Assembly: GCF_041381155.1 (NCBI RefSeq)
Contig: NC_091144.1
Span: 17,741,544 to 17,805,543 of the forward strand
Origin: Argopecten irradians
Lineage: Eukaryota; Mollusca; Bivalvia; Pectinida; Pectinidae
DNA: 64,000 nt
Direction of reading: 5' to 3'
Each line of letters begins with the position of its first letter. The first letter of the stretch is position 1. The notes beneath the pieces are model-generated. The model was not told where the DNA came from, searched no databases, and saw nothing but the letters and a program-made list of their open reading frames with translations. A program made the translations under genes and the position numbers. Of the stretch, positions 1-64,000 are shown one piece after another.

Positions 1-2400
1 GTGTCAGACATTCTACCACTAGTCCTCCACCTCTGGGCTGCTGTGTCAGACATTCTACCACTAGTCCTCCACCTCTGGGCTGCTGTGTCAGACATTCTAC
101 CACTAGTCCTCCACCTCTGGGCTGCTGTATCAGACATTCTACCACTAGTCCTCCACCTCTGGGCTGCTGTGTCAGACATTCTACCACTAGTCCTCCACCT
201 CTGGGCTGCTGTGTCAGACATTCTACCACTAGTCCTCCACCTCTGGGCTGCTGTATCAGACATTCTACCACTAGTCCTCTACCTCTGGGCTGCTGTCTCA
301 GACATTCTACCACTAGTCCTCCACCTCTTGGCTGCTGTGTCAGACATTCTACCACTAGTCCTCCACCTCTTGGCTGCTGTGTCAGACATTCTACCACTAG
401 TCCTCCACCTCTGGGCTGCTGTGTTCAGAACATTCTACCACTAGTCTGCTGTATCAGCACTAGTTCCTCCACTCTTGGTCTGCTGTATCAGACATTCTAC
501 CACTAGTCCTCCACCTCTAGGCTGCTGTGTCAGACATATCCTACCACTAGTCCTCTAACTCTTGAACTGCTGTAGTCAGACATTCTACCACTAGTCCTCC
601 ACCTCTGGGCTGCTGTATCAGACATTCTACCACTAGTCCTCCACCTCTAGGCTGCTGTGTCAGACATTCTACCACTAGTCTCTCCTCTCTGGGCTGCTGT
701 GGTCAGACGTTCTCTACCACTAGTCCTCCACCTCTTGGCTGCTGTGTCAGACAATTCTACCACTAGTCCTCCACCTCTGGGCTGCTGTGTCAGACATTCT
801 ACCACTAGTCCTCCTACCTCTTGGCTGCTGTGTCAGACATTTCTACCACTAGTCCTCCACCTCTGGGCTGCTGTGTCAGACATTCTACCACTAGACCTCC
901 ACCTCCTTGTCTGCTGTGTCAGACATTCTACCACTAGTCCTCCACCTCTGGGCTGCTGTGTCAGACATTCTACCACTAGTCCTCCACCTCTGGGCTGCTG
1001 TGTCAGACATTCTACCACTAGTCCTCTACCTCTGGGCAACTGTCTGTGTCAGACATTCTACCACTAGTCCTCCACCTCTAGGCTGCTGTGTCAGACATTC
1101 TACCACTAGTCCTCCACCTCTGGGCTGCTGTGTCAGACATTCTACCACTAGTCCTCCACCTCTGGGCTGCTGTGTCAGACATTCTACCACTAGTCCTCTA
1201 CCTCTGGGCTGCTGTATCAGACATTCTACCACTAGTCCTCTACCTCTGGGCTGCTGTATCAGACATTCTACCACTAGTCCTCTACCTCTGGGCTGCTGTG
1301 TCAGACATTCTACCACTAGTCCTCTACCTCTGGGCTGCTGTATCAGACATTCTACCACTAGTCCTCCACCCCTGGGCTGTTGTATCAGACATTCTACCAC
1401 TAGTCCTCTCCACCTCTGGGCTGCTGTGTCAGACATTCTACCACTAGTCCTCCACCTCTAGGCTGCTGTGTCAGACATTCCTACCACTAGTCCTCCACCT
1501 CTGGGCTGCTGTGTCAGACATTCTACCACTAGTCCTCCACCTCTTGGCTGCTGTGTCAGACATTCTACCACTAGTCCTCCACCTCTGGGCTGCTGTGTCA
1601 GACATTCTACCACTAGTCCTCCACCTCTGGGCTGCTGTGTCAGACATTCTACCACTAGTCCTCCACCTCTGGGCTGCTGTGTCAGACATTCTACCACTAG
1701 TCCTCCACCTCTGGGCTGCTGTGTCAGACATTCTACCACTAGTCCTCCACCTCTAGGCTGCTGTGTCAGACATTCTACCACTAGTCCTCCACCTCTGGGC
1801 TGCTTGTATCAGATTCTATTCTACCACTAGTCCTCTACACTCTCAAAGCGGGCTGCTGTATCAGACATTCTACCACTAGTCCTACTACCTCTGGGCTGCT
1901 GTGTCAGACATTCTACCACTAGTCCTCTAACTCTGGGCTGCTGTATCAGACATTCTACCACTAGACCTCCACCTCTAGGCTGCTGTGTCAGACATTCTAC
2001 CACTAGTCCTCCACCTCTAGGCTGCTGTGTCAGACATTCTACCACTAGTCCTCCACCTCTAGGCTGCTGTGTCAGACATTCTACCACTAGTCCTCCATCT
2101 CTGGGCTGCTGTATCAGACATTCTACCACTAGTCCTCCACCTCTGGGCTGCTGTGTCAGACATTCTACCACTAGTCCTCCACCTCTGGGCTGCTGTATCA
2201 GACATTCTACCACTAGTCCTCCACCTCTGGGCTGCTGTATCAGACATTCTACCACTAGTCCTCTACCTCTGGGCTGCTGTATCAGACATTCTACCACTAG
2301 TCCTCTACCTCTGGGCTGCTGTATCAGACATTCTACCACTAGTCCTCCACCTCTGGGCTGCTGTATCAGACATTCTACCACTAGTCCTTAGACAGTTGTT
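1..2400. repeat. 42-bp minisatellite array, about 57 units, truncated by the window edge
   Basis: A tandem repeat with a 42-bp period fills the first 2.4 kb; one unit begins GTGTCAGACATTCTACCACT and ends CTCTGGGCTGCT. Units differ by a few substitutions (GTGTCA/GTATCA, CTCCAC/CTCTAC, TGGG/TTGG/TAGG) and occasional 1-5 nt indels, mostly between 420 and 850 and near 1800-1850. Because 42 is divisible by three and the unit has no stop in several frames, long repetitive open frames (14-residue periods such as MSDILPLVLHLWAA) appear on both strands. They look like by-products, since no unique coding sequence is attached. The array decays into unique AT-rich DNA at about 2395-2420. Confidence 0.97.
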
Positions 2401-2419
2401 AGACATTCTACTACTACCA

Positions 2420-5400
2420 AGTCCCATTTCCTTTTACACTGATATTACTTATGATATCGATGGATACTGCTCACTGAGCCAAGTTCAAGATAAATCATTA
2501 ACAGAACACTTCTGATTGATTCATATGTTTATTGTACAATGTTTAAGTTTCCTTTTCTGCTAAAAAAATAAAACATTACATCAAGAGATTTTACAGTCTT
2601 AAATCATAGATTAAAATATGATGGCAGCTCAACAGCACAATTTTTGAGTGATTCTAGACTTTCTATATCCCCCGCACCTCCTGCCTAGAGTGATAGAAAG
2701 AAGGGAAGTTAGAATCAAAAAGACACACATACATGTACACTTGCTCACCACACTCCCTAAAGGGGAGGCAGGAGGTGGAGGGATATCCTACAAAATCACG
2801 GTCCAAATGGCAAATCCCCAAGTAAAGGTCTTAACTTTAAAGTTTTGATACCGCAGGGGTAGACTTTTATAAGACAGACAATATTATTTACTTTATACTG
2901 ATAAGTCAGATGACAAATAAAAATAAAAAGGTTTAGATTTAAATCATTTCAAATATAACGATTGCTTACTGTGGAAAAATGAGTTTGTCTATTGAAATGT
3001 TATAAAAGTTCCAAATATACATGTAGTTTCAAAATTTTTGTCAATAGATTTCATTGTGGAAAAAGTAAATGTTAATTAATCTTGAAATAAACTTCTTTTG
3101 TTATATTGGGCAAAAGTTAATACACATATAACCAAATTCAAACAGAAAATTACCAAACCTACAAGCAACCTAATGCATGTTTGAAATAAGTCATCCAACT
3201 TTTAGCTTTTATGTTTTTACTGCAACATGCTTTACAACTCCCAAATTCTACTGAAGGTAGCTTCAAAATATGCAAGAAGTTAAAAAGAAAGCTAGGCTTT
3301 TACAGATATGTCAGCACAGAATAATAAACATGTAATATATCGGTATATGTCAATAAAGCAGGTATATATTGCCAATGAATTACATGATACTGGCTATGAT
3401 TTTATCTACTACATTGTACTAGCTATTATTTGATGTGCTTTACACTAAATACATGAAGCTAATTAGATGATTTTCATGTTTGACAGTTTGTTTGATAATA
3501 TTGTGGTACAGAAGTGTATATGAACATCTAAACTGATATTTAATTCTAATACTGGCACCAATACAAAAACATACAACTTACAAAAGTAACTTTTACCATC
3601 AAACATACACCTTTTTTTTCAAATGTCAATACGACATGGTTTGAAGTTTCATGGTCATTTTTTTATCAGAGCATTCTTTAAATTGTATATGTACTATGCA
3701 TTTACAACCTCCCTTCCTTATAGTAATCATGATCATTTGACAATTTAAAGCTCACACTCGTATATATAGAATCTTCTACATGTATAGTACATGTACATAT
3801 CATTACACACTTACAGAATGCATACTTTCTCAATTCAACACAAATATTTTACATCCAATATTGAAATTTTCGTCGTTATCCTAAAACAGGTCTATCATTT
3901 CACAATAGTTACACATCCTAGTCTTGTAACAACTTAAACAGTGTCAAATGTTTTCTCAATTACTGGTAACAATTTCACATATAGTGGCTCTAACATGACT
4001 GATTATATGGCATTTATTAAACTTGTTCAATAACATTATAGATCATAAAGTTCTTGTGACATTACAAAATTATTACTTCACATTGGAAGGATACAACAGA
4101 ACAAGTTACTTGTGGGATATATCCTCTAACTAGACTGCCATTCAAAATTGAACTTAACAGTAGTTTAAAAAATATTGTGGCTACAATAAAATGACAATCC
4201 ATTCTCCATAGTAATCTTTTGTAATAAAAGTCAACACTTTATATGCATACATTTATTGTCTCCTGTTCATTTATAATCAAACTTACAAGAAAATCTTCAC
4301 GTAGATAAAACAGAAGATAGGTACCATATATCTACAACATCCTAAATTTAATCTTCTGCATGCAAATCTCCAAAACATCAATCTAAATCCCAAATCAAAG
4401 TTTGAAATCTAAAGGCAAACAATGAAACCCTGGTTTAATTCCATGTACTGTATTAGATAGAACTGGTTCAATAAAGCAAGGGTTGACTAGGTAGACAACA
4501 AAGATAAAAAAAAAAGATGTTTTTGTTGGAACTAATTCACGTACAATGTGATACCTGATAAAAGTTTGTGCGGGACTATTGTTTCTGTTGGTGATGGAAT
4601 GAAATCAAACGATGATATCCCGCTATAATGTCATTTCAGCGGGAAAATTACAAAGAGTTATGTTCTATCACCACTGGAGATACCAATCCTGCACAAATGC
4701 AGTCAGTTATAATGTGGTACATGAATAAGTCCCATTAAAACTGCTCACTACAAGTGTTTTCTTTGCACATACGAAGAAACATACAGACTTATATACATAC
4801 ATACAAGCAATTTATTTACCTACTTAAACATACAGTATTTACATATATACATAGTGAAATATGATCAGGATCATAAAAATAAGTGAGCGTAATGCCCATA
4901 GTAAGTCAAAATAATTGGAAAAAGACTGACAGTAAAGCTATTCACAGCATTCAAATAAATAAAACAGTTAAATAAAACAGAATTTTTAAATTCCTTTATC
5001 ACAATATTGAAATGTTTGAAATGTCTGTTCTCAGGGAATTACCATGGGTCTGAGAGATTCCTATTTAGTCTATTACCGCTAACAAATATAGCTTATAGAG
5101 ATTCCATGGAAATCTATATATTATTGTCAATGACAAAAGGCAAAATAAAAGAAGAAAAAAAAACAGAAAAATAGAAATATTTGTAAGACATAAATGTATA
5201 TGCCTCCATATGAAACTAGCTCCGGCAAATTTCAAGAAACTTACATTTGAATTTGAACAAATTTGCAACAGGTTGTCATACATTTTTGCTATTTAGTGTT
5301 TGCATGTTACCAAGTTATCTGCCCCAGAGGATAGGCAGTGATTGTGTGAAAAAAAATCACTGAAAACACAAAAACATGACATAACACTTGATATCTACCC

Positions 5401-6387
5401 ACATGAGAAAATAACTCGCCTATTTGTCAATACAGAAAAATGAAGGTAATAGGACATAGACAACACTCTATCACGCCTCCTCTTTTTATAGCAGGGTCCT
5501 GCATGAAAATATTCTGTGGTTTTTTTCCCCTTCATTTTTGGTTCAGATCTATATACCAGATAAGAAACACTGCAATAATACTTTAAGGTTGTGGATTTTC
5601 ATTTAAAGGAATGGATTTTACTGTATTGATGGTATATGAAATTATGTTTTTGTGTAAATATTGTAGTTGAAAATATAGACATGGTATATAACATGATACA
5701 GTGCAGATACAGCTATGAAAAAAAAAATACAAAGTACATGTTTTATTTCTATGATTTATAATATACATGAAATCAAAAATGAGTGTCTAGTTTTGCATGC
5801 TCAGTTGCTACAAAACCACTGACACTTACAAGCATAGCTATAGCTGATAGATATTCTGTTTTATACATACTGATAGTCTTACCACTATATAACAGAAAAC
5901 CTCCCACAGTTATAAGCAATATCTAACATCAAAATATTCCAGTCATTATCAATATCCCTTGTCTAAAATGCTGTGCTATAATTAATAATAGCAGATTTAT
6001 CTACACATAAAGAGAGAAATGGTAAAAGTTTGTAAATAAAAGTTATATCCAAGGCAGCAGTGATGAAGGACAATCTACAGACTGATTTAACACAATCCTC
6101 TGATCATTAGAAACCGGTCAACACATTAGATTTGAAAAAGAGTCCAGCTAATGAAATAAAAAGCAGGTAAGAAATCCTGGTCAGATTTACTGCTCTTATC
6201 CTATATGTAATATACATCAGTTCTTTATATCACACAGCTGATCTAACAGTCTTTGTTCTTGCAGACATCATCAACAGGAGCCGTAAGTTTATCTTCAGTC
6301 CTCCAAATGACGGGGAAGGAATTATCTACTGTCTCCGTGTGTAACCATGACAACACCACTCCTTAACAGACAGCTTCGTTTTATTCA
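2420..6387. other. Non-coding AT-rich stretch; right part is probably the PRC1 3' UTR
   Basis: No open frame here resembles a known protein. The right part lies just downstream of the PRC1 stop codon on the minus strand, so some of it should be 3' UTR. Minus-strand AATAAA hexamers occur, for example at 5742-5747, but I cannot say which is used. One copy of a dispersed MITE sits at 4528-4736. Confidence 0.6.
4528..4736. mobile_element. MITE, family GGGACTAATT, copy 1 of 3
   Basis: A palindromic element of about 210 bp. Its ends read GGAACTAATTCACGTAC and GTACATGAATAAGTCCCATT, with imperfectly matching internal arms (GATACCTGATAA, TTTGTGCGGGACTATTGTTT). The same sequence recurs at 8608-8808 and 46493-46693, which shows that it is dispersed. 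It has no coding capacity. The target-site duplication is not clear. Confidence 0.8.
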
Positions 6388-9300
6388 CTAACATATTTTC
6401 TTCCCTGGACTCGGTAAAATACTACTTCGACAATATGGCCGTGAACGTATTTCTCTCTGAAATATAAAATGAAACATATCACAAATGTTAATTGTTATTA
6501 TAATGTTATATAATTAGCATAAAATCTGTACCACATTTTGATGCACATAATGATTGAACAATTTAAAATACATAAAACATTAACTACAACTGCTTTACCT
6601 ATGTAAGCCATATGATGCTATGAAGCATTTACATTAAGTATTAAATCACTAACTTTGACTGATAATTAGTATTGAAGTGAGAATGTGCAGAATGACAAGG
6701 AAAGGATAGAAATTGTAGGAACAGATCTTCATATACATATGTCTGTGATTTCTGCTGGCTGAATTTGATTTCAGAATGAAGAGAATTAGACAGACCACCA
6801 CCAGTATGTAAACACATGTAATGTTTCCTGTAAATGTTGTGTTCTCCAAGTGATGAGACAGGCTTCAGATATTAGTAAACAGCTGACAGATAATAAATGG
6901 TACAAACTTCAAACTCCTGGTAGTCCCCGGTAGACGCAGTGGATAGCTCTCCAGTGTTAACGTGCGGCTGGAAACAGCTGCTTACCGTCGTGTGACTGAA
7001 CATGGTGTCGTTAGGAATCACATGGATGTCAGGGATATTCTTTTCTGCCAGTACTTTACGGGCGATGCGATTGGATCGTCGACGAGCTGATTTTCCTGCC
7101 TTACTTGCGGCAGGCGTCTGGAATAAGTAATGAACATACAAACCATTTCCAAAATCTTACAGGATGACACTAAAGCTCTACATCAAATACAATACGAGTC
7201 AGGGGCGTAGCCAGGTTTAAAACAATGTAGATGTATGGCATATGTTATCTCCTGCCTAATACATGCACCCCCTCTCAAAGACTCCCACACCATTACCATA
7301 GGTACCTCCCAAAACATGTTATAAATAGGAATTGTCTCTGTAGAAATTTCCTTGTATGCTAAGATCAAAATCACTTCATTTGTTTTGAAAATATACTTAA
7401 TATTAAATCAGATCTTTCCATATGAAGACACTATAAGTTTTTGGTGCAAGGTTGTATACATAATGGTGGTAATTATTTGTATTCTACCTGGGCAGTATAA
7501 CTCCATATTAACTAAATCAAAGGTTACATTAGATGAGTTTTTCTATGAAAAATGTCAATAGGATTATTTAAGGTGCATGCCACTAACAAGAAAATGAATG
7601 GACATAGAACACTTCCCATGAGAACTTAACATTTGGACAGTGGAGTTTAAAAGTGCAATATCAATGCTAACGTCAAAAAACTAATATTAAGTTTATGTTT
7701 CCAAAAAAAGCAAAACCCAAGTCAATGTCATTATTCTATATATTGACTTCCATGTGACCATACATAGATATGTGGAAAATTTGGAAAACAAACAATTTCC
7801 ATACATTTGGATTTCTAACAATAGAATGTCACCACAGTAATGCTAACATCAATTAATGTTGTGAGGAGTATAAATACTCATGGGAGAGTTTTTTGAGAAT
7901 AGTATAGCTTCGGATACAAGTAAAGAGAAAATGTATAAACATAATCAGTATTGATAATTATAAAATGAACATGAAAATGATGTGGATACACGAGAGTACC
8001 AGAGTCTATGGTAGCTTCGCGCCTGTGAGTACACTACTGTCAGGCATTTGTACCAAAAATAAGACATTCTTTCACCACAAATCACATAATATAAATAACT
8101 GGATATCACACATCACTAATACCCTACGTCTACCACTGTGCTAGCTATAGGAAAAGCTATAGAAACAGAAATGATTCCTCTTCTATATACAATTTGGAAT
8201 GAATGTGATACAAAAGAGAACTCATCAGTTTGCTTGTGGTGGTTGATTGTTTACGGAACAAAAGAGAACTTGACAGTTTACTTATTTGTGGTGGTAGAAT
8301 GTTTGTAAAAGAAAAGAGAACTCACCAGTTTACTTGTAGAGGCGGGAGGTTTGCGATACGGGGAGGCGAAGACACTCGAGTGTTGTATACGACTACAGGA
8401 TGATATTCTGCTACAGGATCCAGGAGTACGGGTCGTATCATTTCCCTGAAGATGATAAAACATTTTTACCTATCAGAATGGAATATACTGCTTTAATATG
8501 CAGAATACATATATCGTTAATAACAAACAGATATGGATTTATTTGCTTTCCTTGTACATGTGCTTCCATGGGAGCTTAATAAGGCAGGCGCTTATATAAA
8601 TGTGATCAATGGGACTAATTGTTGTACCACGTGATATTTGATAACTTTTGTGCAGGACTATTGTTCTATTTGTGATAGAATGACATCAAAGACGATATCC
8701 CGCGATATTGTCATTTCCACAAGGAAATTACTAGGAGTTACATTCCACCACCAACAAGCCCCGCACAAACATTATCGGGTATCACATGGTACGTGAATAA
8801 GTCCCATTGTTGCAAATCAATTTAATTTTAACAGCCAAAATGCTTTTCATTTTTACATAAACATATTCTTCCAAGCCTACACTAGAACGTAGTCTATTTT
8901 ATATGTTGCCATCTTTGACTTTTCTATAAAATAGGCGTTCCAAGCATCCTTTAACAAAAAGCTTCTTTTGCTTCCATGTAAATGTTTAATCAATATATTT
9001 CATTTAAATTTCATTTAAGGTAATGAGAATGCACCTCAATCAAGAGTTTTTCGATTTTAATCCATGCAGCAAATTATCATTTTCAAATGATATATAGCTT
9101 AAGTGATTTTAAAAACATAATGATAAGAGCAAAATAGGAAATCATTCAATTGAAGGAAACATTGTATATGGAGATTTCAGAAAAATGGGCGTGACGTCCA
9201 CAGAAAGTTTACATCCGGGTCCCTCAAAGGGACAAACACAACAGAATACACATTCATACTTGCAAATTCCCGATTTTAAATTGTTATCAGGTTACAGACA

Positions 9301-12300
9301 TTTTAAACAAATTGTTTTATTGACTAACAATATATTTATGTAGATCAAAGGACTGTTATCATGGAGAAGTGAGTATGTCACACACTTGGTTGTTTGAGGA
9401 AGTCCGAAGGCATGCGCTTTTTGGTGTTTTGTGCCACTGACTACGTGACGTAGGGGCTGACGACTGATTTTCATTTGATATCCGCGCGCGGCAGACCATT
9501 TGATGTGATTTGCTTGCTGGTGCGATGATTAACCGTCTTACTATTTCTGAAGCCGGTGCTGTAACTTTCATGAGCTGTCGATATTTTCAACGAAAATTTA
9601 AGTAACATATCCCCGAAACCATCCCGTCTTTAAAGCAAGTTATCAACGTCGTGTGAAAATTTAATAAACGTTGTACATGTTGATTTCCATTGACTCTGTA
9701 AGAACAAGTAGTTTGTTGAAGGAAACGAGTTGTTATTATATAGTTCGCCGGGTTTCATAAGGCAGATTATCGATAGTGGTGTTTCAGTAATGTAAAGGGT
9801 CAAGACACGAAATCCTTGTCCTCTTATAAATCCTTGAATGTGTCAGAGATAATAGTGTTGAAGCCCATGCTTGCGACCGCGCGGGTGGTGCGGCGGTCGT
9901 TCACATGTACCCTCATTTGTGTTTCTTTCAAAGTGTTAGAAATCCTTATGTTGTGAAAAAATTTGATGAATGGCTAATCTTGATTTTAAATTGTGTAATG
10001 CTTTCTGTGATACTGCATGAAAAAGCTAGTCACACCAACACTATTATATTGCCAGTAACGTAATGTGAACCTCCTTGCCAGTGACCATCACTGTGCCGAT
10101 CGTTGCTATGGTGGTTCGCTGGCAGATCACTCAGGCCAGACAGACCTAAAGTTAGGAATTTTTAAGATTATAAACTACGTAAATTACCAACACATAATCC
10201 TTCATAAGTACCAGTGTTAAAGATATATGTTTCGTTCTTTACCATTTATGATCTTGTTTTAAAGAATGCTATATAAACCACTGCTTTGGGCTTGTGTTAC
10301 ACTTATATGCAGATCTCAATATGAACGCAATGTTACTAGTGTTTACGGTAAAAGTAATGGCTGCGCGATCAGGCGATATCTCGAAAAATAAAAAAGTGAA
10401 ATCGTGTTCAGTTTTTAATGCTGTAAAAGTTTTATTTTTTTTAAATTCAGTCGCTTTATTCCATGGCTAGTGTTAAGTGAAGTCGTCAAATTCGAGTGAT
10501 ATTAACTTTTTTAAATAATTCGAATACATGTTAGATAGACTACATTTAGATTTATGTAATACAGATCGTAATAATGTTTCTAGACAAATGCCGACCACGG
10601 ACACATTGCCGCACGGCTTCGAAAATCCTAAAATACTAAGAAACATTTTTGTTTTAAAAATATGATAAAAAGTAACTATAGACTGATTCATTTGTATGTC
10701 ATAAACTAAATTCCAATATTTCTGACGAAAAAGTTATCCAGAAATACGTAATTTTTGTGACTCTGAAAAAGGACAAAATTCGAGATCTCGGCAGTACTGT
10801 ACGTAATGGCTGCCGCCCGTGCGCTTGGGGCCCGGGTGATCTACGAAAGCAAACTTGGTCATAATCACACATCGTAAAGGTGTTTTACCAAGTAAGAGAC
10901 TAATGAAAACAGTAATCGCTGTCATTTAAAATTTCAGTACGATATTTAGCTGGAACTTGGAATTTAATTTGTAATTTCAAGCTCATATTTGCAATATTCT
11001 GTCAATGTTTATACATATGCCTAATTAGCCGCCGTGTTTTTTCTCGTGTCCGGTCGAAAATAGAGTATAAACATCGTAAAAATATATGAAGTACCATATG
11101 TTTTTATATCTATATATAGTAATTGTTACATATCTTTATTTATTAAGGAAATTTTATCATTAACAGAGGAATTCTGACTAATAATGTTGTTTGAGCTGGT
11201 TACAGTGATAAATTGAACCATAGAGTGTGATTGGGTTACAGAGAAAAGGCTGGCGGAATATGTTACCTTTGAAATTAGGGACATTTGAACAGATACTCCA
11301 CCATTATTGAGCTGTGACACAAGACAAAACACAACACATCATCACACGCTCAAATCTACACTTATAACTTATCATTAGGCAGTCTACATCATCAGGGCTA
11401 CTCCAGTAAAATGTTCCCTGCCCTTCAGGTAGGGTTGACTGAATGAAATACACTACTGTCCACTCCCATAAGTGAAAAAAACCACACAACTTTGAGGTTA
11501 TTTTCTAAATTTTCCTCCGATCTCACTTGCATTTTTGGCCTTGTGGAATAATTCCTCAATAAATAAGATTACATGCTATCTCCCTGACCAAAATACAACA
11601 TCAATATCATGATGGTATTAGCACCGAGGTGTGAGAGGACTTGTTTGAACATAATCAGTGTACTTATGTGACAGTGGAGTGTGGTGTTTTGTGTCTGCAG
11701 GTAAACTTTAGCACTTAGTTTTTCTCATCCCAATGGGTCAATTAAATATATATACTGCAGTTACCCAAAAACACATATATATGCAAGACAAAGCCAGTGA
11801 AGATCTGTCCTAAACAACCTTTAGCCCTTAGCCCTTAGCTGGTGATTGGATGTCGAGATAAATGCCATATCTAGTAGTAGTACCAAGCTCCAGGATACAT
11901 GACATTGAGAGATAATAAACCTATCTTGTGATGTGGGATAGGTGTTCTTCTGGAGTAGCCCTTATGGCTGTGGTTTTAGCAGTGCACTCATATCAAAAAT
12001 TAATTGATCATTTTTCAATGTACTATAAATAGAATAATGATTTAAATCAGAATAAAATTTGCATTGAAACTGCTGATTGAGATTAATCTGTGTTTATTAT
12101 TCAGAGTTGTTACTAAAGCGAGTACTGGAACCTAAACAGCATCGTCACTGACCTTTCTCATCTTGGATGGGGTTTTACTCGGTGTACCAAGGAATCGTCG
12201 TTTGGCAGGAGTATTGGGTTTACTGCCATAGAATATTTCTTCTTCCATTAATTTAGCTTTGGCTTTATTCTGAGGAAATATAACAGTTTCATAGTTTTAA

Positions 12301-15300
12301 CATTTAACTCACTCACTTCAAAGAAATTGATTAAGTAGTATTTGCAAGCAAAGACATAAACTTATTCAGACTATTGAAAATAACATAGGATGTCATGATC
12401 ACATAAAAAAACTTAATATATATGTATTTGTAAATTGTAATTGTTACTTGGTAAGTTTTCCATCTTTAGATTCATTTAGATTTAAAACTTGATTCTTTGA
12501 GTTCCTCTATAAAATAATGTGCACAGCTATTTCACCCTTATCTGTTAACAAAAGTAGCCAAATCAATGATCTACAATCTAAGAAACACATTCTCTGTTTT
12601 TTGGGACACAAATTTTGACTAATGACTGACAAGAATTTTCCTACCCTCAATTATGTCAAGCATACCCAATATTATTGAAAAAAAACGGAAACAGTACAAA
12701 TTCCCTACCCTATCTTCCTTTTCTTTTATCTTTTCCTTCTGGTATCTGGTCCAGCGACTTTCAATGTAGTCCATGAAGCGTTCACCCTCCACCAGGAACT
12801 GTTGTCCGTTGGCTTTCTCCCATTCTGCTATGTTGTCCTTTACTTCCTCCTCCACCTGTACAACAGTAAGTATACCATCAAATACATCCTCAACCTGTAC
12901 AACAGTAAGTATACCATCAAATACATCCTCAACCTGTACAACAGTAAGTATACTATCAAATACATCCTCAACCTGTACAACAGTAAGTATACCATCAAAT
13001 ACATCCTCAACCTGTACAACAGTAAGTATACCATCAAATACATCCTCAACCTGTACAACAGTAAGTATACTATCAAATACATCCTCAACCTGTACAACAG
13101 TAAGTATACCATCAAATACATCCTCAACCTGTACAACAGTAAGTATACTATCAAATACATCCTCAACCTGTACAACAGTAAGTATACTATCAAATACATC
13201 CTCAACCTGTACAACATCAAATACATCCTAAGTATACCATCAAATACATCCTCAACCTGTACAACAGTAAGTATACTATCAAATACATCCTCAACCTGTA
13301 CAACAGTAAGTATACTATCAAATACATCCTCAACCTGTACAACAGTAAGTATACCATCAAATACATCCTCAACCTGTACAACAGTAAGTATACCATCAAA
13401 TACATCCTCAACCTGTACAACAGTAAGTATACCATCAAATACATCCTCAACCTGTACAACAGTAAGTATACCATCAAATACATCCTCAACCTGTACCAGT
13501 AAGTATACCATCAAATACATCCTCAACCTGTACAACAGTAAGTATACCATCAAATACATCCTCAACCTGTACAACAGTAAGTATACCTTCAAATACATCC
13601 TCAACCTGTACAACAGTAAGTAATATCAAATACATCCTCAACCTGTACAACAGTAAGTATATACCATCAAATACATCCTCAACCTGTACAACAGTAAGTA
13701 TACCATCAAATACATCCTCAACCTGTACAACAGTAAGTATACCATCAAATACATCCTCAACCTGTACAAACAGTAAGTATACCATCAAATACATCCTCAA
13801 CCTGTACAACAGTAAGTATACCATCAAATACATCCTCAACCTGTACAACAGTAAGTTATACCATCAAATACATCCTCAACCTGTACAACAGTAAGTATAC
13901 CATCAAATACATCCTCAACCTGTACAACAGTAAGTATACCATCAAATACATCCTCAACCTGTACAACAGTAAGTATACATCAAATACATCCTCAACCTGT
14001 ACAACAGTAAGTATACCATCAAATACATCCTCAAACCTGTACAACAGTAAGTATACCATCAAATACATCCTCAACCTGTACAACAGTAAGTATAACCATC
14101 AAATACATCCTCAACCTGTACAACAGTAAGTATACTATCAAATACATCCTCAACCTGTACAACAGTAAGTATACCATCAAATACATCCTCAACCTGTACA
14201 ACAGTAAAGTATACCATCAAATACATCCTCAACCTGTACAACAGTAAGTATACTATCAAATACATCCTCAACCTGTACAACAGTAAGTATACCATCAAAT
14301 ACATCCTCAACCTGTACAACAGTAAGTATAGTTACTACCATCAAATACATCCTCAACCTGTACAACAGTAGTATCCCATCAAATACATCCTCAACCTGTA
14401 CAACAGTAAGTATACCATCAAATACATCCTCAACCTGTACAACAGTAAGTATACCATCAAATACATCCTCAACCTGTACAACAGTAAGTCAACATACATC
14501 CTTCAATCCTCTACGATGTACAACAGTAGTATACCATCAAATACATCCTCAACCTGTACAACAGTAAGTATACCATCAAAAACATCCTCAACCTGTACAA
14601 CAGTAAGTATAACCATCAAATACATCCTCAACCTGTACAACAGTAAGTATACCATCAAATACATCCTCAACCTGTACAACAGTAAGTATACAATCATCAA
14701 ATACATCCTTACCTGTACAACAGTAAGTATACCATCAAATACATCCTCAAAATACAACAGTAAGTATACCAATCAAATACATCCTCAACCTGTACAACAG
14801 TACTAGTATACTATCTGTAATACATCCTCAACCTGTACAACAGTAAGTATAGCCTACAAATACATTCCTCAACCTTGTACAACAGTAAGTATAACCATCA
14901 AATACATCCTCAACCTGTACAACAGTAAGTATACCATCAAATACATCCTCAACCTGTACAACAGTAAGTATACTATCAAATACATCCTCAACCTGTACAA
15001 CAGTAAGTATAACTATCAAATACATCCTCAACCTGTACAACAGTAAGTATACCATCAAATACATCCTCAACCTGTACAACAGTAAGTATACATCAAATAC
15101 ATCCTCAACCTGTACAACAGTAAGTATACCATCAAATACATCCTCAACCTGTACAACAGTAAGTATACCTATCAAATACATCCTCAACCTGTACAACAGT
15201 AAGTATAACCATCAAATACATCCTCAACCTGTACAACAGTAAGTATACCATCAAATACATCCTCAACCTGTACAACAGTAAGTATACTATCAAATACATC

Positions 15301-18300
15301 CTCAACCTGTACAACAGTAAGTATACCATCAAATACATCCTCAACCCTGTACAACAGTAAGTATACCATCAAATACATCCTCAACCTGTACAACAGTAAG
15401 TATACCATCAAATACATCCTCAACTATACAACAGTCAAACTATCATATCCTCAACCTGTACAACAGTAAGTATACTATCAAATACATCCTCAACCTGTAC
15501 AACAGTAAGTATACCATCAAATACATCCTCAACCTGTACAACAGTAAGTATACTATCAAATACATCCTCAACCTGTACAACAGTAAGTATACCATCAAAT
15601 ACATCCTCAACCTGTACACAGTAAGTATACCAACATCCTCAACCTGTACAAGTAAGTATACATCAATACATCCTCAACCTGTACCAACAGTAAGTATACT
15701 ATCAAATACATCCTCAAACCTGTACAACAGTAAGTATACCATCAAATACATCCTCAACCTGTACAACAGTAAGTATACAATCAAATACATCCTCAACCTG
15801 TACAACAGTAAGTATACCATCAAATACATCCTCAACCTGTACAACAGTAAGTATACCATCAAATACATCCTCAACCTGTACAACAGTAAGTATACTATCA
15901 AAATACCTCAACCTGTACAACAGTAAAGTATACCCATCAAATACATCCTCAACCTGTACAACAGTAAGTATACCATCAAATACATCCTCAACCTGTACAC
16001 AGTAAGTATACATATCAACATAAACTTCCTCAACCTGTACAACAGTAAGTATACCAATCAAATACATCCTCAACCTGTACAACAGTAAGTATACCCATCA
16101 AATACATCCTCAACCTGTACAAACAGTAAGTATACCATCAAATACATCCTCAACCTGTACAACAGTAAGTATACCATCAAATACATCCTCAACCTGTACA
16201 ACAGTAAGTATATCATCAAATACATCCTCAAACCTGTACAACAGTAAGTATACCATCAAATACATCCTCAACCTGTACAACAGTAAGTATACTATCAAAT
16301 ACATCCTCAACCTGTACAACAGTAAGTATACCATCAAATACATCCTCAACCTGTACAACAGTAAGTATACCATCAAATACATCCTCAACCTGTACAACAG
16401 TAAGTATACCATCAAATACATCCTCAACCTGTACAACAGTAAGTATAACCTATCAAAATACATCCTCAACCTGTACAACAGTAAGTATACTATCAAATAC
16501 ATCCTCAACCTGTACAACAGTAAGTATACCATCAAATACATCCTCAAACTGTACAACAGTAAGTGTATATCAAAATACATCCTCAACCTGTACAACAGTA
16601 AGTATACTATCAAATACATCCTCAAACCTGTACAACAGTAATGTATACATCAAATACATCCTCACCTGTACAACAGTAAGTATACCATCAAATACATCCT
16701 CAACCTGTACAACAGTAAGTATACTATCAAATACATCCTCAACCTGTACAACAGTAAGTATACTATCAAATACATCCTCAACCTGTACAACAGTAAGTAT
16801 ACACCATCAAATACATCCTCAACCTGTACAACAGTAAGTATACTATCAAATACATCCTCAACCTGTACAACAGTAAGTATACCATCAAATACATCCTCAA
16901 CCTGTACAACAGTAAGTATATACCATCAAATACATCCTCAACCTGTACAACAGTAAGTATACCATCAAATACATCCTCAACCTGTACAACAGTAAGTATA
17001 CCATCAAATACATCCTCAACCTGTACAACAGTAAGTATACCATCAAATACATCCTCAACCTGTACAACAGTAAGTATACCATCAAATACATCCTCAACCT
17101 GTACAACAGTAAGTATACCATCAAATACATCCTCAACCTGTACAACAGTAAGTATATACCATCAAATACATCCTCAACCTGTACAACAGTAAGTATACCA
17201 TCAAATACATCCTCAACCTGTACAACAGTAAGTATACCATCAAATACATCCTCAACCTGTACAACAGTAAGTATACCATCAAATACATCCTCAACCTGTA
17301 CAACAGTAAGTATACCATCAAATACATCCTCAACCTGTACAACAGTAAGTATACCATCAAATACATCCTCAACCTGTACAACAGTAAGTATACCATCAAA
17401 TACATCCTCAACCTGTACAACAGTAAGTATACCATCAAATACATCCTCAACCTGTACAACAGTAAGTATACCATCAAATACATCCTCAACCTGTACAACA
17501 GTAAGTATACCATCAAATACATCCTCAACCTGTACAACAGTAAGTATACCATCAAATACATCCTCAACCTGTACAACAGTAAGTATACTTATCAAATACA
17601 TCCTCAACCTGTACAACAGTAAGTATACATCAAATCAAATACAACATCCTCATCCTCAAACCTGTACAACAGTAAGTATACCATCAAATACATCCTCAAC
17701 CTGTACAACAGTAAGTATACTATCAAATACATCCTCAACCTGTACAACAGTAAGTATACCATCAAATACATCCTCAACCTGTACAACAGTAAGTATACCA
17801 TCAAATACATCCTCAACCTGTACAACAGTAAGTATACCATCAAATACATCCTCAACCTGTACAACAGTAAGTATACCATCAAATACATCCTCAACCTGTA
17901 CAACAGTAAGTATACCATCAAATACATCCTCAACCTGTACAACAGTAAGTATACCATCAAATACATCCTCAACCTGTACAACAGTAAGTATACCATCAAA
18001 TACATCCTCAACCTGTACAACAGTAAGTATACCATCAAATACATCCTCAACCTGTACAACAGTAAGTATACCATCAAATACATCCTCAACCTGTACAACA
18101 GTAAGTATACCATCAAATACATCCTCAACCTGTACAACAGTAAGTATACCATCAAATACATCCTCAACCTGTACAACAGTAAGTATACCATCAAATACAT
18201 CCTCAACCTGTACAACAGTAAGTATACTATCAAATACATCCTCAACCTGTACAACAGTAAGTATACCATCAAATACATCCTCAACCTGTACAACAGTAAG

Positions 18301-21300
18301 TATACCATCAAATACATCCTCAACCTGTACAACAGTAAGTATACCATCAAATACATCCTCAACCTGTACAACAGTAAGTATACCATCAAATACATCCTCA
18401 ACCTGTACAACAGTAAGTATACCATCAAATACATCCTCAACCTGTACAACAGTAAGTATACCATCAAATACATCCTCAACCTGTACAACAGTAAGTATAC
18501 CATCAAATACATCCTCAACCTGTACAACAGTAAGTATACTATCAAATACATCCTCAACCTGTACAACAGTAAGTATACCATCAAATACATCCTCAACCTG
18601 TACAACAGTAAGTAACCACCAAATACATCCTCAACCTGTACAACAGTAAGTATACTATCAAATACATCCTCAACCTGTACAACAGTAAGTATACTATCAA
18701 ATACATCCTCAACCTGTACAACAGTAAGTATACCATCAAATACATCCTCAACCTGTACAACAGTAAGTATACCATCAAATACATCCTCAACCTGTACAAC
18801 AGTAAGTATACCATCAAATACATCCTCAACCTGTACAACAGTAAGTAACCACCAAATACATCCTCAACCTGTACAACAGTAAGGATACTATCAAATACAT
18901 CCTCAACCTGTACAACAGTAAGTATACCACCATATACATCCTTAACTGTACAATTCGAAAATTTCTGAAAAGTTATTATAAACAACAAATGATATTTAAA
19001 TGTAAAGTTCTTATAAACTTCTTTATTTCAATATCAAATGATATTCCTTTAACTGTAGTGTTTCCCACAGCCCAGATTAGCATGGCGCCGCGCCGTGCCC
19101 TTTTTACCTGACGACATGCTACTATAACCTAACGCCCCGCTGCCCTTTTGTCCCCAGTACACTTTTACTAAACTACCAAAATACCAGGCAGTGGTTTAAT
19201 AATTAAGTAAACAAAAGAGGTGTGACCACTCCCTGACCCCCTGACTAACACCCCAGTGGCCCTAATTAGCAGCCTTTGGCTATTTCCATATTATGTAAGC
19301 TGAAGTCAAGAAGTCGATCGGCAGCCTAGAAAACAATCAGCTGGCCTTTCAATAAGTTTTATGACTACAGCTAGTGAGCATTACTTCAAAAACAAATACT
19401 GCTTACAACTGTAAATGATTTACTCACGTTTTTAATGTTTAATAGGCCTATCTATATCTGATGGATGTCACAAGCTTTGCAATCATAATGGCCGCCATTT
19501 TGGGTGTATTGTAAAAGTAGATCCGGAGGTATGGAATTTCAGGATTTTTACTAGTATTCACGTTTTTAAAAATGAAAACGGTATTTTTTTTTTAGAATTT
19601 CCATGTGAATTTATTTTTAGAAAAGATATATTAATAATAACTTTATTAATAGCAAAGTAATTAAAATAAATCAAATTAAAAAGAAATCAACTTTTTTCTC
19701 TATCAGATTAAATTAAAATATTTTGAATACTACTCTTAACAATTATCTGTATTTTCTTTATTTCGTGCTTGTAAATTTAGACCATTATTTTAATTAAATA
19801 TCCATTATTATGAAACATGTTATCTTATTCAATTCAATACAGTATTTTTAATATTTCAATAAAGATATATATTAAAATAAAGGTAATTGCATTGAAATAA
19901 AGGAATACATTTTGCATTTTTCCCATTCTTTTAATTAATATAAATGAAATTTAGATCTTTCTTGTGAATAAATTATAGTCATGATCATATGATCGACAGA
20001 TTACAATTTCGAAAATCATTCTGTTCACTCAGAATAATTAAATAGATGTCCTGATATTACTTAGCAACTCAGAGAGTTTAAAGCATTTCAATGATATTAA
20101 GTTGATCCAGAGTTAAATCTTTTAAAGATTTTCCCTTGTATTGGAAGTCGTCGATATAACCTTTGTGCCCCTCTGATGGTTATTTATCGTGGTCAAATTG
20201 CCCTTTTCAAAACCCAGCACCATGCCCTTTTTTTTCCTGTGGGAAACACTAAACTGTAAGTGTGAATGACTGGTATTGAACTCCTCAAACAGTAGAGTAA
20301 CACTTATTCAAGTAAGTGTGCTGAATAACCACTTCAAATCTATTTATACCTTTGGCAGTTCTTTTAGGAGTTTCTTCCTTGCCTTCTCCTCCTGGAGGAG
20401 GTTACCTCCCCTGTTGTTGAATCTGTTTGGATCACATGCTTTTCTCTGAGGAGGAGATATTTTGTTGGTGATTACAATTTTTTCTCTATCTATCAATGCT
20501 TAAAATAATGCAAAAAAATATAAGAGGTTGAGCAGACATAACAACAAACAAAAGGGGATACAGAAATTAAATGTTTGCAGTTAAATCTGTTTGAAAGAAA
20601 ATTGTGCAGGTAGCAGCAACTTTATTGCGATTATTTTGCAGCAAGGTTGCAAGATATTTTTAATGTATTTAAGAAGTTTCATGATCAGTTTAATTGCACT
20701 TGGTCTGATTGATAAATAGCAACAGGTGATTTACCTCAAACTCCAACATTTGTTTGAAGAGTACCTCCCAGCGTGCCACATTTTCATACAACTGATGATG
20801 GTTGTCATAAAGTTGTCTAACTCTCGCCACTTCTTTGTCATGGATTTCCAGTAACTCTTCTGTATAATCATCTGTGTGAAAAGAGTTATCAATTTGAATT
20901 TGTTTGGTTGTAAAGTCATTTGTGGTCATACCTTAAACTATTAAGCTTTAAACTGCAACAATTCTTTTAAACTCTTTAATTCTTAGTTTACTTCATGCAA
21001 AGGTGATTTCACTTTTTTTATGGAAAAATGCAACAGAAAACTTTACATTAATCATTCATTCCCTTGATATATATATCAACACTAACAGACCAATGTAACA
21101 ATAAAATTATCTTTTAAAGCAGTAAAATTATATAAACATTTGCATTCATAATTTCCATTTGTTATAGAAGCAGGGCATGAAATCTATAGTGCCTGAATAT
21201 TCAATAACATATGAAAAAAATATTATTTATTGGTACTTGATACGAGTCACACCTGATAATTTATTTATTTACCTGCAATGTGGAAGTGTTTAAATGCAGC

Positions 21301-24300
21301 TCTCTGCTGCTGACTGAAGTAACATTTATCCCACCATTCTACCAGTTCCCGCCGTGTGCTCTCCACAAATCGCTGCATATGTTCATATTTCAGTTTCTCA
21401 CAGCGAGTGATCTCTTGTTTTAGCTATCAATAAAAACCATATTATTTATGTTTAGATAACACATAGTAATCTTAAGATCAAAATATCTGTAGATATCTTT
21501 CTGCATTCACTATTTAGATTTTAAATATTTTTTTAGAGAAAAGTCAGATATAAATCATCCTTTTTGCAAGGACATTGAAATCTTTTCTCATAAAACCAAC
21601 AGTCTTTCTGACAAGTTTGCCCTTTAAAATATTGAAATCAGAATGTATGTAAAATTGTAGGAATTTCCAAAGCAACTTCTCATATTCTTTCTTGTATCAC
21701 TTCTGTACAACTTACAGCCTGTATCACTGCAGGCTTGACCCCTTCCTTGCCCTCCGAAAACACAGCACGGTCATCGCTGGATATGTCTAATCTGTCCCAT
21801 AACACATGTATTCTCTGCCACATTTTTACTGATTCCTGTTTTAAATCTTCTACTAGTTCCTCTAGCTAAAAACGAGAAAAAAAAAACATCATTTAAAAGT
21901 ATTTCCAAGTTATGCCTAGGTACAACAGGCATGTAAGAGGTTCCTTCTACTGAGTTTTTCTTATTTATTTATACAAATAAATTGGCAATTGTAGAAGATA
22001 TGCATACTTATGTTACATTAAAGTAGTAATGAAATGAAAGTTTTTAAAGGTTTTTAAGATATGCAAAGCATGAAAAAAAAATTCTCAGACTTGTACTTCA
22101 AACCTTATGTTCTTGTCTCATGTTAATATGTCTAACTTACATTTTACCTCAAAGTTTAAAGTCTCAAACTTAAAAAAGGACAAGGTAAAGCATAAGACGA
22201 AACATGGGTTTTATATCAGAAATAAACCGATTCTAATGAATGTTGGGCTAATTTTTATCCCTGTGGTCTGCTTACTCATGTCTAATATCAAATTGTGCAA
22301 TGCTAATTAAAGATAAACACAAGATTTTACTTTGACCTACCTCTGTTTTTAATAACCTTAATGATTTTAAGTTATCCTCAGATAACTGGAATGTGTCATC
22401 TTCCTCACAAATTACGTCTCTTTCGAAGTCTGACTCAGGTGTTCTGTCCATTTCTTGAAAAAGTTCTACAACCCCTTTCTTGATATTTACAAAGTCTGTA
22501 AAACGTTTTGCCTGGAAAAAAAGAAAAGATCATAAATCTGTCATGGAACAAGTATATTCAGTATTTGCAATTTTGCATATTACAGAGTTATCTGCCCTTG
22601 CATGTAGGTAGGTATTGATTGTGACGCCATGTGTTTGTGAGCATAATTTCTCAGAGAAAATGACACAAATTTCACTCACAAAATTATTATGTCACTATGG
22701 ATACCTTCTCGAGGTTAATCTGAAATCTGAAATATGCAGAAACGGAATACATCAAGAGGGGTCAAGAAGTATTCCGTCCTTGTATATTATAGATTCACCT
22801 CCGTTGCGAGTATGTATCCACTGTAACACCATTATTTTGTGAGTGAAACTCAATTCACTTTGTTTTCAGAACTTTTCTCTGAAAACTCTGATGTTATGTT
22901 GGCAGACATATGATGTCACAATCAATAACTACTCGCAAATGTAGATTTATAACTCTGCAAAGACATAATACCTAGTTTGACCTTGATTCTTCACATGTCT
23001 TATCACAAGCTGATTATGAAACTTAAGAAGCGCCAAAGAGAATAAAACATTCTTATATCTATAGTTTTGCCTTGCTCGATACAAGTTACTTTTAGACCCA
23101 ATATTCTTACATATAAGGTCTGATACTAACAAACTGTGTAACAAATAATCTTTAGTTTACTGTCAAACCTTTTCTGTTTTGAGGGAGTTGACATGTTTTT
23201 TGAGGGCCTCCAACTGCTCTGAACTAGGTGTGGTTCCTGTTGGGATATAGTAGGGAGTCAGACACATCAGATCACACAGTTTCTGGTCCTCTTCCTTTAG
23301 TGTCTGTAGCATCTCTAGTCTCTCACGCTTCTCAGTAGCTAATGTCTCACATCTCAACTTCAGGTCCTTCTCTAGCTGTAGCATTGATAGCCCTGCTTTG
23401 GCCTAAAAGTCAAAATCACATATATCAAAATGACAATCAAACTATTGTCTGTCCAACTGAAAATATTTTATATGATTATCAAGTCATCTCCATCAAGTTA
23501 ACAATAATAAGGCACTTTGAGATAGGAAACAGATCAGGAAAAATATTGAAACAAATCTAAATAAACAAAAGAGCTGGAAGGGGGATACATACAAAGAATA
23601 CATTTTAAGTTTGCTTATTCTTGATATGATGTACTAGCTACATGGAGCCAAGGAAGAGAGCGTACAAATTGCAATTCAAATGTTTAATATTGACACAATC
23701 TTCAATACAATGAAGTAGATTGATTACTAGGTAGTTAATGTAGATGTAAAACATTTCAAATAAAAAAATGTTTCCTTATAATAGCTTACTTTATATTCTG
23801 GCATAGACATTTCTTCTGTTAAAATATCTAACTCTCGTCTGTATTTTTCTGTTCTCTGTGCGATGGTATTCTTCAAAGTTTCTTCTTCTCGCACCATTTC
23901 ATCCAAGAGGTTTCGTAGATGCAACATGACCGTTCCTGATCTTTCCTGACGCTGTGTCTCACAGATACCAATCTCACTCCATATCCTGTGCAACTTACAC
24001 ATGGCAACCTCCAAACTCTGGAGCAACTCCTTCTTTACATTTTCTTTACTGAAAGTTAATTGCAGATAATTCTGTATTATAATCTTAATTCAACACACAG
24101 AGAATTCGTTGTATATATCATGATTTCGTGTAAAATCTGTTCCTATGGAGTTAAAATGAAAATTCAAGCTGCACACATGTCATGACTAGCTAGTGGGGGC
24201 ATGAGGAATTTTAACCTAACTACACATTTTTTTTATATTGTCGATATTATGTTTTAAAGCAAACTTTCTCTATGTAAAACAGAATAAAGTAGAAGATAAA

Positions 24301-24685
24301 TGGTACAGTATGTTGTCAGACTTAAAATAGGACGGACTGAAATTAGGGGGGAGGGGGGGGGGTAACAAGACAACAATCTAGATATATAAATGCAGCTATA
24401 ATCTGTATCTACATAAAGTATTTCATTACCGGTATATCACAAATTGCAAAAAGTAAGTATTCATTAATGCAATTACTATCATAAATGGACATAGAATTTT
24501 GAATCAACAATTAAAAATTAAATGGTGCATTTTTTTTATTTTCAAACAAGCATCATCAGATCATTTCAATACGTCCTACGAAATCAAACCATTTTAAGAA
24601 ACTGTAATTCATTTCTTTCAATGTGAAATAAGTACGAATCACTTATACGAGCGATTTAAATTTCAAATACTTACTTGAACGACAT
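6388..24685 (-). CDS. PRC1: Protein regulator of cytokinesis 1 (PRC1/Ase1/MAP65 family), complete, 13 coding exons
   Basis: Antiparallel-microtubule crosslinker of the spindle midzone, needed for cytokinesis (family knowledge). Coding exons in transcript order on the minus strand: 24685-24675, 24048-23790, 23402-23169, 22511-22341, 21865-21716, 21423-21273, 20871-20735, 20445-20350, 12855-12709, 12269-12153, 8445-8326, 7117-6908, 6456-6388. All junctions are GT-AG and phases agree. The total is 1872 nt, or 623 aa; human PRC1 is about 620. Residues 1-90 resemble the dimerisation region. Residues 91-371 form a helical rod with conserved [16 protein letters not shown] (about 196-211). Residues 372-403 carry the family signature [17 protein letters not shown] of the microtubule-binding spectrin-like domain. 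Residues 453-623 are basic and Ser/Thr-Pro-rich ([15 protein letters not shown]) with a C-terminal YQEFERE motif, and are likely CDK-regulated. The GTTTGT donor after residue 601 is weak and rests on homology. Exon 9 abuts a 6-kb minisatellite. Start: ATG at 24685, which gives an 11-nt first coding exon. Confidence 0.95.
7198..7216 (+). mobile_element. Possible transposon-terminus fragment
   Basis: CAGGGGCGTAGCCAGG at 7200-7215 resembles terminal inverted repeats of hAT-like elements that I recall from many animal genomes. The opposite terminus was not found, so this may be a solo end or a chance match. It lies in the PRC1 intron between the exons ending at 7117 and starting at 8326. Confidence 0.3.
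8608..8808. mobile_element. MITE, family GGGACTAATT, copy 2 of 3
   Basis: A palindromic element of about 200 bp in a PRC1 intron. It begins AATGGGACTAATTGTTGTAC and ends GTACGTGAATAAGTCCCATT. Internal arms (GATATTTGATAACTTTTGTG and CACAAACATTATCGGGTATC) can pair. It is homologous to 4528-4736 and 46493-46693. Confidence 0.85.
9800..11100. other. PRC1 intron with regularly spaced GC-rich clusters
   Basis: This part of the 8446-12152 intron alternates AT-rich DNA with short GC/CpG-rich clusters near 9870, 10110, 10360, 10590, 10815 and 11030, about 215-250 bp apart. Two of them share GTAATGGCTGC followed by CpG-rich sequence. This could be a very diverged satellite or remnants of one repeated element. 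The open frames across it show no recognised domain. Confidence 0.3.
12709..12855 (-). CDS. PRC1: PRC1 exon 9, its 3' splice site embedded in a minisatellite
   Basis: Encodes residues 404-452, starting [17 protein letters not shown] and including FMDYIESRW. It matches the human segment that follows LPK (LEEELKARIELWEQ). The acceptor is TTACTGTTGTACAG at 12869-12856, directly followed by GTGGAGGAGG. The donor is AGG|GTAGGG at 12709/12708. The sequence immediately upstream, including the acceptor, is the same as the 39-bp unit repeated through 12857-18940, so the true splice site is the last member of a series of near-identical copies. Confidence 0.93.
12857..18940 (-). repeat. 39-bp splice-acceptor minisatellite in the PRC1 intron, about 155 units
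   Basis: Tandem array with a 39-bp period inside the PRC1 intron 12856-20349. Read on the gene's strand, each unit contains TTACTGTTGTACAG|GTTGAG, a near copy of the exon-9 acceptor and first codons, then GATGTATTTGATGGTATAC. Read in the frame of exon 9 the unit encodes [13 protein letters not shown]. The main variant is CCATC/CTATC on the plus strand, which gives FDG/FDS. Units from about 16900 to 18590 are almost uniform, whereas 13600-16650 has many single-base indels. On the plus strand each unit carries CAACAGTAAGTAT, a strong match to a U1 5' splice site. Long open frames in several phases are consequences of the 3n period. Confidence 0.97.
19057..20250. mobile_element. Non-autonomous hAT-like DNA transposon in the PRC1 intron
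   Basis: A 1.2-kb segment bounded by inverted termini: AGTGTTTCCCACAG at 19057-19070 and CTGTGGGAAACACT at 20237-20250. Flanks read TTAACTGT on the left and TAAACTGT on the right (the right copy overlaps the last T), an 8-bp duplication with one mismatch. The terminus sequence and 8-bp duplication are typical of hAT elements. The interior is very AT-rich with no transposase frame, so it must have depended on another element to move. Confidence 0.6.
24341..24364 (+). repeat. Poly-G run in a PRC1 intron
   Basis: A run of G with one A interruption (about 24345-24362) in the first PRC1 intron. It could form a G-quadruplex on the plus strand (C-rich on the gene's RNA). No further context supports a role. 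Confidence 0.6.
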
Positions 24686-24739
24686 CTTATTTGTTTTGTC
24701 TTTATAGATTGCACTCAAAAATATCCGACATGTTTTCCC

Positions 24740-24815
24740 CACGATTCAAACTTCGTACACAAATCAAGGCTTTTGATTGGCTGACCTAAATGTTAGTACG
24801 ATTCTCATTGGTGGC
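24740..24815 (-). promoter_or_regulatory. PRC1 promoter: paired CCAAT boxes plus a CHR-type TTTGAA
   Basis: Upstream of the PRC1 ATG, on the minus strand, are CCAAT at 24811-24807 and again at 24780-24776, 31 bp apart, followed by TTTGAA at 24750-24745. Two NF-Y sites spaced about three helical turns apart, with a CHR element 25-36 bp downstream, is the known layout of G2/M genes bound by DREAM and MuvB complexes, and vertebrate PRC1 is such a gene. The motifs are seen directly; their function here is inferred. Confidence 0.6.
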
Positions 24816-24879
24816 AAAAGGGAAGTAACTCTGATGTTTTATTTACATTAAAGCTAGACTTGCAGTTGTCCCAATATAT

Positions 24880-25039
24880 TTAAGGATTAACTTGAACAAA
24901 TTTTTTATGTTATGGAGATATAACACAAAAATCTTAGTGTACTCTAAATAAACCGCGAAGCGGTTTATGATGAGAGTACACTCAGATTTTTGTGTTATAT
25001 CTCCATAACATAAAAAATGTATTCAAATTAATCCTTATA
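24880..25039. mobile_element. Foldback (palindromic) element upstream of PRC1
   Basis: A nearly perfect inverted repeat with arms of about 70 bp. TAAGGATTAACTTGAACAAA on the left pairs with the segment ending ATTAATCCTTA on the right; ATGTTATGGAGATATAACAC pairs with GTGTTATATCTCCATAACAT. The central loop is itself palindromic (AAACCGCGAAGCGGTTT). It starts about 200 bp upstream of the PRC1 start codon, so its RNA or cruciform could affect the promoter region. It is probably a MITE. Confidence 0.75.
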
Positions 25040-25949
25040 ATTCAATTTACTAAAAAGATAATCTCTTCAATATTCAAAATTCATTTTGGGACTCTTTTGT
25101 CTATGAAATCATTACGCCGTCATCTCAGCCAATCAGAAGCAACGTTATAAACGGCGACGGCATTTTTTCCTTTATGGGCTGATAAAGTAAATTTTTAAGC
25201 CAGTGAAAATGCTCGTAACAAGCAAAATTGAATTATTAAAGACCATTTGCCTACTTTTTGGAAAACGAAACAAAAGTGTTAATAAAGCATTTTAACAGTA
25301 TTTAACAGATCACACAATGAATTTAAATTTTTAACATATATATTTTATTTATTTCAATCAAATTGTTCAGAAGGTGATGATACGTTTAGTATTAACGGTT
25401 GCGACTCTACAAAATTATCGATCTCGTTTTTCATTCCCATTTTAAAAATTAAAAGCCGTTTCGGAAAGGTGACCCTTTAAACTTTAATATGTATTTATTG
25501 CAATTTGTAATGAGCTACGTTTATATGTCATTGTTGTTGGGAGAGGACTTTCATATTTTGTAAAAAATGCAATAAGATAGTTTAAACTCAAACTGAAATA
25601 TATATATTTAATATTGTTAGTTTTTTTACTTACATACTAGGATAATTCATGAAAATTATCTGGTGTACAACTTATTTCCAATATGTTCCTCGTAAGTGAA
25701 GGGAGCTGCAAACTACTAAGTTTTTATTTATTTTGAAATCTATTTATTTTTATAATAAATATTGTATTTATTATAAAAATGGATAGATTTTAAAATTGCG
25801 CAATATTTTCACACAATCATTATAAAAACTTATCCATCTTATTATTTAGAGCCTTTTTTGACAATGTCGTGTCTGCGCTTTGGTATGTTAGCTTATATAC
25901 ATGTGTATGTACCAAAGTAAATGATTTACAATACATATAATCACTGACT

Positions 25950-26035
25950 CTGCCAGGGTTCGAACACGGGACCTCTGGATTACTATTCTGAGTGCTCAAC
26001 TGATCGAGCTATTTAAAGAGAAGTTCTCTCTAGCC
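25950..26035 (-). mobile_element. tRNA-derived SINE fragment
   Basis: On the minus strand TAGCTCGATCAGTTGAGCAC resembles an A box and GTGTTCGAACCCTGGCAG a B box, separated by about 30 nt. The T-arm stem does not pair well and the acceptor stem is not formed, so this is a tRNA-derived SINE head rather than a working tRNA gene. Confidence 0.6.
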
Positions 26036-26080
26036 GAGCAGTATATATTACGACTAGTATTGACCAGGGTTACATAAAAA

Positions 26081-26520
26081 ACAAGAGGCCCAATGGCCTT
26101 CACGGTCATCTGACTACCTTGGCAATAGTCGTATGGGAAATTGATTAGATATGGTGTCATGGTAGCACTTTTCAACTTGGGATCAACCAGAAATGTAACA
26201 AGTAACACTTTATTAAGAAAATATCAGGATCATTTCAGGCAAGTTTCAGCCAAATTGCACCAGTAAAACTTGAGAAGTTCAAAACGGCGGCTGTGGTGGC
26301 CATCTTGGATTTCGGATCGAGCCGAAAAATAACAACATTTGGTCGGGACCATGTCTGGATTGTTTCATGTAATTTTCAGATAAATCGCCCATGCAGAATT
26401 TGAGAAGAAGTTCAAAATGTTTAAAGTTTACGCACGGCGGACGGCGGACGGCAGTACGGCGCACAGCGGACGACGACGGGCGTAACATGATGACTATAGA
26501 ATATAGATATAGGTCATCCT
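26081..26520 (+). mobile_element. Dispersed mollusc repeat with a CGGACGGCGGACGG motif
   Basis: Begins ACAAGAGGCCCAATGGCCTT and contains GGTGGCCATCTTGGATTTC, AAGTTCAAAATGTTTAAAG and CGGACGGCGGACGGC near the end. I recall this combination as a very common interspersed repeat in bivalve genomes. The open frame through it (arginine-rich on the minus strand) is not a gene. Confidence 0.55.
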
Positions 26521-26555
26521 GACATATATACCCCTATATACATGTTTTATATAGT

Positions 26556-26564
26556 ATATAAGGG

Positions 26565-26600
<36 letters not shown>
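26556..26600. repeat. (TA)n microsatellite
   Basis: About 20 TA dinucleotides in a row followed by imperfect TA-rich sequence. Simple repeat. Confidence 0.9.
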
Positions 26601-26603
<3 letters not shown>

Positions 26604-27425
26604 CTATATATTATTGATAGACCATATGCTATGAAATTATGTAATGCCATCCATGATTTAAACATGATACAGCACATAACCAGTATAAAAATTCCACGGG
26701 ATATTATCGCAAATTTGCGGAATATATCAGAAGTTCGCAGAATTTCATTCATGAACTGACAATCTAGAGGTAAGTAAGATAATGTATTTTTAACTCATAC
26801 CAATACATGTATTTAACTTGCAAACATTGATGTTTTGGTTTTAAGTGTTAATAGAGAATCTAAAATACGACTTTCGGTTATTATTAACCCTATACCAGGT
26901 TAGTGTAATACCATATTAACCTCAACTAAGTCCGTAATTGTAAATATTTTTGAAAAATGATATGCACTTTAAATAGCATGGTTACATCTTAAGATAATCT
27001 ACATGTAAATTATAATCAATATGTTTACATCTTAATGTAATCCAACATTAAAAAAGTTGAAAATTGATTTCCTGTAAAGTTGTCACAAAATGTAATATAT
27101 TTGGTATAAAAAAGAAAGGGGATTTTATGCACTGCCCATCTGATAAAAAATCAGATTAGTTCACTTCGTTAGCATGCGATCATTTTCTGGTTTGCTTTAA
27201 TTTAATGGATTAGGAAAGTTGTCATATGGGAGTACACGAGGAAAAAACCACGGTGATCATAGGAGAGGAGACAACCTGGCCAGAGATTACAAATAGAGGT
27301 CGAAGAGCCAACAGAGGCATTAGATGAGAGTGAACCAAAGCTGTGTGGGGCGCAGGAAGTCATCAAGGAGGCAAGAACACGATTAGCATATAGTGCTCAA
27401 GACCGCTGCTTCGCAAGGTTTGAAG

Positions 27426-27548
27426 TAGTCCGCTAAACCTGCCTATATTATTAGGCTTTTTTTAAATATTTTTTTTGCCTTATATATATTAGGGAAAAAA
27501 AATAAAATAAATAAAAAGCCTAATAATGTAGGCAGGTTTAGCGGACTA
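27426..27548. mobile_element. 123-bp palindromic MITE with a perfect 9-bp target duplication
   Basis: The element begins TAGTCCGCTAAACCTGCCTA and ends with its reverse complement (one mismatch at the inner arm), with arms of about 35 bp. GGTTTGAAG at 27417-27425 is repeated exactly at 27549-27557. A 9-bp duplication suggests the Mutator superfamily. It is inserted next to, or into, a decayed LINE. Confidence 0.85.
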
Positions 27549-27870
27549 GGTTTGAAGGAAACAGCGTTTTTTTCGGAGAGCTAGAATAGAGCAGAGGGAT
27601 GCTTCATACCAAAGAACGATAACCTAAGAGAAGTTAGTCAGTTCATGACCATATTTTGCTGCATATGGAGAGAAAGGTGATGCTAGCCATCTTGGCAAAG
27701 CTACTGACTTAGTACAAAATGAACAAAAAATACATGGATATTTCAGTACAGAAGGCAGGTATTCCTGAAGTATTGGGGTGTTTGGAGCTCGGGAGTGTAC
27801 TAATTCAGACCATCAGGGAAGAAAGAGAGGGCCGCGTTGCCTTGTTCTGGCTCATCCTGGCCAACGCGTA

Positions 27871-28108
27871 TCATAGGGATCTGAGTATTAGTTACAGATT
27901 ATTTAATAATGCACAGTGCCTTAAGACCGTTTTAGATGTTTTAGAGGTCTAGATAAAAAACGGTAAAAATCATACTCTATATACTATATTTAGACTATGA
28001 TTTTTACTGGGTTTTTTCATCTAGACCTCTAAAACGTCTCAAAATGGTCTTGTGGCACTCTGGTTTGTCCGTGATTATATAATCTGTAACTAATTCTCAG
28101 ATCCTTGT
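27871..28108. mobile_element. Palindromic MITE inserted in the LINE relic
   Basis: An imperfect foldback of about 237 bp. GGATCTGAGTATTAGTTACA near 27879 pairs with TGTAACTAATTCTCAGATCC near 28080, and TTTTAGAGGTCTAGAT pairs with ATCTAGACCTCTAAAA. LINE coding sequence stops just before it (LANAY) and resumes just after it (SVSHKLV), which fixes both edges to within a few bases. Confidence 0.75.
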
Positions 28109-28442
28109 GTTCCGTATCACATAAATTAGTAGATGTGACCGTGGAAAGGTATCATATATATGCCGAAGACGTTCAGGATTCTTCTATTTTGACAGTTTCC
28201 AGATGCGCTTCACTGTTGTAGACTACACAACAGCTTGGCAGAGACTGGTGGTCGGGATTGTCACAAGGGTACATTTTATGGACATGACGGTAACAACAAA
28301 ATACTATGGTAGAAGGAAGGATCTAGAAAGGATTATCACTTGGGCCCGCCTGAAGTTCAAACCAGTCGTAGGTCCGTCTACTCCGTAAAAACCTTGTGTT
28401 GTCGTCCCGCAGCTCTAAGCAGTAGTAATGGTCGTGCAACAT

Positions 28443-28576
28443 GCGTTTGGCTCTAAAGACATTTCTCTATCTATTAGTATATATGTAAGACTGTGTCTTT
28501 GACACAAAGAAAAACGCTTTTCTCTCTGTATATATGTAATAATGTGTCCTTGAAAAATGTCTTTAGAGCCAAACGC
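28443..28576. mobile_element. Foldback element with GCGTTTGGCTCTAAAGAC arms
   Basis: Left arm GCGTTTGGCTCTAAAGACAT and right arm ATGTCTTTAGAGCCAAACGC form 20+ perfectly matched bases around a 90-bp centre that itself contains similar halves (TATATATGTAA, TGTGTC). It lies between two LINE fragments and is probably a MITE. Confidence 0.75.
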
Positions 28577-29169
28577 CTGTGGTCGAGCTAACCGTAGCAT
28601 GGGAAGAAACAATGCCAACAGCAAGGATGGAAGACATGGTGCCTCCTATAGAGGTAGAATGCATAGGTCAACCAGCGTGGAAGGTATTAATTGCGCCTTT
28701 TATATTAGGGATAATTGGCGCAAACTGGAGGGACCTGATGATAGTAACTGCAAGTTGGCAGGCATATGTTGCTTCCAGTTGGATCTAGAGAAAGGAGTAT
28801 GGAGAAGTGGTTTGGCCATCAGCAACAGTGCTAGTCACGAGGTGATGAATGGCAGCAAGATAGGCATCGCCGTCCTAGTTGATGAAGGGACAACCATATC
28901 TACTAGGAGACATGACATTCAAGAGGCATCTACACAAGCCAAGACAGGCTTCCTTTTGATGCAACTTTCAGCCAAATGTTCAGCCAAAATGAACAGACAA
29001 AGGATAGGAACTACCGCAGTAAAAATAAGCGGAAGCCTCTACATGATTGGGCCTGATCAACCCAGCCAGCGCACAGAACGCCATGGAAAGTGTTGAAAGG
29101 AGGAACCACCTGATTGGGAGAGACCGATCAAACCTCGACTGCACAACAGGGGACTTATGCACCAACACT

Positions 29170-29470
29170 GGTGTTAAATCCACTCCTGGACTGTTTAGTC
29201 ATTGTAAAAACTGAAGGAAATATAGCTGATTCATGATCCCTGTGGACCGTACATCACCACGAATCTAATAAATGGTACACTTGAGTTGTGTGTACTGGTA
29301 TGGCTCTTTGATTTTGGCGCGTGGTCATATTTCTTTAATCTTTCAAAGGCGAAGATTTATGCACTGGTACTGTGACTTGCGACCACTTCTTATTTCTTCT
29401 GAACTGCCTTCAGTTGGATAGTATGAGAATAGTCCAGGGGTTTGATATAACGTCAATGATAGTAAACCCC
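29170..29470. mobile_element. Foldback MITE, family TAGTCCAGGGG, copy A
   Basis: The left arm (TCCTGGACTGTTTAGTC, TTGTAAAAACTGAAGG) is complementary to the right arm (CTGCCTTCAGTTGGATAGTA, GAATAGTCCAGGGGTTTGAT). A second copy lies at 29888-30215. The short open frames here do not match known proteins. Confidence 0.5.
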
Positions 29471-29887
29471 AGAGAGTACCGAGGATTGTGCCTTAGCAAA
29501 GAGCAACATCCCCATTTGTATTCAGAATTGCAACCTATGCATAATATCCTTCCGTTGTGAAGTTACTGACAACAAAATATTATTCCCTCCTGTCCTTTCT
29601 CTTTATTATTAATTGGCAAATAAGCTCCACGCAGTCCCCATCCACGTGTTTACGACGTTTTTCTTGTTGGTGAATTGTGAGGCGTTTCTAAGCAGTTATA
29701 CTTGAACAATACAAAGTTCTAACTGAAAACACCTTTTGTTCTTCGTCACTTTCTCACCCATTCCCTTGACACTTCTGCAAGACGTTACTTTGGTATATTT
29801 AACCTACATGTACTAATTCTAGCTTTCATGAAAACACTAAAAAAACGTCATCATTTCAAACTACATATTCTACATTTCCAGATACCC

Positions 29888-30215
29888 TAGGAGTTACTAT
29901 GTCGGCATCCTCGATACTCCAGTGTTTCCGATCACTTCAATCTCTACACTCTTGGACTATTTCATAGTAAAAACTGGAGGCAGGTAATTTAGTCCTTTGA
30001 TGTACATCAAAAGAGCCGTATAACGGTACACCGTGGTTGACTGTGTGGCTTTGAAGTCGTGCGTCGCTCTCTTTGTAGTGTTTGCAGGCCTGTGATTGAT
30101 TCAGATTTGTTCCCATGAGCTGCCTTCAATTTTACTAGGAGATAGTCCAGGGGTGCATAGATTGTAAGTGATCGGAAACCCTGGAGTATCGATGATGCTA
30201 TGTTGGTAGTAGCAT
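29888..30215. mobile_element. Foldback MITE, family TAGTCCAGGGG, copy B
   Basis: Arms of about 95 nt: TCGATACTCCAGTGTTTCCG on the left pairs with CGGAAACCCTGGAGTATCGA on the right, continuing inward through GGACTATTTC and GAGATAGTCC. It has the same architecture and inner sequence as copy A at 29170-29470. Confidence 0.6.
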
Positions 30216-30804
30216 TGGTTTTCGAGGATTAGTAATAAGCGAAGTCTCTACATAGCCGAGGTCCAGGGTACTCGTTGCTTGTTCATTTATAGGCCCGTTC
30301 AACTGCAACGAGCCGGGTCAAGTTTCACGAACATTCCTTACCTTTAAGGATTTCCATTTATAACTCAAAATTACTCAAAGGGAAGCATTAAAAAAAAAAC
30401 ATTATTTCAGGTTTTCGAGTACTACTGCGCTCTGGCCCTAAACCAGACATCTATCTGTCATAATGTCTAAGTCTCTGGTCTCAGCGGCGGGACAGAGTAT
30501 CTCGGGCTAGCTGGGATGAAGCGCTACTATAACTTTGTTCAAATGGATGACATTGACCATTCTTTCAAGGTCATAGTTGTCAAATATGCTTTTACATTTT
30601 AAATCAACATTTCTTAAGTGAAATAAAAAAAACTAAGAGAACTGTCATTATGTCTGTGATATGCTGAAGTAAGAGGACTAAATACTTTCAAGTGTACATG
30701 ATAGCAGATACATAGATCTTTAACTCGTTTATTTATTTATTCTGAAAGAGTTAAAATAAGTTTGATACAACTTGTGCCAAATCCAGTTGTAAAATGATGT
30801 TGAT

Positions 30805-30836
<32 letters not shown>

Positions 30837-31020
30837 CGTTTCGTGATTAAAACCAGCTCTTCAATACGCTTACGCATCAGATTGGCACAGTAACTGTATN
30901 NNNNNNNNNNNNNNNNNNNNNNNNNNNNNNNNTACGTTGTTGTGAACATTGTAATATTTTTGTACAAAAATTAAATTTCATTTCGACAGTGTCGATGGGG
31001 GACTGTGATTTGTCAAATTA
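30216..31020. other. Unannotated stretch with an assembly gap
   Basis: No gene is seen. It contains an (AT)n tract near 30808-30837 and 33 Ns at 30900-30932, which mark a scaffold join or unresolved sequence. The missing upstream GPAM exons could lie in or beyond this gap. Confidence 0.8.
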
Positions 31021-31024
31021 TTGA

Positions 31025-33355
31025 CGACTTTACCAGCAGTGTAACACAGTCATGTACCTGTTTATTAATAGACTTGTTAGCAGTGTAACACAGTCATGTA
31101 CCAGTTTATTAATAGACTTGTTAGCATGTAACACAGTAATGTACCAGTTTATTAATAGACTTGTTTAGCAGTGTAACACAGTCAGTATCATTTATTAACA
31201 GACTTGTTAGCAGTGTAACACAGTCACGTATCAGTTTATTAATAGACTTGTTAGCAGTGTAACACAGTCATGTTATCAGTTAGTTTATTAATAGACTTGT
31301 TAGCAGTGTAACACAGTCATGTATTAGTTTATTAATAGACTTGTTAGCAGTGTAACACAGTCATGTACCAGTTTATTAATAGACTTGTTAGCAGTGTAAC
31401 ACAGTCATGTATCAGTTTATTAATAGACTTGTTAGCAGTGTAACACAGTCATGTACCAGTTTATTAATAGACTTGTTAGCAGTGTAACACAGTCATGTAC
31501 CAGTTTATTAATAGACTTGTTAGCAGTGTAACACAGTCATGTCCCAGTTTATTAATAGACTTGTTAGCAGTGTAACACAGTCATGTACTAGTTTATTAAT
31601 AGACTTGTTAGCAGTGTAACACAGTCATGTACTAGTTTATTAATAGACTTGTTAGCAGTGTAACACAGTCATGTACTAGTTTATTAATAGACTTGTTAGC
31701 AGTGTAACACAGTCATGTCCAGTTTATTAATAGACTTGTTAGCAGTGTAACACAGTCATAACACAGTGTACCAGTTTATTAATAGACTTGTTAGCAGTGT
31801 AACACAGTCATGTACTAGTTTATTAATAGACTTGTTTAGCAGTGTAACACAGTCATGTCCAGTTTATTAATAGACTTGTTAGCAGTGTAACACAGTCATG
31901 TACTAGTTTATTAATAGACTTGTTAGCAGTGTAACACAGTCATGTCATGTTATTAATAGACTTGTTAGCATGTAACACAGTCATGTAACTAGTTTATTAA
32001 TAGACTTGTTAGCAGTGTAACACAGTCATGTACTAGTTTATTAATAGACTTGTTAGCAGTGTAACACAGTCATGTACTAGTTTATTAATAGACTTGTTAG
32101 CAGTGTAACACAGTTGTCATGTATAGTTTATTAATAGACTTGTTAGCAGTGTAAACACAGTCATGTACCAGTTTATTAATAGACTTGTTAGCAGTGTAAC
32201 ACAGTCATGTACTAGTTTATTAATAGACTTGTTAGCAGTGTAACACAGTCATGTACCAGTTTATTAATAGACTTGTTAGCAGTGTAACACAGTCATGTAC
32301 TAGTTTATTAATAGACTTGTTAGCAGTGTAACACAGTCATGTACCAGTTTATTAATAGACTTGTTAGCAGTGTAACACAGTCATGTATCAGTTTATTAAT
32401 AGACTTGTTAGCAGTGTAACACAGTCATGTATTAGTTTATTAATAGACTTGTTAGCAGTGTAACACAGTCATGTACCAGTTTATTAATAGACTTGTTAGC
32501 AGTGTAACACAGTCATGTATAGTTTATTAATAGACTTGTTAGCAGTGTAACACAGTCATGTATAGTTTATTAATAGACTTGTTAGCAGTGTAACACAGTC
32601 ATGTACGTATTAGTTTAAATTAGACTTGTTAGCAGTGTAACACAGTCATGTACTAGTTTATTAATAGACTTGTTAGCAGTGTAACACAGTCATGTAAGTT
32701 TATTAATAGACTTGTTAGCAGTGTAACACAGTCATGTACTAGTTTATTAATAGACTTGTTAGCAGTGTAACACAGTCATGTACAGTTTATTATAGCTTTT
32801 AGTGTAACAGACATTGTTAGCAGTGTAACACAGTCATGTATCAGTTTATTAATAGACTTGTTAGCAGTGTAACACAGTCATGTACCAGTTTATTAATAGA
32901 CTTGTTAGCAGTGTAACACAGTCATGTACCAGTTTATTAATAGACTTGTTAGCAGTGTAACACAGTCATGTACAGTTTATTAATAGACTTGTTAGCAGTG
33001 TAACACAGTCATGTACTAGTTTATTAATAGACTTGTTAGCAGTGTAACACAGTCATGTACAGTTTATTAATAGACTTGTTAGCAGTGTAACACAGTCATG
33101 TACCAGTTTATTAATAGACTTGTTAGCAGTGTAACACAGTAATGTACCAGTTTATTAATAGACTTGTTAGCAGTGTAACACAGTCATGTCCCAGTTTATT
33201 AATATAACACAGTCATGTCCCAGTTTATTAATAGACTTTTAGCAGTGTAACACAGTCATGTATCAGTTTATTAATAGACTTGTTAGCAGTGTAACACAGT
33301 CATGTATCAGTTTATTAATAGACTTGTTAGCAGTGTAACACAGTCATGTCCCAGT
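31025..33355 (+). repeat. 44-bp minisatellite in a GPAM intron, about 53 units
   Basis: A tandem array with a 44-bp period; the unit reads GTGTAACACAGTCATGTACC then AGTTTATTAATAGACTTGTT then AGCA. Variation is concentrated at the TACC/TACT/TATC/TCC position. The array ends 50 bp before the 3' splice site of the GPAM exon at 33406. Each unit holds TTATTAATAGAC, which resembles a branch point, but 44 is not a multiple of three and the units do not copy exon sequence. Confidence 0.96.
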
Positions 33356-33405
33356 TCACTTGACTAACCCTGTCGTTTAAGATCTGTACTGTACCTGTTA
33401 TATAG

Positions 33406-36400
33406 AGAGGCGTCCCTGTGATCTACATTCCCCTACATAGGAGCCACCTGGACTACATACTGGTGACCTTCATCCTCTGGAACTACAGTATCAAGGCACC
33501 CTACATTGCTGCCGGCGACAATCTCAGGATGCCAATCTTTAGGTGTGTAAATGATAATTCCTATTAAAATACTATTAAACTTACAATCATTATCAAAGAT
33601 TTAGCAATTGATATGATTTAATTTCACAGTTTAGAATAACATTGTTATATTTTACATATACTCTGAATGTTTTTGTGGCTATCAGATTTTGCAAATTTTT
33701 ATCGCTCAAGAAATAATCGTACATAGCAACAAGTTAGTTTACAGTAAATGTTCTTAAGCCACATTTTTCATGAGAACATTTTTTTTACATATTACAGTGT
33801 ACAAGGTGGCAATTTTTTGTGACATGAACAATTTTTAATTATTTCACTTTTAATTAAAATTCTCGGAATATATCCACATAAACCAAGTGTAAATTTTGAC
33901 ATGTGAACTATTTCACCATATAGACACACAGTGAGAAAATTATGTCGTTTGAAAGCTGATTTAGCATGGGGTAAACATGCAGAAAAATTCCTATGGACTG
34001 TGTGTTTAGTGTAACAAGTGTGAGATTCTGTTTCTCTCATTTTTTAGCTCCCTGATCACAGGATTAGGAGGATTTTTCATCAGACGTAAGCTGGATAAGA
34101 AGATAGGAACAAAGGACAAGGTGTATAGAGCTGTGCTTCACTCTGTAAGTGTAGATACCAGGATTTCTCTACATTTTACCCTACTATATATATATATGTA
34201 TATATACCAAGCTGGTTATTTTAATTAAAACAAGAAAATTTCATTTCAGTGGTATTAATTTTCTGTGTTCTTGCTGTAATAGAACGTTGAGTCTAATCAA
34301 CCCACCAACAAACTGTAGTAAAGTTATTTTTATTGTAAAGAACTGTCTGGGCTTCTATGAACCAGAATACACTTTGATATTACTTAAAAGGTAACATAAA
34401 AGATGATAAGAATGATGACTTTGATTATTTGACAGTACATGCAGGAGTTACTGAAGAGAGGTGAAGCTTTGGAATTTTTCATCGAGGGTGGCCGCTCCCG
34501 TACAGGAAAGGCTTGTCAACCTAAAGGTGGATTGGTGTCGGTGGTTGTGGATGCCCAGATCAATGGTTTGTAGCTAGCAAGTCATATCTGTATTTTGTGG
34601 TTGGTTTTGGTTAGCAAACCTGTAGATTATTAAAGCAGAGAAATATGTTCCAACTTTAAACATTTATCAAATAAATAAAGTTGTATTTTGTAACACATTG
34701 TGTATCTGATGACAAATGAAGGCCATTATCTGTGAATTTCTAATTCAAATTTAAACAGCACACTTGATTAACTCTATTTAGAAGCAAGTCTCAGAATGGA
34801 TAAATTTGAGTTACTTCCCTTTACATCTAGGCACTCTTATCACATTCATACTAGTAAAACTTGTAAACAAGCTTAACTTTTTCTACAGAATAACATGTTG
34901 AAATGATTTATTGTATTTCAGATGTAATGGAAGATGCTTACATTGTACCTATAAGTATAAACTACGAAAAAATTCTGGATGGGAATTTTAATCGGGAACA
35001 AATGGTAAGCGAGGGTTATATATTATAAAAGATTAATGCATGCTGTTTTAGATTGTAACTTTAATATTCTCACCGCTAGACTGGTAATTCAATAGTAAGA
35101 GTGTTAACAGCAAGTTTCATATTTTAAGAGAAAATTACTATACTTTGTTTCATATTTTAAGAGAAAATTACTATACTTTGTGTATACGTATAAACAATAA
35201 TTTGATTTATAATTGAAATTGGAAGTGTTTTATGTTTATTTTTTGAGACTTTTCATTTTCTCACAAACATTTGGAAAAAGTGTTGATTAATGGAGCATTT
35301 TTTATCCCAATTTTTCTTTTAAAGTAAAAATTAAAGTGAAAATTGTTTTTTGTTGCAGGGTCTACCTAAAGTGAAGGAGACATTTATAGGAGCTATTAAG
35401 GCCATATGGCGGGTGTTCTGTAGCGACTTCGGCAGTGTAAGGGTGGAGTTCTGTCAGCCATTCTCCCTCAAGGTAATATCATAGAATTGAAACCAGCGAA
35501 ATAAAAACGTCTTCTTTCATCTGACATCTTTGGCATCATTTACATTCATTTTAAGAAGAGCTTACTTCCTTTATTATCCCCCGCTTTTTCAGAAACATGG
35601 GATATTAATTTGGGTTTGTCTGTCTGTCCGTCTGTCTGTAACACTTCGTTTCCGTGCAATAAATGTAACAAATGTAAACCAATTTTCTTCAATCTTGATG
35701 ACAAGGTTAAATGCATTAAGGGTTCGTCCAAGTTTGATCGCGACTGTCGATGGACCATATTTAGTGGAGTTATGACCCTTTGAATTACTAAAAACGTCTT
35801 TTTCTGCCATTTCTGTGCAATTAGTGTAACAAATGTAAATCGATTTTCTTCAAAGTTAGTAACAAGGTTAAATGTCTTATTTTCAGCGGATGTTATTTAT
35901 CAGAGTTATGGCCCTTTAATTTACTACAAATATAATTTTTCTGCAGTTTCTGTGTAATAACTAACAAATGTTAAAAATAATATTGTAAAAAATTTGTAAC
36001 AAAGTAAAATGCCTTATGCACTTCCGTATAATAACTGTAATAAATATTAACCAATTTTCTTCAAACTTGGTAACAAAGTTAAATGTCTTAAGGGCTTGGC
36101 CAAGTTCGATCGCCACTTGCGATGGACATTATTAAGCAGATTTAAAGATGCTCGGACGGAGCATAAATGATGCTCATCATTTGAACAACAATTGCTATTT
36201 TCAAAATCGTGTATATACATGTCTAATTTACACAAAAAATAATATAGAGTAATTTATTTTGGTTTTGGTGCATGCGCAGTTAGAACTTCGTTCTATATAG
36301 AACATAGTGCCACGGAATTTTTTCGGGATGCAATTAATTATTTCTAATATTTTTTTCTTGAAGTAAAATTAGAAGCTCTGAACTTTCCAATGGTAGTAAT

Positions 36401-39400
36401 GGTGTAAAGTAAGTAACTTTTGTAAATGAAGAAAAATACCAAATCGTCTGATCCTGTTTTTGATAGTGAAAAAAATACAATTTCTCAGCGGTGGAGCATC
36501 TTTAATAAGAAAAAAATCATTTTCTGCCATTTTCCTGCAATAACTGATTTTCTTCAAACTTGGTAACAAAGTCAAATGCCTTAAGGGCTCGGCCAAGTTC
36601 GATTGCCACAGCATCTTTCAACCAAGGTTAAACCTAACCTCAATAATGTTTACCTACAATATGTCCTGAAAGCGGGGGATGGAAATTCCACGAGTTTGCT
36701 TGTTCTGATCAATTTTACTTCTGTATTACCATAAATGAAATTAATCACATAGGTATACATGTAGTTCTTTTCTAAACTCTTCAAGCTGAACTGTAGTGAA
36801 GGTTGTATATTTAAAGATTTAGGTAGTTTCTGTTTGGCTCTTGAGAAGGTTATCGATTGTGAGACCTTTCACAAATCAGATGACTTTGTTATACCCAAAG
36901 AGGAGTAAAAAACTTTTTGTATGAACATATTGTGTTCTTGATAATTTCATGGACATTGTATTTTAATTATGAACCCCATTAACATATTAAGTTGCTATGT
37001 TGTAGGAATACCTGATGAAGATCCAGCCAGTCCAACCCTCCCCTCCTCATAGTGACACATCTAGCCAGGGAAGTCCCCCCGAGTCTCCCCCACCGATGCA
37101 GAAAGCTGGTAGTTTGAGTTCGCTGTTCGGTACCGACATTATGGTAGAGGATCAGAGACACGCCATCAAACAGTTGTCAGAACACATTGTGCACAGTAAG
37201 TTGTCAGAACACATCATACACAGTAAGTTGTCAGAACACAACGTACACAGTAAGTTGTCAGAACACAACGTACACAGTAAGTTGTCAGAACACATCATAC
37301 ACAGTAAGTTGTCAGAACACGCCGTACACAGTAAGTTGTCAGAACACATCGTACACAGTAAGTTGTCAGAACACGTCGTACACAGTAAGTTGTCAGAACA
37401 CATCGTATACAGTAAGTTGTCAGAACACATCGTACACAGTAAGTTGTCAGAACACATTGTACACAGTAAATTGTCAGAACAAGTCGTACACAGTAAGTTG
37501 TCAGATCACATTGTACACAGTAAGTTGTCAGAACACGTTGTACACAGTAAGTTGTCAGAACACATCGTACACAGTAAGTTGTCAGAACACGTCGTACACA
37601 GTAAGTTGTCAGAACACATCGTACACAGTAAGTTGTCAGAACACGTCGTACACAGTAAGTTGTCAGAACACGTCGTACACAGTAAGTTGTCAGAACACGT
37701 CGTACACAGTAAGTTGTCAGAACACATCGTACACAGTAAGTTAAGAGAACACGTCGTACACAGTAAGTTGTCAGAACACGTCGTACACAGTAATTGTCAA
37801 AACACGTCGTACACAGTAAGTTGTCAGAACATGTGTACACAGTAAGTTGTCAGAACACATCGTACACAGTAAGTTGTCAGAACACGTCGTACACAGTAAG
37901 TTGTCAGAACACGTCGTACACAGTAAGTTGTCAGAACACATCGTACACAGTAAGTTAAGAGAACACGTCGTACACAGTAAGTTGTCAGAACACGTCGTAC
38001 ACAGTAAGTTGTCAAACACGTCGTACACAGTAAGTTGTCAGAACATGTTGTACACAGTGTAACGTAAGTTGTCAGAACACATCGTACACAGTAAGTTGTC
38101 AGAACACGTTGTACACAGTTAGTTGTCAGAACACATCGTACACAGTAAGTTGTTAGCACACGCCGTACACAGTAAGTCTGTACCTTGTTAAAGTTTGTCT
38201 TCAGAGAAACAAAAATATTTTATATGAAATTAAGATTTATGATTTAAATTTACTATTATGAAAAAAATGTATTTTATGAGGGCCTTATCATTATCATTAA
38301 AATATCACTCACGATTTTCAAATAAAATAATAATGGAAAATTTGGAAAATACAGTATTAAATTAAGATATTATCATTGTAATATATTTTTTTTGTATTTA
38401 CAGCTTGTGTCCATGCTACGCCTGTTATGTGTACCAATATGGTGGCTTTCCTCCTCCTAACCAAACACAGAGAGGTAGGTATAGACAGAGGTCATCACAA
38501 AGGTCAAGCTACTATAACTTATTTTTAGATTTAGTGAGTTTTAAAACTTACATGTTAGCTATGATTTCATTTGATTTTCAGTTCTTCATAATGATATTAA
38601 TTAAAAGGTTTTCTTTTGGTCTTTGATTTGATTCTGTCATACAATACTCATATTATAGATTTTGTATATTTCTTCTTATCCCACCATGAAATAAGGGTTG
38701 TATAGTGTTACATATGTGTATCCTGTCCCAACACATTTCCCTCTGATTTAGACTGGATTACCTGCCTTGGTACCAATTCTCTCTGCTAGGCTGCGCTCAA
38801 AAGTATTTTTGGAGTGAAGCCTTTCGGAGAGTAGAAAAACTGCGGCAGGCAATCCAGTCTACCCTTTGATTCTAGATACTCAGACTTTTCTAGTTTATAA
38901 TAAGTTGATGTTGATTCTCATTCTTTTAGATTGAATTTTTTTTAAAGTAAATTAAGAATTGAAGAAAACAGAAATACGCCTTTGAAATGTAAATATACTA
39001 TACAGTTGTTTTGTCCTTGATAGCATGTAACATTACAAAAAGTATTGGAAGTAACTTCAAACTTTAATATGAGTAGGTATGGTTTATTTTTCTGTTCCTT
39101 ACATATATATCATGTAACTATCTACAGGGTACAAGCATGAAGCAGTTGATACAGGATTTTGATTGGCTGAGGCAGGAAATGAAAAGCCGTAACCGCGATG
39201 TTGCCTTTGTGGGCAGCTCAAGTGAAGTTACACACTATGCCTGTGCTCTCCTAGGGTCTAACCTGATTCAGAGGTCAGTTTAGTGGCTGGTTCTGGAAAG
39301 ATTTATCATTAGCATGTAAAATTATCATTTATGAGGTAGTAGAATCTGTTGCCACTCCAATACATAGAGTGTCTCCTAATTATCACAGGCTATTTGAAAT

Positions 39401-42400
39401 AACGCTGAATCTGTTTATAGAAATAGATATTGTTAACCAATTTATTTTCACATTGATATAATGCCACATTTTCATTTCTATCAAGTGATTGGTAAAATGA
39501 TTATAAGAATTATGAAATGAAATTTTCATGTCTTGCATGTACAGGGGCAGTGGTGATGATGGTGATATTCAAGTGATACCAATACTAAGCCTACCGACTG
39601 TGTTTGAGTTGAGTTATTATAGCAACACTCTTGTATCAGCCTATCTACTGGAGAGTGTGTTAGGTAAGGAACTTCTTTTTACCACAATATCAAATGTGTT
39701 GATGAACTTCATTGAAATATCCTGTTAAACAATGAAGATTTGTCTTGTGTTTATTACATTATCATTATAGGACTTCTGGGTCTATCAACCCTCGAACAGA
39801 AGAGAGTGATTTGCTGATGTAGTAGCTTGTGGCTACCAAACTGAATGTCGATGTTTCTCTTTGTAGTTTGCTCAGTCATTTACCACTGTGATATAGGACT
39901 TTTCGTGCCGAGTCAGTCCAGAACTGCCAACGTTATGGCCGCCTCCACTGACGATATCATCGACACAGCCTCCGAAATATGTAAACTTCTGAGATATGAA
40001 TTCATATGTATTCCGGTATGTCTACTTGTAATTTATTTTTAATTCCTCTAATTAATAAAAAACTATCAATTATATACATACCATATGTAGAATATGTATA
40101 GAAAGCAGGTAACAAGTACCAGTATTCTGTATAGTAGCTTCAATATGGTAAATTTGTTATATTAAATCTTCATACACTAAAATGTTTTAAATAAAGTATA
40201 TGATGCAGTATTATAATAGATTGAATGTTTTACCATGTGTATTATGTAAGATATATATAGGGCAAAAAAGTAATTCTAACAGTGGGACAAAATATTGTTG
40301 AATTTTCCATGCGATCTGTCCCTTTGCAAGAACAAATAGAATTACATATTAATGACGGTAACGAATGTTGACAAAAACACAAGCAATGAAAACATATAGA
40401 ACATACAGGTAAACTATAGGGACAATGGTGATGTGTGTTGTCTGAATGTTCCCTTCGGTCAGTCGCTATAATTAGTTGCGATTGCCAAAGGCTAATGTAG
40501 TTTGTATAGTTTATCTAAGGCTTATGTAGTTTAATATGTATGCAAGATACATATATGTATATATATATATTTATAAATGAAGGTTTTATATGGTCAAATA
40601 AAGTAGGAAGTTTGAGATAATAGTTCATATATAATAACGTAATAACATGCGCATATATGTAGCTCATCAAAATGAAATGATTTTACGACACGATTGTACA
40701 GAGTATACGTTTTGATTTGCAGCCTTGTGAAAAAGTTGAGGAAACACTACTTGAAACTCTTCATAATTTGATCTCTCGTGAACTGTTCAAGTATCGAGAC
40801 CAACAGGTTGGCATATATTTGTTTCTACATCATCATTATAACTAATACTGTAGAATATTTCAAATTACATGTATACATGTTCCTTAACTTTTATTCAGAA
40901 TAGTCCAAATAATCTATTGATCTTCATATCAGCTGCATTTATGATATTCAAAATAATTAGAAATATTTTTTATTATGCTTTTCATTTCAGCGACATTTAC
41001 TTAATGTTATTGAAATGATTTATAATTAGCTGAATTATTTATTTCCTCATAATTATGAAAATAAGTAATGATCAACATTGATGATAGACTTACAAAATTC
41101 ATGTTACAATTACACAGTATCCATGAATTTATCTGTATCCATCACTGTTACAATTACACAGTATCCATGAATTTATCTGTATCCATCACTGTTACAATTA
41201 CATAGTATCCATGAATTTATCTGTATCCATCACTGTTACAATTACATAGTATCCATGAATTTATCTGTATCCATCACTGTTACAATTACACAGTATCCAT
41301 GAATTTATCTGTTTCCATCACTGTTTCAATTACACAGTATACATGAATTTATCGATATCTATCACTGTTACAATTACACAATATACATGAATTTATCTGT
41401 ATCCATCATTGTTACAATTACACAATATACATGAATTTATCTGTATCCATCATTGTTACAATTACACAGTATACATGAATTTATCTGTATCCATCACTGT
41501 TATAATTACACAGTATCCATGAATTTATCTGTATCCATCCCTGTTACAATTACACAGTATCCATGAATTTATCTGTATCCATCACTGTTACAATTACACA
41601 GTATCCATGAATTTATCTGTATCCATCACTGTTACAATTACACAGTATACATGAATTTATCTGTATCCATCACTGTTACAATTACACAGTATACATGAAT
41701 TTATCTGTATCCATCACTGTTACAATTACACAGTATCCATGAATTTATCTGTATCCATCACTGTTACAATTACACAGTATCCATGAATTTATCTGAATCC
41801 ATCACTGTATTACATTAGATATGTCTGATACGATGTCACCATCTGTGTTCAAAACACGCAAACTACAAATATTTAAAGTCTAAATTAGTTTGTACAGAAG
41901 TCATTGTTTGTTTTTAACTTCAGACGGGCTCAAATCTTGACTCGGTCAATAATCGGATGTCCAAGCAATTTTCAGAGTTGTCCTGGGAAGACGAAGACGA
42001 AGGAATATTTCAGGAGCAGTTTATCAAGGTACATAAATCTTTATTCATTTAAAGAGAAATTAAGTTAAACCTCTTAAATTGAAGTTGGTGAAATAAGTTA
42101 GACCTCTTAAATTGAAGTTGGTGAGATAAGTTGGACCTCTTAAATTGAAGTTGGTGAGATAAGTTGGACCTCTTAAATTGAAGTTGGTGAGATAAGTTTG
42201 ACCTCTTAAATTGAAGTTGGTGAGATAAGTTGGACCTCTTAAATTTGAAGTTGGTGAGATATCAGTAAATTGCGTTAGAAGTTAATATAAAGCTCAGTTT
42301 GACAAACAAATCTTCAAGTGAATGAAAATATCAAGTTATACTTATTACTTCTTGTTTAAAAAAAATTCCATGACAGGTTTTGTTCTCCATGCAAATCTTA

Positions 42401-44433
42401 AAAGAAATATATATTTGAGGTTTTAAAGTATATGCGGGTATCTGTAATTGTCTTCAATATCTTCACTTTTGTTTTTCATTTTTTGCTTGTTTGTTGAGAA
42501 ATCTACATGCATTGCAAAATGAAATTATGGATTATTTGATTTCAATACTCTGGTCTGGTTATCATTGTTAATTATCTGACTGATTATATTGTTATAACCA
42601 TTTGTTACCGTTTTGGTTTTCCAGGCTAACATGGAGCGCCTTGACTGTGTAGAGAACATGGTATTTCTACACCACGTACTGGCACCATTTTTAGAGTCCT
42701 ACCTTCTCACAGCCCGCAAAATCAATACCGACCTCGCCACAGAGCTCCCAGGTAAAGGCATCGTTTAAAAATCCAACATTTTATCATAAGGAAAAATTCA
42801 CTGACAACAAGTATTTCAGCTGTTAAAAGACAAATACATGAAATATATCCCTATCACATTTTATGTTGTCTTTTTGATTTCGTCATAATAAGCATTTATT
42901 GAAGTAAGCTCTATTATCAATATCAAATATGACACAAAGAATGTGGACAAAGTATGGCTCATTGGCTTACAGTTCTAGTTTTGTTTTGTCATGAAAATAT
43001 GCATTCATTAAAGTGAACTCTAGCATCAATATCAAATATGAAAAATTCATAACAGAGAATATCAAATATGATAAATTTATTTAACAGAGAATATCAAATA
43101 TGACAATTTCCATCCCCCGCTTTCAGGACATATTGTAGATAAACATTATTGAGGTAAGGTTTAACCTTGGTTGAAACATGAAAAAATAAATCGAAGTCTT
43201 ATTTGGAAGTAAGACATTTAACTTTGTTACCAAGTTTGAAGAAAATTGGATAATATTTATTACAGTTTATGTACGGAAGTGGCAGAAAATGATGTTTTTA
43301 ATAATTCAAAGGGCCATAACTCCGCAAATAAGGTCCATCGACAGTCGCAATTGAACTTGGCTGAGCCCTTAAGGCATTAAACCTTGTCACCAAGTTTGAA
43401 GAAAATCGGTTTAAATTTGTTTGTTTTTACACAGAATATGCAGAAAAATATTTGTAGTAAATTAAAGGGCCATTACTCTGATAAATAACATTTGCTGAAA
43501 GAGTTGATCGAACCTGGCCCGGCACTTAAAGCTTTCATTCTTGTTAACAAGTTTGAAGAAAATCGGTTAATATTTATTACAGTTATTGTATGGAAGTGGC
43601 AAAAACTGACTTTTTTTTATTTAAGCAAAGAGCCATAACTCCGCTATATAAGGTCTGTTGAGAGTGGCGATCAAAATTTGCTGAGTCCTTAAGGCATTTA
43701 ACTTTGTTACTAAGTTTGAAGAAAATCGGTTTCCATTTTTTACACTTATTGCACGGAAATGGCAGAAAGTGATGTTTTTAGTAATTCAATGGGCCATAAC
43801 TCCGCTAAATAAGGTCCATCGACAGTCGTAATAAACAGCTAAGTCCTTAAGGCATTTAATTTTATTACCAAGTTTGAAGAAAATCGGTTTACATTTGTTA
43901 CATTTATTGCAAGGAAACAAAGTGTTACAGACAGACGGACCAACCCAAATTAATATCCCCCGTTTTGGAGAAAGCGGGGGAGGATAAATGTGTTTAACAG
44001 AGAATATCAAATATGACAAATTTATTTAACAGAGAATGACTTCCTGCATGATGTGTTGACTTTTGCCAAGAAAAGAGTGGAACAAGGAATAGCTGGTTAT
44101 GGTAAGTTTTACTGTTCTCATCAAAATCAAACAAGCAAGGTTTATAGGATAAAAAAGTTTTAAGATGATCTGTTTTGATATCTGATGTAAAAAAAGATTT
44201 ATGTTTGATTTTGTTTGAAAGATGAAGTTGTTTTCAAAGCATGTGTGTTTGCTTTTGTAGTTGAGAGTGCTGCTTTTGAGTCCATAAAGAATGCATTAAA
44301 GGCCTATCAGGATGTGAAAGTCATAGACTGTTACTTCGCTGGGGATATAAAGATGGTGGAAGTCCGAGATCACTTTGAAGTCCGGGACAAAATTCGTAAT
44401 TACATAGGCCTGCTTGAAAGCTTACAGGAGTAA
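33406..44433 (+). CDS. GPAM: Mitochondrial glycerol-3-phosphate acyltransferase (GPAT1 type), 5'-incomplete, 15 exons
   Basis: Acylates glycerol-3-phosphate at sn-1, the first step of glycerolipid synthesis, on the outer mitochondrial membrane (family knowledge). Exons: 33406-33542, 34048-34144, 34436-34565, 34922-35004, 35359-35472, 37006-37195, 38404-38474, 39128-39273, 39545-39663, 39867-40015, 40723-40806, 41924-42028, 42625-42751, 44033-44101, 44261-44433. All junctions are GT-AG with consistent phases: 1794 nt, 597 aa plus TAA. Local residues: catalytic H(X4)D motif HRSHLD (11-16), block II GGFFIRR (53-59), block III EGGRSR (95-100), block IV IVPISINY (129-136). Vertebrate GPAT1 has T in block III (EGTRSR). 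The C-terminal part aligns without large gaps to human GPAM (TVFELSYYSN, DCYFAGD). About 215 N-terminal residues, including the region before HRSHLD, are not found in the window. The donor of the exon at 37006 lies in a 27-bp repeat array. Confidence 0.95.
35578..36678 (+). mobile_element. Interspersed repeat with CCCCCGCTTT termini, copy 1 (GPAM intron)
   Basis: Bounded by CCCCCGCTTTTTCAG and CTGAAAGCGGGGG. The interior has internally repeated modules of about 150 bp (TTTTCTTCAAACTTGGTAAC, CCTTAAGGGCTCGGCCAAGT, GGAGTTATGGCCCTTT). It is interrupted by a TA-flanked MITE at 36143-36504. An inverted copy is at 43114-43980. I recall this repeat as abundant in bivalves. The open frames through it are not genes. 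Confidence 0.7.
36143..36504. mobile_element. Tc1/mariner-type MITE (TIR AAGATGCTC), nested copy
   Basis: Ends TAAAGATGCTC and GAGCATCTTTA give inverted repeats flanked by TA, the Tc1/mariner target duplication. It is homologous, in inverted orientation, to 48370-48718 (shared GTGCATGCGCA, GATGCAATTAATTATT). It sits inside the CCCCCGCTTT element, so it inserted later. Confidence 0.7.
37006..37195 (+). CDS. GPAM: GPAM exon whose 5' splice site is tandemly amplified
   Basis: Encodes EYLMKIQPVQPSPPHSD, then a Pro/Ser-rich linker and RHAIKQLSEHIVH. With the first donor (GTAAGT at 37196) it joins exactly to the exon at 38404, giving EHIVHTCVHATPVM, the same length as human EHILFTASKSCAIM. The reading frame stays open past this donor to 37842 because each following 27-bp unit encodes SKLSEHIVH. 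Using a later donor would therefore add multiples of nine residues. Confidence 0.9.
37173..38178 (+). repeat. 27-bp splice-donor minisatellite at the end of a GPAM exon, about 37 units
   Basis: A tandem array with a 27-bp period; the unit is AGTAAGTTGTCAGAACACAT then CGTACAC, so every unit holds CACA|GTAAGT, a consensus 5' splice site. Variants are ATC/GTC/GCC/ATT at one codon and rare indels. The frame of the upstream exon stays open for about 23 units until a one-base deletion near 37793. The last unit ends in GTAAGTCTG at 38172-38180, followed by unique intron. The long open frame 37015-37845 is exon plus array, not an independent gene. Confidence 0.97.
41100..41810 (+). repeat. 44-bp minisatellite in a GPAM intron, 16 units
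   Basis: A tandem array; the unit reads TGTTACAATTACACAGTATC then CATGAATTTATCTGTATCCA then TCAC. Variants include ACACAGTATA and ATTACATAGT. It lies in intron 40807-41923 and contains no exon copy. Confidence 0.95.
42060..42262 (+). repeat. 33-bp tandem repeat in a GPAM intron, 6 units
   Basis: The unit reads AGTTGGACCTCTTAAATTGA then AGTTGGTGAGATA. It starts about 30 bp after the donor at 42029. Confidence 0.93.
43114..43980 (-). mobile_element. Interspersed repeat with CCCCCGCTTT termini, copy 2, inverted
   Basis: Reverse-complement relative to 35578-36678. Termini CCCCCGCTTTCAGGAC and GGAGAAAGCGGGGG, with modules AAGTTTGAAGAAAATCGGTT and GGGCCATAACTCCGC repeated about five times. It lies in intron 42752-44032. 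Just outside it, the sequence TTTAACAGAGAATATCAAAT is duplicated several times and mimics the acceptor of the exon at 44033. Confidence 0.7.
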
Positions 44434-45654
44434 TTGTGTTTAGAGAGAATTATGGGTTTTACCTGTGTAGGTGTTGCAAGGATCTCTTCGCAAAAGAAAA
44501 AATCGAGTTTCATTTTTTTATTGTGATATTGTCTCAAACCATTTATGAATCATTTTGATTCGGTTTTGCATGAAAGTGCACTTTGAATAAGCAGACACAT
44601 TTTTTGTAAGTTGTGAATAGGCCAGTGGTTGTTGTGTGGTCAAACTATTGAAATAATTGTATTTGAATTCTGTGTGTAAGAAAGTACAACAAGTTACTGG
44701 TCAAATAGAAAATAATGCCAAGCACTGAGAGAATATTAAGCAATGTAAATTTGTAGTTAAAATATTATTTATTCCTTTGTTTGTAAAGTATTCTATTTCT
44801 CAAATTGTGCGTTATGGTGATGATAACTTGACATAGTATGTTTATGAGAAATGTTATCCTGAGCAGATCATGAAAACTGTGACATGATATTATTCCTGGC
44901 AGAAGGAGACTATCTCCACTGATGGGAACGAGATTATCTCCCTTGATAGAAAGATATCTTATATATACAAAATATGAAATATAACAGATTAAATATAACA
45001 GATGAAATATGTATAAAAAGTTCATTCTAAGAGTATTTCCTATTATGAAAGTGTCACTATTAACTTAGAAAGGGCTTTTAGTTATAGGATTATTCATAAT
45101 CTAAATTCTGGAAACAGAAGAAAAATTCTATTTATAGATGAAAAGGCACGCAACAGAAAGGAGATAACTTAGGTGTTTTATGCTATTGTTATACCCGCCA
45201 TAAAATGGTGTTGGGGAGGGGGGGACATATGTAGTGATACCCGTGCCTGTCGGGTCCTTTTCTGATTTTAATTGGGGCATTTATATCATAGACATTTCTA
45301 GTTAGATTATAAATAAATACACCCAACCCTTTGCCTTCTGGAGAGATTAAAGGTTGTATGGTAGGATAGATTATTTTATGTCTAGATTGTAGTTACGGAT
45401 AAAATAAAAATGTAGCTTAATCATATCGTGTCAATATTAAAATGAGAGGTAAAATAATAAGCATATGCCAAGTTTTGACTGTGATAAGATGCTGGAATGA
45501 CATACTTATAGTATAGCTGTATAATGTAAATAGTATAACTGCTTATAGATGTTGTTGTAATGGCGGTATCCATAAGGTCTTAGCTAGATCTTAGCTTGTT
45601 AGTCATTTGGGTACTGTGAACCACCTTTTGTTTGCAAGCAATCTAATTAAAATT

Positions 45655-45944
45655 AGACTTGTAATTCTGCTCCACACGATGCTCTACAATACCTTCCAGT
45701 ACAACCCCTAACAACCCTCCGTTTTGGGTCACCTCAGCATGACCCCTGGCCTAGATTGGAACATCTCGGAACGTACTAGTTTCCGTTTGTACTTTCGAGA
45801 GATTCGACCACACCAAAGATTTCCTAGATGACACACTGATTGGCTCATAACAGGGGTCATGCTGAGGTGACCTGTACTGAGAGTTGTTAGATCTTGTATT
45901 GGACCGTATAGTAGAGCATCGTAGTGGAGAAGAATTACAAGTCT
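45655..45944. mobile_element. Foldback element of about 290 bp
   Basis: Termini AGACTTGTAATTCT and AGAATTACAAGTCT match perfectly. Inner arms GGTCACCTCAGCATGACCCC and GGGGTCATGCTGAGGTGACC are also fully complementary, as are GATGCTCTAC and GTAGAGCATC. No coding capacity; a MITE. Confidence 0.8.
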
Positions 45945-46492
45945 GATATTGATTAGATTGTGTTTGTAAGATACAAATTTTCAAATAATTTGGCAAAAGA
46001 GCTTGAGCTTATAATAACGCTAAATATTGTATATGTGAAAATAAAGTGGTTTACTGTATATCATAGGTGTATAGATATAATTTATAATTTCTTCAAACCC
46101 ATTCAAAGTTTGATTTCCACATTGGTAAATTATCGATATGCTGTAGTAGTTCTATAAATTTTGGTGCAAGTTTGTGTTTTTATGGGATCGCTAAACCAGA
46201 CATTTTGGTGCATGTATATCTATTACAGTTACGTTAGAATCATGGTGCAAGAGTTGTAGAGATTTTCTTTTGCCAATATCGAAAATCTTTTTGTATTTCA
46301 TAGTTGTCCTAATGTCTGTGTAGACAGATTTTAATATACCTAGTACATGTATGTATATGATGAATTGTTCACACTCTTGCTATCAACATAACCATACCTA
46401 AAGACACAAACGCTTATTCACCAAAGCGAATGATCTAAAAACCATTACTCTGTTAGTAGTGCCAAATATTTGTTTCCATTTAAATGGACTAA

Positions 46493-46693
46493 TTCTTGTA
46501 CCGCTTGATACCTGATAACGTTTGTGCGGAACTATTGTTTCTTTTGGTGATGGAATGACGCTAAAAGATGATATACTGTGCTTACGTCATTTGAGGGGGA
46601 AGATTACAACGAGAAAGTTCCATCATCACTGGAGATATTATAGTCCAACAGAAACATTATCAGGTACCGGGTGGTACATGAATTAGTCCCATT
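46493..46693. mobile_element. MITE, family GGGACTAATT, copy 3 of 3
   Basis: Begins AATGGACTAATTCTTGTAC and ends GTACATGAATTAGTCCCATT. Internal GATACCTGATAACGTTTGTG matches copy 1. It lies in the intergenic DNA after GPAM. Confidence 0.85.
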
Positions 46694-46754
46694 GCGAGCA
46701 TAACATAATCAGAATTAGCACACAGCATTACACATCTGCTTATATTACCACAAG

Positions 46755-46925
46755 CCTTCCACTTCTGAGTGGCGCGTTTGAATCCCACGTGGGGCGGTTG
46801 TCAGGTACTGACCGCTGGTAGGTGGTTTTTCTCCAGGTACTCTGGCATTCCTCAACAAACAAATCTGGCATGTCCTTATATGACCCTGGCTGTTAATAGG
46901 ACGTTAAACTCATAAAACCAAACCC
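46755..46925 (+). mobile_element. tRNA-derived SINE with GGACGTTAAAC tail
   Basis: Contains a degenerate B-box region (GTTTGAATCCCACGTGGGGC), GGTACTGACCGCTGGTAGGT, TTTTTCTCCAGGTACTCTGG, and a 3' end GGCTGTTAATAGGACGTTAA followed by an A-rich tail. This central domain plus tail is one that I recall from bivalve SINEs. Confidence 0.7.
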
Positions 46926-48369
46926 TAAGGAATTGGCGATGTTAGATTTTATGTGTTTCATTTACAGTGGGTTTTCTGAGACTGCTTTATATAATTTTGC
47001 TGAGAACTTTGGTACAGAATGAAGATCCACTTTAGGGTATAAAAAAAGCCCGTCAGGGTTAATATTTTGTTAATATGCCTTATATGGAGTTTGTTTAATT
47101 TGTTAAAACACTTGAAAAGGTGTAAAATGCTGCAGAATTTGGCAAAGAGGTGGGAATTCATAGTGTGTTATTTTACTTTTTTTCTTTTTTCATATTATTT
47201 CTAGTTCCATCTGGTCATGCCTTCTTGATTTAGAACTTTGTGGTACAAAACACTGTTTAATATATATTCATTCTTGTTCATCTTTTTTTACAGTAACTTT
47301 TATTGAGGTGCACATATATTTGATTTGTTCTCTGTCAATCTTGAATTATATGTTAATTAAGTGGTTGGAATGATTCCTCTATGTATAAATTACAGTGCTA
47401 AAAGAAAACATGTAGCTTACTTTAAATCAATGATTAGAGCGCTAGAAAATTTAGAAAAATTGAAGGGGTTTTGAATTCGACCATTTTGAGACTGACCGTT
47501 CACAAAATTATTGCATAAAGTAAGACATAAATTATTTTAAATAGATAAAAAAAGATAACTATCCATGCAGTATTAATATTTTCAGTCTGCGTTAAAGATA
47601 AGTGATTTTGAGTGCTCACAAAGGTGGAGAGGGGGGGAGGGGGGGGCTGGAGAATTTATTGGATTGAATACGGTACAATATTTATGATAATACAAAAACT
47701 CAGTTACTAAAAAAATTTTAGACTGTAGTGACTAAAGATTTAATATTTTGCTCTTGATTTCTATTTTATTTACAGTTTACCCAAAAATACTGAATATGTT
47801 TTTATGATCAGTTGTGTTGGATATATAATTTGATTGTGATGCGTTTTTTTATTCAAACATGTTGAGAAGACTACTGTGTTTAGAATATTTATGTAAAACC
47901 TGTATTTGTTTACTATTTTGTTTACAATTTTGTTGTTGTTTATTTTATTATATGCTTAGTCTCATTTTGTTTAATTTATTTAGTCATTTATTTAGAAATT
48001 TAAAAGATAAAGATTGATTTTTTTTAAACAAACTTAACTAACAGCACATGTGTACAACAAAATGTTAGGATTAATTTTTTGCATAATGGACATTTTTGTA
48101 AAGGCGCTTTCATTAAATAAGTGTATTAGCAAAATTGAATCACTCACAAACATGTCAGTAAAGTGCAAATCTTTACATGTAATTACTTAGACTATATATA
48201 CAGTGTAAAAACTGTCACACAACACAATTGAAAGCTTACTAAAAGAAAGTATCCTCACGTCAAAATGCCCTTGTTTTAAAGTAATTACCTTTGTTTATAT
48301 TACGGTCATGTACAACATTGTGGGATTGTTTTACGCAATGGATATGAAAATGTTTTCTGCGTTAACTCT

Positions 48370-48718
48370 TAAAGATGCTCCATCGCTGACAAATGGTATT
48401 TGTTCACTATCAAAAACAGGAACAAATGATTTAGTATTTTTTCTTCCATTACAAAAGTTACTTAGTTTACACCCATTACCACCATTGAAAAGTTTGAGCT
48501 TCTAATTTTACTTCACGTTAAAAATATAAAAAATGATTAATTGCATCCCAAAAAATCCCGTGGCACTATGAAGTACTGGTTGCGCATGCACCAAAGGCAA
48601 ATCAATTTATTTGACATTATGTTTTGTGTTGATTAGATATATACATACACGATTAAACACCAATTATTGTTCAAATGATGAATATCATTTATACTCTGTC
48701 GGCAGTGGAGCATCTTTA
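48370..48718. mobile_element. Tc1/mariner-type MITE (TIR AAGATGCTC), second copy
   Basis: TAAAGATGCTCCATCGCTGA at the left and GGAGCATCTTTA at the right; the TA dinucleotides are the expected target duplication. Homologous to 36143-36504 in the opposite orientation. Confidence 0.7.
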
Positions 48719-50189
48719 AGTATGATCACGATCTAGATACCCTATATAGAATAAAATGTACATGGAAATTAACAAACAATACCACCCCATTGTTCCAATC
48801 ATTTGTTATCGGTATGTAGTATAAGGTATTATGTATTACCATAACATTGTGACACATAGCTAGTCACTTATAGTATTCAAAGGAGATTATTTTTTTCATT
48901 TGCAGCAAAGATGGTTAATTTTCTCAATCATGTTTACACAAGCAAGGCTGTAACTAAACTAGAATATGATTATAATCATCAATATCGCATATCTTTGATG
49001 TTATTCCGTGATTATATTTCATTAGACTGCTATTTTGGAGTTTTTTACCTGTAGTGTATCACAGCGTTTTAAACGTTATGCTTCATGTAATTAACATCTA
49101 TAAATATCCATGGGTACTATTTATTTTTTCTCGCTATTTATTGCCTGTAACCACCACAGATTATACTATTATTGCTCACACATACCCATATCTACAAGAA
49201 CATTTGTACTTAGTACAATAATGGAATTGTAATAAACTAATTGGTGCAATACCTGCAATCTGACACCTTGTATAACATGCATGTACAATTTGTGCTAAAA
49301 TATTTCCTGCCATCCTGCAATATGTACTCGACCATTTTGTGGTATCAATTAGACTAGTCAAACTACAACAATACTCTTTATTCCCCACAAAAACCATTCA
49401 CACCACAGGAACAATGTAGATAAAAAGTTTATATGAGTATGAATGTGGATGTCTCTTGGAAGAATTTTCAGAATCCTCATGACTTTTCCAATATTGTGTT
49501 CTGAAACTAAATGAATAAGGTTTTTTCCTTACGGTAATTGCTTCCATCTTGAACCCTTAATATTAAGGATGTTCGCTTTGCTATGATTATTCAGCACAAT
49601 CTTTTCAAGGTAATCGTAATAAAATAACTTCTGGGTAATGGATTAATTTTACAGATGAATTTGATATCACAAGCATAACATATACTCAAACATCAAGTGT
49701 TGTAAGCATAAGATATATAAGATATTTGTGAAATATGAACTTTTAAAACATAATAGTTGATATTTGTATCATTTCCACATAATGAAGCATGCCTGAGCGT
49801 CCTGCCATACACTATGTAATGTAAACGTGAGCTTGTTTAAATCACTCTTTACACATGTAGTACATAGCTAAGGGAGCTATACTCGTGTTTAATGTACATT
49901 TGTTATTATGTCAATCACAATCTGTTGTTCAGTGTTAACACTGAAAATTTTGTTTTAAATTTAAGTGACAATACAATAAAATTTATTTGAAAAATGAAAG
50001 AAAATGTTCATTATTTTTATACTATAACCCCCCTCCCCCCTAGCACCACCACCACAGAAAAAGAAGACGAAAGGTGACATGTGTCTGAGTGATTAAGATG
50101 TTCTTCCACCTCAGGGTCACAAGTTCAAATTCCATGTTGGACAGTTGCAAAGCCCACCACCACCATTATCATCATCATCAATTCATGTT

Positions 50190-50830
50190 AGGACTATATT
50201 TCAGAAAGAACTTTTAAAAGGGATCTTTCTCAAATTGTATATGCATGTTCCCCTATGGTCCTAGTTGTGTATATTGCATTTTGGGATCGACTGTCAACAA
50301 AATGGCCGACAGCCAGTCTCTTATATTTTGATATTTGAAGTTTGTTACCGCTACTACCCAGAAATTACTCAAGGGATCTGTCTCAAATTTCATATTTAGG
50401 TTCCTCTACGGCCCTAGTATTGCATATTGCATTTTGGGACAAATCGGTCAACAAGATGGCGGACTGGCAGCCATCTTGGATTTTGATAGTGGAAGTTTCT
50501 AACGGCTATTTCTCTAAAAGTTTTGGAAATATCCGTCTCAAATTTCATATGTAGGTTGTCCTAGCGCCCTAGCTGTGCATATTGCATTTTGAGACGGATG
50601 AGTCAACAAGATGGTGGACTGGCAGCCATCTTGGATTTTGATATATGGCGTTTGATACCGCTATTTCTCATGAAAAAAACCCGGAAGGATCTGTCTGAAA
50701 TTTCATATGTGGGGACCAAGTTTGCATATTGCATTTTAGGTCCAATCAGGCAACATGATGGTTTTTATAGCTGAAGTAATCCCTCTTTCCATTGTCGAAT
50801 ATAGATCATTCTTTGTAGGGCGCCAAGATA
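50190..50830 (+). repeat. Modular interspersed repeat, units of about 190 bp (AAGATGGCGGACTGGCAGCC)
   Basis: Three to four diverged units share CTCAAATTTCATATGTAGGT, GCATATTGCATTTTGGGAC, GTCAACAAGATGGCGGAC and CAGCCATCTTGGATTTTGAT. Widely dispersed in bivalves as far as I recall. The short ORFs through it are not genes. Confidence 0.65.
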
Positions 50831-50869
50831 ACTCTTGTAACTCTTGTTCTAATATTCTGGCTTTCTTCC

Positions 50870-50945
50870 ATCATCTGACACGTCCTGAATTGGCCATGGC
50901 TGTCAATAGGACGATAATATAACCAAACCAAAACAATATTTCTTA
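50870..50945 (+). mobile_element. SINE tail fragment
   Basis: GACACGTCCTGAATTGGCCA then TGGCTGTCAATAGGACGATA and an A/C-rich end, a diverged copy of the tail at 46870-46925. Confidence 0.5.
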
Positions 50946-51539
50946 TTTGCTAAAAGTGGTACCATGTATGATACAGTCAATAATCCCGCATCATTACATG
51001 AAAAGCTAACTGTTTAGGGTTACCCGACCGACCCAAATTTTTTACCCCGACCTTATTTTCCCCCCACTTTTCTACGATTTAAAAAAAAAAGTCGGGATTT
51101 CGATCCAAAAAAATGAAAAATCGGGATTTCGATCCCAGACTCCGGTTCCGGCCATCATTTTTGAGTGAAAGACACTATTCTTTTTTAAATCCTCCCGACC
51201 GACCCTATTTTTTTGCCAATGTACACTGTAGCCCTAAACAGACATTTTTTTTGGCCTAATGCAATTAAAGATTTTCTCGTAGATCAGAAGCGGCCACTGT
51301 GTTTACCCTAGGCTCTTCACTTCAAGTGACACCACAAGACTCGACTTTATATATATGTGACACTAACAAAATTTTCCTTTTAACCACATGGTACCATCAG
51401 GACCTCCTTCACCAGTCACTATGAAAAATTCAGATTTTCACGTCTTCATCTGTAGAACCATTAAACCAACTTTTCATTAAAAGTGGCATTTTTAATATTT
51501 TTTATTCATCACAAGTGTTACTTCAAGATCTTCATTTTT

Positions 51540-51910
51540 CCGAGAGTGGCTTGGTAGTCATGATCGCTATTGCGCTGACAGAAATCTTCAGAATAATTCC
51601 AACATGTGGCGTAGACCAATCACTTTAGTGTGCGGTTGGATCCGGTTGGAAGCGATGTCTGTCGGGTTTGCTGTTCCCGCAATGGGACGGTGGTGGGGTG
51701 TGTTGCTTGGTGTCTTCAGTGATATAGCACTATAAAAAGGGAAACAGTTCCACTATACAAGAAGACACATCATGAACATACCACAGTCTCCCAAAACACG
51801 CACCTCGCACAACATACACGCAGCACGCCACATACATGGGAGACCGTCCTTACATGACCATAGCTGTTAATAGGACGTTAATTAATCATACAAACAAACA
51901 AACAAACGTT
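51540..51910 (+). mobile_element. Retroelement 3' end sharing the SINE tail
   Basis: Contains GGTGTCTTCAGTGATATAGC, GGGAGACCGTCCTTACATGA and TAGCTGTTAATAGGACGTTA, ending in (CAAA)n. It shares its terminal 30 bp with the SINE at 46755-46925, as expected when a SINE borrows a LINE's 3' end. Confidence 0.6.
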
Positions 51911-52106
51911 TTCCTTTGTGATTTTTCTCCACCATACAAAACAACAAGGGTCAGTGTATTCTCTGGTGTCTAGGCTGATATCCTAATTTATTTTTAATTG
52001 CATGCACGCCATTGTAGTTAGTATAGTGTTCCTTGTTCCAATGTCATTCCCCAGACCCAGTAATCACAACAGCAATTTTGGTTTGTTTTTATTTTCGATG
52101 GGCCGT

Positions 52107-52180
52107 TAAATAAAAAAAAAAAAAAAAAAAAAAAAACAAAAAAAAAAACAACAAAAACCAAACAAACAAACAAACATGAC
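52107..52180 (+). repeat. Poly-A/(CAAA)n tract
   Basis: A-rich low-complexity DNA, probably the tail of a retroposed element. On the other strand it produces a spurious Phe-rich frame. Confidence 0.8.
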
Positions 52181-52412
52181 CACGAGAGAAATACAGCCAT
52201 GCAGTATATGCAAAACAGTGTTATAGAACATGCTGGCTTCCTATAGAATTGTGAATCTCGGGGCTTCATCAACTTGATGTTATAAGGTGTATGGAACCCT
52301 TAGTATCCAGGGAAGTACTCGAAAACAGACCATCAAAGAACATGGCTCACACAAGTAGCAGCATGAACGTGTTTTCCGTTATGGATGAGAAGATAAGATA
52401 GTAGTTGGAGGA

Positions 52413-52501
52413 CCAACTTCGCTAGCCAAGGGTATTCAGCCGATGCTCTCCCTGCAACGGAGGGCATCGGACTGAATACCCTTGGCTTGCGAAGTCGTTG
52501 G
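52413..52501. mobile_element. Short palindromic element
   Basis: CTTCGCTAGCCAAGGGTATT pairs with AATACCCTTGGCTTGCGAAG, and CCGATGCTCTCC with GGCATCGG, leaving a loop of about 10 nt. GTTGGAGG occurs on both sides (52404 and 52497), possibly an 8-bp target duplication. Confidence 0.65.
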
Positions 52502-53996
52502 AGGCCATAAGACTGATCACCCATTGTCGACACACCATTTAGAGAATGATCCAAGTAAGGATTGCAATATTCCCTGTCAGATGAACTCGGCTGATCACTC
52601 AATGGCCAGGTAAAATAGATACTACAGCTTACTACATAGATCAATCAGTTTCTTTTCTTTCTCATGAAGTTTACATGTGTACATTTTCACCACACGTGGA
52701 GTACGACTACTCCTCATTCCACACAATACTGACTTTCCCTTTTACCCAATATGGCGCCACCAACAATAGACACTAGACAATTTTTATTAAACCAATCAAG
52801 GTCCCGCACGGGGCATTTACAAACAAAACATGTATGACATCTAGGCATCATACAGGACAACTTTTAATGATTTTTATGATTTACACAGTTTGCAAACAAA
52901 ATATCTTTCACACCCCGATAAAAAATAGTGACATCAATGCTTAAACGACAATCAACATTCTCTTATTCAACACTTATTTATCACATGTGTCCCTGTCACG
53001 ATTTGCCGTTCCCCAAAAGTTGAACCAACCAGACTTCTACTTACAATAAGGATGATGTTCTACTATTTAGTAATTCATTACAGTGTGAAACCATTGTCAT
53101 TTTCCCTTGCATTCCAAACTGTACATTATTGTAAATCAAGAGTTGACTTTTCCACAACCGGCAAGATATCTCTTTACCATAAACTTATCATTATGACTGC
53201 CCCAAATTAACCATAGTTATCGATGGATAGTGAAATTTACACCAACAGTAGCGGTTAAGAGAATATCGAAAGTCAGATACACAGGACTACACCTGGTATA
53301 TTGTCAAACAGCGTTATACTTATTGAACTACTTATTTTTAGTATTTCGTTTTTCTGACGTCATCAAATAATAGCCCAAGTGTTTGCACTTGTCTTTATTT
53401 CTAAAAAGGATGTAAACGCTTCAGAAAACAGTTTACGCCAGCAATTTTTAATCACTTTATCACTTAATTGTATGCATCTTAAGTCGCATGTTCTATCTGA
53501 ACAATACACATTTCTTACAACATCCGGTTAGCGCATGTGCAATATAGTTAATGAGCATTGACCTCGGGCTTGTTGACATGTAAAATGTAGGACATTATAA
53601 TCGTTTTGTCCCGACATAAATATATCTATATACAACACATTTCCCGGACTTTGATCTGTTTGGACTCTTAGTTAGGATTACCGAGAATAACAACGTGATC
53701 GCGCGTTTGTGACACGCCACACGCTTTCTCCTTTGTTTAAATAATTATATATTGTGACAGTTTAGTAAATAACATATACGGAATCTCCTTTTTATGAAAA
53801 AATACGATTATTTTGTTATTAAGAACTTGTCGTCTGGGAAAAGAGCGCATTGAATGTTAATTTATTCTGATTATATTAACTGTTCACGTTTATTTTTTGC
53901 TGAGACAAGCTAACAATGCTATCGTTCGACAGTCAGCATACTTATTCTGTTGATAACCCACCTAATCCATCATTATCATCACTATTGCTATCCACA

Positions 53997-54003
53997 TATA
54001 TAA
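53997..54003 (+). promoter_or_regulatory. Candidate TATA box for the secreted-protein gene
   Basis: TATATAA, about 155 bp upstream of a good donor site (AAGAAG|GTAAGT at 54156/54157). A start near 54030 would give a 5' UTR exon of about 125 nt spliced to 56406. This is inferred from spacing only. Confidence 0.4.
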
Positions 54004-54029
54004 CCACAAGTGAGCGAAGGACGTAAATC

Positions 54030-54156
54030 GGTTACATATGGGATGAGCTCAGCTTCCCTTGGGTCAAAGGTCAAGGTATTTTCACGAGTACTTATAGGAC
54101 AAACTATTTGGCTGACGTTTCATACTCAGTTAGACGAGAAAGAATTTTGTAAGAAG
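54030..54156 (+). other. Candidate 5' UTR exon of the secreted-protein gene
   Basis: Ends in AAGAAG|GTAAGTTT, a strong donor, and is followed 2.25 kb later by the acceptor CTGCTGCAG before the exon that holds the start codon. The upstream edge is guessed from the TATA box. The open frame across it (GTG start) shows no domain. Confidence 0.35.
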
Positions 54157-56405
54157 GTAAGTTTATATTTTGGTTTTATTTTTGTAATTTCATTACACTA
54201 TTAAATTCAATTGTCATTTTAAACTGGAATATGTTATGTAGTAGTGATCATTAAAAAATGCGCACTCATCAGATATGTTTTATCTTTTTTCTTTGAAAAT
54301 CTCTACAAGTTGGCCTTGGTGATTTTAAGGAAGGTCACTTTAAAGGTTTTCCTCCATATACAACTTGTAAACTATGTTTTTATGTTGATGCTTATTTAGA
54401 CAAATAAGGCGCACTCTCAATAACTAGCTTTTGTTTATATAAATAGATTAAATTGGCCAAAGCCATGTTCACATATGGCATAAGTATTCCAAAATATAAT
54501 CTGAATGAAACTGTCTGACCACTAAGCTTCTTACATGAAACTGTGGAGTTCTTGTTCTTTTTCTTTTTGCTTTAAACAATTAATTGACTTATGTCTAATC
54601 TGTTTAAATCATAGAAATGTAGAATGTTGCAGAGTGATTAATAACTTCAAAGATTGAGATAGTTTTTTTCTTTCTGTGTAATTTTAGCCTGACGTTATTT
54701 GACCCTAAAAGGCTGTAGTGGGTCTCAAACTTTAAAGTTGTGATATGATTGAAACAGATTTGACACGAGTCAAAATTTTTATTTGTAAACACTATGTAAA
54801 ACACATAAAACAACCAATATATCCTGAAGCCACTATCGAATTCCATTCATCATTTTTTTTGTATTTTTATAAAATAAAATAATTAGAGCGTGGACTATTT
54901 CAGTGTTCGATGTTACGTTGTCTGTAACGATAAATGAATATGAACAGATATAATTGCTTTGAATTAAAAAAAGTAATAAAAGTTGTGTTATCTTTAAATC
55001 TGCTGCGTTGTAACTCCTATCATTATGTGTATTCAGATAACATTTTTTAGAATATATTTACGTATTTTTCTGGGTTTTTTTTCGCGCTGTTAAGTTACCT
55101 TCGATATGTTAAACATGTTTGGGTCTTGCTGACTAACCTTAGATCGAAGCTATTATCAGTACCTTACTGCACTGTGTCCTAGTCTCAATATACTTTAGAT
55201 ATGACAACACAACGTCCATTTGGTGCGATATATCTTAGTTGACTGATTTAAAAAAAAAAATTCAGTTTCCACTAGCTGACAGACACTAATAGGATAACTA
55301 GTACAACATAGCACATAGATAACAAGCTGCTGATAGCATTAGACTTTATACGATAACATACTTACCTCTACTTACTGGACACGTCACCAAGCCTAGTTTT
55401 ACTGTGATTCAGTACCTATAGCTAGTGAACTATTATAATGTAATATTTTCGCAGGTGTATTTTTCGCGTTGTCAGCTTTCAAACTGTTCTTGTTCTCTGT
55501 AACGAAATTATTTATAGGTAATTTGGGCTTGTAGAGTATGTTCGGGTATCAATTTATTTGTGGAAAATTAAGGAAAAGTAATAAGCCAACATTTCCAACC
55601 TACTAATATATTACTATTACAGTAAAGTGATAGAACCACTAAATATGTTATAAAATTAAGTTTGTAATAAACCGTAAGTATTTATATTTTATCCACATGA
55701 ATTCAATAAGTTTCCTTGTTCGAATGTACAGTTACAAATGAATGTGTTATTTTTTATGTAATGTTTACATTCATACTAGCTGTAAGCATTTCAAAGTTAT
55801 CATTTTGCCTTTCAGTAAGAGACAATAAGAGCCAATAAGAGACAATCACTTCCGTACTCACTACAGCTAGAATCATTTATATTTAAGGACAACCTGTATG
55901 CAATGTGTTTGGTAGGCTGTGGTATGATGATGTTGTGTCTCCATGTAATAGTGGGAATCTTACTCATGTAAAGTTATTTCACTGATCACATTATTCTGAC
56001 AACGAACAAACCAGTCGTCCCACTCCAAATATGCTGGCGTTAAATAGGATCATCAGAAGCTACCACTTATACAGACTACGGTGTGCCTCGCCCAGGGTAC
56101 AGAACCCAGATCCTACCTCACAAGGTTGAGGGGATTAATCACAAGCCAAATGTGAGGCCATGTCAAGGGAGACGTTTGGAAAAAAAGATGAGGTCTTGAA
56201 TTTAGTCGCCTTTTAATGGCATTTGGAGTGATTTAAAGTATTAGATACTGATAGATGTCATACAATCATTCCTTTCTAATGCTCGTCTTCTGTAAAGCTT
56301 TTGAAAAATACTAATTCAAGTGAAAGAAATACCATATTCAGCAACTATCGTTGAGTAGTACTTATTAGTTTAACGTTTATATAATCCATTAATTTTCTGC
56401 TGCAG

Positions 56406-59400
56406 AAACAAGATGGTGAACATGAAGGTGATACTCCTGGTGTCTCTCGCGGTGGTTTTCGCCGAGGCAACCCCTTTCAGATTTGAGGAAAACACCTCCA
56501 GGCAGGTAAGTATTACTAATGTCTCTCGCGGTGTTTTTCACGTTGTCGATTCGTTCTCATTCCCTGTCAGAGAAGATCTGAACTTCACGTTTTGATTACC
56601 TTTCGGATTTCCCAATAAAATCAATACCTTCAGAATCGTTAAAGAACAAGTTTCCCAACGAAAATAATTACGTGTAAGGTTAATAAATTAAAGACTACTC
56701 TACTCTGTACACACTACACAACACAGTTGTATCGCTGCATTGAACTGTGCTTTAAAGCTGTGTCGTAAAATTCCGCTTTTGCATATATCGGTTACCGACC
56801 ATTACGGGTAGATACCGATTGCTACACTCATTGCATTGTGAGCGAAACTTTAATATGCAAATACAGAATACGTGTATTGAATGTTAATGGATAACGAGGT
56901 CCATTGGCAGACATCTGTCCTCTGATGTGTGTCACGTGGTATTCGTCAATGCACCTATCAAATAACACGCAAGACATAACCTCGTATCAAAATATCCAAT
57001 AAGTAGAAAATGCAAAACTGGTTGAACCATCTATACTAATACTTTGCAAATGTTAAAAACAGGCAAGTTAACAAGGATTGTTGAAATGAATATTGGACAG
57101 GCTGATTCATAAGGGCTAGCGTCTCTTCAACTGATAGGATCGAATAGAGAATAAAATCATATCAGGACCTTAACGGCAAGTTTCACTATATAATTACTTA
57201 TCCAAGCAATACTCAAAATTCTTCTTAACTTTCTGTAGTGGGTAAGAAAAACAAAATTGCAAAGTTAAACGCGTTCATACATTTTGCAAGTGTTCTTTAT
57301 TGACTTCATCTCAAAGTTCAACAAAATTTAAAGTGCCATTTTAATTATTTTGATAGGCGTTCATGTTCATATTTTGATGTTACCTTTTCCGAGTCTTTTT
57401 AAAAAAAAAACCCAAAGAAGCACATTATGAATGCTAATTACTAAGCTTGGAAACTTGTTAATGCATTACAGAAACGAGGAATTTTCGACAATATTTGGGG
57501 CTCCGTACAGGGTGCAGTCGATGAAGCTGCCTCCGCTGTGCAAGAACACCTGGGTAATGCCAGGGAACACATTCTCAACTCTCACGAGGAGACGAGAGCG
57601 CACCTCAACGAATTAGGAGAACGACTGAGAGGACACGCTGAAACATTAGGCCAGGAATTAAGGGGCCATGCCGATAGACTCCGAGAACACGTCGAGAGCC
57701 TTGCCGAGTGAGTTGTTCAAACTGGAAGTATATTTCTGTACAATTTCATTTATTGCACATCAACATAATACGTATTGCATAGTTAATACCTCATTGGTTA
57801 TCGTGTGTTTTAGCATATTACCATTTTGTTTAGTTGAATTACGAAAATAATAATCAACCAGAGAGTGCATTCTGTATGTAAATATTGGCATGTTGTTAAT
57901 ATTATTTTAACAGCAATGTTTATAAATTAGATTGAACTGTAATTTTTCTGCAGTTTATTGTCTGTTATAGTAGCAAGTGGGATATGTTATGATATAAAGA
58001 GCAATAGGTATACAATAATCAAATGACCAGAAGGGTTAAAGCGAGCGATTTGTAGTGTTGCTATACTGAAATGCCTCGCCTATGGAGGGAGAATAGAGAT
58101 AACACGGTATCATCTGGTCTAGATCACTCAACCTGATCGTATAGTAGGTTTCCACCTTTTTCTTATTGCCTAATATGCAAATGAAAAGGGAAAAAAACCC
58201 ACTATTATATAAGCAGGTTTATTGGCTTAGATAGTGTGTTCGGGAAATCATGGAATAATGTTTAAGTAAAACGCCGTCGTGTATCGTGCTTGTCTTAGTT
58301 AGGAATCTTATGTTGGTTTTTGAAAACAATATTTATATATATGTATTGATGACTTCATTTACGTTACCCTCCAAAAGAGAAAATGATAATGAAGTATGCC
58401 ATATTATTTTTCAGACGACTCAACGAGGGCAATGATGATGATGATGATGATGAGCAGGAGTCTGCCCCTGTTATCGACCTAGCTTAGGTACGTCGAAGGC
58501 TTTTACAAACTCTTATCACAGGCGACACATTCTCACTCTCTGGCCAATACATATGTGGGAAAGATAGCTCTTTCTCAATTCAACACACAAAGTTAAAAGA
58601 ATCAAGTACGTACTGTCAATGGTTTGCTCAGACAGTATAGAACAGTGTTAGATCCAAGATTATCATAATTTCCTATTTGCATAACCATAAATGAAGTAAC
58701 AAATACTTCTCAATTTGGGTAATAAAAACTGTAGAATTTTAGTCTTAACAGTAATGTTAGCGCTGGTCTTGAAACCCTTTCCTGTTGGAGTATATATATC
58801 GCTCCTATTCTTGGCTTGGACTGCGTAATGTATTATACTACCTTATAGGCCTGATGGTGAATATGAGGGATTACTGTCTTTTGAAGTCGACTGATCAGAC
58901 ACTTCGCATATAATTAGAATTAAGATGTGCTTATCATATATAATGTATATACCAATCCCACAAACGTCTCAAAAACGGACAATGTCACTTCCTTGACCAT
59001 TAATAACTTTTTCATCAGTTGTCTCGTAGAGTGTTTAATATCTAAATACACATGCTCATATGTATTCATATATAGAAATGGTGACCGAAGCACTAACAAC
59101 TCGCTTTGATTTAAATACCTTTTCTAATCTGATATTCAATCAGGGATCTCATTTGCATACTTCCAATAACAAAGCTTTACTGATGTTTCACAACCTTAAT
59201 ATTACTGACTGTATTCCGTAAGCTAAACATTTAAAAATTCTGATCTTAATACGAAAAAGGTTCTTCATTAAAATTGTATGCAAACATCGGATTACCTGCT
59301 TAGTTTTTGTATTCTTCGCTATGCTTCGCTACGAAAATATGCAATAGCATTTATGAGCACAGTCTAGCGGATAGAATTTGGCTAAGGCAAGTAATTAGCC

Positions 59401-60380
59401 TGATTGTATTCAGTCGAATTTGTAAACCCGAACTCGTCCAACTCGTGTAATCTAGCCATACAGTCGAATTTGTAAACCCGAACTCGTCCAACTCGTGTAA
59501 TCTAGCCATACAGTCGAATTTGTAAACCCGAACTTGTCCAAATCCCAAACTAGTCCAACTCGTGTATTCTAGCCATGCATTCAAATTTGTAAACCCGAAC
59601 TCGTCCAACTCGTGTATTCAAGCCATACAGTAGAATTTTTTTTGTCCAACTCGAAAACTTCGCTGAATTCGAAATGTTGCTTTGGTCATGTCCAACTTTC
59701 TATTCAAATAAGTTTTACTCGATAACTTACTCGATGCTAGAAGTGTTACTAGACAGACCCCAATTTCCCGAAATCAACTTAATCAAATACAGACTGTAGT
59801 TAATAACGTTCACTTAAGGTTCATAAGCGAATACAAAGTTTTTATTTCTAAAGGTTATCTATTCAAATAAAGTTTTTACTCGATAACTTACTCGATGCTA
59901 GAAGTGTTACTAGACAGACCCCAATTTCCCGAAATCAACTTAATCAAATACAGACTTTAGTTAATAACGTTCACTTAAGGTTCATAAGCGAATACAAAGT
60001 TTTTATTTTTAAAGGTTAATGTTTTTCGATTCAAGTAAACGGAACCAGGCCATACAGGGAAACATAATGTTATACATGTTAAATTTATAGTTGCAGACCT
60101 GTTTTATTTATCCGATTTAATATACATGATATGCTTCTATGAACAGTCATGAATATCATGATGATCCATCGAGATGTTTTATTTCTTAAATTAAACTACT
60201 TTTTCATTATTTCAGATGATCCAGTCGACCTATCATCCGCCTCCATATTAGTCTCTCGTCTCATTGCATTAACACTCAAATTCAGCTACGATATATCTTC
60301 ATTAGGTTAATAGCCATATGCTTTATAAAAAAAACCCAACTACCATGTGACATTTATTATTGACATCCAATTAAATTGAA
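56406..60380 (+). CDS. Small secreted amphipathic (apolipoprotein-like) protein, 133 aa, with furin-type site and poly-Asp tail
   Basis: Exons: 56406-56505 (ATG at 56413), 57472-57707, 58415-58487 (TAG at 58485) and a 3' UTR exon from 60216. ATTAAA lies at 60370-60375. Phases fit and all introns are GT-AG. Residues 1-19 are a signal peptide (ILLVSLAVVFAEA). Residues 20-33 form a short propeptide ending RQKR, a furin-type site made across the exon 1/2 junction. The rest starts GIFDNIWGSVQGAVDEAASA, an amphipathic helix, followed by about 70 residues of 11-mer-like helix (LGERLRGHAETL, LRGHADRLREHVESL). It ends in six Asp and ESAPVIDLA. The pattern resembles exchangeable apolipoproteins (apoA/E type), but no family is firmly recognised. 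An extracellular lipid- or membrane-binding role is possible. Alternatively it is a precursor whose acidic tail masks a helical peptide. Confidence 0.75.
59400..59640. repeat. 50-bp tandem repeat, 4 to 5 units
   Basis: The unit reads CAGTCGAATTTGTAAACCCG then AACTCGTCCAACTCGTGTAA then TCTAGCCATA. The first two units are identical and later ones diverge. It lies in the 3' UTR intron (58488-60215). The minus-strand frame across it is a repeat artefact. Confidence 0.93.
59700..60016. repeat. Tandem duplication of about 160 bp
   Basis: TACTCGATAACTTACTCGAT to TTCATAAGCGAATACAAAGT occurs twice in direct orientation with only a few differences, so it is a recent duplication. Confidence 0.93.
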
Positions 60381-61251
60381 AGCAAATCACATTAGTTGTT
60401 TATGGTTTTTTAATTAATGACAAAATGAAAACTGTGTGTCGAATGCTTAACCCCTAGAACTACGACATGGCATTTGATAATGATAAGGTCGTTTATAAAA
60501 ATCAAAGGTATAGAGGAACGTGATGAAGTAAAGGAGGCGCATACATGTCTGTCTGTTAGGCAGATAAAAACAGACATACAAATATCCGAGATTTTCATTA
60601 AATAGATAACTTTGTAACGGAAATTGCGATAGTTTCCTGACAAAATAATATTAGATATAAATACATATTGGTCAATGATTAGTCATTGGATATTGTAATA
60701 TATATTTTTTTAGCAATCCTTTGGGTGTCTTTAGCGCCATGCTTCAGTGAAAAACACTGTAAGAAGTACAAGAGTCCTACGATTCAGTTTTCATATCTCT
60801 ATTTTTTAATTTCATTGGGGTATTGTTTGCAAACTGTAGTGGATTCTCACAAAAGTTTGCAAACCAATTTTATAATATCATAACCTGATGTAATTAAAAG
60901 ATAGTAACATGAATGCTTATAATTATTTTTCCACACTACTTGATAAGATCACGTTTACACGTACGATTCCATTGGTTTTCCATGGGATTAATTTTCTAAA
61001 TCAATACGCAACGTCATTGTTTCTATTGTGACATCACGATAACGTCCGGTTTCCAGACCGTTTTCTGATTTTTTTCATAGTGGTTTGACAGAAATGAATT
61101 AGCCAATCAGAAAGTCAGATTTTGTATGAAAACAAAGAAAAAATAATTATTTACAAATGGAAGCAACACGAATAAACCACAGCCTCCACACACATTAAGA
61201 CATCCATACACCAAACACATCGCACACTGTGTAATTGTCATTTAAGCATTG

Positions 61252-61395
61252 AACGTCTTTCATTTGGTATTCATAGCCAATATGAATGCCAACTGAACAG
61301 AGGAAAATTCCATGAAGCGCGTTATCGCTTCATGTTGAATTTGCCTCTGTTCAATCGGCATTCATTTTGGCAATGAAAGCCAACTGAAAGACGTT
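61252..61395. mobile_element. Foldback element of about 145 bp
   Basis: AACGTCTTTCATTTGG pairs with CCAACTGAAAGACGTT, GAATGCCAACTGAACAGAGG with CCTCTGTTCAATCGGCATTC, and CATGAAGCG with CGCTTCATG around a short loop. The flanks 61097-61156 and 61662-61716 are related to each other (AGAAAGTCRSATT, AARTATGAAARCAAAGAAA), suggesting that the foldback is the centre of a larger element. Confidence 0.7.
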
Positions 61396-63924
61396 TACTG
61401 CTTATATTTACATTTGATTCCAATTTTATTATGAAATCCTACGGAATTTGGCATTGAATAATGAAATAATCATTTGTATCATCATGGATGAAACAGCCAT
61501 TTGAACAGACATCTTCCGTGATCGCTGGCACGGCAATTGTGACGTCACAATAATAATAACGTCATAAGTTCATTATTTATATGACTGCCAACTGCGTTTG
61601 GTAAGTTTACATAGTGGGACTGCAGTGGAAATGTAAATATAAATATATGAAGAAAAAGAATCAGACAATTAGAAAGTCGCATTAAGTATGAAAGCAAAGA
61701 AACTATTTTCAAATGAATAATCTTGTTAACTAGAACCTTAAATGATTAAAAAAACACCCACATCTGAAGACATTTAAACTGGCCTAGATACCTTAGAATA
61801 GAATTATTATGAGCTATTAAGTATCAAAGGAATGCAAATAATTAACTTTTATTAATAAATCAAAGCTATGATAATCAGACATTCCTGGACTTAAATTAGA
61901 GTTCCTCAAACATGCGTTAGTCCATTGTACTTATTTGGGTCTGTATGTCACTGGCTGATGATAAAATTAAAAAAATAAATCCTACCTATGTATTCATTAC
62001 CATATATCTAGATCAAATGAATGTCTTAATCAATTATCGTGCTAGATTAATAAGATTTATTATGGAACACTTTGTTAGTGACACCTTTACGTCTCCAAGG
62101 ACATTGGTGAACACATAGAATATACTGGGATTTTCGCTTTTTTTCAAAAGATGATATATAGACAAAAAATTCTTTCACCATGTGATAGATATCCATGGTT
62201 GACAGTAAGATACGGCTCTGCCTTTATACCCTTTGGACGGCGGTAAAGTATTTATGAGTATTTATGCATTTTCCCCATTTCATGCATCTATCTAGAGCCT
62301 CACTAAGAACCTCGAAAACTTTATATCAGTTTTTTGAAAAGGAGATGTTCATCACTATATAACATGGCAATATCGATTAGGTTATTGTATTAGTGACGTC
62401 ACAAATCACATTTGAACATGCCCAAATCAGTTAAGAAATGAGGTCTGAAATCCGTATTTTAATGTGTGCCCGGAAAACTGACATTGTGAGCTTCATTGTC
62501 AAGATACAGATATGTAGATGGTCTCAAACGGTAAAGGAGATATCAAAGTAAGAGAAAATAGAGAGAAAGGGAAAAGAAAGGAAAAATATGCTTGATCCGT
62601 GAGTACTGTTTATTACATATCGTGAAGATGGCATCAGACCCCAATCTAGATGCAAACTGCTTTCATTAATGGCATTTGTTATAACGTACTATCACGATTC
62701 GATTTGATACATTGAATAAAACGTTTTGAAGGGCTCAGTCATTTCCCTGCTTTCATAAGCAAATCACTTCTTGCTTATTTGGCCTTTTTAAACGAAAGAT
62801 AATTAAATTGGAGATGTTTTTTTCTCCTCTACAGCTCTCTCCTTTTATTGGCGGATAAATTAAATTGTGATTGTTGAATTAGAGATGTCTTTTTATTTCA
62901 TTTCCCAATAAATGTATTCCTTCTTCTTAGAGCATGAGGCGACAGAAGTACAGTTTGTTTTCTTTAACTCCTTTCCGTTTTGTTTATTTTTTTAAAGCTA
63001 GAGACAACTGAAGTCAATATGTTAATCTAAATTCATTATCAACAATTCCCATTGTTTTCCTCTGTAGCCTAGTATTGCTTAACTTGAAAAGATGGAAGAG
63101 TTATTCTACGTAGTTAAAATAACTGTTTACAGATAAGTTAATCGAATGGAATTTTCTGGCATGATTCGCATAGTGTAGTGTTGTACTTTTCGTGCAAAAG
63201 ACACATGGATTAGTATGATGAATATGCTATTTCAAGTCGAGTTATGTGAACGTAACTTTGCCGAGATAATCATACTGACTAGTTGAGTTATACCATGACT
63301 TATTGAGATAATTAACACAGGAAAGACTATAACGACTGACTATCATAGATCTTGTCGCAATAAGGTAAGTCTCGAGTTTTCAGGATATAAGTCCTTATTC
63401 CATGACGTACGTCGACTTGCCGACATACAGTAAATATCTGGTATAATGTATATAATGACATATAGTTACGTTACCATAACTCGATCTAAAATGTAACACG
63501 GTGACAGAAATATGGCACCATAGATATTGGACAAAGAAGTTCACTGTCCACGTAGTGGCTCTACCCCATCTTTGATGGACGTTCCTATGTAATACACATG
63601 CACTTAGTTATGGTTCTCAGTCGTCTAAGATTGTTTTGTCACAATGACAGACACTTAATTTATATAAGATATTTTCGATCCAGTCATACTGACTCACCGC
63701 CCGATTTAAATTCCCGATCCTGGAGGCCAGGATAATTAAATAACATAGCCCGTCAAGAGATTAGACCAGGCTATATCATACATATACCACTGCTGTAAAT
63801 ATAGAATACAATCTTACATTAATTCAAATTAGCTCTTAAGGTTAACTAGGTGACTAAATCATTCTTTAAAGTTTAATATCAAGTTAAAGGTCATGTCTCC
63901 CTGTCGTCCTCTGTCGAAGAAGCA

Positions 63925-63930
63925 TATAAA
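63925..63930 (+). promoter_or_regulatory. Possible TATA box at the right edge
   Basis: CATATAAATCAGCG about 75 bp before the window end, followed by CpG-containing sequence. It could start a gene lying to the right. Weak evidence. Confidence 0.25.
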
Positions 63931-64000
63931 TCAGCGTGAACGTTCTGAAGGCTAGCACCTGTAACAGTCCTGTGTCCGACACGTAACACACTTAGGGACA

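Follow-up and report, generated by a model that had tools for sequence, protein, structure and literature searches.

A minisatellite is reportedly present at exon 2 of the human gene IFI6 (6-16), as described by Turri et al. in 1995. This exon-end minisatellite supplies repeated splice donors. In the available passages of PMC4526556, further repeat units serve as donors, leading to three mRNAs. Tandem repeats localized over exon-intron boundaries, called mirages, are known in amphioxus, where regular splicing is reported to be undisturbed (passages of PMC3087553 and PMC3902484). The genes concerned in these passages are Adh3, the globins BflGb6 and BflGb9, troponin C and PGBD5. In molluscs, a 27-bp minisatellite of variable repeat number is described in intron 3 of an abalone TSSK1-like gene; the passages of PMC6905558 do not place this repeat at an exon boundary. 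For bivalves, the literature search showed no boundary minisatellite among the listings and passages that it returned.

The window, i.e., the whole stretch of 64,000 nucleotides analyzed here, contains part of the gene GPAM of the scallop Argopecten irradians, with an array over one of its exon-intron boundaries. The features concerned are as follows.

37006..37195, plus strand: GPAM exon, sixth in the window, aligned to human GPAT1 (8e4y) without a gap at the junction and matching protein P0001.
37172..38177, plus strand: 27-bp donor minisatellite, 37 units (Tandem Repeats Finder, donor list).
37196..37792, plus strand: 23 phase-1 open-frame donors (donor list), the first of which (37196) is the donor used in P0001.
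37793..38177, plus strand: 14 more copies of the donor, either not in phase or located after a stop (donor list).
38404..38474, plus strand: next GPAM exon, acceptor TTTACAG/CTTGTG (gene model, P0001 match).

The tandem repeat spans the boundary, the exon 37006-37195 running into it. The last 22 nt of this exon seed the array, and the unit corresponds to these 22 nt plus GTAAG. According to Tandem Repeats Finder, 37172-38177 has a period of 27 and 37.1 copies (90% matches), which agrees with the initial annotation, where an exon-end and donor unit of 27 bp was repeated about 37 times. The units carry the splice signal (37 ACA/GT donors for GPAM, from 37196 to 38172, and 150 TGTACAG acceptors for PRC1, see below), both lists being made by searching for that signal itself; a 38th ACAGT, at 37173, is inside the GPAM exon. 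The claim of about 23 in-frame donors holds as well: 23 of the 37 are in phase (37196-37790, spacing 27) and their frame is open through the next exon (extent checked by script). GTAAGT is used by 21 of them, the exceptions being 37466 (GTAAAT) and 37790 (GTAATT). From 37790 on, the frame is shifted by 26-bp units and a stop is encountered at 37843-37845. The joined GPAM exons match human GPAT1 (8e4y, E=1.9e-97) and Pfam finds GPAT_C and Acyltransferase in the gene model. When 37006-37195 is joined to 38404, there is no gap at the junction with respect to 8e4y; the human alignment fits the first donor, as had been claimed. Minisatellites spanning no junction are also present in GPAM introns (31035-33356, 41102-41808 and 42061-42261), the one at 31035-33356 ending about 50 bp before an acceptor.

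The comparison with the described systems leads to the following: (i) as in human IFI6, an exon-end minisatellite supplies repeated splice donors; (ii) as for the abalone TSSK1-like gene in the passages cited above, a mollusc gene has a 27-bp intronic minisatellite; (iii) with reference to the amphioxus mirages, the organism is a bivalve mollusc, several genes are affected, and there are 37 and about 150 units vs. 3 in one BflGb6 haplotype and 6 in the other according to those passages. The strict 27-nt phase over 23 donors is a feature of the scallop. Compared with the known mirages, the novelty lies in the phylum and the scale, and in the fact that splice-site choice is put to a natural test.

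It is probable (roughly 80%) that the GPAM array is a boundary minisatellite, i.e., a mirage, with the exon-proximal donor used and the protein unchanged. P0001 has 849 aa and is carried by a 3007-bp contig (source tag «lgn», presumably for Logan assemblies). Its residues 253-849 alone cover 11 kb of genome; since a contig of 3007 bp is too short to be genomic, P0001 is probably a cDNA product, i.e., derived from spliced RNA. P0001 has 97-99% identity with the GPAM gene model and reads LSEHIVH/TCVHATP, i.e., the first donor joined to the next exon. At the protein level, the regular GPAM product is therefore still made. The same junction is found in Pecten, Ylistrum, Mizuhopecten and the homologue P0005. 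The motif S[KR]L[SA]E[HQ] is absent from the 120 best-listed of 1,700 GPAT1 homologues, and a query with 22 repeat units (repeated 9-mer) returned 5 proteins, all first-donor; this evidence is at the protein level, with 90% clustering, which can hide minor isoforms, and with candidates up to 1,039 aa (homologue search) or 875 aa (repeat-targeted search) for a 22-unit isoform of 1,047 aa.

A U1 duplex energy of −5.6 kcal/mol is obtained for 33 of the 37 donor copies, including the first one, and the first donor is not seen to be more accessible in the predicted fold. A stronger U1 pairing or a better accessibility of this donor is thus not observed in the energy and fold comparison. The choice therefore seems to depend on position, as would be expected if the nearest donor is defined by the exon together with its upstream acceptor. 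The donor positions were also compared with the rest of the unit, with p=0.02 for a higher conservation when the variable position 18 is included and p=0.20 when it is not; the units having been cut at ACAGT, no claim is made.

PRC1, on the minus strand of the window, has 12 coding exons (24059 to 6391) and two boundary arrays.

20350..20445, minus strand: coding exon 7 of PRC1, joined by splicing to 12855 (5kmg junction, gene model).
12848..18953, minus strand: 39-bp acceptor minisatellite over the start of PRC1 coding exon 8 (Tandem Repeats Finder, site list).
12709..12855, minus strand: PRC1 coding exon 8, authentic exon-proximal acceptor at 12855 (Pfam MAP65_ASE1; 5kmg; P0121/P0122).
8210..8345, minus strand: decayed donor array of 3 copies of about 50 bp, PRC1 coding exon 10 (Tandem Repeats Finder, junction test).

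Upstream of exon 8, 149 extra TGTACAG sites are found, up to 18945 and mostly 39 bp apart. With the authentic one this makes 150 copies, of which 10 (authentic included) are in frame and open. The exon 7/8 junction is gapless vs. human PRC1 (5kmg, E=1.1e-20). The exon-proximal acceptor is used in both A. irradians models fetched (P0121/P0122; X2, X3), the splicing evidence for PRC1 being database models. At exon 10, Tandem Repeats Finder gives 2.5 copies of 52 (8210-8335); the donor is 8326, and the two downstream copies are decayed and have lost their GT. Among the GPAM and PRC1 junctions of the window, 3 of 50 tested have local copies (50 of 51 were tested, the PRC1 exon 6 donor being left out, and a number of PRC1 boundaries being placed at whichever AG or GT lay closest). 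A 42-bp minisatellite occupies 1-2388, from the window start; it is beyond the PRC1 stop codon, with no PRC1 junction there, and tblastn fragments suggest that it continues for several kb into locus L009.

Boundary arrays appear common in this genome (845,758,899 bases). In 20 random stretches of 10 kb, tandem arrays represent 22,756 of 200,000 bases (25 arrays); five more stretches give 12,819 of 50,000 bases (11 arrays), most of it in one mucin-like locus. The latter (L031, 292-10000) contains long Thr/Pro-rich tandem repeats of coding type. In another scallop, Amusium pleuronectes, no class of repeats is larger than the tandem ones, which make up 21.7% (passages of PMC10225492). Among the 34 array blocks of these 250 kb, two are at exon ends (uricase and VPS37-like). 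A further donor array is found on contig C1.

L027, 6409-8127: array of 78-bp units at the donor of a uricase exon (PDB E=3.9e-20).
L019, 1-188, minus strand: array of 52-bp units at the donor of a VPS37-like exon (Pfam E=2.3e-6, under the cut-off).
L037, on C1: array of 48-bp units at the donor of a guanylate cyclase exon (Pfam 2.8e-7, PDB 9e-11).

The VPS37-like exon is the weakest example: its Pfam score is 28.1 bits for a cut-off of 30.1, no PDB match is obtained, and the genome search with that family did not return the exon; its assignment is thus putative. A search for coding flanks in 41 array blocks yielded 107 ORFs at their edges, and 89 were kept once those of the mucin-like locus (18) had been removed. 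The top four among the 89 are GPAM, uricase, VPS37-like and PRC1, the rank of GPAM being circular because the score was trained on GPAM exons. The GPAM array has 9 other DNA matches (64-72% identity). Of 7 such loci checked, only L004 shows GTAAGT in the consensus, and inspection by eye revealed no exon at this locus. At L028 (5650-5952), a 43-bp array with CAG/GTAAG in each unit is a putative boundary array, its exon being unconfirmed. Moreover, CAGGTAAGT sites mostly 88 bp apart (G000, C1:5402872-5403581) are perhaps another donor array of long unit.

Two other explanations of the GPAM array must be considered. Several of the 23 in-frame donors might be used, giving GPAT1 with 9n extra residues: these donors are in phase and near-identical in sequence, and two downstream repeat units are used as donors in human IFI6 (passages of PMC4526556). 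This is improbable, since P0001 and the repeat-targeted search give the first donor alone and the unit changes show no protein-level constraint. Of the changes that distinguish the 22 in-frame units, 16 affect codon position 1, 4 position 2 and 7 position 3, the encoded 9-mer being therefore not visibly conserved; no third-position excess was found among these units, and coding selection on the 9-mer is thus not supported. Unlike IFI6, inner-donor use was not found for scallop GPAM in the protein searches (90% clustering, length-windowed), and a low-level use of inner donors may occur. The length-variable GPAT1 put forward by the initial annotation is thus unsupported and, judging from these protein sequences, unlikely: P0001 and the scallops named above are first-donor, and no repeat-bearing protein was returned by the repeat-targeted search (candidates up to 875 aa).

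A collapsed or over-expanded repeat, i.e., an assembly artefact, is even less probable. GPAM is indeed split: the exons for residues 1-252 are on contig C6 (6772298-6778130, minus strand) and the rest on C11 (window 33406-44433). Moreover, a run of 33 N is present at 30900-30932, followed by a 44-bp array. The split is likely a scaffold misjoin, although it may be a real translocation, and given this split the copy number of the GPAM array may be off. Against an artefact, the array has units of differing sequence and is bordered by the exon and intron that belong there, and unrelated arrays of like type are present at other genes.

A third explanation, which goes beyond mere tolerance, is that splice junctions are preferred birthplaces of minisatellites, through transcription- or splicing-coupled events. 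The genome-wide counts are in its favour. Three CAGGTAAGT with gaps of 13-42 (triple motif) are found 2,739 times vs. 76 for the reversed pattern taken as control (36-fold), and single sites 19,404 times vs. 5,409 (3.6-fold), these counts being clumped and referring to matches, not arrays; the triple-to-single ratio is 14.1% vs. 1.4%. The local copies at 3 of the 50 tested junctions of the window point in the same direction. On the other hand, all CAGGTAAGT triples among the matches listed fall in 4 arrays on C1. In the four arrays from the start of C1, one is the verified guanylate-cyclase donor and one a plausible exon end without family match; an exon was sought at the remaining two and none was found. 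The acceptor-like TTTACAGG triples are 3,845 vs. 1,819 reversed (2.1-fold), a comparison of triples alone. Lastly, two boundary arrays in 250 kb vs. about 0.5 expected by uniform seeding is a weak excess (p about 0.09), for an assumed junction density and with 24 arrays entered (25 on a recount without mucin and long-period blocks). A special birth mechanism at splice junctions is suggested, and such a preference is doubtful. Extrapolation from the two arrays in 250 kb, one being the weaker VPS37-like case, gives 6,766 junction arrays (95% interval 819-24,441).

The boundary minisatellite with use of the exon-proximal donor remains the preferred reading, and could have arisen as follows. A short tandem duplication would have spanned the junction between the window's sixth GPAM exon and the adjoining intron. 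Its probable site is the 3-bp microhomology AGT: the array edges are CAGT and AAGT, with AGT common to both. The PRC1 acceptor array has TTGTACAG at both edges. This duplication at microhomology, followed by expansion, is inferred from one genome. Growth to 37 units would have occurred by ordinary minisatellite turnover. Because the spliceosome would take the exon-proximal donor, the other 36 donors would be removed with the intron and the protein would stay unchanged; the in-frame repeat would be incidental, following from a unit that is 27 nt long and derives from coding sequence. The array would thus be neutral, with the donor chosen by exon definition. Like arrays, at other donors and at an acceptor, would persist in this tandem-repeat-rich genome because only the outermost copy is used.

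With these data, mirages, known from a few genes of amphioxus, are extended to a mollusc, in whose genome they seem to be common. Tentatively, splice junctions in A. irradians, and perhaps in bivalves generally, could be minisatellite hot spots; thousands of them may carry arrays, the splicing machinery taking the exon-proximal site past up to about 150 competitors. Boundary duplication provides raw material for intron gain, and at junctions of this kind gene-prediction programs might report isoforms that do not exist. An intron in which tens of donors, or of acceptors, are almost identical is a natural competition experiment and tests exon definition directly, and it is this competition among many near-identical splice sites that is worth following.
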